From positions 20,584,001-20,648,000 of the forward strand of contig NC_135240.1 of assembly GCF_947623445.1 (NCBI RefSeq): a DNA stretch of 64,000 bases. The letters are read 5' to 3'. Each line of letters begins with the position of its first letter. The first letter of the stretch is position 1. The notes below the pieces were generated by a model, which was given only the letters and a program-made list of their open reading frames with translations, did no database searches and had not been told where the DNA came from. Of this stretch, positions 1-64,000 are shown in pieces. A program made the translations under genes and the position numbers. Source of the stretch: Clavelina lepadiformis (lineage: Eukaryota; Chordata; Ascidiacea; Aplousobranchia; Clavelinidae).

Positions 1-2017
1 AAACAATCCAGTACTTTCAACTCTCCTGAACAACACAGCCCATACCAAGATTAATAAATAGAATGTTTTGAATGTATTGAATGTATGTAGAATAGAATGT
101 ATTGAATGGAAGCGGGCGTATTTAGAAATTAACAAAAAGATACATAATATCCAATGTTCCCACTAATTTTTCACGATTCTGAGCAAACACACTAACTCCC
201 TGAGCAGTCTCTTGGACCACTGTGAGCAACATCAGACGTGCGCACTGTGGCCATTATTATGCGTTTAATTTATTTTCAATTCAGGTTGGATTTTTTTCTT
301 GTGCGCGGAGACCATGTCAGCAGTGTACATTTGCGCACGCGCGAAGCTTAGAGGGAACATTGATAATATCCCATCTGATTTTTTACGCCAAACGGTCAGC
401 CTTTAAGAAATTGAAATCCAACTGTAATGCAGTGCGCAAACCGCAAGCCTGCAAATGAAGAAGGAGCTGTAGTTATACTCAATTGAGATGATTGCATTAA
501 AGACCTTATATCTTAAGATAAACTTGTTAATGATCCACTGACGTTTCCAAAAAAGTACTGAAAACATTTCTTCGTAGTTTACAAAGCACAGCCGTTACAC
601 CTGGTCACTTGGATTTGAATATAGGCTACCCAGTAGTGTATACTGTATAGTGACCAGTGCACTTTGACATTATGGTTGTGCACTTCCAAACCAAAGCTTG
701 AACTCGTTTTAGACAAATCTATTGTGTGATTTGATTTCACTCAACATTGTTATCGCTATTAGGCCCTATCTTCATTTGTAAATCTATGTTTCTTAAATAT
801 ATTTACTCGCCAATACTCCTGCATAACGCCGTATTATCCATATCCATACCGGTATTCTTGTAACCCGCAGTCCTATTCACCTCACTCCCGCGAAGCCTCC
901 TTATCTTTAACTGCTGATTTTTCCTTATACAGTACTTCCATCTGATCGTTTCTTTTTGCAAGTTCATTCGTGGTTGCCACCACAAGCTTTGCATGACGTC
1001 AGAAAAACACAAAAATGTTGAAAATAGTAGTTTTGGCAGGTTTCCATTTGACCAATCCAAAAAGATTTAAACACTTAAATCTGTGTTTAAATCTCTTTGA
1101 TTAACGCAATACAACCAAAACCTGCTCATTGTATGTTAAGCTGTCAATATTTCATCGGAAAAAATCGTATGCTCAAAGCTATTTTTTAGGGTTTCTTGTC
1201 ATCTTAATTTAATGTTATAAGTTATAACACAGCAACCTAAACCAAACCTTCCTTCCTAAATCCTCCTTCTAATTTAAATTTAACTTCAATTAAACCCTAA
1301 ATAGCTTAAATCGACTATTGCAAGCCCATTCTCTAAACCTAACCGTCTATAGATAGACTCTATCTTTAACTATCTGCTTCGTGATCTACTTACGGTGAAA
1401 TAATCACGCTGTTTATTTAAACAAGCCGAAATAATGATGGCATTTTGTAATGAACAATTTTGAAAAACCTTACACAACAAGTTTGTAGCCCTGTTTAATA
1501 TTCTGCTGACTCTTGTATGTGTTTTGCAAAAATCAGTCAAGTGTTTCGAACTCCCATAAAACATAAGCACTAAATGTTAATTAATAAGTTAATGGCGAAA
1601 TATAAACAATACAATACAATAAGTAGCTATGTAGCTTGTATTGGGTAGTAACTACATTCATGATATAACGAGCTCTGTAATTTCTTTTCAACAATCAACA
1701 TCTGTCTTAGACAAAATAAACAACTCTACTGCACCTCAACAACTACATATGCGATTTATTTTAGGAATTGAAACAAGAAAATGCAACGAACAAAAAGAAA
1801 TAAAGATGCAAAACACCTGTGGGTGGCCACAAGGAATTGAGTTCGGAGGGGCTCTGTCAGCCCTTATTTCTTACAGATGGCGTTTAAAACATCTTCTTCT
1901 TGTGTTTGAGACGGCAAATAACACGTATTTCCGTCCAGTATCAACAGCCATTGGAATATCTATTTTTGGGGAACGCTGTTAGCCTTCTTTGGTCCACATA
2001 TCCATCTCAAGGTCATT
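1..2017. other. Intergenic, no gene recognised
   Basis: AT-rich sequence with only short chance open frames. I see no domain, no exon with good splice borders and no RNA gene. A run near 60-110 repeats the words GAATGTATTGAATG a few times, which is a weak local microsatellite-like patch. Confidence 0.5.
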
Positions 2018-2025
2018 ACATAGAG

Positions 2026-2714
2026 CAGCGTGGTCCAACTGCAGGCCCGCGAGCACCGATTTTTGGCCCGTCAACTGATAGTAAGCTTTGATTCAATCTG
2101 GCAACATAACTTCAATTTTTGTTTCTTTGTTATTGTGTAATAATATTGTTATTGACAAAAACTTTGTGAATGATCCTTTGTAATGCGTAACAATACCACT
2201 TTGTCCAAAAAGTTCTCTTAGGTTTTAGTTACACGCCTTGTTGTCCTAGCCCAGCTTGGTCCAACTACAGCAGGCCCGCGGGCCGCAAGTTTGTCTCAAA
2301 GGAGAGGTTTCCCCTTTTAAAAGATGCTGCTATGAAGCTGTACTCTATGTTTGGAAGTAGGTACATACATTTGTGAATGTACGTTTTCAGCAATGAACAA
2401 TATTAAAACAAAAAATCGAAATAAACTTGGAAACGAGGCTCTTCAGGCTTGCCTTCGCATGGCCACAACTACGATTCCCGTGGATACCAACGCTATTGTC
2501 GACGAAGAACCTCGACCGCAGATGTCACATTGATCAGCATTTAATAGCTAAATTTTGAACTATTCTAATTTCAGTTTTAATAAAAAAAGAGAACTTTTTT
2601 CAGTTCTAATATTAATGTCACATTGTTCTTCAGTTCTAATTTAAAAACATTGGCCCGCAAGATAAAAAAAATTTCTGATTTTGGCCCGCGATGAAAAGAA
2701 GTTGGACCACGCTG
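2026..2714 (+). mobile_element. Short hAT transposon with remnant of transposase C-terminus
   Basis: The ends are inverted copies starting CAGCGTGGTCCAACT. The flanks are ACATAGAG (2018-2025) and ATATAGAG (2715-2722), an 8-bp target duplication with one mismatch, as expected for hAT elements. Inside, at about 2351-2530 on the plus strand, a short frame reads like the C-terminal hAT dimerisation region (CECTFSAMNNIKTKNR followed by a leucine-rich LxxxLR segment), as in GTF2IRD2/ZBED5-type transposases. The catalytic core is missing, so this is an internally deleted, non-autonomous copy. A second, similar terminal motif (CAGCTTGGTCCAACT) lies inside at about 2253, hinting at nesting or an internal duplication. 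Confidence 0.75.
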
Positions 2715-2837
2715 ATATAGAGCATTGATAGTCTATTAATTTTTATAGTTAATTTGTTGTCGCATAATTATTATTAACCTTTCTCAAATAGGTTTATCAA
2801 ACTATAGGCTATCGGCTAAAGGTATTTTGGCTGACCG

Positions 2838-3260
2838 AAAGGTTTATATTATAACAACGTGTCCATAAATTGCATGCACGCTAAACTATCGCGTAAAACA
2901 TAGCTCTGTTAGCCGAACGGGTCATTATTATACGCAGTTATAAATTGTGAAGGTGTTCGTAATTTGTGTACGCGTTCACAAAAGCAGTGTTCATTGATTG
3001 TCAACACGATTGCAATTTACAAGCGTGTATAGTGAGACCATAGTGAACTGTTTGGCCAACACAGCTTAATTTTTATGCACGACAATTGAGGGTGCTCGCA
3101 ATTTGTGAACGCGTTAGTATATGACCCTTTTGACCAAGGAAAAAATAAAACCTACGCGTGCGTAAATTGCGATTATGAACCTTTCAACTAGGCAAAATAT
3201 CTTACTTAGGCTAGGTGTTCCTAAATTGTGAACGTGTTTGCAACTTACGAACGCGTTCAT
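2838..3260. repeat. Cluster of degenerate palindromic repeats around AACGCGTTC
   Basis: Variants of a motif combining AATTTGTGAACGCGTT and its inverse recur at about 2948-2985, 3003-3030, 3089-3118, 3160-3185 and 3211-3260 in both orientations. The unit is imperfect and unequally spaced. I cannot tie it to a known transposon end. Confidence 0.45.
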
Positions 3261-3299
3261 CGAAGCGAATTCTGATACATATGGATAACCATACATGAC

Positions 3300-4995
3300 T
3301 TTCACCTTCCTTTGGATAAACAAAGATTGCAATATTTCAACTCCGTTAATGTTTGAAACATTTCCGCTTTCTTACTACCTTGGTCTAAGACTGCGTCCAT
3401 TTTATTTTAACTTCTGTGGTACAAAATGCTTGGTTGAGTAATGATTTTATGTGCCTCGTGTAATTGTTTGCATAAACAAGCTACAGCCAGGATAAGCCAG
3501 CTGTCTTTCATTATACAGGGATCAAAGATGTTTTAATACATACTGTAATATTGGTCTTTTCCTAGCTAGCTGAAGAAACAGAATTAAACAGGAAAATTGC
3601 TGACAAAATGCTTGAAACTGTTAAGGCATGCTACAGGTGCGGTACATAATCTTACTTTACAAACATATAGAAAAGATCTGAAGAAGATAAAAAGATATTG
3701 TGTTAATACCAAATACAATAATAGTCATACTTCAGTCTTCCATAACGTAAATAATTATGATTAGTTGCAAAGTGGAAATGACAGAAATCAGTCCTGGCAT
3801 ACTCTTGCAAATTAATGCGATTTGGAGATAAAAAATTGATAATTGCACTCCGGCATAATCTCAATGGGCTATTAATTTCTAAGTTGCATCACAACTGATG
3901 CAATGACGTGATGTAATGAAGTTACAGTACAAAGGCAAAAGCATTAAGACGTAATATGGCGGTACATATTCCAACGGCTTTGATAAGACAAGACTGTCGT
4001 GTAAGAAAAACCATTTTGGTCAGGGTATGGACGTAACAAAACGGCATACAATTCACAATGAGAATCTGTTAAGTGCACACAATATATCATTCTAAGATAA
4101 TTCATGTAAAACTTAAATATTTCCGTTTTCACACAATGATGCAACACTGAAATTACTGGTCATCAGTGAAGAAAATTGAAGTCACTTATTGCACATTCAT
4201 ACACAAAAGCCGAAGATTTGGGTAGAATTAAATATATAAAAATTGAAGAAAGATTTTAATAAAACTGGTGCTACGTTTCCAGTTGGAAATACACCATGTA
4301 AGCGTGTATATCCATCAAAAGGACTTATAATTGGCCGTTAGTTACTTTTTATGTAATAAAATCACAGAAAATCGAATAGGCACAAGGCGAAAATAATGCA
4401 AACTGTTGCTGGACGTACACTGTACATCATTGAAAAAAATGGTGATGGGCTATCGCGCAGTAAAAATGAATCTTTAGTCAATGTAAACTATGCGAAAAAG
4501 CAACCTTTTACTATGTATGCACGAGCAATTGAGCATACATACAGGTGTATGTATACACTTTTCCATGCAACTTATAAATCACAAACACCACACACACAAA
4601 AAGATTGTACTAACAACAGATCATAGTTGGCAATACTCATGCAAAAGAGTTTATCTGATCAAGGCAATGTTACTTGGTTATTTAAGTTTTACCTGACTTT
4701 CACTAAAAAGTTTGTTCTGCTTAAAAGTATCCATGCTAAAGGAAAAGTGGTGTGGCTTAGACTCATACAATCCACAACAAAACGTGGAAGATAAGCCATT
4801 GGCAATCGATGGTTTAATTACGCTGTACATGATCATACACCGCATCTTCTGCAGGGTTTCCGTCATACCTTAAAATGCATATGTTGAAATTAGGATATAA
4901 AATAAAAATATACCTTCCTAAAAATACACATCCAAATTCATGTCTAAACAACGAACATGTTTAAACTATGTGATTAGTACCAACGTTGTAGAAAC
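3300..4995. other. Intergenic, includes probable DOK 3' flank
   Basis: No gene recognised. The part next to 4996 should contain the 3' UTR of the minus-strand DOK gene; I could not fix its polyadenylation site. Short open frames here have no recognisable domain. Confidence 0.4.
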
Positions 4996-7900
4996 TCAGG
5001 CTTGGATTGTTCTACTGCTAACAAACCTTGAAAAGTCGCCGGTGGTGGCGTAGGTTGCATCTTGTCCAGGTGCTCCAGTACTCCACTGATCACAATGCGA
5101 TAAAGAGTCATAGTCAGCCTCATTGTTCATTCCACCAATATTGAGATGGCTGTATTCTGATGCCAAATCTTCACCAATTTTCTTTCCATTTGTATTTGGA
5201 AAGGATAAAGCTTCAGAGTAGGTTGCCTCTGACACCATAGGGTTTATCTGGCGTGGGGGTTTCTTTGGACCTTCAACCGGTTTCTCAAATTTGCTGGCTC
5301 CTTTTGGTTTCTTCTTGCCATCTCGAACTAAATATACACATTAGCAAACTAAATATACATATCAGCAAAATTTTAAATACATTTTGCTACCATGGGCAAA
5401 AAAGTGTCAGCATCACAAAAGAGTATTATCATTTAACACAACTTACTTATCAATGACCTCGACGATGTTGGTGGAGGTTGTTTGTTCACTGGTTCATTGT
5501 ACATGTAATTGTCATCTGCAGTGCTATGAGATGGCGTTTTCTCTCTTCTTGCATCCAGTGGATCAGCATAAACATTTGTATCAGGAGAAAAATGTCGTGG
5601 TGAAGCTGGTCGTATAGGATCAGGTGACTGGGCATGTGGCATTACAGGATAACCTTTTGCTTGGTTTGATAAACTTGAGGTACCTTCACAATAAACACAA
5701 ATCACATATTTTCAGATTGTTTAACAATGATAAATGTTGAAAGTGTGGCCAATAAAGAATAAAGACAATACCAAGACATACCTAAAATTTAAAGTACATC
5801 ATATTGCATTAACACTAGTATTATAAAATCTTACCATATTTTCAAATAATAAGGGGCTTATACATATTTTTTGAAAGGGGTAGACTGCTAGGGAATATAC
5901 AGTATGTTGGAAAGAGCTTATTGCTCCCATCTGTCTCATGCAGTATATCATAGGTAAATGCAATTTAGTTTATCCAGGATCTTCAGACTACCTAGAACAG
6001 GGTTTCTCAACCAGGGCCCCATGTCAATGGTGAGCCTCTGGGAAAATCAGTTAAAAGATAACGATTGCATGCATTTTCCCACATTGAAAAAAACACAATC
6101 CGACTTCTTGTACTCAATATGCTTTGGAATGTTCAAGTCTCTTGGAAAATTTTAAAGCTAGATTTCAAGATATCAAAAGCAAATAGCTGGAGCTTGATGT
6201 CTTTTCTATCCCCTTCAATGTTACACCTGCTTCTGCACCCCCTGAGCTTCAACTCGTACTCATAAAACTACAGAGTGATGAGATGCTGAAAACGATGTAT
6301 CTGAACAAGCTGTTATTTGAATTTTATCGTGTTTATGTATCAAGCAAGAGTTTCCAAACTTGAGAGCTTACGCTCTCAAATGGTCATCTGTTTTTGGAAG
6401 CACGCACCTATGCAAACAATTCTATTCTAAAACGAACATCACAAAAAGTCGTTACAGGTCAAGGCTGACAGACGAAAATCTTGGTATGCAGTTGAGAGTT
6501 GCCACATCATCAGTTCGACCTAATACTAAGCACTTAGTAAAGCAAAAATGTTTCCAAAAATCACACTACGCAAAAAATTTCATTAAATGCTTCTTTGTTA
6601 TTTTTTAGTATTTTATGCTTCAATACTGCATTAAATGACTTCAACTGTATGGTTCGCATGGGTTTTTATTACTTTCGTTTGTTGTTCATTACTGTTGATG
6701 AACAATTTCATTTTTCATTTGTAAAAGATTTCATAATATGACTAAAAAGTTGTGCGGCCTGCTCACTCAGCTGTAACTGACAAAGTGTCTCGCGACAGCG
6801 GATAGGTTCGTCACCCCTGACTTAGAGTAAAGGATTGATCAGATGATCAGCATACCGCTGTTATTAAAAACAATTGAGCTAAGTTCACAAATTAATAAGA
6901 TAGTTTTTTTTACAGTATATCATATTAACTAAATTGCAACCTGATTTTTTATTTATTTTTTTGATAAAAAAGATGGCAAAAAAAGTATGGTACATAATAT
7001 AGCAAATTCCATAGCAAAGTGATGGCTAAAAGGTATGATACAAGACTGTACTGAGACTTCAAATTGCTACTTGCTGCCTTCCACTATGATGTAGGGCTTA
7101 TTTTTGAGGGCAAGACTTACATTACAGAACCCTGCAAGGGTTCACGTTCAAAGTCAGTCTTATAATACAAAAGTATATTACCTTATTATTAGGTTTGATC
7201 TGCATTATTTATGGCTATGACTAACTAATTTAAAAATAAAAACAGCTCAAACATACTTGCTGCTCTACCCCTTGACGACGCAAGACTTTTTACATTGTTT
7301 TCAACTTCTTTAAATATAGCATTATAGTCATTTGTAATGAAATAGAACATGCCTGGAACATAAAAAACTATGCGTTACGCATACCAGTATAACACATACA
7401 TTTATAATCACAATCATCATTAATGTACGTTACCAAAGTAAAATAAAATGTTCATTGCCAACAAACTAGGTGTGTACCGAATCCTGTTTTTTGAATGCAG
7501 TCCGAAACCGAATTTTTTATAAAGAAAGAAACCAAGCTATTTTGGCCGAATCATGCAATCTAGGACTGTAAATATTCATATTATATAAGTGAACAAAAGA
7601 GTACCTACAACTTACAAGTCACGGCTTATATAATTGTGTTATTACGATAGCTTTCTAACACAAGATTCTTAGTTATATCGTGCAACAGAAAGGTGAGTAA
7701 ATGACATAATTAGATTTCCTGTTACGTGCAACAACATTTATATCCGTGGTTGTTATAGTTTTCCTGCATTCCTGCAGTGAAGGAGTTTTAAAGAAGTTTT
7801 TAGAAGTATTTCAAATATTCGGTTATCGTCCAAATCACTTCAGCCTGCGAAAATTTCGGTGCACCTCTACCAACAACAACAAATTGAATAATATGGTAAA

Positions 7901-10900
7901 GAACACACCAGGTCCAGAAGGGCATCTTCGACCAGCTTCTAATGAAAATTCTTGTTTGTCTCGACCGTATCTAAGTGTATAGAATTGTTATAATTATACA
8001 GTAAGTAAGTGAACTGCTTAAATTGTAAAAGTATGTTTTGTATAGTCAGTGGTATACATAAAAGTCGAGTGAAGTTTTTTTTCATTAAAGCAGAGAAATA
8101 TATCAAAAGTATAAAGTTCTATGTATTGTGGCCATGCTTCTTGATATATAATTAACTCATCCTGTCAAAATAAGCTGCACAGCATTTTCAATAAAAGAAA
8201 TGAGTGTTGGCATTTTCCTGTTTTGTCATGATGATTTACTTGTTCTAAATAGAGGTGCCCCCACATTAACTGTCAGATCTATGTAGTGACTATTTTTAGC
8301 ATGCTGTTGTAGCATTAAACACCTGCGTGATTCAACTGTGAAGAAATTTGTTGAAATGCTGAAGCAAAGAAAATAATGAAAGTTGTAGCTAGGGGCTCTG
8401 ATTACATATAGTGGTACTATGTTAAAATGAATTTCATTGCATTTTAATCACTATATTTACTATTATGTTAAAAGCTAAATCTTGTAACTTAAGTAAAAGT
8501 TAATGTTTTTAGAAAGTAAGTTGAAACATATATTAAAAGGAATTATACATATCCATCGAAATGCATCCTGACATATGCATCACACGCTACATGTATGCTG
8601 ACATATACATGAGGTCATGAAAGTGTATGCTGCTTGAAAGGCTAACAAGATTGTTTCCTTTTATGGAGCAAACTGTTCTAAGTGTACCTTGCAAAAGGAA
8701 GTCTACATGAATCACTATCGCTGACATAATGAAGTGACCATTTCATAGCACAACTAGATCCAGTAAAGAAAGCTTTTCATACTAGTTTGGCCTTAGTGCT
8801 CTGATTAGCCAAAATTTAGTCCATTTCACCAGACAAAAACATATTACTTACCATAATGTCTAAAGGCGATGTTAATTTTTTGTACAGTGACTTCAAAAAA
8901 CTAAGTACCAACCAAAGACTTTAAAATTCAAGCAGATTTGAAGTCCATGCAATGCCTTACTTGCGCAAGTAGTGTAATGGCCACCGAATGATAACTTTTC
9001 TAGTGCTTTTATCCAACAAGTGGATGTTTTCGGCCGAAACTGCTAGGAAATAAGATCCATGCAGATCAAGCTTATCTGTCACATCTGTTTGTTTTATCTG
9101 AACGTCGAAAACCACTATAGAACAAAGCAAAAACAATGTCAAAAACAAAGCCAACAGGATGTTAAACACTAAACGCAAGTAAAAAGTAAATCAAAATGCC
9201 ACCACCTTCATCAGACATATGCTCCGTTCCTGAATTCACTTTAAACACAACTGAGCTAATAGCAGCACACCATTTTTCGCGGTCATCTTGTGCATCAAAT
9301 GATAATATCTAACATACATAATCATACTACACTCAAAATGCACTTTCACAAATAGTTCACAATTAATGCATAAGCACATTATTTAAATTGGTCAGCTTAT
9401 AAACACTTACTGTAGTGCATTTGGTCCTACTATTAATTACCGCTTTTTCTGATTAATGACTTGACTAGATTTACAAATAGAAACTTAATTTGGCAAACAT
9501 TATTCAAGTAAATACAATAGCTACTACACAGTAATAAAATTCGTAAATGCAGTGTTTGTTATATTTAACCTGTTGCTTTTCGTCCATAAAATTAATCCGA
9601 ATTAGATATTCAGTTTTTTTCCCGTCATTGGTTTGGTCTGTTGTGATATTTGCACATTTTTCCAAACTAACCGTATGCTAGAAAATGGTAAGACAAATAG
9701 CATGATGTTAACAAGATATCAGACTTTATTTGTTTTTGCTAAACTAAATCACTCATAATATGTCATCTATTGTCTCCACATGTAAGAAATAAAAACATCT
9801 ACTTTAAAACCTAAATTGCAATGGTATAGTAGCGGTGCAGCAGAAAAGTCCCATTTGCAACCATGGATATGTTTATAAGAACACTCATAAGTTAAGCGCA
9901 CTGATGTGACTCAAAATGGGAGAGTACATAATCTTATCTTTGCGTAAGCCAGGCAATATGAAAACTGTTGAGTAGGCTTTGTTATTGTGATATAATGAAA
10001 GTGCAGTGAGGCGGTTGTCACACTAATTCTAAGGCTTAACTGTTGTGTTATGAACTTACAGAACTGCGTTTTATGCTAGGGTATATAGTAGATAAGTCAT
10101 ACAGTAAATTGCAAAATTTGAAAACTGTCACAACAGAGGAATGGTTAAAATGTTCATAAATACCAAACCAAACAATCTTGGTTTTTATAAAGGAGTTAAG
10201 AATTTTGCTGAAAAACAAATGTTGTGTTGATTTAAATATGAAAGTCAATGGGTTTGTTAGCTTATCACTGGTTTCTGAGTTCATATACATATCACATGCA
10301 ATGGTCTACACTCTACATCCTGATAATATTCCATTCTCTATGTATTCCACTGCAATTCTGTAATGGCCGATTCAATAATAAATGCCATACAAGGTTGTCA
10401 CTGCCATTTTTGTTACCTTTGTCAATGATAGCATTTGCTTATAGTGACACTTTCTCAGAAGCCACTTCCGTTGTCACTATAGATGATTTTTACTGTATTA
10501 GATTGGTGAATTCAGTGTTTCACTAGTGTTTCCCAACTTTTTTTGGCGCTCATCCCAATTTTATTTGTTACAGTATATACGTGTATATACTGTAACAAAT
10601 GCATATATATATATATATACGTGTATATACACATCACAATACAGTGCCTATTGTCCATGATTCGCATAGGTCGGAGGTGTTAATGAATATGGGGGCAATG
10701 GTGATAACAAAATGTTTAATTCAGTCTGGTATTCATGAACATAAGCTGACTTCGCATATTCAAACTTTGGTTAACTCAATGTAGCTTTCTTAAGCTAGGA
10801 GTTAATAAGTTTTACTTTGTTAGTAAAAACTTAGTTAACTGCTAAGTGACATCACCTTTTTGCCACTTCTATCTCTCTTATCAAAGCTGTCTTTAGAATC

Positions 10901-11260
10901 AAATAGATCAAGTCGAGGTAATCCATGCATTGACCTTTTGTACAAAGCAGCCCATCGCTTTGGCTTTGTCTGCAATATAAATATGACTTGCAAAACACAA
11001 ATTTCTCTGTATATTAACTTATGTACAAATACATACTTATATATATAAGTATATACACATACTTGTATTAACAATAAGTATTTAGTTTTATCACAATATT
11101 TCTCAAGATACTCTGGTCTTTCCAACTCTGACTACTTTTAAATAGGAAATTATAATGCATGCAACCACAAATGATCACATCAAGAACATTTGCGGTTTAC
11201 TTTTACTAATCCTGTTGACTTGCGGTGAATCACAGGGCCATTAAGGATTTCATCCTCCAT
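4996..11260 (-). CDS. DOK: DOK-family (docking protein) adaptor: PH + IRS-type PTB domains, tyrosine-rich tail
   Basis: Membrane-proximal scaffold phosphorylated by tyrosine kinases; DOK1/2 recruit RasGAP and dampen Ras signalling (family knowledge). Nine coding exons on the minus strand, all with GT/AG borders and matching phases: 11260-11201, 10969-10856, 9677-9570, 9308-9206, 9114-8961, 7970-7909, 7352-7257, 5683-5447, 5327-4996. Together they encode 421 residues, close to DOK1/DOK2. PH domain, residues about 1-128: KRWAALY near its start and SFDAQDDREKWCAAI at the end. PTB domain, residues about 129-232: GSYFLAV, WPLHYLRKYGRDK and EAGRRCPSGPGMFYF. The tail carries YADP and YNEP (YxxP, the Crk/RasGAP SH2 consensus class), YSEA, YSHL and YATT, plus a proline/lysine-rich stretch. 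Exon 1 is short (20 codons) and chosen because its phase and spacing restore the PH strand; it is the least certain part. I cannot assign the DOK1/2/3 subtype. Two hAT elements sit in its introns. Confidence 0.9.
5998..6819 (+). mobile_element. hAT element remnant in a DOK intron
   Basis: Left end CAGGGTTTCTCAACC and inverted right end CAGGGGTGACGAACC share the CAGGG..AACC frame. The flanks ACCTAGAA (5990-5997) and ACTTAGAG (6820-6827) match at 6 of 8 positions. At about 6390-6560 the plus strand encodes a hAT C-terminal dimerisation-like segment (HLCKQFYSKTNITKSRYRS, then RLTDENLGMQLRVATSS). The rest of the transposase is gone, so it is inactive. Confidence 0.65.
7466..7869. mobile_element. 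Non-autonomous hAT-like element in a DOK intron
   Basis: Left end TAGGTGTGTACCGAA and inverted right end TAGAGGTGCACCGAAA are the kind of termini seen in many hAT MITEs. The flanking octamers CCAACAAA (7458-7465) and CCAACAAC (7870-7877) match at 7 of 8. No coding capacity. A lone similar end (TAGAGGTGCCCCC) occurs near 8251. Confidence 0.6.
10563..10600. repeat. Perfect 18-bp inverted repeat with 2-bp centre
   Basis: Arms ATTTGTTACAGTATATAC and its exact reverse complement surround GT, followed directly by a TA dinucleotide tract (10601-10630). It lies in the DOK intron between exons 2 and 3. It could be a cruciform-prone TA-rich repeat or the fused ends of a small element. No function is apparent. 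Confidence 0.7.
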
Positions 11261-11635
11261 CCTGGAGCAAGGACTGAACTTTCAGATGAGTTTTTACTTA
11301 CATTTAATTAAGTCACATATGCTATGCAGTAGTTACTTAAATCATGGCAGTTAAACTAAAAGCAACTTTCTGCAAAATAAAAAATGAAGTTCATCATAAT
11401 TGTTGTTATTTCAATGTTAAAAACCAAATGGCATTTTTAAGCTGCTGTAAACAAATTTTATACAGTATAATGCCATAGCCTCTCATCAAACGGACTAGCT
11501 ATAACAAAGCATTCCACAAAGAAATCCTGACAACAACTATTACTGACATGCGACACCAATCAACATACATTACAGCTAAGGAAGTATAATAATATATTAA
11601 TACCATTTTATACTGATGGTCTGCAAATTCAACTC

Positions 11636-11745
11636 ACGGACGATTAAACCCAGGACATTTTAAACCAAGAACTATTCAAACCACAGACATTGGTTGGGTC
11701 GTCTTGGGTTTAATGTCATTGTAATGGGTTGAATCGACCTGAAAC
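11636..11745. repeat. Decayed copy of the MULE minisatellite terminal repeat
   Basis: About 110 bp between DOK and GEMIN8 contains GGACGATTAAACCC, several degenerate forms, then inverted GGGTTGAATCGACCTG followed by AAACC. This matches the core unit and the outermost right end of the Mutator-like element at 42333-45322. The two orientations face each other, so it looks like a collapsed foldback copy. I found no convincing 9-bp target duplication. Confidence 0.65.
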
Positions 11746-11875
11746 CGTGTATAATAAATGCCCTGTTATCAGGGAGCAATTTAAAATTTTCACTCATAAT
11801 AACTCCTAAAAAGGCAATAAAAGTACAAAATACACCAATCAAAACAAAAACAAAACACAGCAAATAAAAACACTG

Positions 11876-14733
11876 TCATAAATTTAAAGGAATCACAGGC
11901 CAATAATTTGGATGATAGTTTAATAAGTTTCTATCAAATTGTGCCTGGAGTTTTGTTTCCAGTGATAATATCGTGCCAGCCCCATTGCCATATAGTTCTT
12001 CCATATCAGCTTCTCGAACTTGTCCGGGATGCTTATTTGGGGCATGGTGTGTTCTTGGCAGATCTTCAGCAGGACCTACATGTTGTAATGCAGTACAAAT
12101 ATTCACAGATATTTACAATATAAGTACATCATACGATTAGAAAGTCAGCCAATATCAAAAACAAATAGTAGCCATCAATGAAGTTTTGTGTAACCTTGTG
12201 TATCCATAATATATTTGTTTTCTTCTTCTTTTCTCTTCTGTTTTATTTTTTCTGTACATCAAGGAAAAGTAATTTTCGATAGAAAGTATAGACAATGGTG
12301 AGACAAGCAAATTAATTGTCACTGATATTGTGAATATTGTGATTCATCACCACAACACACACAAAGTGTAAATGTCTATACAATAACACAACACACTTCA
12401 AAAACAGATAGTACTTATTCAAAATATAAGTCAGTGTTTCTCAACCAGGTTTCCGAAAGACTTCGATAAAGGGTCCGCGATAAAAGGGTGACATGTGACA
12501 GCAGCATAGTATATTACAACCTGGCAATTGATACAATTATTCACTTTTTGAGATCTGTTGTTGTGTTCATCTTCATGTCTGTTTCAATGGGTGCAATTTT
12601 AAGTTGGTTTGGTTTGTTTTTTGTTGTTTTATCTGATTTGAGTACTGTTCACCAATATCCATAAACGTTAGACAATGCTTTGCTTTGGAGCATTGCCGTG
12701 ATAGGATAGCTCTGCAAAGAAATCATGTAGCTTCAATACAGTAAAAGCAATAACGTTCAATTGTTTGAAAACTAAAGTGCATTCTTAACACAATGTACTG
12801 TTTACATTTTCCACTCACATAAGTTGAAAGTCAGGAAGTGCTTAAGCGTAAAGCTCATTTAGGTCAAATAAATCAACCAAGTGCTGTATTTTGTAGAATG
12901 CGCACCCTACATAAATGTTCGGAACAAAATAAAAGTATTTCTTTACCAAACTTTGGTGAAATGTGTGTGCATGTTTATATGCCTGAGGTATGCATATTGC
13001 AATAACTTATGTTTTGTTACTTGTAACATAAACATTAAACCTTAAGTTAACTATGTTCCATTTTGCTTGTACCTTAATCCCTTTGCTGGAATGTTTAAAA
13101 CAACATGCAACCTAATTAGAAAATTTAAAGTAATTCCATGGAATTATCAACAAAGTATATATTTTTGAAGCTGATAAAAACTTGAAGCCGAACTTTTATA
13201 TCTGGCTTATGCTAGGGTTGGTTTACTGGTAGTTATAAAAAATGGTGATGTTTCGAATGTTTTTTTTAAGCAAATGTCACCGTTTTATAAGATACGATAC
13301 TCATTCCATGTAACAGCAGAAGCACTTTGGACAAAATACATAGAAAGCACCAGGCTAAGACCACTTAATCTTTTCATTTTTTGTTTGTTCGTGAAACTTT
13401 GGCGGTTAGTCGTAGACTTTTAAATATGAATGAATACGGTAGTGTACCGATAATTATGAAAGGTTTAGTGATCGGAAAAAAATTAATGCAGCTGTTCCCT
13501 GAAAATGAGAATGACATGTAGGCTTCTTATGGGTAATGAGATTGAGATACACTGACATAAGTGGTTGTTCCTAGACACATGTTAAAACGGCTTATTACTG
13601 TATAGTGATATGCAACATAATCCTTATAAAAATCTAACCGAGCTCTCTTTGATGCTGAAGGCTCTTGGTAAGAAACTCTTCCATAGCACTGTCTTTTTCT
13701 CCGCCATCTTCAGTGGATGTTTCATCTTTACAATCATGTACACAGTATTATTGATCATATACATTAAACTTTAATTGAATTAGTATATTATACTGATATA
13801 CAATATTGCAGTATGGGCGGTGTCCATTGCTACCTACATGGCTAAATTTGAGCTGAGGTATTAAATTATAACAGGCTGCAAAAAATTCATTTGGCTGGAA
13901 GGAAATCTTACATAAATTCTGGCTTCAATTTTAAATTAGCAAAACTAATTGAAAATATTTTCTCTTTTATGGTGCATAAAATGTAAGTTGAAGGACTAGG
14001 TTTATTGTTGGCTATAAATGTGTAACTACCTGAAATGCAAAGCCTGAAAGTTTTTCTATGGCTGGATAGAGATTTCAAATTTATGTTTCAAATCATGCTG
14101 ACCATGACTCGAGTTTATGGTCCCAATCAGGACATAATTTGTAGCAATCTTGCAAAGATTACAGATTAGCATCTAGTAAGCATAAATAAAAACATGGGGA
14201 AAGAGATATGATTCCAACAAATGATCTTTCCCATACAACTATGCTATTTTAAATATTGTTAATAAATTTCTAATAGTCTAATAACGATTCTAAAGTAACT
14301 TGAAATAAATTGGAAAAGATATTCAATAAAATAATTGGTTCCTTTTGTGTAATAAATGAATTCTGAGCAAAATCTTGTCATCACTAAATCGTTTAAAAAA
14401 ATTCTGTGGACATAAAATGTAAACACTGTAATATCTAAGAATTTTATATGCAATACAATGATCACCTCTGGATGGCACCAAGTTTTCCAACTGTGTGTTT
14501 TGATTGCCAATTTTTGCTGGTTTGTCCAACAAATCAATGTCTGGGCAGTGACGTGAAACTTTTTTTTTATTTCTGAAGTGTTTATCTGGTTTTGAAGCTT
14601 TGCATCTTAATTGCTTTTGCACCTTGGCTTCACACTCAAGCATTGTGGGAAAAAGTACTTTTTGAAACCAAAGATGCATTGATTGACATTCATCAGAATA
14701 AGGTTGATTGCAATACCTTACACTCTCACTCAT
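11876..14733 (-). CDS. GEMIN8: GEMIN8, SMN-complex subunit
   Basis: GEMIN8 is a component of the SMN complex that assembles Sm rings on spliceosomal snRNAs in the cytoplasm and Cajal bodies; it bridges SMN to Gemin6/7 (family knowledge). Four coding exons: 14733-14466, 13725-13639, 12251-12195, 12075-11876, phases continuous, 203 residues (human 242). Recognition rests on the C-terminus: GQVREADMEELYGNGAGTI, then QFDRN, ending YWPVIPLNL, against the human GERRQAEM...YWPVIPLKF block. The middle keeps the charged helix (EEFLTKSLQHQREL then KRKEEE). The N-terminal part is poorly conserved and the exon 2 acceptor (13726-13727) has a weak pyrimidine tract, so the N-terminal half is less sure. It lies 616 bp upstream of DOK on the same strand. 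Confidence 0.85.
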
Positions 14734-14739
14734 TACTTA

Positions 14740-15600
14740 AAAATATATAGGCATTTACTAATTTAATCACTTCTGCGATCCAACTTGTGGCCTCAGAGAT
14801 CTGTAACCTGTTACCTGAAAGCATATGGCTAAAAGATCAGGGCAATTAGTCTTTTAAAATAAAACTATGCACCAATAATGGTACTGTTATTGATTACATC
14901 ACAACTTACATCCAAAAAATTAACCCAGTGCATGAACACTGAGTATTTGGAGAAAAAGATTTACTATGTTGATATTACACTCAAACATAGCCAATGCATT
15001 GCCAATTATACTAATATTTTAGTTATGGTTTGAGCACACAACCGTGTCGAAAGGTAGTAAAATACCAAATGACCTAACTGTGACATCACGAAGTAACTTT
15101 TTTGTGATTTTGCGCTTGCATAGCAACACCAATTCTCTATAGATCATAGTGTATGCCATATAGTATTGCTCACGCACGTGCAAGACTTATAAACATGCAT
15201 GCCAAACATTTACATATTCACGTCAATTTACAGTTTAATAAATAAAAGATTAAGGCTTCAGTGCATGCCATCAAAAATTTGTGTCTTTGCACACACAATT
15301 TGAACGCTGGCATAGATTCTATTCAAGTCTATAAGATGGCAATAGGCAAGTGGTTGATAATCTGATTAACTAACTGATAACATTTTCTGGAGAGCATCAT
15401 AAGCATGTTGTAAGTTACCGATACAAGTGGTTAGATGAAGGACAGTGAAACAAAAAGGTGGGAAAAGATAGACTTTTTGTTTGTTTTTATAATGATGGAT
15501 ACAAATCTTTAACACTCAGACTGTTATCCAAAAATTTTAGCCTTTTAGATTAAATTAAGACTAGACTATAATAATGAAAATGAACAAAACAAATGTTTCC
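14740..15600. other. Intergenic upstream of GEMIN8
   Basis: Should include the GEMIN8 promoter and 5' UTR. No recognisable coding, RNA or repeat feature. Confidence 0.4.
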
Positions 15601-15614
15601 AAAATGAGAACATA

Positions 15615-16305
15615 CTGTATATAACGGCGTGTAAGCCCCCTTTTTTGACAAAATATTAGGCCAAAACAACGAGAAGGGGCTTATACGCCTGACCAAAAAT
15701 TTGTAAAAAAATTTACGTCTTATCGGCCAAATTCCATTCTTACCTTAAATAGGCGACATCTGATCATCTTTAAACAACAAAATTAAGGAAATTTACATGT
15801 ATAGTAATAGTTCAAGTCTGTTGACTTGTTGTTAAAAATCATGAGTGTGGATGTACCGGAAATTGAGATTTTTTTGGCTGACCTTCAACTTTTGTTATTA
15901 ACGCCATTGCATTTGTAGCCTACTTTCAGGTTAGGTTTTATCATGTTTTGATTCCTGATGAAAGTCATTGCAACTACACCATTTGACATCAATATCTTTA
16001 AATGAGAGGAATAAGATGAATGTTATGGTTTATCATTGACACTTCAAAGTGTTTCAATTATTGATTTATCGACCATGTTTAAAAATAAATGCTTTAAAAT
16101 ATAAACAATATCTCATGGTCAACGCACACAATTTGGATGATGTTCGATGGAAGTAGTGGTAAACAGTCGCCTTCTCTACGATGCATAACGTTTGTCAAAG
16201 AAGAAAAATTCGAGGGGGTCTTCTACGCCAGGTATACGTTAAAAACATATTATGGGCTTGAAAACTGAGAGGGGGGTTATACACCAGTATTTACGAATAA
16301 CCACA
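15615..16305. mobile_element. Probable non-autonomous DNA transposon
   Basis: The left side reads ACGGCGTGTAAGCCCCC and the right side, inverted, reads ACTGGTGTATAACCCCCC. A further copy of the motif (GGGGCTTATACGCCTG) lies at about 15674 in inverted orientation. The arrangement suggests a MITE with TGTAAGCCCC-type ends. I could not define the exact termini or a target duplication, and no coding remains. Confidence 0.4.
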
Positions 16306-16321
16306 CTCGCAGTTAGCTTTT

Positions 16322-16689
16322 ACAGTGCTGTAACTAAGTCATTTTTTTAGGAATCGAGTAAAGTCAAGTCATTTGAGAAGTTGACTTAAGTGAAGTCGAG
16401 TCAAATTACTGATTGGATCAAGTCAATTTAAAATCTAATGCAAGTCAAATCAAGTCATTTCATTGGCTATACCTTTAAACGATCGTTCGCAATGAAATCA
16501 AATGTCTGTAACTCAGATGGTCAATAAATTAACAGCCAAGATTTAATGACTTGGTCAACTTACTTTCCGATACTCGAGTCAAGTCAAGTCATTTTAAGCA
16601 TTGACTCAAGTCAAGTCAAGTAATTTAAAAACGTGACTCGAGTCAAGTCAAGTAATTTAAAAACTTGACTCGAGTCATTACAACACTGG
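16322..16689. mobile_element. hAT-like element rich in GACTCGAGTCAAG repeats
   Basis: Left end CAGTGCTGTAACTAAGTC and inverted right end CAGTGTTGTAATGACTC resemble hAT termini. The interior holds many degenerate copies of AGTCAAGTCA, clustered in 16345-16460 and 16565-16678. The flanks GCTTTTA and GCTTTGA are similar but not aligned as a clean octamer. Non-coding. Confidence 0.5.
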
Positions 16690-16699
16690 CTTTGAACAT

Positions 16700-19600
16700 G
16701 ATTTGTTATTATAAACAGGGCTGTATTGGACAGGGATCGCCTTCCCCCACTTTTTTGATCAGGATTGCGATCCCTTACTTCTGCTTGCTTTGTTTCATTT
16801 TATCCTTATTTCTATATACATTTGGATACAATACCATAACTGCTTGACAGCGAACCCGCACTTCCTTATTTAGGAATACACCACTGATTATAAGCTTTAG
16901 TCTGGGCTAAAGTCCATAAATAAGTCTGGTCTGGCACTTGTCGGCGAGATCTCGATGGTGCTGGCTGACCAAAATTGGGGTAACTGAAATATGGTGCAAC
17001 AAGTGCATTTTGCAGTTGGGTATAGGCTAGCCTACACGCAAAGCCTGTGGACGCTGTTTTTCGGCAGAAGGTGAAAAAATTTGAAATATGGAGACATTTG
17101 GCTCCTTTTTTCTAATAACGAGAAGAACGGTGGATCCAAAGTCTCCTTTTTTATTTAGAGGTCGCACCTTTACCCCATAGTGTAAAGTGTGGTAACTTTA
17201 CAATAGAATTGAAAAGCAAATACCAAATGGTGCAGACAGTAGCTAGACTATACGTATTCATCCCTACTCTTACTGGCATGGGCAATTGGCTAGGGTTATG
17301 GTTATTAACTTATTACTACTGGCTACTGCAATTTAGTTGTAGCTACCAATTATCCTGATTTACCATCAACTTTGGCACCGACAATGTACGACATGGTTCG
17401 ACCTGGTACGACATTGCATGGCAATACACCACTAGGGATTGCATTGTGTAAACATGAAAAACCAATAAAATACAGTACAGTAAAACGCACCAAAAATTAT
17501 ATTGTTTCAATAAAAGCTTTTAGTAATTCTCAAAGCCTAAAATCGATTTGTTTATCTTCAAATTTCTGTGGAAACTTGGGCAAAAAAAATTACCAAATGA
17601 AAAAATATCTCTTGAAAGGCGCCATTTTGGCTTTGTAACACTCAAGCAAAAATGTTAATACAAAGTGTACAATCAATACGGAGTATGTTTTAGTTCCGAA
17701 TTTGTTCTTTTTTTATTAATGATGTAGGCCTAGTCCTAGATCTGTACGCATACCAGAAAACTGCAAAGCTTGAGAACCGATAGCATTATATACCTAGGGT
17801 CTGGGCCAAGCAACGAAACGTGTGTGGCGCTGATTCGCGCTTTTTTTCTGCCTGCTGACGAATGACTACCGTAACTGTTTTCATAACCGTAATGAATTGC
17901 TCTAATTCACCATTGAGAATAGTAGTAAGCGCATAATCTTACATTATTAATCGCAGCTGTTTATGGGAACGTTGAGGTGTGCTGTTTTGGTTTGTTTCAT
18001 TCGTTTTCATGTTTTGAAGCTCCAATATCATGCCCTGGCCACAGAAACGGGATTTTATCTCTGGTATGGTGTTTCTTTTGGTTGGGTTTCATTTTCACCA
18101 TCCAACGTTCACAATTATAACTCCTAAGCATGCCCTTGCCGTTTCCCTTAATTTATTGTTTTTGGTGTAAATATTTTGTGTTTTCGGGTTTCCTTTGGTT
18201 TCGTTTAATTTTAGTATAATCGCATTCTGGGTTTGCTGGCCATGCTAATTTGCCATTGTTGTAGCACCACTGTAATTAATAAATTGCACTTATTAAGCCT
18301 GCGGCTTTTTCCCTGCTGATTGATTGCCTGTGATCGTATTTCTTGTTTTCCCCACAATCAACGACAAAAATTAAGCAATGCATAAAAGTGATATATTGAA
18401 GAGGCAAGCTTACAAGCATAGGCCCGTTGAACGGCAGTACGGTAACTTTTTGTGCCTACAATAAAAAGTTTGTGCAGTGAATAGAAAAATTGCAATTCAT
18501 TATTTCGGCATAGCCTATCAATATAGTTATCTGTTATGGTAACAAAGGCTCTTTGTATGAAAATTAAATCGTTCAGCCTGAATTTGAACGATTGGTTTCA
18601 GCTTATACATGATAAATAGCCTAAATTCATAATGCCTGTCAGATAGTCTGCAACTTTGACCAGTTTTTCCCAATCTACGGCCCAGTTAAAGCTTTTTGTT
18701 GTAATGCATATTGACAATAGACCCTTTCCAAATTATGGCCGCCATCTTGTTTTGCGTGGCAAGATTTTTTTGATCGCCTATACTTAACAATGCATTTCTT
18801 CGCCCCTTTTTTGTTCTTTTTTAAACTGCAAAGGTTTCGCTCAGGTGGGTAGTATATGAATTCCTTTGCACAGTAAAGAAAAAATATTGAATAAAAGTTG
18901 TCTATAGAGTTTTTTATTTTACAGTACTTTGGATCCTTCACATTGGTTTTGTTCCACATGAGGTTACGACACTTGGTCAGCCTAGCATGTAATGTGAAAT
19001 GCACAAAAGCTTGTGTGGTAACTGCGACGCGTTACACATGTAATCTGCCTTGCGTTTCAAACAAAGTTTAAAATATCTATTAGCAGTAAAGAAAATCTGA
19101 AATATAATACATTGCAAGTTCCAAAGATACCTCACAAACTCTAATACATTTCATGTAGTATGCTTTGCAGACCATGTACCTAGCCATCATATCAACCAAG
19201 TTCAGTGCATAGGATTGAAATCGCTGTAAAATAAGAACCAGGAAACATATTTTTTCTTGATTGTGTAAAGGAATTCATATGATGTTTACCTTAGTGAAAT
19301 CTTTATAATCCGATGCCTTTTATTTCTAATTGAAAAAAGAATCTAAGTGGATCGACAAGTTCAATTGTTAAGTATAGACAATCGGAAAAAATACCCAAAC
19401 AGTAACTCGGAAAAGGTTCATTGTGCAACTGATGGTCCCGATATGGCGACCTCACGCTGGCCTCAGTAATTGCATTTTAATCTAGGCTGGGGTTTTATTT
19501 TAAGCATCCATAAGATATGCACACAGTAACAACAACTTTAGCATAAGAATGCCTATGACACTTTCCCCAACTGGAAAGTATTACAGTTTTAACGAGAAAT

Positions 19601-20040
19601 CGTGCATGCAAAGATGCAAATTCGTCTGGGTACAACAGTACTGGAGCCTCAATTCTTTATTTATTATAAACTGGTGTTCAAACAACCAGCTCTTCTTTAT
19701 ATATTATAAATCGATCTGAACCTGAAAAAGTTTGGCGTGCATGTTGATAAACCTCGTGTGTGTAGCTGCAATACTTTTCAATATGGAGAGTTCTCCAAAC
19801 ATTTTGCTTGGTGTAAATATTTATACATAATGTCTTTTTGTAAGCGTATACTTGATGGTTGAAGATTAGCTTGATTTTTTTGTGATGTTGTAAGCATATA
19901 TGCTATGCATAGTAGTTAGCCATGTTTATTCACACGTTGGTTAATAACTTCTTTTTCTAAGCCCTTTCTCCAGCAAGCACAAAGTTTTGTCTGATGTATC
20001 AATCACTTTTATACCTGTTTTCTGTAAACTTGCGTTGAAT
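16700..20040. other. Intergenic, nothing recognised
   Basis: I see no exon with domain support, no RNA gene and no clear repeat. Short open frames in 17372-17638 and 18675-19004 have no recognisable family signature and low-complexity composition. Confidence 0.4.
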
Positions 20041-20041
20041 A

Positions 20042-20230
20042 GTTGGCTCGGTGGCCGAGTGGTTAGAGCGCTTTCAATAACACGACTTATGTTCCGTGCT
20101 TGATACCCAGTGGGTACTACCTTTGTAATGCCTTTTGGCAAAGCATTAAAGAGGCTTGGTTTGCTCCTGCTCAGCGGACTTGGTAATCAGTTCCACATTC
20201 ATGAAATATTATATGAAAAATAAAACAAAT
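20042..20230 (+). repeat. tRNA-derived SINE
   Basis: The 5' part is tRNA-like: GGTGGCCGAGTGGTTAGAGC matches an RNA polymerase III A box, and GTGCTTGATACCC is a degenerate B box about 35 bases later. This is followed by roughly 110 bp of unrelated sequence and an A-rich tail (AAAAATAAAACAAATAAAAT). This order (tRNA head, body, A-rich tail) is that of a SINE. The B-box mismatch and disturbed stems argue against a functional tRNA. Confidence 0.7.
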
Positions 20231-20231
20231 A

Positions 20232-22500
20232 AAATATGTGTCTTAGTGTTTAAGTTGTGCAGAGACTTTTCTCAGCACAAGGATGAAGATTATCATACCA
20301 ACTTAATCATGTGTAGTACTTAGCAAATTTATGCAGGCAATTCTTTTTTAACAAGTGATGCCTTTTTACCCCCAGAAAGGCTTTTTCCTGGACAGAGTTT
20401 GCAAATTTTGATACATACTTGGTTAAGCTCTTATTTCTTTCCTATGTCAATGTTTTATATTGCATATATTCTTGTAGTCCACAAGAAACTAAAATTAATG
20501 TCTTTTTTTCGTTGCTGTCTTTTCTCGCTAAGCCACAGCACGATTTTTGCTCTTATTTTGGGATAGAAGTTAGTTAGTTAAACATTGAAAACAGCATATC
20601 ATCTTCAAAAAACGTTGTAATGTCATGTTAGTTCCATACAAGTAATTATATTCGAATGAAATATATGCAGTAGCGATAGTGAAAGTGTGGCACACAACAT
20701 ACACAATTTAAGATTTATAAAACAAGATCAATGGTTGTTTGAAAACCAATTCATGATATGTACATAAACAAGACATTGGGGTTTCAAAGCACACTTTTAT
20801 GCCAAAGTTTCTTCATGATTTCTGTTCGAAATCTCTCATATTGTCCAGACTGGCGCAGTTGTTATTGTTCCACTGAAGCTAGATGATGGGATAGGAGTTG
20901 GGCATCTACTTGATTTTGCAGTCATCCAAAGCTCGCAAACCATGAGTTCCCTGGAGGACATGATGAGTAGGATAATCTCTATTCTCCACTTTCAATACCT
21001 TGAGTATGCCACTGCCTCGTTGTGGAGGGTTGAGCAGAATCAAGAGATGCCAGTTCGCAAACAGTTAAGTCGTACCCAGGCAGACCATTACCATTTTGGG
21101 CAGCAATTGTCCGATGGTGTGGAAGTCAGCAGTGGTGACAAAATCGTGAAGTCTGACAAGGCCTTTTTTCACTCCGATTTTCATTTATGTTTTGACCACA
21201 TGGATTTACGTTTTCATTTATGGCTCGAATGAGCCAAACTAATGCCTGAGTTCTGGATGTGTTATTTGCTGCATGGCAGGAACAAATGAATGTTTCGAAT
21301 CTCAATATTAGTTATTGTTCCTGATTATTTGCTAGGACAAAGAGCTTTGAGCTAAGCATGATTTCGTTGCGCAATGGGCAAGAAAAAGAGAGGCTTTATT
21401 GCAATAAATCCCAGCAGGTTGAATGTTTGTGGAGATGGGCCGGTTGTCCAGTGGTGTACACCACCTGTTGCGAAACCCCTTTTATGAAAGTGTGAATTTG
21501 ATGATTCATGTGATCACACCAGGTGGTGCACAATACTTAGCAATGAAGAAGACTTGGTCCAGAGCTTTTATCTGAATCAGTAGCAGCCTGAACCCTATAG
21601 TCTCATCAAGGCTACAAGAGATGTAAGCTTCTTGCAGAGTGCCGAAAGGTGTCAGGCTGTCGGTGCTACATGAGTAACATGTCTAGAGAAATGGCAAAAT
21701 CTCTATGAGGTATGACTAAACATCCTTTCAAATCCAAGCTGGACAGTCTGGTGCTGTCGGTTGTCAAATATTTGGTTCCCAAAAAGCAGCTACATCCTTC
21801 CCATTGATGAAAGTTATAGGCAAATAAATTGTTGTTCTGTTTAATGTTTTTTGATTTTGTAATAGGGTGGGGCATGAGATTTTTGGCATCTCCAATCTCA
21901 AAAAGTTTAAGAATCCTTGGTCTAGAGTTATTCCAAAGTATTTGTGGGCAGGACGTAAGAGCACAGATGCATCCAGCACCCATTAATATTGGTTATCTTA
22001 CGCATACAAATTGCCTCCTTGCTGTTAAAATAAAAGGCACCTCGTTTTTTCGTAGAGTTTCCATCTCCATTTCTGGAGATAAACCAATAATGTATTCGTA
22101 TCATGTCAAAAAGTCCCTTCTACTGTTTTCCATTTCTTTGCTGAATATGCAATCGCCAAGTCATACCATATGCATACTTGGACGACTTCGTGTTCACTAA
22201 GTTATGGTCACAGGTATAGATATGTAATGTCGTTCATATTCATTCCTATGGATTGTCATACTTGAGGCACCTGAACCTGCTTTCTTGCATTAACTGGTGA
22301 TAAGAGTAAAGATGTGGTTGTGGAAGAAGATGTTGACATGCTCCACTTTTTAGACATGCGTTATTATCCAATACATACTTGTAAAAATTGTCATGTCTTT
22401 TATTATAACTTCAGAGAATTTGTAACCTTATGTATGATAAGACTAGTGTGTGACTAAACTGACATTTTATCTTTTAAATAACTCTTACAAAGCATTTTGA
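20232..22500. other. Intergenic, possible decayed element
   Basis: The interval has several interrupted frames on both strands (for example 20942-21232 plus, and 21666-21983 minus) that could be remains of one coding element broken by stops and frameshifts, but I do not recognise any family. No structural RNA or clear inverted repeat was seen. Confidence 0.3.
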
Positions 22501-22518
22501 TGCTGTGTAAATTGACAT

Positions 22519-22538
22519 GCTTATTTTCATTTATGCAG
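22519..22538 (+). promoter_or_regulatory. Strong 3' splice acceptor just upstream of HENMT1 start
   Basis: A T-rich tract ending in TTTATGCAG precedes the HENMT1 ATG by 23 nt. It can be a 5' UTR intron acceptor or a spliced-leader trans-splice site. The sequence alone cannot distinguish these. Confidence 0.5.
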
Positions 22539-22561
22539 AAAAATCTGTTATCTGTTAAAAT

Positions 22562-25500
22562 ATGGAAAATCAAAGTAATGCTAACGATTTTCAAAGTTCC
22601 AATATAACTTTCTCCCCACCAGTTTACATCCAGAGATATAGCAAAGTTCTTGAAATGCTTGGCAAAGAAACACCCAGAAAGGTACAACACATATTGCAAA
22701 AACTGATACCAGTACATGGTAATGATTAAACAATTATTTATGTGTATGGGTAACATGGCAAATTTAAGATTGTGGAATTTTTTATTTGTGGTTAGTAAAA
22801 GTTTTTTTTGTTATATAACGCTACCATAGTGGAAAGTGTGGCACCTTCTAGGGATGGGACAAAATCGAAATTACTTGGATTTGTCGAGTCTGAATACTCG
22901 ATGATGACATCATAAGTAAATTACATACGTAACGAATTGCTTAAGGCACCCAAGTTACTGTTTTCTGTTCCAAAAAATTTCAACATTATATAATGCGCTG
23001 AGATCTTCACACGTTTTATTGTTCTGCTAAGGCATCAAAAAACCATTTGCGCGAGAGATTAGAACTCCCACACAAGATATTTCTTGTCTTTCATTCATCG
23101 TATTGGTACAAGGCCATGCACTATTACTGCCTTGACGCTTTATGAATGTTGGATATTACCAAAACATGTAAGTTAATATTTCCTAAAAGAAGGTACACTA
23201 CTTCCTAAATTAAAGCCAAAAAATATCGTAAACATTCTTTACTATTTAGTAAAATCGTGTAATTGAAGCTATTTTTCACAGTTTCTTTTTAATCTAATTT
23301 GAATTTTGTAACATAATAACCAAAATCTGACTCAAAATAAAACATCAAATGCAACTAAAAATCAACTTTTTGCATAGCCTTTCTCCTCACTGCCTATCTT
23401 TAATAAAATTGGTAACAATGATGTTTATCGCCAAACCGTACATTTTAAAGAGAAAAAAGAAATTTTTTTTAGTTGCACAATTAACTGAAATTGCCTTCGT
23501 AGAAATACTTCGTTTGCAAGAATACTTCGTCTAAGTCCAGCATTTGATAGCTTGGTTATGTGTGCCGCTTATTGACATGATATTCTCAACTATCAACTAA
23601 GTAATAAATACGTGGTGCTGATCTTACCCTGCAAAATCAACGATGATACCTTTTATCTTTTTCACAAAAGCGAACATCGATACACCATTAAATTGCCCCC
23701 AAAAACACACGCAGCAAACAGTTGTGTGAACGATACTTCTTTGAATGAAATACTTAAATGCGAAAACTAAACTTGAGTGACATCAACAAGTACTAAGAAA
23801 TACTCGATCAAGTCTGAGTGTGAAAACATGCCAATTCTCGACTGAGAAATTGGACTCGGATTCAACTCGGCCCATCCCTATCACCTTCACACATAAAACT
23901 CATCAACATGCAAGTCAAACTGTTTATCTTTAGTCTTACGAACATGTTCTTGCCTGCATGTAATATTTTAATCATAATTCAGTCATATTTCTATTATTTT
24001 TTTCATGTGTAGGTGGTTGACTTTGGGTGTGCTGAATGTAAATTGCTTCAGCTTATAGCAAGAGAAGAGTATGTTGAAGAACTCTGTGGTGTTGATATAA
24101 ATTCAACGCTCTTAGAAATGTCAACACGAAAGATTGAACCTCTTATAGCATCTTATTTGAACCCTCGCCCACAACCTTTAACCATTAGCTTATTTCAAGT
24201 AAGTAGAAACTTTACAAATTCATTGGTTTAACAGAATTGGTGTTCGTAGTAATTGCAATATCATTTATTGACTGTTTTGCAATAACTTTTAACAGGGTTC
24301 GGTTTTGCAGTCTGACAAGCGGTTTGAGGATTTTGATGCTGTTACTTGTGTTGAATTGGTTGAGCATCTTCTTCCAAATGACTTAAACGCTTTTATTGTT
24401 AATATATTTAACTTTATTCAACCAAAACTTGTTATAATTTCAACTCCAAATGCAGACTTCAATGTTCTTTTTAATGAAAGCAAAGCTTTTCGACATCCAG
24501 ACCATAAATTTGAATGGAGTCAGTTACAGTTTCAGAAGTGGTGTTTAGAGATTTGTGACATTTACAATTATTCAGTTCGATTTGATGGTGTTGGTACAGC
24601 TCCCAATGGATCAAAAAATCTCGGCTTTTGCTCTCAGTTTGGGATATTTTCAAAGAATGCTGATAACAACTCCAGAAAAACTCTTTCTGGGAGTACAAAC
24701 AGTACAGTATACAATTTAATTGCAAAGTCAGTTCATCCTTTTAAAACAAAGGACCAACACCGAAGTGAAATGATGTTCAAATTGACAACTTATCTGAAAC
24801 AGATTAACTTTGCTTGTTTTATTGCTCTTCAAAGAATTGTTGACCATTTTTCTGAGGAGAAGGTTACACACACACCACTACCAACATTTGAAGATAACTA
24901 CAAATTTATGTTTAGAAAAAAGATTTTTTCTTGTGAGGAAGGACAATTTTTAAATGATGATGACAAAACAGAGCTGGCTTGTCAGGACTATAACACATAT
25001 AATCAAAGTAAATATCCAGTCAAAGTTGTTCCTCTGCATTTAACCAAAGCCATTCTGTATAAGCTCCATGAAAAATTTTCTTCTCCATCTCATCACGTAC
25101 AAGGAGGCCAGTTTGATAACGCAGATGAACCAAACCATACGAACATCCGTTATTGGATTTCTATGTGGCAAACAACCGTAGATGGTGAAGCAACAGTAGA
25201 TCTTTCCGTGCACAATTCAGGTCTGCCTTTTTGTGTTTGCTTCACCTTGCAAGATGTAACTGATGATGAATTTATATGCAATCCCACATTTGTGCATACA
25301 AATGATACTTTTTTGAGAATTCCCATTGAATGCCTGCGGAAGTTGCATGGATTAGTAAATATCACCAGTTGTGATTTGAAGTATGTTTATTCATTTCTTT
25401 TTCTTTCTTTCGTGGAATTGAATGAGGTTAGGTAGTGTGTTGAAAAATTTTAATATCTTATTGATTTTACATTATAGAGAAATCGTTTCACAAAATTCTG

Positions 25501-27054
25501 AGTATATCATTCATGATGTTAAAGTTAAAAGCATTATGATGAAATTCAATTCAGACTGCACCAATTCTGATTGGTAAGTGTCATTCATGATTTTGCATGC
25601 TGATCTTAGTCTATGAACTTTACTATTTGTTATCAAGCTTTGCTCTTTCCCATTTAAATCCTATGTACATGACAGGAGTGCTTCGTTAATAAGGGTAGAA
25701 ACAAAATTAAAATTCGACCGAGTCCGAATATATATAATTAAGATTCATCTAGGGCAGTGGTTCTCAAACTTTTTAAAAGAAAGTACGCAACGGTCTCCTA
25801 GCAATTTTTTAAACGCTTCACGGTCCCTTAAAAAATCAACACAAAACAACACGTTGGTTATTATGGTATCATTGTGACGGGTGTACCTGTTTCTTTGCAA
25901 CCAGATCGGCTACGTTTGGTTCCGTTTTGGACAACGCAACCCTAATATCGTGAATCACATTCAATCGGTTTCGAGCTTTTGGCTTGATGGCAAGTAGTAC
26001 CTTTTTTGGAAGGTGCTTCGCGGTCCCAGAAACTTGTCTCGCGGACCCCAGTTTGAGAACCACTGATCTAGGGAGTCTGGACTCGCACGTGATCACGTGA
26101 CCTGGTATCTTGGGCATTACAACGTTGAAGTTCATTTATATGAGCAACAACACTTAATTCATTTTTGCATTATAAATCAATACATTACTGTTTAGGTATA
26201 ATTACCTACATTTACGTAAAAAATTATCGGTTTGCTTTCATAACCTGCATGCCGTGTAAACTCCCTTACGTTTTTCGTCATAGACAAGGCGACGGTTTAT
26301 CACTACTTGAACGTTATCCAAATTTTGGGCTTTGACGTTCACGTGTGGTTCCATGTAATTGCAGATTACCAATGTTTGTTCATTCAACAGGAAAAACAAA
26401 ATGCCCACAAAGTGTCTAATTTTACCAATCTTTTTTCTTTCGCTAATAGCTAAAGAAAACAAAGTAGCTGTTTAGCATTATCCTAGAGATCATTGCGCAA
26501 AGTTTACGGTTAACTAAAACAATTGAATTTTTGCACGTGGATGCATCTCCATCAATGAAATATAGACAATAGGCTATATTTGCAGGTCATCTTAATGGAG
26601 CTGACACACGTTGACATGTAGTATCATAATTAAAATAGAGTGGCTATTTTACCGAGAGTAAGTCACGCATCCCTTAGTTAAAGATAGCTGGTTAGGTTAG
26701 GAGAAATGATATGGAAAAACTTGATTTTAGTTATCCTCAAAACCTCTAAGAAAATATACAGTATTTATAATTTGCCTCTGGACAAGCTAAAATCATTGGC
26801 AAACAATATTGTTGAAGATAATTTGATTTTGCAAGGGGAATTACAATCCGTCGTTTTAATGTGAATAGTGAATACAAATTGCATGCTCGTTCAGAAAAAA
26901 TAAATCATTGATCATTGAACTGTTTACACCAAGTCCTTTGCATTGCAGTTCAGCAACATCCTCAGAAGACTCTTGTTCTGACAATTCATCTGATACCGAA
27001 AATTTGCTTTTTGATGTTGGAACGTTTAATGAAAAAAATTGGGATAGCGATTAA
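22562..27054 (+). CDS. HENMT1: HENMT1, small RNA 2'-O-methyltransferase (HEN1 family)
   Basis: Adds a 2'-O-methyl group to the 3' end of piRNAs (and siRNAs in some animals), protecting them from trimming and tailing; acts with PIWI proteins, usually in germ cells (family knowledge). Five exons with matching phases: 22562-22681, 24013-24198, 24296-25380, 25478-25573, 26949-27054; 530 residues, longer than human (393). Visible motifs: PPVYIQRY near the N-terminus, SAM-binding VVDFGCAEC with acidic GVDIN, then VELVEHL (the ExxEH metal ligands), STPNADFN, HPDHKFEW (third ligand region) and FCSQFGIF. These are the HEN1 core in the right order. After residue about 205 the sequence is lineage-specific, ending in an acidic Ser/Asp tail (SEDSCSDNSSDTE). 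Two hAT elements lie in introns 1 and 4. Confidence 0.95.
22849..23880. mobile_element. 1.03-kb non-autonomous hAT element in HENMT1 intron 1
   Basis: Left end TAGGGATGGGACAAA and inverted right end TAGGGATGGGCCGAG. The flanking octamers GCACCTTC (22841-22848) and TCACCTTC (23881-23888) differ only at the first base, consistent with an 8-bp hAT target duplication. Sub-terminal copies of ACTCGA-type words occur at both ends. No transposase frame is recognisable. Confidence 0.7.
25755..26065. mobile_element. 311-bp hAT MITE in HENMT1 intron 4
   Basis: Ends CAGTGGTTCTCAAAC in inverted orientation. A perfect 8-bp target duplication ATCTAGGG lies at 25747-25754 and 26066-26073. Termini of this type are typical of hAT elements. 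Non-coding; probably a recent insertion given the intact duplication. Confidence 0.9.
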
Positions 27055-27197
27055 TACATCACACAAATTTAAAAGTATGTCTATATTTTACTGAACACAA
27101 ATGTTTTTTTTTCGAAAATTGTTTCACTTTCGGTTCTTGTATTTTGTTTTTGGCATTTAGTTTCTATATAGGCCGTATGTATGTAACTTTCATTTCT

Positions 27198-27203
27198 AAT
27201 AAA
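27198..27203 (+). terminator. Polyadenylation signal of HENMT1
   Basis: AATAAA 144 bp after the HENMT1 stop codon, in AT-rich 3' flank. First canonical hexamer I see downstream. Confidence 0.55.
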
Positions 27204-27556
27204 AAATTCTCTATAGTTTAGGAGTACAGATCTGCCGATTTAGAACCCGAACTCGAGTTTTCCTCTTGGATTCATCCGAACGTTTGCTTTTTCCACAAAA
27301 AAATATTGATTATTCCAGTACTTACCACCGGAGGTAGTACTGTAACACATTAGGAATTAGGATGTGTACTGTGCTACTGGAACTATAGCAGTAACACCCG
27401 TCTTTTGTCACTTGGCAGTTTCTGTCATTCATTCCGGTAGTGGTGCTGGACGAACGGAAAAGTTTGATGATGTTTCACGCCAATTCCTCGATACTAAGCA
27501 GTCTCATCTCAAGTTATCTCTTACTGATTAGTTATTATCCTAGGAACGCATATGAC

Positions 27557-27728
27557 CAGCGGTAGGATTCAAATATTTTAACATCTGGTTCACTCACTGG
27601 CAGCATCCCATACTGACCCGGTGCCGAAATATACACAGGCCTGTACATACGCTTGTTAACACCCGTTCCTCGGAGGTTATTAAAATTCCAACAACCGGTT
27701 CGTACGAACCGACTGAATCCCACCATTG
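27557..27728. mobile_element. 172-bp hAT-like MITE
   Basis: Left end CAGCGGTAGGATTCA and inverted right end CAATGGTGGGATTCA. Flanks CATATGAC and CATATGGT share six bases. The element also contains the palindrome GGTTCGTACGAACC. Non-coding; older or more diverged than the neighbours with perfect duplications. Confidence 0.6.
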
Positions 27729-28415
27729 CATATGGTCAGATAAACGCATATTAATTTTCTAGTTGTTTTATTGGTTCAACCGTCGAAGACATATCATAGG
27801 CTCAACATAAAAACGTGGTTAATCGAGTACTACAGTTTGAGTTGACTTTATAATAAAGAATTTGTGTCTCGAAGGAGATACGCTACGCAAAAAGTCGTAA
27901 AAACCACCAACAGATAAATGTTAAGCTTACATCACGATAACATTTCCAACTAAATATGGGCATCGTCATTTGATTAAAGCAGTTGCTGTGACGTAACCTT
28001 AACATTACCTATCGCTAGGCTCAGCAGTAAATTTAACAAATTAATGCATAATAAGTCACCCATTTGTAAATGCTGTCACTGCAATGTTTCTTTTTATTAA
28101 AAAAGTAAATGCAAGTAGTTATTATGTCGCCTATATAAAATATAGCCTGGTAGTGATTTTAGAAAGAAATTTTGTGAAATAGCTTATAATTTTTATTACA
28201 TGAAGTAAGTGTATAGTATATACGATACGTACATCAAGAACATAGGAATCTTTTTTTAATCTTAATGAAATAAATCATTTTAATTTATTGCAATTGATTT
28301 AACATTTGTCCAATAAAATCTTAAATTTTGCTGTCCAACGCCCTCTGCGTTTCATGGAAATGTTGTCGTCTGCGATGGTTGCGTGATGTTGAAATGATAT
28401 GACGTACGCTATAAG

Positions 28416-28771
28416 CAGGGTTGCCATACCGTCCTTATTTCTAAGATTTGTCCTTATTTTAAAGGTCCGTGTCTTAGAAAATATGTTTGTCCTTTTTTCT
28501 AAGAAATGTCCTTATTTTCACTTTCGTCCTTATTTTTAGGGCGGAGGTGGGCACTTTTGTCCTTATTTTGGGCATTTTGTCACCTTAACAATACCATTTT
28601 GTACCGAAGAGATACCAAAATTATGAACATGCAGATAGTGTCTTGTTTTTTTTTTTTTTTTTTTTTTTAGGAACATTGGTTGCTTTCTCTTGTTGTACAC
28701 TGTTTAAGGTGGTATTCCTCGTTCATTTTCTAGTCGTCCTTATTTTTGAGTTGAGACTGATGGCAACCCTG
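28416..28771. mobile_element. 356-bp hAT MITE with repeated TCCTTATTT words
   Basis: Ends CAGGGTTGCCAT in inverted orientation. A perfect 8-bp target duplication GCTATAAG is at 28408-28415 and 28772-28779. The inside carries at least five copies of GTCCTTATTT and a poly-T run of about two dozen bases (near 28648-28670). Non-coding. Confidence 0.9.
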
Positions 28772-29484
28772 GCTATAAGCCTATAACTGACTCCACATGA
28801 TGTTGAAAGCTGCGTGAACATCTCGGCATTACACGTACTACCAGTAGAACGGCCACCAGATGAAAAACTTTAGGTATAGTAAACTTAATCGAACTGATAA
28901 TTTAATAGGTTAATCGTGAAGTAATAAAATGACATTTGGTCAAATACGCAAACACTTACAAAGGAAGGTAATCAACGAAATGTTAAACAAAATTGTAGAA
29001 TGGGGTGGACCGACCGCCGCACCACTCCCCCGTAGATGAGGTTTAGGGAGTAACGAAAACAAACTGAAATCGACAAAATGCAATTAAAAGTAAATACACA
29101 AGTAGGGGAATGCTTGCCTACAAAGTCCCGTGAAATACAAACCGAGTCCAAGTCAGACTGTAACGACACCGGTGAAATCTAAGCCTAAAAATGCAATTCC
29201 ATGTCGGACTGAGACGATACCGGCAGAGCAGGAGGTGTTCCAACTTGGACCTGAATAAGTGGAACTAATTCTGGACCGCCTACGATTATCACTGGAACCT
29301 GCTTATATGTAAAATTGATTCTGAACCTTCTACGACCATCACTCGGATTTGTATTTGTAGAAATTATATCTGCAGCAGCAACCAATAGCACAGCTCGTGC
29401 TATCACAGTGTGCTAATCATTACTTCACCAACAACATCCTGTCAATTACAGAGCAGCAATCAACAACAGCGTACTACTTGAGCA

Positions 29485-29528
29485 TTGACAGTCTGTTGTT
29501 CATTACGTCATGAACAGCAGACTGTCAA
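29485..29528. repeat. 44-bp near-perfect palindrome
   Basis: TTGACAGTCTGTTGTTCAT and its near-exact inverse TGAACAGCAGACTGTCAA meet at a TACG/TCA centre, with about one mismatch. It could form a hairpin in RNA or be a symmetric protein-binding site. No element boundaries are apparent. Confidence 0.7.
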
Positions 29529-29865
29529 ATTCTGATCAGTCAACAGTAAGAGGGTGCTTTATGAAAACAGCAGATCGCTATAAAACAATAGCAGTCGTTC
29601 ATGAATTAAGTGTATTTTTACAAGGTTGTTTTATCGGCGTATTTGTTACCTAGTTACCGCACTGCCTCGAACTTTATTGGACTTAATATTATTACGTATG
29701 GTTGTGTTCGTGAGCGTTGTATGCCGTAGTAATTTTTTTGTAAATAATTTTTTGCATGTTGGATTTAACGGCCATGTTAACCATTATTCATGTTTTCATT
29801 TCATTTGCCGTCGCAAACATATAAAGAATTACAATGATAGTCACCACAAATAACAACGGCAAATA

Positions 29866-30479
29866 CAGTCGAATCCGCTTAATTCGGACACCGGATAACC
29901 CGGACAACCGCTTTATTCGGCCAAAATGCTCGGGAACGGAACAAAAGTAAAAATTGAACGTAAAAAACTCCTGTTAATTCGGACAATTCTCCGCTTAATT
30001 CGGACACAGGTTCGCAATTCCATCGTTAGGTTATGACACAATAAACAGTACTTCGTTCGTTTTAAGACAAGATTCAATTGCATTATGAGTGATTATGGTG
30101 AAACAATGACAATCGATGCAGTAACAATCGACAATGAACTCATATAACGCCGTGCCAGCTTCATAGTCGCTTTTACTTCGGTACAATTGCGTCCATCTTG
30201 TAGGACAAAGTTGTACAGGAAAGTTTAGCACAAAAAGTGAAATTGCTCACTAAAGTAAACGAAGACGTTTTATGCGATCAGTGCCAGTTACTGTAGTATA
30301 GCGCAGCTGCAATTCATTTATTACGCAACACTACACTATTTTAAATGCGTTTTTTGCCTTTATGCATGACCATGAAACGAACAATTGATTTTCCGCTTAA
30401 TTCGGACAAAGCCGTTTCTCCGCTTAATTCGGCCAAAAGTGAGCGGAACCAAAGTATCCGAATTAAGCGGAGTCGACTG
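29866..30479. mobile_element. 614-bp pogo/Tigger-like MITE
   Basis: Inverted ends CAGTCGAATCCGCTTAATTC and CAGTCGACTCCGCTTAATTC, each flanked by a TA dinucleotide (29864-29865, 30480-30481). The CAGT...CCGCTTAATTCGGA-type terminus with TA duplication is that of pogo/Tigger elements in the Tc1/mariner superfamily. Further internal CCGCTTAATTCGG copies lie near both ends. No transposase frame remains. Confidence 0.85.
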
Positions 30480-30562
30480 TATGTGCATCACAATAATATA
30501 ATGGAAAAGAATAAATTTTTTAGCGTCAGCACGGCCACCAGATCTAATATCCTATTATACTT

Positions 30563-30935
30563 CACCCCATTCGTCTACTTTCCGTCCATTAAAATGGTCC
30601 AGAGTACGGGAATTTTTTCCCATTGTAATGGTTGAAAGTATGCCTTTCTTACCCTAGAGTAAAATATATGCCTTTGGAATGGGGAGAATTTTACTTCGGC
30701 ACAAGTAGGGTTTGTGAACCCCATTCGTCTATTTTTCCGCCCATTAAAATTGACCTGTTTTCAGCAATGAGGTTTCACACAAACCATATTTCTGCCGAAG
30801 TAAACATCTCCCCATTCCAAATGCATATTTCTTACTCTAGCTAGGGTAAGAATGGCATACTTTCTGCCATTCGAATGGGAAAATATTACCGCAATTCCAC
30901 CCATTTCAATGGGCGGAAAGCAGACGAATCGGGTG
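30563..30935. mobile_element. 373-bp foldback element
   Basis: Nearly the whole element is an inverted repeat. The left arm begins CACCCCATTCGTCTACTTTC and the right arm, inverted, begins CACCCGATTCGTCTGCTTTC; the arms continue in parallel (both contain CTTACCCTAG, GGAATGGGGAGA and TTTACTTCGGC). An extra copy of the terminal motif (CCCCATTCGTCTATTTTTCC) sits near 30720, inside the loop. Perfect 7-bp direct repeats TATACTT flank it (30556-30562, 30936-30942). Superfamily not assigned. Confidence 0.8.
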
Positions 30936-31189
30936 TATACTTTATCATTATTTTTTACCATATGGTTGCATTATTCTTGCACATTTTAAGCTTTGCTGCT
31001 TTTTCCCACTCATTGTTTGCTGGTGGAACTGGTAATTGTTATCTTATTACGCTATAATGGTTGGCATTATATTTTTCGTTCTCCTACAGACAATGACAAA
31101 AAATAAACAGTGCAATACGACCTTGTCTCTTTAAATCACTGATCCAAATTGAAGCAGTACACAAATATAACACTAGTGACTAGATCATC

Positions 31190-31440
31190 ACAGGACAACT
31201 TATTCTTGCCCCGAACCAAAATAGTAAAAGGCAAAAAGAGTTAACATTTCGAAAATCTAATTTTTGGAATAAACTACCACACAACATAAAAAAATCAAGT
31301 CTCATAAATATTTCTCATATCAATTTAGAAGTGGACTTGTGCAAGGAAAGTGCTGTTTGGATAATTGTGAATAGGTTGATGGATGTATGGTTGTGGATTT
31401 CTTTTGCATCATATTGCTATTGATTTGGTTGAAATAAAAT
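31190..31440 (+). mobile_element. LINE 3'-end fragment (Jockey/CR1/L2-type)
   Basis: In one frame the segment reads LILAPNQNSKRQKELTFR then SNFWNKLPHNIKKSSLINI, matching the familiar C-terminal end of non-LTR retrotransposon reverse transcriptases (the WN.LP..IK...S...F pattern). It is 5'-truncated and lacks the polymerase core, so it is a dead copy. Confidence 0.6.
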
Positions 31441-32933
31441 GTTCTGCTGTTGATTCTGTAGTGTGTCTTTGTTTTTTTTGCAGCTTTGTTGTAATTAATT
31501 GAGTTTCATTTTCTTTTCTAGCCGTTCCCATTGTACTTTTTTGCAATAGAAACTGGGGCAACTGACCTGGATGACTGCGAGGTCTTTTCGCTGCCCCATC
31601 TCAATCAATTTTGTTGAATTGTATTGTGATATTTTAGTTTTACTTTGAACAAAAAGATTTATACACAATCAACGTGTTTAAATCTCTTTGCTTTGGATGG
31701 TGAAATAAATTTTTTCTCTCTCTTTCTCTCTCTCAGCAACATCGTGACGTCGCCAATAGCAGGGTTAAAGATCACAGAGAGACTTTACAAATCAGCAACA
31801 ACGCCTGGGCCTGTGTCCTGTATACGGTATTTTGTTTGCCGGTATACATGCATTTACAAAAGTTAAGGTATCGTACTATTCAGCCGCTGAATAAGGGGAC
31901 TTTTTTTTTGCTGAGTCAAATCCTTTATGAAACAATGGATTTATTATGTCACAGAGGGGAGTCAATATTTCGCACACCACCAGACCGTCTTTTAATGAGC
32001 GCAGTTTTTGGCGTCCTGTTGAACAGAAAGAAAGAATTTATTTTTCACTATTCAAATAATAAATAAATTACACAAATTAACAAAAATTAGTAGTTGCATC
32101 TTGCATGGCGTAGGGCAGCGAATGATCTAGTGATCATCGAAGTCTGCCCCTCCAGATTCTATGATAAATCAAACGAAAAGCAAGGATACCGATGCGGCAA
32201 AAATGAAGGCAGCGTCTTGGCCTATATCACCCGCTATGCCGGTTACCGAATTTGGTAAAGGCTAATTCAGTTAACGGCATTCCGGTTACGCAATTAGTAT
32301 TTTTTTACTTCAGTAACTTACTCACTTATGCGAAATCGTTACAACCCGATACCTAAAACGTTTGTGATTTAAAAAAACTTAAAAGCTAATTAAGTCCGGC
32401 GCAAATACCAAGTAACTCTACTGCGTTTGTTTTTAGATTTCTCTTAGCTTTTAAAAATTTTGCCGTGTTGAACTACATTTTTGTAAATTTTTCTTTGAAG
32501 CCGCTCTATTTTCTTGTTCCTGACAAGTGTTTATGTCATGGGCCTCACCATGTATAAGTAAAACGGCGTTTTTCTTGGTCCCTTTCGTTCAAACGATGAT
32601 GCCCCATCATAATTCAATGTCACTGTATGTTTGAATTGCCATCGAATATACTTTGAAAAGATGAATGCACTCCTAATCCAGACTGCAGAGTATAGGAAGA
32701 GCTCACCCAATATATCTTTTCTAAAACGGCATAGCAAGCCAAGGCAAAACTGGTGTCTCCAAAAAAGGAGAGGCTAACTTCTGCTCCGACTTATTCTGCA
32801 AAACTAGTGTATTTTTTCCCTAATTTTAATCGTATAGGGCAGAAACTTGCCTCCACAAACACCGGGCAGCCTTGGGCCACGATTGCAGTGTACACCAGCT
32901 GTTTCCTTGCACACCAGAATTTTGCTTAGCACC

Positions 32934-33227
32934 GGATAATCTGCTTTCCTGTGAGGATTACGCAACACAAGACAATTTATTTAGGTTTGGGAACATAATT
33001 TTGGCAACAAAGCAGCGAATCGCCCTCTTTTTTCTTGTCAGGCGGGCAATTGTTATATTGTTTTTGTTTTCATGCCAAACGGGTAATCTGCTTTCCTGTG
33101 AAGATTACGAAACACATGGCTAGAGTATTTTATTTAGGTTTGGAAATATAATTTTTGGCATCAGAGCAGCGAATCTCCCTCTTTGTTTTTGTCAGTAAGG
33201 CAATTATTATATTGTTTTCAAACCAAA
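32934..33227. repeat. Two-copy 147-bp tandem duplication
   Basis: Unit 1 (32934-33080) and unit 2 (33081-33227) share landmarks at a constant 147-bp offset: TAATCTGCTTTCCTGTGA, TTTATTTAGGTTTGG, AGCAGCGAATC and TTATATTGTTTT. They differ by scattered substitutions, so the duplication is not recent. Non-coding. Confidence 0.8.
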
Positions 33228-33229
33228 AA

Positions 33230-34720
33230 TTTACTATAAAGTTAAAAACAGCTTTGACTGTCACTTGCAAAAAACAAACAAAAAGATTTATTATTGTTTT
33301 AAACAAAAGGTTTTTGAAGATGTTTGCAAAGTTGCAAGCTGTAAAGCACACAGAACGTCTAACATGATGTCACCTGCAAGCCGACATTTTGGCCATCATT
33401 TGACTTCCGTTATCTACATAGTAGTATTCCTATTTCCTAGCTTGTTAATATTTAAGATTGGTTTCTTGTGAACACTAATGGAAGTCATTTCAACTACTCC
33501 ATTTGTCTAATGTAATGATAACTTGTGTAATGCTATGGTTTACTTACGACGTTTATAAATGCCTTGCATATTTATTTTTTGATCTTGTTTCAAAACATGC
33601 CTCTGAAGGAATGTAGTTAAAGTTTTTCTAAATAAAAGTGTCAGTGCTGCCTATGTTGGCTACTAAGCATGCTAAAGATTTTGAAAAAAGTACACACAAT
33701 ACAATGCATAACACTTATGAACAACTTACATCACTGTAGCATGTGTATTGTATATACTATATTGACAGTTACCACAAATGCAAGTGGACACCATTTAGAC
33801 ATGTCCAATTTAAAGATCTCCACATATTTCTGTTTGTGCTACACTTACTACCGAATAGTTTTTAGTCTCACTTTAAAATCAAGGGTGTCATGATCGAAAA
33901 TTAACTCCCAAGATTGCAACACTGCATAGGCTATAAGCAATATTTGGCGAAAATATTGGGTAATATATATATATATACTGTATATGAGAGAATATGGTAA
34001 TATTTACGTCATTCTTATGAACCTGAGATCCAGTTTCAACACTTGAAAGGTCCAGATGTGTATTGTGTATCGCAATTCCCTAGTTGAGTAGCTTTTACTT
34101 TAGCCTATACACCACAGTAATTTTAGACTGCAACTCTGAACTGTTAACCTAACATTAGCTGCTTGGTAAGCAAAGTCGTCTGGGTGCCTAATGAACCAGT
34201 AATCTGTACCTCTTTCTTCTCCCTCTCACTTTTAATTACAATACAGTACCTAATTTTCAAGCTAATAATAATTAAGCTATATTTTTATGGTTGTACTGTT
34301 CATTTAGGACAAAGTTGAAGGTATGAATATAATTCTTGTCACAGCAGGTTTCAGTGAAGATCTGTATCATGTTAGTTGTGATGCAATAATTTTACATTAT
34401 AACTCAGCAGTGGGCATTATTTTATTTGTTTCAGTTTTTCTTTATAGTTATTATAGTTTCTGTTGCTATTCTTCAGTTTGCTGTTGTTGGCACATTTAAG
34501 ACTAATTTTGCTTTAAATGCACCTGAGAAAATAAGTCACTCATTGAAGTAAGTTTTTATAGCCTCCTGTGTAAGTCTCCGTAGCACATCAAACTGTGAAT
34601 TTCTATTCTAAATAGGTCCTTATCAGGTCAATTTGTCCAGTTGGAGTATCCCAAATCTTGAAAAATCCACATTTAAATTTGATATTACAATGGTTGTCTT
34701 TGCGAATGACGGCTTCCTTT
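33230..34720. other. Intergenic upstream of PICK1
   Basis: No gene recognised. A short TA repeat is at 33965-33985. The promoter and any 5' UTR exon of PICK1 should lie here, but I cannot place them. Confidence 0.4.
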
Positions 34721-34724
34721 TCAA

Positions 34725-34744
34725 ACTTTTGTTTTATTTCTCAG
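34725..34744 (+). promoter_or_regulatory. Strong 3' splice acceptor upstream of PICK1 start
   Basis: A pyrimidine-rich tract ending TTTATTTCTCAG lies 44 nt before the PICK1 ATG. It fits either a 5' UTR intron acceptor or a trans-splice acceptor. Confidence 0.5.
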
Positions 34745-34788
34745 ATTTTCAAAGAATTTTGGTGTAATATATAATTGCTGCCACGAAA

Positions 34789-35952
34789 ATGGAAGACTGG
34801 GGAATAGAAGAAGACAAAATGGGAATGACAACTATGTCAGGCACAGTCACCCTCACAAAAGATAGTCAAAATCTTATTGGGATTAGCATAGGTGGTGGTG
34901 CACCTTTGTGTCCATGTCTGTATATTGTTCAAGTCTTTGATAATACTCCAGCCTCCAAAGATGGGTCACTAGCAGCAGGGGACGAAATTGTTACCATAAA
35001 TGGACAGTCGGTAAAAGGTCTTACCAAAGTTCAGTTGGCTAAAACTATCCAAGCTATTAAAGGAGATGTCAAAATTAACTACAACAAGCTGCATGCTGAT
35101 CCAAAACAAGGCAAAACCCTTGACATTATCCTTAAAAAGCTAAAGCACAGGTTAGTGGAGCAAATGGATACTGGAACTGCTGATGCATTAGGTCTCAGTC
35201 GTGCCATATTATGTAATGATGTTCTAATTAAAAGGCTGCAGGACATGGAAAGAACAGCTACCATTTATAGGGGTTTGATGTGTTATTGCAAAAAGCTTCT
35301 CAAAGCTTATTTCAACCTGTGCAAAACACACCGAGAGTTTGGTGACATCTTCTCTGTGATTGGAATACGTGAACCTCACAAGAACAGCAGTTTGGCTTTT
35401 TCAAAATTTAGTGATGCTCATCGCGACTTTGAGAAATCTGGATTCAAACTTTTAAAGACCCTTAAGCCAATGTTAACTGATCTAAATACTTACCTGAACA
35501 AAGCAATACCTGACACCAAGCTTACCATAAAAAAGTATGCCGATGTGAAGTTTGAGTACTTGTCATATTGCCTAAAGGTAAAAGAAATGGATGACGAAGA
35601 ATACAGCTATGCTGCTCTTCAGGAACCTTTGTATCGGGTTGAAACCGGTAATTACGAATATCGCCTGGTCTTAAGATGCAGGCAAGAAGCCCGATCCTAT
35701 TTTGCAAAGTTACGAAAAGATGTTATGGAGAAACTTGAGCTACTCGACAACAAACATGTGCAGGACATAGTTTTTCAACTTCAGAAATTTGTGTCGGCCG
35801 TTTCTGAATACCATGCTGCCTGCCATGATCAGATGAAAGGTGCAGATGTTTTTCCTATAGAGGTTGATCTTGCAACCTCGACATTTGAGTACGACAAAAA
35901 AGAAAAATTTAATGATCCTGAGTATGAGGAAGACATAGAAAACAAATGGTAG
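34789..35952 (+). CDS. PICK1: PICK1, PDZ + BAR (arfaptin homology) scaffold
   Basis: Peripheral membrane protein that binds C-termini of receptors and kinases (PKC-alpha, AMPA-type glutamate receptors in vertebrates) through PDZ and shapes membranes through its BAR domain (family knowledge). 387 residues, human 415. Seen here: PDZ at about 20-105 with carboxylate loop LIGISIGGG and the CPC motif (LCPCLYIV); BAR/AH domain about 145-360 with FGDIFSVIGIREP, LKPMLTDLNTYLNKAIPD and CLKVKEMDDEEYS; and an acidic tail (DPEYEEDIENKW) shorter than in human. The start is set by the strongly conserved ...EEDKMG N-terminus. The coding region has no intron, unlike the multi-exon vertebrate gene. Confidence 0.97.
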   Translation: MEDWGIEEDKMGMTTMSGTVTLTKDSQNLIGISIGGGAPLCPCLYIVQVFDNTPASKDGSLAAGDEIVTINGQSVKGLTKVQLAKTIQAIKGDVKINYNKLHADPKQGKTLDIILKKLKHRLVEQMDTGTADALGLSRAILCNDVLIKRLQDMERTATIYRGLMCYCKKLLKAYFNLCKTHREFGDIFSVIGIREPHKNSSLAFSKFSDAHRDFEKSGFKLLKTLKPMLTDLNTYLNKAIPDTKLTIKKYADVKFEYLSYCLKVKEMDDEEYSYAALQEPLYRVETGNYEYRLVLRCRQEARSYFAKLRKDVMEKLELLDNKHVQDIVFQLQKFVSAVSEYHAACHDQMKGADVFPIEVDLATSTFEYDKKEKFNDPEYEEDIENKW

Positions 35953-37136
35953 ACATGCAAACAATTCCTTGTAAATTTATGGTGCAGTAAGTCAAGGTTT
36001 AAGTGCAGTAAAAACAAACTGGTGCAGTTGCTTATTATGCTCTGTTGGTTGTTTAATTTAAATACTTCAAAGTGTTTTTTGAATGGCAACAGTGCTTGTT
36101 TTTAGTTATAACCTGATTGTTATTCATTGTGTGCATTATGAAGAAATTTTGTTTAGTATTTATCCAGTTGCATGCGTTTGCTTATTTCCTTTAATTTTTA
36201 TGTCAACCTAATAATGGTTATTTAGTTGGATTTTTTAACTTTGTTTATACTTCAAGAACCAGATACCAGGCAATGTACATTGTTAGTGATTTTTATATGA
36301 TGAGTCACCATATCAGCTCCCCACAATCGCAACACTCCACTTAAGAACACATTTTTAAACAAGGTTATTCAAACCTAGTTTATGAGTGATAGGGTTTGAA
36401 AACAGATCAATTATGTACTAAGGTTTTGGCGGTTAGTCTCCCTTTGGTTGAGTGCCATATTCACACAGTGAGGTCAACATTGAAACTAAATTCATCTGGT
36501 CCAAACACGTTTGCTGATCATGCACTGTATATATCGAGCAAATCTATTTATAAAGTTAGTAGACAACCAGAATAGATTAATAATAAGTTTCATGTTTTGG
36601 CGTGTTGTAAAACAATATCTAGAAAAGCATGTCATCACTTATTTAAACAGTATTTCTGTTAATTATTTGCTAGTGATATCACTGCTTTATTGTGTCATGC
36701 ATTCACTACAGCCTGGTGCAGACAGTGTAGGCTACTTATGGGTTGGGCTTACTTGGGCCAGGTTTAAGTAACTGGTCATTGTTGTGTTAATGTCATATTG
36801 TTTCTATAACCATAATTTGTATGCAATTGAGAACTGTTAGCACAAGTCATTTCAAAGAAAAACATAGGTTCAGGGAGCAAATTAATTAACTTTGTTATAT
36901 TATGTATAAAACAATTTTTAACGGGATTAATTTTGATTATAAATTCTATGTTTTGAACTGTAAGTATTTTCACAATGGCAGCAAACCCAATATATCACTG
37001 GTACTCATACTAAAATTGGCTTGCATTGCAGTGTAATGTTTTTTCAGTTTTGTTTAAACATTTCTAGATTTATTGATTAAGTATGTACACATACGGTAGT
37101 ACATGTTCTGCCTGTATCTCCATATTCTTTTTTATT
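35953..37136. other. Spacer between PICK1 and TBCK
   Basis: About 1.2 kb of AT-rich sequence; holds the PICK1 3' UTR and the TBCK 5' region. No gene or repeat recognised. Confidence 0.45.
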
Positions 37137-37154
37137 GTGGTGAATTCTGTCTAG
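37137..37154 (+). promoter_or_regulatory. 3' splice acceptor upstream of TBCK start
   Basis: GTGAATTCTGTCTAG ends 43 nt before the TBCK ATG. It is a candidate acceptor for a 5' UTR intron or a trans-spliced leader. Confidence 0.4.
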
Positions 37155-37197
37155 GTACCTGTCCAGAAATATTGTCTTATGAAATTTTTAATCTAAT

Positions 37198-39783
37198 ATG
37201 TCTGGCAAGCGATTAGGTTGTTTATCATTTGTGACAGCATCTATTCCTCACAATGAATGTGGTAGCAATGGACTCCCATTAACACCCTATTCCATAAAAG
37301 TGCTTGGTCTGGCTCAAGAACTTATAGCTCTGAAGCATGAAAACCTCTGTGTGTATATAGACTTTTGTTGTGGCAAACATGATCGCATATTTGCAGTCAC
37401 AGAATACTATATTGATAGTATAGAATCTTTGATAAATAATCCACCAGCATTGCTTCAATCGGATTGGAACAAACTATGCTTTAAACTCACCTACAATATT
37501 TTATGTGGATTAAAATATTTGAATGACTTCGGTATCTTTCATCTTGGTTTAGAGCCACGAAACATTCTCCTAACTTCAAATAAGTTAGCTAAGCTTTCGA
37601 ACTATGGAATGCATCACATGACTGATGGAGGAAAACTAGTTTTGTTTCCACTTGGAAATAGCAAGTATTCTTCACCTGAGCAGATAATTAGCACGTTCTT
37701 TCCAGATGTTGGTCACAATGCTGTAAGCTCTAAATCAGATGTATGGTCTGTTGCCATTATTCTCTTGGAGTTAATTCACAAAAATTTATTGTGGAAAGAT
37801 GAACCTAATGCTGTAATCATTGCTAATGTACTGCAAATGTTCAAATTCACAAGCTCCTACAGCGTACTCCAACATTTTAGTGAAAATTTTAAAAATCCGG
37901 AGTTTCACATTTCTCCCTCAGAGGACTTCATGGGTTTAAGATTTGTGTTAGAAAATAGCCTTTCTCCAGAAATAAAACACAGATTGAAACCTGCAGATTT
38001 TATCAACCATAGCATATTTTCTCAGTTTTCTATTCCTGGAAACCAAGCCAATGGTATGCACAGTTTGAAATCCTACAGTGAAATAAATTATAATGCTGAT
38101 GTATCTCCAATTGAAGATTTAAACTGTAGTGAGCTATGGTATTTATGGAATTTAGCAGGAGGTGATATGATCTCAGACGTGATGAAATCTGTTACAACCA
38201 CATCTTCCATAACTAAAGCTCCTTTGCTGGTTTCATCAGTTGGTGATTTGAAGGGCTTGCAACCATCACCTGAAACACTGTTCGATACTAATGTAACTTT
38301 ACTTTCCTTGGAAACCTTGCAGAAAAGATTGACAATAAATTGTGATAACTTGAAGTTTTTCTATCCATTGTTGGAAGAGGAAGTTGGGGATGAAGTAGTA
38401 CATGAGGCATCAAAGCTACCACTGCTGATTAGAGAGAATGACTTTGGTTACCAGGTCTATCGCATTGCTCTTTTTAAGCGACTGCTTCTTGCTTATCCTT
38501 ATTTACGTGACCGACTCTGGAAAGAAGCAAGAGTTGACATTCCTCCATTTTGCAGAGGTAGAGTCTGGGCAGGTCTTTTGGATGTTATGGGAAATATTGA
38601 GGAGCAATACCTCAATTATGACAAAGAAACTCCAGTTCCAGCTGATAGGCAGATTGCTGTTGATGTTCCTCGTTGTCATCAATATAATTCTGTACTTTCA
38701 TCCCCAGTCGCTCACCAAAAGCTCAAACGTGTATTGAAGGCTTGGCTAATGGCTCATCCCAATTTGACATACTGGCAAGGATTGGATTCATTATGTGCTG
38801 TGTTTGTTCATCTCAACTTCAACGATGAACCCCTATCTTGGGCTTCTTTATCCAAGTTCATTGACAAATACTTGCATAAGTTTTTCTTAAAGGACAATTC
38901 AGATATCATTCAGGAATACCTGGCTGTGTTCTCCCACCTAATAGCTTTTCATGATCCTCTACTGGCTTGTCATTTAAATGAAATTAACTTTATTCCAGAT
39001 TTGTATGCAATCCCTTGGTTTCTAACAATGTTTGCCCATGTGTTCCCACTGCACAAAATAGTTCATTTATGGGATACTTTGCTTTTAGGAAATTCATCAT
39101 TTCCATTGTGCATTGGTGTTGCAATTTTGCAGCAACTGAGAAGTCAGCTTTTGCAAAGTGACTTCAATGAGTGTATTCTGCTATTTTCAGATCTGCCTGA
39201 AATAGACATCGATGGTGTTGTTCAGAAATCTATTCAGATATTTTGTCATACACCAAAAAGTTCTACTTTTCGTGTTCATGCCAGGAAGGATGTGAAAATG
39301 ACTCGTGAATCATATTCATATTACTCTGAAGATTATAATTGTATGCCCAAAAATGAACTTTCAATTACTGCCATACCTTTACAGGAACTAAAAAATGAAC
39401 TGTGCTGTCGAATATCAGGAGATGATTTAATACAGCTATGTGAGCTACAGGGAACCAATGATTCAAAAACTCCAGCAAAAAGTAACAAATCTGCTAAACC
39501 AAAAATTGCTGTAATTGATATTCGCCCAACTGATGAGTTTGCACGTGGTTCAATTCCATCAAGCTTCAGCTTCCCTATGCGTGGCAATAAATCATCTTCA
39601 AATTTTATTCAGACACTAAGTCAGCAGAAGTTCAAGGTGATTGTTGTTGTTGGCAGTCAATCTAATCATGAAGATAATAAGGGTTTTGCTACTGAGCTAT
39701 TAAAAGCTGGTTTAAAGGGTGTGTGTGTTCTTCATGGAGGGATAGATGTTTTAAAACCTGCTGGTATCCTTACAGTGCCATAA
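37198..39783 (+). CDS. TBCK: TBCK, pseudokinase + TBC (Rab-GAP-like) + rhodanese protein
   Basis: TBCK is linked to mTORC1 signalling, endolysosomal traffic and the FERRY mRNA-transport complex (family knowledge). 861 residues, human 893. N-terminal kinase-like domain about 1-285: the catalytic loop reads FHLGLEPRNILL instead of HRDLKPxN and DFG is replaced by SNYG, so it is a pseudokinase. TBC domain about 445-690: FCRGRVWAGL, DVPRCHQYN at the arginine-finger position, HPNLTYWQGLDSLCAVF with the glutamine finger, then IPDLYAIPWFLTMFAHVFPL and LWDTLLLGNSSFPLCIGVAI, nearly the vertebrate sequence. C-terminal rhodanese-like domain about 765-861 (KIAVIDIRPTDEFARGSIP); no obvious active-site Cys loop. 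The whole coding region is one uninterrupted frame, whereas vertebrate TBCK has over 20 coding exons. Confidence 0.97.
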   Translation: MSGKRLGCLSFVTASIPHNECGSNGLPLTPYSIKVLGLAQELIALKHENLCVYIDFCCGKHDRIFAVTEYYIDSIESLINNPPALLQSDWNKLCFKLTYNILCGLKYLNDFGIFHLGLEPRNILLTSNKLAKLSNYGMHHMTDGGKLVLFPLGNSKYSSPEQIISTFFPDVGHNAVSSKSDVWSVAIILLELIHKNLLWKDEPNAVIIANVLQMFKFTSSYSVLQHFSENFKNPEFHISPSEDFMGLRFVLENSLSPEIKHRLKPADFINHSIFSQFSIPGNQANGMHSLKSYSEINYNADVSPIEDLNCSELWYLWNLAGGDMISDVMKSVTTTSSITKAPLLVSSVGDLKGLQPSPETLFDTNVTLLSLETLQKRLTINCDNLKFFYPLLEEEVGDEVVHEASKLPLLIRENDFGYQVYRIALFKRLLLAYPYLRDRLWKEARVDIPPFCRGRVWAGLLDVMGNIEEQYLNYDKETPVPADRQIAVDVPRCHQYNSVLSSPVAHQKLKRVLKAWLMAHPNLTYWQGLDSLCAVFVHLNFNDEPLSWASLSKFIDKYLHKFFLKDNSDIIQEYLAVFSHLIAFHDPLLACHLNEINFIPDLYAIPWFLTMFAHVFPLHKIVHLWDTLLLGNSSFPLCIGVAILQQLRSQLLQSDFNECILLFSDLPEIDIDGVVQKSIQIFCHTPKSSTFRVHARKDVKMTRESYSYYSEDYNCMPKNELSITAIPLQELKNELCCRISGDDLIQLCELQGTNDSKTPAKSNKSAKPKIAVIDIRPTDEFARGSIPSSFSFPMRGNKSSSNFIQTLSQQKFKVIVVVGSQSNHEDNKGFATELLKAGLKGVCVLHGGIDVLKPAGILTVP

Positions 39784-39795
39784 AAACATTGCTGA

Positions 39796-39801
39796 AATAA
39801 A
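39796..39801 (+). terminator. Possible polyadenylation signal of TBCK
   Basis: AATAAA starts only 12 bp after the TBCK stop codon. If used, the 3' UTR would be very short, as in closely packed or polycistronic gene pairs. AT-rich sequence downstream may offer others. Confidence 0.35.
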
Positions 39802-40208
39802 TTTTTAGTATTAGCGCAATTTATGTGCATGTTGATGAACTTATGATTTGTAACATTGTGATTAAAGTAACAGAATGATATAACCTAGTTATATTGTCTT
39901 GTTAGTCACATGTCGTGCATTCTTCAGATGTGAAATTGTTTTGAAGTTATTTGCTGCTTGTATACACAGCAATATTTATTAATAGAAATTATTGATACTA
40001 TAAAAATCATTGCTTAATACAAGTAAAACCAAATATGATGCTTTATTTATAACCACTTCTTAACGAAATGTAGCACATCACAGAGAATGAACAGATATTA
40101 TTGTATGTTTAATTGTAAACATGCTTAAAATTATGATGTTATTCTTATCATTAAGTGTAGTTGGCAATAATTTTTTATAATATTTAAATATCATTTGCAA
40201 TATATATG

Positions 40209-40226
40209 TCAGCATTTTTTATGCAG
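40209..40226 (+). promoter_or_regulatory. 3' splice acceptor upstream of LACTB2 start
   Basis: TCAGCATTTTTTATGCAG ends 54 nt before the LACTB2 ATG and about 440 bp after the TBCK stop. It is a candidate cis- or trans-splice acceptor. Confidence 0.45.
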
Positions 40227-40280
40227 GTAGTAATGTGAGTGTGCAGAGCACTGTTAATTGAGAACCCTGCTTAACAAACG

Positions 40281-41135
40281 ATGTTGTCTACCATCCCCAA
40301 AGTGGAACAGCTAACCTGCAGGATAGTCAGAGTGCTAGGATGTAATCCGGGACCAATGACTTTACAAGGCACTAACACATACCTTGTTGGAACAGGACCT
40401 AAACGTATGCTCATTGACACTGGGAATCCTGATGTGCCTGAGTACATTGAAAACTTAAAAGAGTGTTTAAATGACAAAAATGTATCCATAGAAGCAGTTG
40501 TTTTGACTCACTGGCACCATGATCATGTGGGAGGTATCAAAGATCTGTTTAAAAACAAGCTTATAAGTCTAGATACACCCTTGTATAAATTCCCTCTTCG
40601 TATAGATGAGAAGCCAAATAACAACGAACTAAAATATTCCTATCTAAAAGACATGCAAGTACTTCAGACAGAAGGTGCAACAATGAAAGTAATTTTCAGT
40701 CCTGGACACACCAAAGATCACATAGCCTTGCTTATGGAGGAAGATAATGCCATATTCTCAGGAGATTGTGTCTTAGGTGAAGGAACAGCAGTTTTTGAGG
40801 ATCTGCATGATTACATGAAGTCTTTACAATTATTGGTTGACCTAAAGCCTGGTCGTGTTTACCCTGGACATGGAAAGGTTGTAAATGAACCTGTTGAGTT
40901 CATGCAGTACTATATAAAACACAGAAATGAAAGGGAAGAACAAATTGTTGCATGTTTGAAAGAGTGTCACCCTATTCCTGTCGAAAGCATGGAAATTGTA
41001 AAAAGGGTATACAAAGACGTACCGGTGGTACTTCACTTGCCTGCAAACACCAACGTTAATAATCACTTGAACAAGATGAAAAAGGAAGGCAGGGTGACTG
41101 AAGAAAATGGAAAGTGGATACTGTCTAAATTGTGA
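40281..41135 (+). CDS. LACTB2: LACTB2, metallo-beta-lactamase-fold endoribonuclease
   Basis: LACTB2 is a mitochondrial single-strand endoribonuclease of the metallo-beta-lactamase fold (family knowledge). 284 residues, human 288. The zinc-ligand motifs are all present in order: VLTHWHHDHVGG (HxHxDH, residue about 73-84), SPGHTKDHIALL, FSGDCVLGEGT and YPGHGKVV. The N-terminus has GCNPGPMTLQGTNTYLVG, typical of the family, and the C-terminal winged-helix-like part ends LNKMKKEGRVTEENGKW. No introns in the coding region. It follows TBCK on the same strand after 497 bp. Confidence 0.97.
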   Translation: MLSTIPKVEQLTCRIVRVLGCNPGPMTLQGTNTYLVGTGPKRMLIDTGNPDVPEYIENLKECLNDKNVSIEAVVLTHWHHDHVGGIKDLFKNKLISLDTPLYKFPLRIDEKPNNNELKYSYLKDMQVLQTEGATMKVIFSPGHTKDHIALLMEEDNAIFSGDCVLGEGTAVFEDLHDYMKSLQLLVDLKPGRVYPGHGKVVNEPVEFMQYYIKHRNEREEQIVACLKECHPIPVESMEIVKRVYKDVPVVLHLPANTNVNNHLNKMKKEGRVTEENGKWILSKL

Positions 41136-41750
41136 AGGCTTTGTCTACTAACTATAATTTAGCTATGCAATATATGTCACATATAACAGATGAGTCACAA
41201 TACGTAAATATCACTTATTTCGTATATCAATTTTGTAATCAGTTTAACACCACAAATACACTTTAAATTGATTGCATGCCATTCAATCATTCTTTGGTTA
41301 TCTACCTGCTATTAATTTTTCCTTATTTTACATACAGCAGAGTTGTTATGCTGTTTCATAAAGTTCTGTTTATAAGGTAATATCATCAATTATTTTATGT
41401 GGAAAACAAACTCGATACGTAACCAATTAAACAAATATATTTTGTATAGTGAACATGCCACCTTCTCATCGGCTTAACTTCGCTTTTTCAACTTATGATT
41501 TATTGGATTTGACTAATTGTGGTTTTAGTGGCCATGCCAGTCATTACCAGCAATTATAGACTTTTTGGCTTTGTCACTTTTTCCCATTCACGTGCTAGCA
41601 GCAACTGGCTTGATTTTTTGTCCCAACCACGCTTCAGACAAAAAATAAAATGGTAGAATGATTGATTGTACAAGAGCATCTTCAACGGTACTTCAATTTG
41701 ACAGGGCATTTTTGAAAATAGCTTTCTGACCCAAAAATTTGGATACCCCT
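41136..41750. other. LACTB2 3' flank
   Basis: AT-rich; an AATAAA near 41645 could serve polyadenylation, though it is 500 bp from the stop. No gene recognised. Confidence 0.4.
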
Positions 41751-41759
41751 TGCTTTACA

Positions 41760-42130
41760 TGAAATTTACCAAAAGCAAGTTGTCGTGGTGAAGCACCTAG
41801 AGTTGTCCTGTCAAAACTTGCGCACTGAACGAATCAAACGCCGCAGTATCTCTTATAGACATGCTGGTTGATTTTCTGGCCTTGTGGCAAGAACCCGCAG
41901 TGGACGATATCCCTCACATCGAAGAATGCAATCAACGTGAGTTGTGGCAGGGCAGCTCGTAGGTGCTTTACCACGACAATGCACCTGCCCACACTGCCCT
42001 GAGTATCCGAGACTTCCTCCCTACTCGACCAACCTGGCTCGATGTGATTTTTTTCCATTTCCCGTGGTCAAGCGGGCCATCAAGGGAACCCGTTTTAAGA
42101 ATGTGCATGGCATCGCTTTTGTGAGATGAA
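41760..42130 (+). mobile_element. Degenerate mariner transposase fragment
   Basis: Read across frames, the segment shows YHDNAPAHTA (the second catalytic Asp of mariner, about 41970-41999), then an LPPYSTNLARCDFFPFP-type stretch holding the third Asp and KGTRFKN. The parts are in different frames and the N-terminal DNA-binding region is absent, so it is a dead fragment. It abuts the transposon nest to its right. Confidence 0.75.
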
Positions 42131-42183
42131 TAGTCGCTTAATATTCAGCATAAAGCTATTTGATGAATAATAATTAATTAATC

Positions 42184-42323
42184 GGAGGTGGGCAGTCGGC
42201 ACCGGTAGGCTACTTTGCGAAAAATGTAGCGACGGTTTCGATGTTCGGTACTATTTTAAAAAACTAGTTCGGTAATTGGGTACTCAGTACTTTTTGTGTA
42301 AAAGATGTTGCTGCAAATACAAT
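42184..42323 (+). repeat. Left part of an older element interrupted by the MULE
   Basis: GGAGGTGGGCAGTCGGCACC at the left edge resembles, in inverted form, the sequence at about 45575-45600 (AGGTGGGTAGTACCGCGGCA when inverted). TTCGGTAC-type words follow on both sides. The Mutator-like element sits between them, so the two parts look like the halves of an older hAT-like element. I could not prove its target duplication. Confidence 0.45.
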
Positions 42324-42338
42324 GTTTGCCGCGGTGGT

Positions 42339-42821
42339 CGGACGATTCAACCCACGGACGATTCAACCCCGGACGATTCAACCCACGGACGATTCAACCC
42401 AGGACGATTCAACCCCGGACGATTCAACCCACGGACGATTCAACCCGCGGACGATTCAACCCGCGGACCATTCAACCCGCGGACCATTCAACCCACGGAC
42501 GATTCAACCCGCGGACGATTCAACCCACGGACCTTTCAACCCACGGACGATTCAACCCACGGACGATTCAACCCAGGACGATTCAACCCCGGACGATTCA
42601 ACCCACGGACCTTTCAACCCACGGACGATTCAATCCAGGACGATTCAACCCCGGACTATTCAACCCGCGGACGATTCAACCCACGGACGATTCAACCTCG
42701 GACGATTCAACTCCGGACGATTCAACCCGCGGACGATTCAACCCACGGACGATTCAACCCAGGACGATTCAACCCAGGACTATTCAACCCACGGACGATT
42801 CAACCCCAGACGATTCAACCC
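42339..42821 (+). repeat. Left minisatellite array of the MULE
   Basis: About 30 tandem units of GGACGATTCAACCC followed by AC, GC, C, A or nothing, so units are 14-16 bp. Variants include GGACCATTCAACCC, GGACCTTTCAACCC and GGACTATTCAACCC. The array is open in all three forward frames only because the units lack stops; I do not regard it as coding. Confidence 0.95.
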
Positions 42822-43476
42822 GTTTATAAAAACGTCTACGCAGTTCGTTATCAGGCACGGATGCCGCTTTTACCACTATACCAATACACATCTTGTGTTG
42901 AAATAAAAACAAGTTTATGTACCGTGTTGTAACTAGTAGGCCTGCTTAGCGAAAAATAAAGCCTACACGTCGATTAAAAGTCAAACCTTAGAAACAACTG
43001 TTTGTTGATTGGAATGAAGATTGCACGCCAAAAAAGTCTATATGGTCAATTTTTTTTAACCTGCTCAGAATGCTATCACAAACCGCAAACAATGTTGGAC
43101 ACACAAACATTGTACCGCAAACAATTCCAGTGCCCCAAATTAGAGGCCTACTTAGAACCAAAGCCACCAAGAGAGGGAAGGCCTTTCAGCGCGTCTGGTG
43201 ACGTCACGATGTGAAGGCATTGCATTTGAAACTGCAAGTTGTCAATCTTAATACGCAGAAACGAAAATAGTCAACACTAGAAAAGCGTTTCGTCAATTTT
43301 AAATGCAGTTTTAGATTAGAAAGTTGCTGTAGACAGTGTAGAGACTATCAGTATAGCGTTTTTCAGTTAGCAACATGCAAGATTTTTGATTTTAAAATGT
43401 AATAACAATCATAGCCGTTTGAGCTTTACAATACACAAGTTATTACTTCTCTAGGTGGCATTGGTAGATCTCTAAG

Positions 43477-44346
43477 TTGCCGACAATTTCTTTCATGTAT
43501 TATGTCACAATCGCAGACGGAACTTTCGACGTCGTTCCTGGCATCTTCTTCCAGCTGTACACAATTCACTGCAAGGTTGGACACAGTTATCGACCTATAG
43601 TTTACTTTCTCTTGCCCAACAAGTCTCAAGAAACGTATACAAAGATGTTGCAAGCCCTCAGGATTATACGTCCAATGGCACAGCCCTATAAAATTCTTTT
43701 GGATTTTGAAATCGCTGCTAGAAATGCATTTAGGTCTGAATATCCTTCAGCAACCGTTTCCGGTTGCTATTTTCATTTGGCTCAGTCCGTTTTAAGAAAA
43801 GTAAACGAACTCGGTCTGAAAACCAGGTATGAAACCGACGGCATCTTCCAAATGTTAGTGAAGTCGCTGTCTGCATTGTCTTTTGTTGCAGTCGCTGACC
43901 GGGAGAGTATTTTTGAACAACTTGCCAGCACATTTCCAGACGAGGTAGCCTGCAACGATCTTTTAGTTTACTTTGAAAGCAATTATATCCGTGGTCCAAG
44001 AACAGGACGCCATCAACGACAGGCTAGATTTCCCCCTTCGTTGTGGAATCATTACGACGACGCGGTACTTTGCGAGCCCAAAACAACAAATTGCACAGAA
44101 GGGTTTCACAATGCCCTCAAATCACTATTACTGTGTTCTCATCCGAACATTTGGTCATTTCTGGACGGTATAAAACGCGATATCGCGATACAAAGGCTCG
44201 GTGCTCAAAACGCAGCAGTTGTTAATTTGGACCAACCACGAAGCAAATACACGCACCTGGCTCACAGACTTTCGGCAAAGGTTTGCACTTATGCAAATGA
44301 GCCAGATAAATTGATGTATCTGCGTGCAATCGCTCATATGTGCTAA
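43477..44346 (+). pseudogene. MULE transposase domain, 5'-truncated
   Basis: The 289-residue frame shows the DDE transposase core of Mutator-like elements: IADGTFDVVPGIFFQLYTIH with the first Asp, VYFLLPNKSQETYTKMLQAL, ILLDFEIAARNAF with the second Asp, GCYFHLAQSVLRKV (the C..H motif), and CTEGFHNALKSLL with the catalytic Glu region. These are in the right order and spacing. Sequence before ADGTF, including any FLYWCH or other zinc-finger DNA-binding part, is missing or broken, and a long N-terminal part expected of full-length proteins is absent from 42822-43476. The frame itself has no stop inside the core, so decay is recent or partial. Confidence 0.85.
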
Positions 44347-44914
44347 TTAATTACCGTTTGTAGTACCCTTTTCAGCTTTGTGTTTTATACGTGCTGTGTT
44401 TGTGTTCAGGTTCATGTTCTTAAGCTTGCCTGTAAATAAAACAACTTTCTTTCTAATTAATCGATGTATAAACAGGTATCTATAAAAATATCTGTAATTT
44501 GTGTACATGCAAAAAAATAAATAACTTACACACATTTACGTACGTGAGTCGAAAGCTAACTAAATCATGCATTTTGTCTTTTCAAAAACTTCAAAAATGT
44601 TAACTTAATGCTAAAAGGAGAACATTTTATATACTAACCGATCTACAATGGTCAATACAAAAAATAATAGCAGGCGTAGACAGAAATATACGCAAAGTAC
44701 TGTATAGGGCAAAATAACAATATTCAAGGTTTTACTGGAAAGCAGAAAACAATAAGTGTTTTGATGTACAACCAATGCTAACAAGAAGTGGTAAAAGAAA
44801 AAAAAGGAAACACAAAAAGCTTTATATTAGCTTAGGCCTATATATTAGCTTTATTTAGCTTACATAATATTGGCTACAAAGTAACTTGGTGATAACCTAA
44901 GCCAATAGTACGTG

Positions 44915-45315
44915 AAAGGTCCGTGGGTTGAATCGTCCGCGGGTTGAATCGTCCGTGGGTTGAATCGTCCGTGGGTTGAATCGTCAGTGGGTTGAATCGT
45001 CCTGGGTTGAAAAGTCCTGGGTTGAATCGTCCGTGGGTTGAAAGGTCCGTGGGTTGAATCGTCCTGGGTTGAATCGTCCGGGGTTGAATCGTCCGTGGGT
45101 TGAATCGTCCGCGGGTTGAATCGTCCGCGGGTTGAATCGTCCGCGGGTTGAATCGTCCGTGGGTTGAATCGTCCGCGGGTTGAATGGTCCGCGGGTTGAA
45201 TCGTCCGCGGGTTGAATCGTCCGTGGGTTGAATCGTCCGGGGTTGAATGGTCCTGGGTTGAATCGTCCGTGGGTTGAATCGTCCGGGGTTGAATCGTCCG
45301 TGGGTTGAATCGACC
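44915..45315 (-). repeat. Right minisatellite array of the MULE (inverted)
   Basis: About 25 units of GGGTTGAATCGTCC, the reverse complement of the left array, with the same variants (GAATGGTCC, GAAAGGTCC) and the same unit-length changes. The outermost unit is GGGTTGAATCGACCTG then GAACC, which also ends the remnant at 11.74 kb. Confidence 0.95.
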
Positions 45316-45479
45316 TGGAACCGTTTGCCGCTATTAAAAGGTTACTCCACGTTAAAACATATGTGACGTTAATCGTTTGCAATTTTACTTGATATTTCCA
45401 TATTAAAAAAGATCAACAGTTGTTAAAATTAGTATTAAGAATAAAGTAACACGTATTTCTGAAAATATACTTGTTCAAA

Positions 45480-45600
45480 TTTTAAAATTATTACATGAAA
45501 AATACCGAGTGTCGGGACCGACTGAAATTTCTTAAAAAAAGTAATTCGGTACAGAGATTCAGTATTTTTTTCCAAAAGTGCCGCGGTACTACCCACCTAT
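45480..45600 (-). repeat. Right part of the older element interrupted by the MULE
   Basis: Contains GGTACTACCCACCTAT at its outer edge and TTCGGTAC words inside, mirror to 42184-42323. See that entry. Confidence 0.4.
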
Positions 45601-45869
45601 CTAAATAATGATATCCTACTGATGTCATGGTATCTATGTAAATGATGACATCTTAGATCCTACTGATGTGATATCCTACTGCGACAGGAAAATTTAACGT
45701 AATAACAAAATACTTTATTTTCATAGTTTTGTTATTGTGAAGTAAACAAAAAATTATAGCTGATGTCATTGTACTCAGCAGAAGTTAACGAAATCATCAC
45801 CGTATAGACTATAGATAAAGCCTGTAGCTTCTTCGCAGCACTCCTTGTATGCCCAAACCATTGCTAATA

Positions 45870-46830
45870 TCTGCCAAAACATCAAGTGGCCTATTACTGT
45901 TACGTTGGCGACATCCAACTTTATGTGGTAGTTATTGACTGTGACGTTGTCTGGAGGAAGTTAACATCTGTTGAGGCTTGCCACAACGAACTTAAGTCCT
46001 GGATGACTTATAATGCTCAAGTTGAACTCTGACAAGACCGCGCTTATAGAAGGGAAAACCTACTTATAGAATCCTGCTTTTCCATTCCAAGCGCTCGTCC
46101 AAACCAAAATTTTTATGATCACAAGATAGAGCTTTGCGAAACCTTATTCCGTCTCCATACATCAAGAGCCTCAGAGTTTTTCTTGCTTGCTCTTTATCTA
46201 TGTCCAAACGAGTTGAGAGCATTGCCAAATCTTGCTACCACCACATCAGAAACATTGGTAGAATTCGTCCTTGGTTATCGGCAAAATCCTGTGAGACCCT
46301 TGTTCCTTGTGAGACCCTGCGTTGGTATGTCGCTACTCAACTATTGCAACGCTCTACTGTGTAGCCTATTACATCATATGCTAAGACGATTGCAGCACGT
46401 CCAAAATTCTGCTGCACGGCTGATCTGTCGCTTGAAGAAGACCAATCACATTAAACCGGTCATGTCACTTTAAATTCCGAAGTATTGCCTTTTTAAAGCT
46501 TTGAGCGGCCTGGGGTCCAAATATCTCCGAAGACGTTTGTACCAGGGTCGACGTAGGGCCTACAAGATCTCTGTGGACCTAATCCAACAATTTTATGCAA
46601 ATTTCACCGTGTCGGACCAATGATACTATATAAAAAATGAATAATTAATTGGTCGGACCGTGTTGTATGGTCACAAAATATTTTCCGTAGCTGCTGTGGA
46701 AAGATCTGCCGCAGGCTGTCCGTGACGCAGAAAGCTTGAACACGTTCAAGAAACTATTGAAGTCACATTTCTTTCGTGCTCTAAATTTCCAGATCTGTTC
46801 ATATGTTATTGTTGATTGTTTTATTGTGAA
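45870..46830 (+). mobile_element. LINE 3' end (CR1/L2/Jockey-type), degenerate
   Basis: Frameshifted fragments read in the order of a non-LTR reverse transcriptase: a degenerate DIQLYV segment after the catalytic region and an ELKSWM stretch; then YCNALLCSLLHHMLRRLQHV and QNSAARLICRLKKTNHIKPV; then KALSGLGSKYL; and finally LWKDLPQAVRDAESLNTFKK, LLKSHFF. This matches the C-terminal third of CR1/L2-like ORF2. Stops and shifts make it inactive; the endonuclease and most of the polymerase are absent. Confidence 0.8.
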
Positions 46831-48035
46831 AATTATGCTCTTTTAATATATTTTGATTTTATGCTCTAACAATTAGAGTTAGAATCTAATTTGTTATTTT
46901 TATTTTTTGTGTGCCTTTATAACAAACATTAGCTCTGTCCTTGTTATTTTATACTTCATTTGTCGCTGTTCTTTGTATATATGATTATGCTGTATTTTAT
47001 ATGTGATTGTTAAGCGTTTTAGAGTTTTTTTTTCTTATCGCAAATCTTTTCTTAGGGCGCTACAAAAAATATTATCATTATTTTAAATAGGCTATTGTAA
47101 ACGAAGTTTAAATCACTAAATTTTTTTAAATGTTTTTTCTTTGTAAACCTAATATTTCTTTTACGTTTAGCTTTGTTGAGAAGTTTTTGAGATTTTAAAT
47201 ATTTTGCTTTCCATTGACAAGGGAGTTTCCGTGTTGAATCTTCTTATTTATAGGATTTCTATAACACTGGGTATTTATCGCGGGAGAGCCAAATTCAAAA
47301 ACGGATAAAACTGCTTGTTAAGTTGTTTGGCATCAAGCTTGGCTGTTTGGCACTTTGCTAACTTAGCTTATTAGTTTTAAGTCACGGTAGGATGGGGTCT
47401 CTTGCTGTCCCACCCACTGACTCACACTGCTGCACTGTGCGATGTATTACTTTTTATAAATTTTGTATTAGGAAGATATTGTAATAAAATGAAATCTTCC
47501 TCCTACCAAACTTAGGTTATAGCCTATGGCTAAAATAGCATAGTGGTATAAGAAGAAAGGCCAGAGCATTTGCCTAGCCCTATAGACCAGTATGGAATGA
47601 AAGTTTTTTGGGCTCCGGACAGCGTAATTTTTAAAGATTGACGTGCACCAGTAGGCAACAAAAAGTGTGCACCTCGTTGTTTGGGAATTATTTAGCTTAC
47701 AAAGATGCTTTTTTGCCCACACCTGCTGACAAAAATTATAACCCGTATCCTCTATTTGAGTAGTTCTTGCCCATGTATCCTGAATCCCAACTCAGATAAA
47801 AACTAACAACCTAATTCCCTCTGATCCAAACTCTCACTTCTTATGATTAAATTACTTAGCCTAGTTAAGCTAGGCTGCGAATTAAAATAAACAATATTTT
47901 CCAACTGAAATTCACATTTTTTCCCAAAGTCTAAATAGATTTTGAACCTAAACCCCTCCGACCCAAACTCTCACCTCTCATGATTTTATTGCATCAAAGT
48001 ATCATAAATTTGGACAAAAAAAACAAGTCAAACAA
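46831..48035. other. Intergenic with a local duplicated patch
   Basis: No gene recognised. Two similar patches, about 47808-47850 and 47943-47985, share CCAAACTCTCAC and TTATGATT/TCATGATT in the same order, suggesting an old tandem duplication of about 135 bp. Confidence 0.4.
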
Positions 48036-48100
48036 AAGCAAGATTCGAATTGAAGACCTCCGTCATACGAGCCCCATGGTTAACCATTTCGCCACCGCAG
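48036..48100 (-). repeat. tRNA-like SINE head or tRNA pseudogene
   Basis: On the minus strand: GGTGGCGAAATGGTTAACC (A-box-like) followed by GGGCTCGTATGACGGAGGTC (anticodon arm and variable region) and AATTCGAATCTTG (B-box-like). The order is that of a tRNA, but stems are imperfect and no CCA-proximal acceptor pairing is clear. Sequence beyond it ends in A-rich/T-rich DNA. A tRNA-derived SINE is more likely than a working tRNA. Confidence 0.5.
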
Positions 48101-48571
48101 TGCTTTCTGTATTTTTTATAACAATATATTTGGTTTGAATTTGGCATGGCACAGAACAAATACAGGTCTTGGCGTAACAATATTTAAATCATGTAGCACT
48201 GCAATTTTACTTAGATTTTCCGTTTTTCTATTTTTTTTGACGAAACAGAGCACAGTCTCTCCGTTTTCTGAGATTACGTTTGGCGTACTGTTGATGTACG
48301 CCAAATTGATATTTGGTGTATGCAAAACATGGAATGCACCCTACGCTGTGAGCCTATGTTTCTAACAGTTTCTCATTTTTGCCTTTTCTGACTGTTAATG
48401 TGCACTCGTTATATGTAGGCTTTGCCATAGCTTTAAAACATTTGCTATTTAAATATTGTTGCAGAATGAGTATTCTAGATTTAGGCCAAGAAATTATTGT
48501 TGATACAGTTGAGTGCATTTAAGTCTTTATGAAAAAGTAGCTTTGAGAAGTAGACAATAGTAAATTTCATA

Positions 48572-51500
48572 ATGCCGCTCTATGGAAAAGTAATTGTAAT
48601 TCGTCGAAATGGGACAGACGGATCACAATATCCCATCACCACTGAAACATGCATGTTTGGAAGGTATGATTTTTCTGCTCTATAGATAGCCATGTTATAT
48701 TTTGAAGTTTGTTATTACAGCAGTGATGTCATAGCGGACCAGACTGCATGTTGCTATGTTACTTGGATGAGATGTTCAAAAACCTATAGTAAACAACTGA
48801 AACTAGTAGTTTTGCATGAATTAGATGTTCTTCAAAATTAACACCAAGTGCAGTCTGAATTGTGCAGAGCTTGCTATGTGTGGCTGATTTCTAAGCTACT
48901 CATTGACATGTTGAAGCTAAATTCACACTATCTTAAGTAAGGATGTGCCTAGTTGAAAAGTAAAAAATTGAAGTAAAAGTGAAGTGAAGTAAAAAAATTA
49001 TTTACATATAAATATAAATTATTTGACCGGAATCTGTCTGTAAGATTCTGATTCGTTCTCCGAATAATAAAAATGGTTCCTATTTGTGCGTAATTTTCGG
49101 ATTTGTTTTTGATATGGGACATCGTGCGTAATTGTAGCTCTTACCATTCTGTTGATTTATTCCAGGGGTGGGCAAACTGCGGCTCGCAAGCCGCATGCGG
49201 CTCTCCGGCATGTTTTTTGTGGCTCTTCTAGTCGAATCATAAAATTCCAAAAAAATTGTAAAGGCTACCAAGAGTACCGTTTATGAACGTTTCTGTCTAT
49301 TTTTTTCTTTATTTAGGCCAGCATTTCGTTTATGACGTAACACTAGACATAGAATCCGACATTGTTTTCAGGTATAGATTCTATACTCTATGGCAAAGGT
49401 TGTCAAAGTGCGCCTCGCCGACATGTTTTTTATGGGTCTTCTAGCTAAAAAGTAATATCCCTAAATGACTACTAATAATATAATAACCAAATTGACAATC
49501 ATTACTGAATTTGCGGCTCGCTGGTGTTTATATTTTTCCGCAAGTGACTCTTTCATTGAACAAGTTTGCCCACCCCTGATTTATTCCATGTTTATCGTAA
49601 GTTTATCTGTTTTAGATCTTGCCTTACAGAATTCAGCAGTTTTATATTATAATATTATTTTTATTTTTAGTGAATTACCTCATTAGAGAAATGGCTGTGT
49701 TTAAAACATGTGTTACACAATTTAACTTCATGACAAGTATATTTTGCAGGAGCGCTGATTGCGATATTCGTGTTCAACTTCCATACGTCTCTAATGAGCA
49801 ATGTAAACTGATATTGGGAGAAAATGGACAGTTTACACTTCACAATATTAGTGAGGTTGGTTTGAAGAAATTTGTTATAGACATTTTATGATAAGCTTAG
49901 TTGGTAATGATCATTTTCTATCATTTTATGTAGTGGAAAAATTCTAAGTTTTACAATCTGTAGAGTTGTGATAAACTTGGTATAGGCTGAATCCAGATGA
50001 TATGACTGACTTTTGCGTTTTTGTTTAGTATGGGTCCTTTGTTAGACAAAATTCCAGCAAGGTTTTTTTAAACTTTGGGCGTAATTATAACGATAATGGA
50101 CTGAATATGCTTAATTATAATGTTAACGGAGTGATTATGCCATAAAAACAGCTTTTCATTAATTTATTAGGAAGTCAGATGTTGTGCTTCAACTAAAATT
50201 CAATTGGATGTATCCAATTGTGCTGAAAATCTCACTTTCTCTATACATTTCAATTTTTTCAGTCAAATAAAACTGTTGTCAATGGGAAACCTATGCATGG
50301 AATGCTCTCAGTGCGCAATAAAGATGTTTTGACCATTGTTGATAGATCTTTCAGGTATGTAAAGATGTTCTTTTTCAATCTCACTGAAAAGAATTTATGT
50401 ATATATATTATACATGTGTTGTATTACAAACTTGCAATCACCAACTGAATTTATTCAATAGACTATAATTGATTTAATCTAACTTAGATTTGAATACCCT
50501 GAGAAAGTGTTTGCCAAATCCCCGGCTTTGACTCCAAAAGGTTCTTCAGCGAAAACTCCTCTACGTAAGCTTGGTTGCCTATTTCTTTTTTCATTTGCTT
50601 ATTAGGTATTATCGAATTAACTTGTTAACATAGTATTTGAATATACATACAATGGGCAACGACCCACTGTGGCACAGTACGGGCCTGAAAATAGCATGCG
50701 GACTCTTTCAAAATAAAAAAGGACTTGACTTGGACTGAGAACAAGCCAAGAATTTCAAACTCGTGAATTTTTGTAGGGAATAGGAAAATGTTTAAAATTA
50801 CTTCTCACATATGTAAAGCCAAGAAAATCCTTACTTGTGTTGCATACAATTACCAAATCGATGTATGTGTGCTTCAAACTGCGAGTATACATTGTTTATA
50901 ATGTAGAGATAAACAACAAGGTCTGCGGTGAAACTCGAAGTTAACTCAACTCTTGATTAAGGCTGGTAGATAATAGTTCACAAGTTGTTCAAAAGTGTTT
51001 AGCAAATTGCAAAAAGGAACATTTGCAGACTAGCAGCTTTGCGTTATTATGATTTTTATGTTGTATTGTTATCATTGCTAAATTTTTTAAGGAAACCTAT
51101 TCTGCTCGATGTGACTGAGATCAGATAACTCTCTACAGAGTTGTGATTGTGTAATTAGCTAAAGCTGCTAAATATAGACACTTGAAATTTTGACTGTTTT
51201 TAAAATATATCTTATTGGGAAACCCATCAAAAACGGTTTTTGTTTAATGCAATTTAGTCTTCATCCAAAAACAACTGAAAATCGTCTTTCCTTCAATAAA
51301 TCCTGTTTCTAGTGGTTAAGTTATTTTTTGAATAAAGATGCATAAATACTTTGGCCATGGACAAAGCCCTTGTGAATATCTTATGGTTAAATTTTTTTTT
51401 GCTTTTGTGAGGAATGTACCAATAACCAACAACCAAGACAGAAAAAAGCAAACTTTTTTCCAAAAAATAATTTTTGTTATTTCATTAATTTCTGAAGTGT

Positions 51501-54500
51501 CTTCCTAAAGAGAAGTTTTTGCTGTTTTGATCAACTGTTACAGACTGTTAGAGAAATTGTCAGTTTAAAAATACAAAACAGTTTTTTGCTTGTTTGTATT
51601 AATTCAATTTTTATTTATTGAATCAAACTTGTTAAGACCAGAGCTGGACAACCACTCTTCTAACAAGAGCGTGCCTCTCCCTCCTCGATGAAAAAAGAGT
51701 GTTGCTCAATCTTTCGCTCTTTTATACGAATAAGAAGGCACACTCGTTTTGATGCTCTCGCTTGAAGAACTTGCATCTAACTGAAGCCTAATATGTTATG
51801 AATGTTCTTATGTTGAAGAGTTTGTTTTTGTCACACAGGCCACATATGATTAACAGAGGAGTTTTAAGAACCCTCTACAATTGTTGATGTCCACATTCAT
51901 TCATTAATTAAATATTATTCACTTTAAAAGCATATCTGGCTTACGTTATAAAAATAACGTACGCTAGTAAAATGTTTAATGATCGTTATAACAAATGAAA
52001 CTAATTGCAAACCACTATCTAACCGCTTTTATTTCGCATTTGCAGCGTTGTTTGTGTGTAAAAAGGGCGATGAGCGGATAACCCTTAGATAAGAGCATGC
52101 TTGTGGTTCCGCTCCGAAAAAAGAAGTGCGCTTGTGCCCAGCTCTGGTTAAGACGTAAAAAAATCCGTGTTGAAGATACAATTGTGTTCAAACTGACTAA
52201 TTCAATTAAAAGAATTTAGTCAATTGGTCAATTACTTCATGTAAAGTACAGATTAAAGTGTGACAAGTTCGACAACTTTACGTAAAAATATGTAACAAGT
52301 GACTTAATCTGGATTAGCATTATATCTATTGATTTAACATATCTGTTTCTAAATTGTCGTGTCGGAATTGGACAACGAGGTTTTAGGGTTATAAAAGAGT
52401 GAAATACAAAAGAAGAAATCCATTCCGAGCAGTTTAATGTCAAATAACGGGGATTCCACTTTGTTTTGGTTTCATGCAAACAAGGCTTATTTGTATATGT
52501 AATTGTGGTTTTGCTTGTGAAAAGAAGGACTGCAATAGCTCTATACTTTTCTCTAGGTACTTGGCAAAGTTGGTTATCGGGTGTTGGAACTCTTACTAGA
52601 AAGTTTCATTTCCATATTCCTTTGGCCAGGATAAGGCTAAGGAAGCATGAAAATTATCATTTTTTTTTTAAATTAACAGAAATGATTTAAAGTTTTTGGC
52701 TCATGAATAGAATTAGAAATATACTAAGTCAAATGCTTCTGTGTTAACTCCCTGGCTATGTGTGTTTTAAAAAGTATTAGCCAAGCTCAAATTTTGCAAT
52801 GAATATATGTATCATATCAGAAATAAATCTTGGAATTTAAGTCTATTATTATTGAGAAGTATGATTTCTAAAATTTGTAGGAGAAAGACAAATAGCTTCA
52901 GTTAATGAAGACAAGAAAGATTCACCATTTGGTCTTCTAGTTAAAGATATGAAAAACATTCTTCAAAATTCTACACCACGTCGAAAGAAGACAATGCAAG
53001 AACTAATTCAAGTATTTATGATGCTTTTCTGTAATAAACATGTTAATATTCATTCATGAATATTGGTAGTTTATATCTTTACAATTTACTTATGGTGTTT
53101 TAGAGAAAAGTTGTTACACCTTTGCCATCCTCTACAAAATCGAATCGGCGCTCATCTTCACTGCCAACTCCTAAAAAGTAACTGCTTTAATAAATATATT
53201 TGATGTGCTGGTTGAATGATTTATTACTTTTTATACTTTTTCCGATATTCATGAATCAGGATTTCATGAATTTACCATTGTGCTAAAAGTGTGCAAAATT
53301 TGTTTTAATTTACAGTCGCAGACGATCGTTCCAAACAGATAAACAAACAAAGAAAATTGCGAAAGATAATTCACCAAAACATCAAATTTCTGAAGAAAAT
53401 TGTGCAGAAAATCTTATTGATGGCAAACTTGTTCATCAGCCTGATTCAAATTTGACACAGTGTCAGACAGCAAAAGCACTAGAAAGTGAAATTAAAGAAC
53501 CAATCAAAGTTGTAGAAAGTGAACAAACAAATCCAGATATTACAAAAAACAAAGATATGGTGCCACAGTTTTCACCTTCAGGAAATGAAAGCTCTCCAAT
53601 TCCATTGGAATCAAGTAACTCGGATGCAACAGCATTGATGTCAAGCTCCATTGATTCTGTTATGACATCTGTAACCAACCCTGCAAGAAATTCCTTGAAT
53701 AAGGCAATGATTGATGAAAGCCTTTCCGATATTTCATCTCCAGTTTGCAAAGTGGCAGAAATCAGTCCTGCTCTTTCAAACGCACCAACAAGTTCATCTA
53801 GAAGAGAAAGCTCATGTTCATTGATTGAAAGTGAAACCTTGCAGCAAGATATTTCTTCCATTATATTAGATAAAACTCCAGTGGAAAACGTTGGTTCTTT
53901 TGCTGATTCAAGTTCTAGCTCCCTCAATAAAGGAATAATTGTTGAGAGCTTTGCTGATGGTTCTTCTGCAGACAATAGTGATATCGCTGTTGAAAATTCA
54001 GGAGAAAAGCCAAAGAGAAATCATAGAAGGTCATCAAAGATCCGTCCTAGTTTACTAAAATTGCAGGAAGTTGCAGCTATTGCTGAAAATACTGAAACAG
54101 TTTCAGTTGATATTGGAGCTGACAAAGAAGATGAATGTAAATCACTACCAGTAACTACTGAACATAATTTATCAAATGCTGAATGTACAAATGATGAGAT
54201 CCCAAGTAATACAACCAAAGTGGAGCCAATAAAAAAAATTTTGTCCGATATTCTTTCCGTGGAAAATCAAGCATCTGTCTTAAATATAGATCAAGGGTTA
54301 CAGAAAAGTGACATAAGGCCATCAAGGAAGTGTTGTAATGTATTTACATCACAAGAGATAACAACTGTTGGTGAAGGAGCTGATAATATTTCCATCAATG
54401 ATGAGTCTGCAGTGGTATGCGAGGAAAAAAGTGAACATGCTCCAGCAAATGTTTCCAATGAAATGCAAGAGCTCGAGAGTCTATCTAACAGCTTGTCTAA

Positions 54501-57500
54501 TGTGAATTCTTCGTATATGGAAGTGGGGAATGAAAGCACTACTGCTGCTTCTTCTCCAGGAAGTGATGTTCTTGCCTTAAGCTCGCAAAAGCAGGCAAAG
54601 GGAAGTCAAAGAAGATCATCAAGGAGGCGATCAAGCTTGTTCTTATCGCAAGAGGTGTTGTTAAATAATCTTGGGATTACTGAAAGTAGTGAATCTTTGG
54701 CAGTTGATGGGGATAAAAATTGTAACTCAGCTGAAGAGTCCTCTACAGACCAAAGTCTTACAGACACAACCATTGATGAGCTAGATAACAGTTTGTCAGG
54801 TCAGAAATCTGTTGGAAAAAGATCTTCAAGGCAAAGATCCAGTTTGTTTGCAGATCAACAAGATAGTTCTTCATCTCCGGAGACAAAATCTGCTGCAAGA
54901 TCGTCTTCAGACAATGAGGATGATCGAGTCAACGAAACTGTTATCTCTGTTCCATCCATATCTCTCACTGGTAACAGTTCATTTGTCTCAGATAGTAAAA
55001 TTGATCCTTATGAGTTTGTGGATAGATCTATTGGTGCCAAAATGAAGAAATCCAGGCGACGATCACATGGAGACTGCATTGGAATGAACCGAAAACAAGA
55101 GTTGCTACTGTTTGGAAGTCCGCGTGTACGCAAAACTGTTTCTCTTCGAGCAAGCTTGGGAAATCTAAAGCGAAGATCTGAACCACTATTGGAAGATGAT
55201 GCAGAAGAAGATGTGACAGCTACATCTAGAAGCAACATTAACCAAAAATGGGATCCCCTTCCAGAGACAGTTGAGGTTGAAAACAACTCCTCCCCGATCA
55301 AAAGACCAAGGTTGTTTCACACTTCTTCGATGGTGCATGATTCATACTCTCAATCATCAAAAATGAAGACACGTCGTGTTTCTTTTGGCCCTAATCTAAG
55401 TCCTGAGCAGTTTTGCAATCATTTTCCTCCAAATACACCAGTTAAAAAAGGTGCTACTCCAACTAAGCTTGATGTTAGGAAATCTGGCCGCAAATCGCTC
55501 ATTGCAAGTGGCATGACCAGTCTGGACACTCTTGAAGAAGACACGACACTAGAAGAAGACACTGACATAACACCTGATTTAAAACATAAAGTAATCCGTA
55601 CACCAACACCTTTCAAGCCAAACACAGAGAAAATGAAATCAAAATCACTTTTGCACCAGGTCCTGCATGCTTCTATTGATTGCACAAGGTGTGTATTTGA
55701 TTGGCGTAACATTTTAATAATTTGTTTAATTTTTAAAAAAAATATTCGGCTATAGCAAGGAGTATTTTGACTATATAAGTAATCAAGCTCTTATGTATGA
55801 AATTTGCCTTTTACAGTCAGTCAATGCTTGGTAGTTCCCCGATACTAAATGACAAAAAACAAGCTCGTCTCTTGGAGAGGTCTGATTTTGTTTTGTTATC
55901 TAATGTAAATTTGTAAAATACTGGTAAAGAATTCAAGTTCCTATAACAGTTTTAGTTGCTAATCTCAACTCATTAACATCTTAATTCATTTCAGCTCACA
56001 GAAATCAACAGACAAACAGTCAACCAAATCTGAAAATAAGGTATTTTTTGTATTATTATCCTCAGCATATTTTTTAGAAGTGTGTATGTTTTTAATCAAA
56101 GTCTAATTAATTTTTAACATACAACTTCTTTCCTAGAAGTTTCTAAAGAGAAGATCCAGTGGAAATATAGCAATTGTCAATGTCCACAAAACTGCCACAA
56201 ACTTGTAAGTGGAACACTTAATAACATTGAGAACAATGCTTCAATATTTAGCAACCATATATTCAAGGTGGGTTGAACTGTTTTTTGCAAAATGAAACAT
56301 TTTTCTTCAAAACAGGCAAAAACGAAAAAGTCTGCGTTGCCATAAGCCCTTGTGGTCTGAAATTGTGAAGAAAGCACCAACAGTGCAAGCAAGAGCAACC
56401 AGCACCAAGGGTTCTAAACTGGTATGTCATGTTGGTAAAAATTATATGTTAATATGTTTAATAAATAATATGTTAGGTTTAGTTGGAAAGAATTTTATCA
56501 GGTGTAAACTTCTTTAACAGAGGGCCACATAAAGGAGGGATAGACTAAGCGTGGGACCTACATACTGCACAAACTACAAATGTTATGGAAAAATTTTTCC
56601 CATCAACGTAAACTTCAATAACATTAAAAGTCATGGAAGCTCAAAGTCCAGATTTTTAAACAGACGAAACACCAATCACTTGAAAATGAAAAACAGTCAA
56701 AAATGACCGCTTAAAGCATTTCATGTTATAATGCCTAGCATAGCATGTCGTACATAGCAAGAAAGAAAAAAGTTAACAAAAATGTGTATCTTCTTTAAAA
56801 TTTATCAAGAAAAGGACATTACAATCAATTCAATCATTAAAAATGTTATAAATATTTCAAGTATATGGGAACATATTTTTGGTGTTAAATTTATACAAGC
56901 CGTAAGCCGTAAGTCAGAGTGATATGCAATATCTTTCCAGAACCTCTGTTTTATTTTTTTCTCGATTCATTCGTACTGTATTTTTTTTATTTTCTGTAGC
57001 GGTTCTTCTGAAAACACATCATAACAACATTGTAGCTTCAGCTTTCATTACATCTTTTTAAGGATGACTTAGTTAACATTCAAGTAACTAAATAAGACGA
57101 TCATAATCATAATGTCAAAAGTTAAAACTTGTTTTTAAACTTGCCCCTCATTTTAAGAATTGATGATTGTTGTTTTCAAGAAAGATTTACCCTAGTATTT
57201 GCCTAGTTTATTGTTTGCGTTTAACCAAGAGCTCATTAGAACAACAAAATATGTCTTGGCTTCCAGCCAGTTGTGTGTATTTCCCACTTCAGGCACATGC
57301 ACAATTTTGACACACAATCAACATGTGTGCAGTTTTAAAGCTCTTTGTATAAAATTGTGCATACTTCTCAGAAAAAAGTAATAAATCACATAATGAACAA
57401 CAGGGACCTTAACTATAGGCAAAAGCAGAGAGTAGTGAGAATATCACACACCCAACAGGCTTCAGCCATGCGATCCAACATTATATGCGAAAGTTTTGCT

Positions 57501-60500
57501 TTTACTACAACGTGCCTCTCTTTCATTGATTGCTTGAAAGAGAAGTGAACTGGAGGCCAAATGAGAACATCTCAAGGATCGTGGATAGAGATCCTTGCTT
57601 TAAAACATAAACAGTTAATTTCGATGAAATGAAAATAACGATTTTTTTTCCAGGAAATAATATCCAAGCAGAGAACAAAAAACTTTGGAACACCTGTGTC
57701 AGATAGAGCAGGTCATCATGTTGAGTCCCCTGCAACATTGTATATTGGGAGATCAAGGCGTCATTATAATCCGACACGCACTCCTCGCCCAGAAAAGTCA
57801 AGTCTTCAAATGGTAAGCAGCGTGCTCATCTGTAAATTGCCATGCACAAATAACGTTAAGTTTAACTTAACGCTATAAAAAATGGATATTTAGACAATAA
57901 GCTGTTTTAACACAATATAAAACACATTATAAATACAACTCTGTGAAAGTACTGATCGTACACTTTTATAGAAAGCCAACATACCTCTTGATGAAAGCTT
58001 TACTGGAATAGGCGATATGTTTACGACTCCTATGAAAAACGAGCATGATGATGAGTATGATCTATACAGTGACTTGCAAACTCCTGACCTCAGTGGCGAT
58101 ATGGTTGTTTCACCATTGTCTACATGTTCATCACAAAGATGCAGCAGAAGAGCATCGGGTGTGGAAGAAAACAATGTAACAGCTCCCAATCTAAGTCAAA
58201 CAAAAGCAGCAAAATATTCTGATACTCTGGAAGAAGATGGTGCCACTCTCAGTATTAGAAAGCTCTTTACTCAAACTAATTCTGATGAGGAGGAAAGTTT
58301 GGATGAGCTCTTCAAAGATGATGTGGTTATAGAAAGTAATGCAAGCAATGAGCAATTAAATATTGAAAATGAATCTATGGTTCTTCGCAAGTCAAAACGA
58401 ATAAAAGAAAAAACAAAATCAGTGGAAGAGCACTTTGGCACAAAGAGAATCTTCAAAACACCAAAAGATAAGAAATCTGAACCAGTGGAAGAGCACTTTG
58501 GCACAAAGAGAATCTTCAAAACACCTAGAGATAAAAAATCAGAATCAGTGGAAGAGCACTTTGGCACAAAGAGAATCTTTAAAACACCAAAAGATAAGAA
58601 ATCTGTACCAGTGGAAGAGCACATTGGCACAAAGAGAATCTTCAAAACACCAAAAGATAAGAAATCTGAATCAGTGGAAGAGAACTTTGGCACAAAGAGA
58701 ATCTTCAAAACACCAAGAGATAAAAAGTCTGAACCAGTGGAAGAGCACTTTGGCACAAAGAGAATCTTCAAAACACCTAGAGATAAAAAATCGGAATCAG
58801 TGGAAGAGCACTTAGGTACAAAGAGGATTTTCAGAACACCAAGAGATAAAAAGTCTGAACCAGTGGAAGAGCACTTTGGCACAAAGAGAATCTTCAGAAC
58901 ACCTAGAGATAAAAAGTCTGAACCAGTGGAAGAGCACTTTGGCACAAAACGTTTATTTACAACACCTAAAGAAGCAAAGTTGCAACTCGATGAAGGTTGT
59001 TTGGGTCTAAGTCGCTTATTTGCATTACCGAGACATAAAAAAAATTCTGAGGATGACCAGGAATTGGAAGGAATGGAACAGCTCTTTTCAAGTTCTCATT
59101 CCAGCCTTGCTTCACAGGATGCAGCAGCAGAAAAACATCCATTGCTTGAGTCTAAAAATTTATCTAAAAAGTCTACTAGACGTACAAGAAAAGAAATTGC
59201 TTGCCATGCAATAAAGGAAGAATACAGTCTGGAGCACCCAGTAAAGCACCACCGTGCAACTGAATTAAAAAGCGGCAGCACTACTGTAGCTGATGCATCA
59301 GTACCTACGGCAACAAAAGTGACTAGAGGCAGAAGAGCTCCCGTCAAACAAGCCCGTACTCGAGTTACTAGAAACACCAAAGCAGAAGCGGAATCATTGC
59401 CACGAGTGATCAATACGTCGGATGCTACCTTTTCAAATGCTGACTCAAACAGCAGTCAAATGCAAAAAGGAATAGTAACAAAATGTTTTACCAAAAAGGC
59501 AGGAAAAGCAGTTAGTTTTCACTCTTCGGTGAAACCAGACAATGATGGCAGCAGTTCAACCATTACAGGCACTAAAATTAAGAACCAGACCAGCTGCACT
59601 TCGACAAAATCAATTACAAGACATTCTCCTAGAAGGGGTCAGAAGAAAACAAAAGAAAATGTGGTTTTGGCAGGTACATTATTAAGCCACAATCTAATGT
59701 AGCTTTTTTTGTTCAACAAAGCTAATTAGACTATTTTGTTTTTGCAGATATCAAAAATATCCCGGAAGTGTCACCCACTGCTGTTGCACCAAACAATAAC
59801 AGTTTTAGTATGTGTTTTTAATCTTACATTTTTGTTTCATAAATAAAATCCTAAAGATGCTATTCTTGCCAGAGCATGTTACTGTAAAATAGCCATATCC
59901 CTCTTTAAAGCTTTGGTTGCAATTGTTAGATGAAACTGCAACGATGCAAGCTGTTAAGCCATTTGCTGGCAAAAGAAGAAGGAATGCAACTGATGTGAAT
60001 TCATCTGGTATGTTCCGATTGCGACCTTTTCAATGTTCATCATCTTTGCAAGGAATGTAGTTGGAATGACTTAATTTCAGAGCAATACTGCTATCTTTTT
60101 TGTTTGTAGTTGAAAGGCCTACAAAGAAAAGTAAACAAACGTCATCTGATAATGCTAAAGGTGAGTGCTGGCAATGAATTTTTTTTCCAATGTTGTAAAA
60201 CTTGAAAATGAATTTGCTGTAAATTTTGTAAAAGTTAAAAAAGTTGATGCGCTAGCTTCAAACAATATTACAAGAAGTTTCTGTTGCAGAACACTTAGCA
60301 AGGGTTACCTAAAACACTTGCTGGAATTTTCAAATAAATGTTGCTAAATTTATAGATAAAAAACAAATACTTAAAAATATAGTTAAGTTACACAAAAGCA
60401 ATTACTACGGTACATAAAACTCGCATGAAGCTTCACAAAGTTTGGTCATAGATTTAGCTTGCCTTGGCTATAATTTTATCTGATGTGAACAAAATCACAT

Positions 60501-63500
60501 CAATTAAATCAATCCTGCTTTTGTATGGGATCTTCTAAGACAAGGCTGAAAATTTTGGTTGAAAAATTCACATTTGAGCAAATCTTCCAAATCTATTTTT
60601 ACCAACATTTTCTTGCAGCTTGGAACTTTTATGCATGCCTTATTGCCATATGGTAGTTGTACTAAATGATGCCGTCATGCTTAGCTTAATTAAATGTAGA
60701 ACCATTCATCTGAAATAATAGAATAAGGATATGCAAAGCAACATAACCTCACACCTCAAAAGATGTTCGTTTTTCACAATGCAAACCGTGAAGTAGTCGC
60801 AGTCTACAATGAAGAAAAACAAACTTGCCCGAAGCAGAAACAAAACTCCTGATTCAGGCCCTGAATCACTGTTGTCGAGTTCATATTTGGACACCGCACA
60901 GCGAACGGAAATCGCGAGGACTCGTCGATTATGGTTAAGATATACTTGTTCTTAGACGATGAAGGTATCGGTCCTAAAGTCGATGCTAATTCGTTCCGTT
61001 GGCTTTGTAGCATTTATTAACGCCGTCTGGGGAGTTCTGTAAAATCTTGGTTTATTTTCAGCGCATATTTTATAGTTCGAACATATATTTCGTATTTCGT
61101 CGGTTGAAAAGGGTAAGTTCTTCATGCGAATAAAGTGCAACATTCTGGTGACTCCAGGATGGCCCAGGTTATTATGGATGTCTTCTAGTTGACTTGTTTG
61201 ATTGATAGAGGCGCTAGTTGATCTTGAGAGACAGTCTGCGACCGGGTTCATTTTGCCAGGATGGTAGCGAATTGAGTAATTAAGAGAGGCAAGCTCCAAA
61301 CGCCAAGTTTGGATTTTATTGTTTTTGGTTTTCGTGCGACGACGATTGTCAAGCATGCAAGCTACAGATCGTTGGTCAGTTACTAGTTCGAAGCTTTGGC
61401 GTTGTAATAGATCTTTCCATTTTTGAGTAGCTTCTTTTTCCATAGCTGGATACTTCAATTTACTTCCGCGCAACATACGTGACATGAAAGCGACCTGTCG
61501 TCCACCTTGATTTAGAGATGCTAATTCAGCAACATCTGAAGCGTCGCACTCAACAACAAATGGCGTAGTCTCATCAATGGATTGTAATGAGGTGGTGGCC
61601 AGTTCCGTTATAAGCTGGTGAAACGTTTGCTCGGAATCTTCACTGAGGGGAAAGGACTGTTGTTAGTGGTTTCACCTTGTCGGAAAACCGTGGAATCCAC
61701 TTCGAATAATAAGACAGGAAGCCAAGAAGGCGTTGTAGAGCCTTTTTGTTCTGTGGGAGAGGATATTCTTGAAGTGGCTGTAGTCGGTCAGGATCTGGTT
61801 TGATTTATTTGTGTTGGACTTGGTAACCAAGAACGTTGATTTGACAAACCGATTTGACAGTCAAGCTTTCATTGAATGTTAAGTTTCGGCATTTGAATAC
61901 GCTAAGCAGTTTTTGGACATTATCGTCATGTTCTTGTTGTGTCCTGCCGCAGACCGTGACGTTATCTTGGTATGCGAAAATGTCATTCAGATTTTCTTCA
62001 ATGATACGGTCAATTGCTCTCCGGAAGTTGATCCCTCCGTTTGTGACGCCATACGGAATTCTTTTGTTAACTTGCCATCAGCTTCGAACGCTGTGTAGAC
62101 ACGGTCGGTTTCTAATATCGGGAACTGATGATATGCGGATTTCAAGTCGAATTTTGAGAAGACGGAGTACTTTGCAAGTTCAGGTCATCTATTCTTGGAA
62201 ATGGATATGCATCTACGTGAGTATAAAGGTTAATCGTTTGTGAGTAGTCCACCCAATTCGTGTTTTTCCTTCAGTGCGAACAACTACTATCTGTGCTCGC
62301 CACGGAGACCGGCTGGGTTCAATTACATCATCATCTTGCATTTTTTTGATTTCTACTCGAATAAATTGTTCGTCAGGTTTGCTATATCGTCGTGATTTAA
62401 CTGCAATAGGTTTGCAAAATTTTGGTAACTGTGGAAATAAGGTTTCGGTTGCAATTAAAAGATGTTCGTTTGTCACAATGCAATCGGTGAATTAGTCGTA
62501 GGCTACAATGAAGAAAAACACACTTGCCCGAAGCAGAAACAAAACACAAGAAATAATTAACATAAAATGAGGCGAGTTAACGAAGGAGTTTTCATTACAG
62601 TAGTATAATTCCCAACTAAAAAACAACACCAGCTTGCTTTTAATTGGTGTTCTTTTTTTTTAAAGAAAAGTTTGATGTAAGAGTTCAGAATTTTCAGAGA
62701 ATTCAAGTTTTAAGGTGTTTGCTGCCTCTTTGAACTAATGTTTAACATTATTACCAATGCAGCTTCGTTATTTGGTGAATGAAGTAGCTTAGATAAGCTG
62801 TATTCATTTTTGCAGAAAAGCCTAATTCAGCAAAAATTGCCACAAGGAAATCATCGAGAGGAAAAACAATGATTGAGAATTGTGAGCCAATCCAGCTAGA
62901 AGGTGATTTTACCGGCAATTATTGATAAAATTTTGAAAAATAGGCCTACTTTTGATCATCGTGGAATCAGGATTAAGAAGTACTGTAGTAATTTGATATT
63001 TAGTTGCCATTAACATGTATCATTTTATAGCCACTGTATGTGTGATTGCTCTTCACATAAATTGAAAATTACCCATTGGTCAAAGTTATGTTACCAATTG
63101 TTTTTGTAATAGAATATTACTTTGATTTTTTTATTTTGTGGTTTTATTAAATCATTAATTTCTTTATAGACGAAGTCAGGCCAGTTGCGAAAAGGAGTAG
63201 TAGCAGAAAAACTCCAACACCAAAAAAGACCAAATTGCGTAAATTTGCATTATATATAATAGAGAGCACAGACTTTAAACAAACAAACTTAATCACAAAC
63301 AGCTCACGTAAATTATCATATCTAAAATCCCACGGTTTGTATAGAAACAGCAAGTAATAAAGAAGATATCAAAAAAGTAAATATTGACAATGAACATATT
63401 AGTGAAGGTAAAATGCAGTTATATTTCAAATTATTTTCACCACTCGATATTGATCTTAATTTTTTTAGTTATTTGTATTAAAAAGCACAGAACCACTATT

Positions 63501-64000
63501 TTATTTGCTTAGCTTGCTATCATTTCTTTTACAAAACACTATACAGCAGATAAACCACACACTAAGCGATTGGGTAGAAAACCAGGTCATCTAAACAACA
63601 AGTCCACTTCACATACTTTTGCAGTTTCAGGTAAGTTATAGCATGTATGTTTAATTGTTTAGTAAACATTGTTTATCTTTAGTTAAGTCTTAAAAGCGCA
63701 GCTGTCTGTGAAGTAATATAAATGTTTTGTTCTGTTAGTGACTAAGTGTTGTTATTTTTTTAACATCAAGCGTTATATGATTTGTAGGAGAAAAGGAGGA
63801 GGAAGTAGAAATTAAACCTACAAATACAAGAAGAGCTGCAACTTCCAAAAAGGCCCTGAAATCTGGTATTGAATTTTAAATTGATGGTTAATTTGGTTAA
63901 AATAACTACCGGTACTAATTTTTATGCTTTTTGTAATTTTGACAGATGTAGATGTGAAAAACATTAACACAGCTGAGATCGTTGAAGAAAAGAAGGGAAA
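48572..64000 (+). CDS. MKI67: Ki-67 orthologue (FHA domain, PP1-docking motif, Ki-67-type repeats), 3' truncated by window
   Basis: Ki-67 coats mitotic chromosomes as a surfactant and recruits PP1 (family knowledge). I place 22 exons with continuous phases: 48572-48663, 49750-49855, 50263-50354, 50488-50564, 52881-53011, 53104-53177, 53316-55688, 55817-55879, 55995-56040, 56137-56204, 56316-56421, 57654-57812, 57972-59673, 59748-59807, 59930-60007, 60110-60160, 62816-62902, 63170-63238, 63345-63407, 63547-63630, 63788-63865, 63946 onward; about 1,904 residues so far. FHA domain in exons 1-4: TCMFGRSADCDIRVQLPYVS, NGKPMHG, VLTIVDRSFRFEYPEK. Exon 7 has RRVSFGPNLSPEQF and PPNTPVKKGATPTK, the RVSF PP1/Repo-Man-type docking block. 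Exons 11-13 match human SWADVVKLG, NSPCTIIIGKAH and SGIAEMFKTP regions. Exon 13 carries the repeats. Late exons are short, basic, one with an AT-hook-like GRKPG. The C-terminal LR domain would lie beyond the window. Confidence 0.9.
49163..49578. mobile_element. 416-bp hAT MITE in Ki-67 intron 1
   Basis: Inverted ends CAGGGGTGGGCAAACT with a perfect 8-bp target duplication ATTTATTC (49155-49162 and 49579-49586). The sequence after the left end, GCGGCTCGCAAGCCGCATGC, is itself palindromic. CAGGGGTGGGCAAAC termini are typical of hAT elements. No coding. Confidence 0.92.
51639..52146. mobile_element. 508-bp hAT MITE in Ki-67 intron 4
   Basis: Left end CAGAGCTGGACAACCACTCT and inverted right end CAGAGCTGGGCACAAGCGCA. 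A perfect 8-bp target duplication GTTAAGAC is at 51631-51638 and 52147-52154. Sub-terminal AAAAAAGAGTG and AAAAAAGAAGTG words occur near both ends. No coding capacity. Confidence 0.92.
54012..55110 (+). repeat. Five degenerate basic-serine motifs within Ki-67 exon 7
   Basis: In-frame motifs recur every 70-100 residues: HRRSSKIRPSLLKLQEV (about 54018), DIRPSRKCCNVFTSQEI (54311), QRRSSRRRSSLFLSQEV (54605), KRSSRQRSSLFADQQD (54816) and KKSRRRSHGDCIGMNRKQ (55044). The shared pattern is R/K-R-S-S..R.S-L-F-x-x-Q-E followed by acidic Ser-rich linker. Probably an old internal duplication inside an otherwise disordered region. Confidence 0.65.
58419..58985 (+). repeat. Nine 63-bp tandem repeats encoding 21-residue Ki-67-type repeats
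   Basis: Nine head-to-tail units, each reading (S/P)VEEHFGTKRIFKTP then (K/R)DKKSE, begin at 58419 and repeat every 63 bp; the first eight are nearly identical in DNA. The ninth diverges (FGTKRLFTTPKEAK). Two further degenerate protein repeats follow (GLSRLFALPRHKK, then LEGMEQLFSS). The FGTKRIFKTP core corresponds to the conserved AGFKELFQTP-type core of vertebrate Ki-67 repeats, with the threonine-proline phosphosite kept. Confidence 0.95.
60757..62560 (-). mobile_element. Degenerate Ty3/gypsy retrotransposon fragment in Ki-67 intron 16
   Basis: On the minus strand, pol parts appear in normal order with stops and shifts between them. From 62476 down there is an N-terminal RT region (RRYSKPDEQFIRVEIKKMQD, DDVIEPSRSPWRAQIVVV). 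From 61485 down there is RNase H (KYPAMEKEATQKWKDLL, RRTKTKNNKIQTWRLELASL, YSIRYHPGKMNPVADCLSR), the integrase zinc-binding part (HNNLGHPGVTRMLHF), and from about 60980 the integrase core start (YILTIIDESSRFPFAVRCPN). No LTRs were seen. About 85 bp at 60757-60840 repeats 62459-62545 in the same orientation. The element is dead. It explains why this intron is 2.65 kb. Confidence 0.85.

Follow-up and report, generated by a model that had tools for sequence, protein, structure and literature searches.

The window examined here is a 64,000-nucleotide stretch of the Clavelina lepadiformis genome (contig NC_135240.1, positions 20,584,001 to 20,648,000), in which a transposon-like element occupies positions 42333-45322. 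To its left, three long frames (34789-41135) encode proteins with PDZ-Arfaptin, kinase-TBC-rhodanese and metallo-beta-lactamase fold domains, which we take to be PICK1-like, TBCK-like and LACTB2-like, respectively, and a degraded stretch at about 41900-42130 resembles, by eye, a mariner/Tc1 transposase remnant. To its right lies a 767-residue frame (53452-55755) with a PP1_bind domain (4.7e-11), presumably of the kind known from Ki-67/RepoMan, which makes this a possible Ki-67-like gene. A nearby 561-residue frame (58017-59702), in which Pfam recognised no domain at an E threshold of 0.001, contains 8.4 copies of a EEHFGTKRIFKTPKDKKS-like 63-bp (21-residue) repeat at 58420-58948, and a frame at 60952-61485 resembles, by eye, part of a Ty3/gypsy pol gene.

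The element is bordered by a perfect 9-bp duplication, GTTTGCCGC, at 42324-42332 and 45323-45331, the left copy of which is also supported by empty-site paralogues. Its ends are exact to the base and carry the same tip types as 36 other two-tipped loci. The left end consists of the 'V' tip GGTGGTC (42333-42339, + strand), one of two asymmetric 7-bp ends, followed by an array of 31 inward-reading units of GGACGATTCAACCC with a 15/16-bp period and linkers of mostly 1-2 bp (42340-42821, + strand). A left non-coding body (42822-43476), partly common to other copies, occupies the position at which one of these, L029, has the N-terminal coding part of its transposase. It is followed by a truncated transposase frame (43477-44346, + strand), a 3' non-coding body (44347-44918), a right array of 25 inverted units whose outermost unit is the variant GGTCGATTCAACCC (44919-45315, - strand), and the 'P' tip, which reads GGTTCCA inward on the - strand (45316-45322). 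Tandem Repeats Finder reported 30.9 copies of a period-16 unit with 90% matches at 42339-42821 (the left array) and, inverted relative to these, 25.1 copies at 44919-45312 (the right array); the longest inverted arms span 358 nt with 96% complementarity. The description given in a first-pass annotation of the window, that of inverted minisatellite arrays around a Mutator-like (MULE) core, was confirmed by Tandem Repeats Finder and the Pfam MULE match described below, and its borders and perfect 9-bp duplication proved exact.

The transposase frame comprises 289 residues counted from a TTG (292 as an open frame), matches the Pfam MULE domain with an E value of 1.9e-10, above the curated cut-off, and keeps the aligned D, D and E residues. 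As the N-terminal FLYWCH zinc finger is missing, the window copy is probably non-autonomous. A copy with the missing domain, for which the first-pass annotation had proposed a search, was found at L029, where a 437-residue open frame combines FLYWCH (3.4e-6) and MULE (1.4e-8) matches, both over the cut-off. L029 is itself broken, its FLYWCH region being split between frames and the likely protein start lying, by eye, in another frame, and it showed no right array within the 5.2 kb read. None of the loci read for the window element's family (family A) combined two ends with a complete, uninterrupted transposase. In the related family B, a 539-residue open frame at L052 has both FLYWCH (6.1e-7) and MULE (3.7e-12) matches over the cut-off. 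Residues D162, D224 and E356 (L029 numbering) are invariant in the three aligned sequences, their catalytic roles being taken from the DDE triad of Muta1 as given in the available part of PMC5225508; the related locus L062 has G at the first D position. A PHD finger, the mark of the Rehavkus transposase according to the available part of PMC6446971, was not detected, even at an E threshold of 1, in L052, in two frames from the window or in two from L029, which sets these proteins apart from Rehavkus.

Further copies were sought in the 209,060,895 bases (95 contigs) of the C. lepadiformis genome. A body probe returned 671 candidates, of which 40 were scored, and the family A set was defined as 41 loci (the window copy, L009-L047 and L051), made up of 40 groups formed by eye from the body-probe matches listed, plus L051. 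As a result of this sampling, copies with conserved bodies are over-represented in the set. An exact two-unit pattern of the array occurred 606 + 546 times genome-wide and its reversed control 0 + 0 times, so that the pattern cannot be attributed to chance. Tips were present at both ends of 37 of the 41 loci, in every case as one V and one P tip (the best tip pair being used for compound loci, here and in the duplication count), and 29 of these 37 are flanked by an exact 9-bp duplication, whereas none of 1332 mismatched left/right flank pairs agreed at nine of nine positions and two agreed at eight. Among the other two-tipped loci, L035 matches at eight of nine positions, three have exact 10-bp duplications, one has an exact 8-bp duplication, and L017 and L047 have none at the expected place. 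L014 has no clean 9-bp duplication; in its place, about 19 bp are repeated at the printed flanks, as a direct repeat (L014:1606-1624). The further copies with the same ends and 9-bp duplications that the first-pass annotation had called for therefore exist, and the window element is one of many copies in this genome.

The remaining four of the 41 loci are one-ended. The same was true of all four loci (L065-L068) chosen for a single array orientation in the pattern list, although, as just 2-kb stretches were read there, their array partners may lie outside. These four belong to eight one-orientation pattern groups, formed by eye among the matches listed, of which L049 and L050 are two more. Eight one-ended loci were scanned, and each ends at a V or P tip with at most four mismatches, L067 fitting both tips. 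Two arrangements involving more than one copy were also seen. At L030:1705-4591, two family A copies of opposite tip order adjoin within 2.9 kb. L049 and L050 form an inverted segmental duplication of a one-ended copy, with a short nested insertion in one arm by eye; an apparent giant 18-kb composite element from C1:1670893 to C1:1689741 was rejected for this reason, its ends being that duplication of a single one-ended copy, with the nested insert.

Empty sites, another check suggested by the first-pass annotation, were found for four copies (L051, L018, L015 and the window copy). At L051, a family A copy lies within a copy of family B, and the joined flanks of the former, with one copy of the duplication retained, were 100% identical over 244 nt to C5:13185697-13185940; 39 of the 40 matches listed cross the junction, the remaining one being its own right half. 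When the joined flanks of nine loci were searched together, all 40 matches listed crossed a junction, either that of L018 (3) or that of L015 (37), and thus cover these two of the nine loci. The window copy was inserted into an older dispersed repeat, and 38 of the 40 matches listed for its joined flanks span the junction, with 79-84% identity and short indels, the other two being its own halves. That the family has moved is shown by its repeated copies, constant tips and empty sites, together with target duplications that are mostly of 9 bp. The same evidence bears on the possibility that an independent pair of minisatellites came to flank a MULE fragment by chance. Some loci do show a single array within the stretch read, as such a coincidence would allow, but a V or P tip terminates the one-ended loci scanned as well, the tips are fixed, and the exact duplications and empty sites in effect refute this explanation, to which we assign a negligible probability.

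Array composition was analysed in 1444 units from the 34 loci that have a single V end and a single P end, leaving out L023, L027 and L030 (compound) and L013, L029, L044 and L045 (one tip). Counts were ended at interruptions, so that the P array of L010 was scored as 3 units (with 15 more after the gap) and the V array of L040 as 23 rather than 45. V ends contained 3-50 units, with a median of 21, and P ends 3-31, with a median of 20; the lowest P count comes from the outer part of the interrupted L010 array, and the next smallest is 5. Unit number per end, whose tabulation had been proposed in the first-pass annotation, thus varies widely (3-50); expansion and contraction of the ends are seen in this variation in length and may, as the first-pass annotation proposed, come about by recombination. 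Spacing between units was 16 (904) or 15 (469) bp in all but 3 of 1376 cases. Eleven of the 14 unit positions were conserved at 97% or more, with position 3 at 96%, position 5 at 82% and position 6 at 90%. Two further properties considered for the arrays were not supported. Homogenisation of both ends of one copy was not indicated, as V and P arrays of the same copy were not significantly more alike than those of different copies (mean 0.213 versus 0.203, p 0.19). Helical phasing, in which the mean spacing of 15.66 bp (about 1.5 turns per unit) would arise from alternating 15- and 16-bp steps, was also unsupported, since neighbouring spacings gave sums that varied more than those of shuffled arrays, with a positive lag-1 correlation.

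It was also considered whether the arrays might be passengers, produced near the ends by slippage during replication or by unequal exchange, with the outermost unit alone being recognised. Unit number was found to be uncorrelated between the two ends of a copy (rho 0.18, p 0.31), and L024 and L036, with merely 3 or 5 units at one end, nevertheless have perfect 9-bp duplications, both of which would fit dispensable arrays. The short arrays may, however, have shrunk after insertion, median lengths of 20-21 units, found at both ends, appear greater than would be expected of DNA without a use, and the variation among the 1444 units is concentrated in positions 5-6 and the linker.

Related transposase loci were read from a protein search (L051-L060, 135 matches) and a MULE-domain search (L062-L064), L061 being a mere extension of L058. 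Their transposases are approximately 28-65% identical to that of the window, and most have arrays of about 15 bp alongside, with an inverted pair of such arrays or units in nine (the L051 host copy, L052 and L054-L060). Family B (the L051 host copy, L052, L056 and L057; 41-44% identity) has the unit GACACTTAATCACG and tips GGTGTACC/GGTTTGGT, and its two-unit pattern, with up to one mismatch, occurred 959 times in the genome against 0 for the control. Units are of a degenerate GACAATTAACCG type in family C (L054, 38% identity, the left side by eye), of the GCGACTGTCA type in family D (L055 and L060, 33-34% identity, L060 being short on the left) and of the GACACTTTATCGAA type in family E/F (L058 and L059, 35-36% identity). 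A short GTGACAGTTCATTTGA-type array was present on one side only of L063 (family G); L062, assigned to family G by its frame (28% identity), has an array resembling that of a neighbouring E copy. L053, at 65% identity and with stops, has two arrays of family A units in direct orientation and no inverted array partner in the stretch read; its second array begins with a V tip, like another copy. Target duplications match at nine of nine positions in L052, L055 and L058 and at eight of nine in L056; where the border drawn by eye was shifted one base from that of the script, the duplication is 8 bp in L057 and matches at eight of nine in L054. No target duplication was found at the borders of the B copy at L051, and the left tip of L060 was not found. 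L064, a MULE unmatched by the window protein, showed no array in the flanks read (about 0.7 kb and 0.1 kb); its 885-residue frame (L064:104-2758), which differs from the families described, has a MULE domain (3.8e-8) and internal repeats in its N-terminal part. At G000:C9:2577932-2612116, five MULE-domain matches lie about 8.5 kb apart, resembling a tandem array of an 8.5-kb unit.

Drosophila FB elements have tandem-repeat ends and long inverted repeats and can carry the Mutator-related NOF gene, and sea urchin TU elements have long inverted repeats of tandem-repeat composition with a unit of about 15 bp. Both resemble the window family in their long inverted tandem-repeat ends. Array-based inverted ends together with a Mutator-related gene, as in FB-NOF, could place the window element in the FB-NOF lineage proper, but the transposases found here are of the FLYWCH plus MULE type, the domain order of Phantom, Muta and Tm1, and such membership, judged by domain composition, appears highly improbable. 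The first-pass annotation had offered FB-NOF as an established parallel; to regard it as the best one would be an overstatement, as Muta1 and Tm1 are closer.

According to the available part of PMC5225508, each end of Muta1 of Aedes aegypti combines a terminal motif of 10 bp with nine repeats of 12 bp that are separated by spacers of 3-4 bp (a pitch of 15-16), and in Muta5 the motif measures 8 bp and the nine repeats 15 bp each. Their transposases (504 and 554 aa) are described as FLYWCH plus DDE, with an 8-9-bp duplication; Muta1 transposes in yeast, where Muta5, similarly built, did not move, and both have many derivatives, those of Muta1 varying in repeat number (PMC5225508). The window family is similar in its terminal motif, tandem-repeat terminal inverted repeats (TIRs), FLYWCH transposase, 8-9-bp duplication and the presence of several such families per genome; it differs from these insect elements in having 3-50 rather than nine repeats per end, the comparison being one of design. 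It was likewise an overstatement to treat repetitive ends as unusual for MULEs of animals, since subterminal tandem repeats are present in 10 of the 12 Aedes MULE families with long TIRs (PMC5225508). Tm1, a Meloidogyne Mutator/foldback element, is described in the available part of PMC3169594 as having asymmetric 7-bp tips, GGA and 13-15-bp tandem repeats CGATTCAGTATCCGC, with one tip of each kind in 24 of 39 and 20 of 22 elements, mostly 9-bp duplications and a 496-aa FLYWCH plus MULE protein. Of 16 positions compared between the printed GGA and repeat and the window unit, 11 agree, including all of the first ten, and 32 of 20000 shuffles did as well in fixed phase. Tm1 differs in having 1-9 units per end, usually of 14 bp, and its tips (CGGTTAA/CCTACCC, against GGTGGTC/GGTTCCA in family A) and only partly similar unit place the window element outside the Tm1 family.

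In the classification presented in the available part of PMC6446971, the Phantom group (group 20) has FLYWCH in some members, 8-10-bp duplications and Tunicata among its hosts; a minisatellite follows the ORF in aphid members, and Muta elements fall in the same group. The N-terminal FLYWCH plus MULE arrangement of Phantom/Muta is present in L029 and L052, the window copy being without FLYWCH, and this assignment is based on domain composition. The MULE domain with its D, D and E residues and the 8-10-bp, usually 9-bp, target duplication place the elements in the MULE superfamily, and the short terminal motif, tandem-repeat TIR and variable unit number identify them as type-2 foldback MULEs of the Muta1/Tm1 design. 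As Muta1 and Tm1 share a terminal motif, repeats of 14-16-bp pitch, FLYWCH plus MULE and an 8-9-bp duplication, the architecture is already known from mosquito and nematode, and the window family belongs to this known kind; the new details are the longer arrays and a register common to several families. No account of such Mutator-like elements was found among the papers listed in searches on Ciona, ascidians and Clavelina, Repbase lying outside this search, and the window family is probably undescribed in the literature searched.

The shared register concerns the distance from the tip to the unit core. Counted from the element end, the first GAC starts at base 9 in families A, B, C and E, the core reading GTC in the P end of A and in the left end of C, where the border was set by eye; in family D the core begins at base 20. 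When one typed first unit from each of A, B, C and E was compared in tip register, leaving out D, for its core at base 20, and G, for which no tip was read, 53 matches were obtained over the six pairs against 22.5 expected, a value reached in 0 of 20000 shuffles. Under free rotation, the likeness was not significant for A-B (816 of 2000 shuffles), A-E (588 of 2000) or A-Tm1 (538 of 2000), and was significant for B-E (25 of 2000), for A, B and E together (16 of 2000) and for all six families (0 of 500). Turning the A unit to the opposite strand hardly lowered the six-family score (114 against 117), in a comparison in which C's phase was mis-set. Family C fitted A equally well on the opposite and the same strand (9 and 9), and the conservation profiles of A, B and E showed no significant correlation. 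A register common to four families of diverged transposases is a further argument against passenger arrays, and that explanation is considered unlikely.

We return to the reading of the units as multiple transposase-binding sites, which the first-pass annotation had put forward. The finding that the diverged units of related families stand in one register lends this idea indirect support, the regular spacing and conservation of the family A units also speak for it, and on the sequence data the unit is likely to be a binding site for the transposase. It is very probable that the element is a cut-and-paste FLYWCH-MULE transposon of the Phantom/Muta type, with TIRs formed by an asymmetric 7-bp tip and an array of units acting as putative transposase-binding sites. 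Each unit would be bound by the FLYWCH finger of the transposase, so that several transposase molecules would gather on the array at each end. The catalytic domain would then cut at the V and P tips and join the element to a staggered 9-bp cut in the target. Array length would meanwhile drift through the gain and loss of units, with copies of very different unit number having moved.

A broader proposition is put forward tentatively, as possible though somewhat less than probable, namely that this one genome holds at least four, and perhaps six, FLYWCH-MULE families whose units have diverged together with their transposases while keeping one register, which may even reach nematode Tm1. The rule may be that a GAC/GTC core is set off from the tip by eight bases, with the units at a pitch of 15-16 bp, for which GGACGATTCA is the Tm1 candidate. 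Evidence for MULEs in chordates is described as limited, with one Ciona sequence named as an exception, in the available part of PMC6446971, and the present family adds a many-copy tunicate example with repeat-array ends, in which the arrays far exceed the unit numbers given for Muta1, Muta5 and Tm1. The diverged sets of units and transposases make the reading of ends by a FLYWCH transposase, and the number of units needed per end, directly testable. If the register rule is true, pitch and register would be set by the packing of transposase molecules on DNA, and the pairs of units and FLYWCH fingers would constitute a natural data set for a recognition code.
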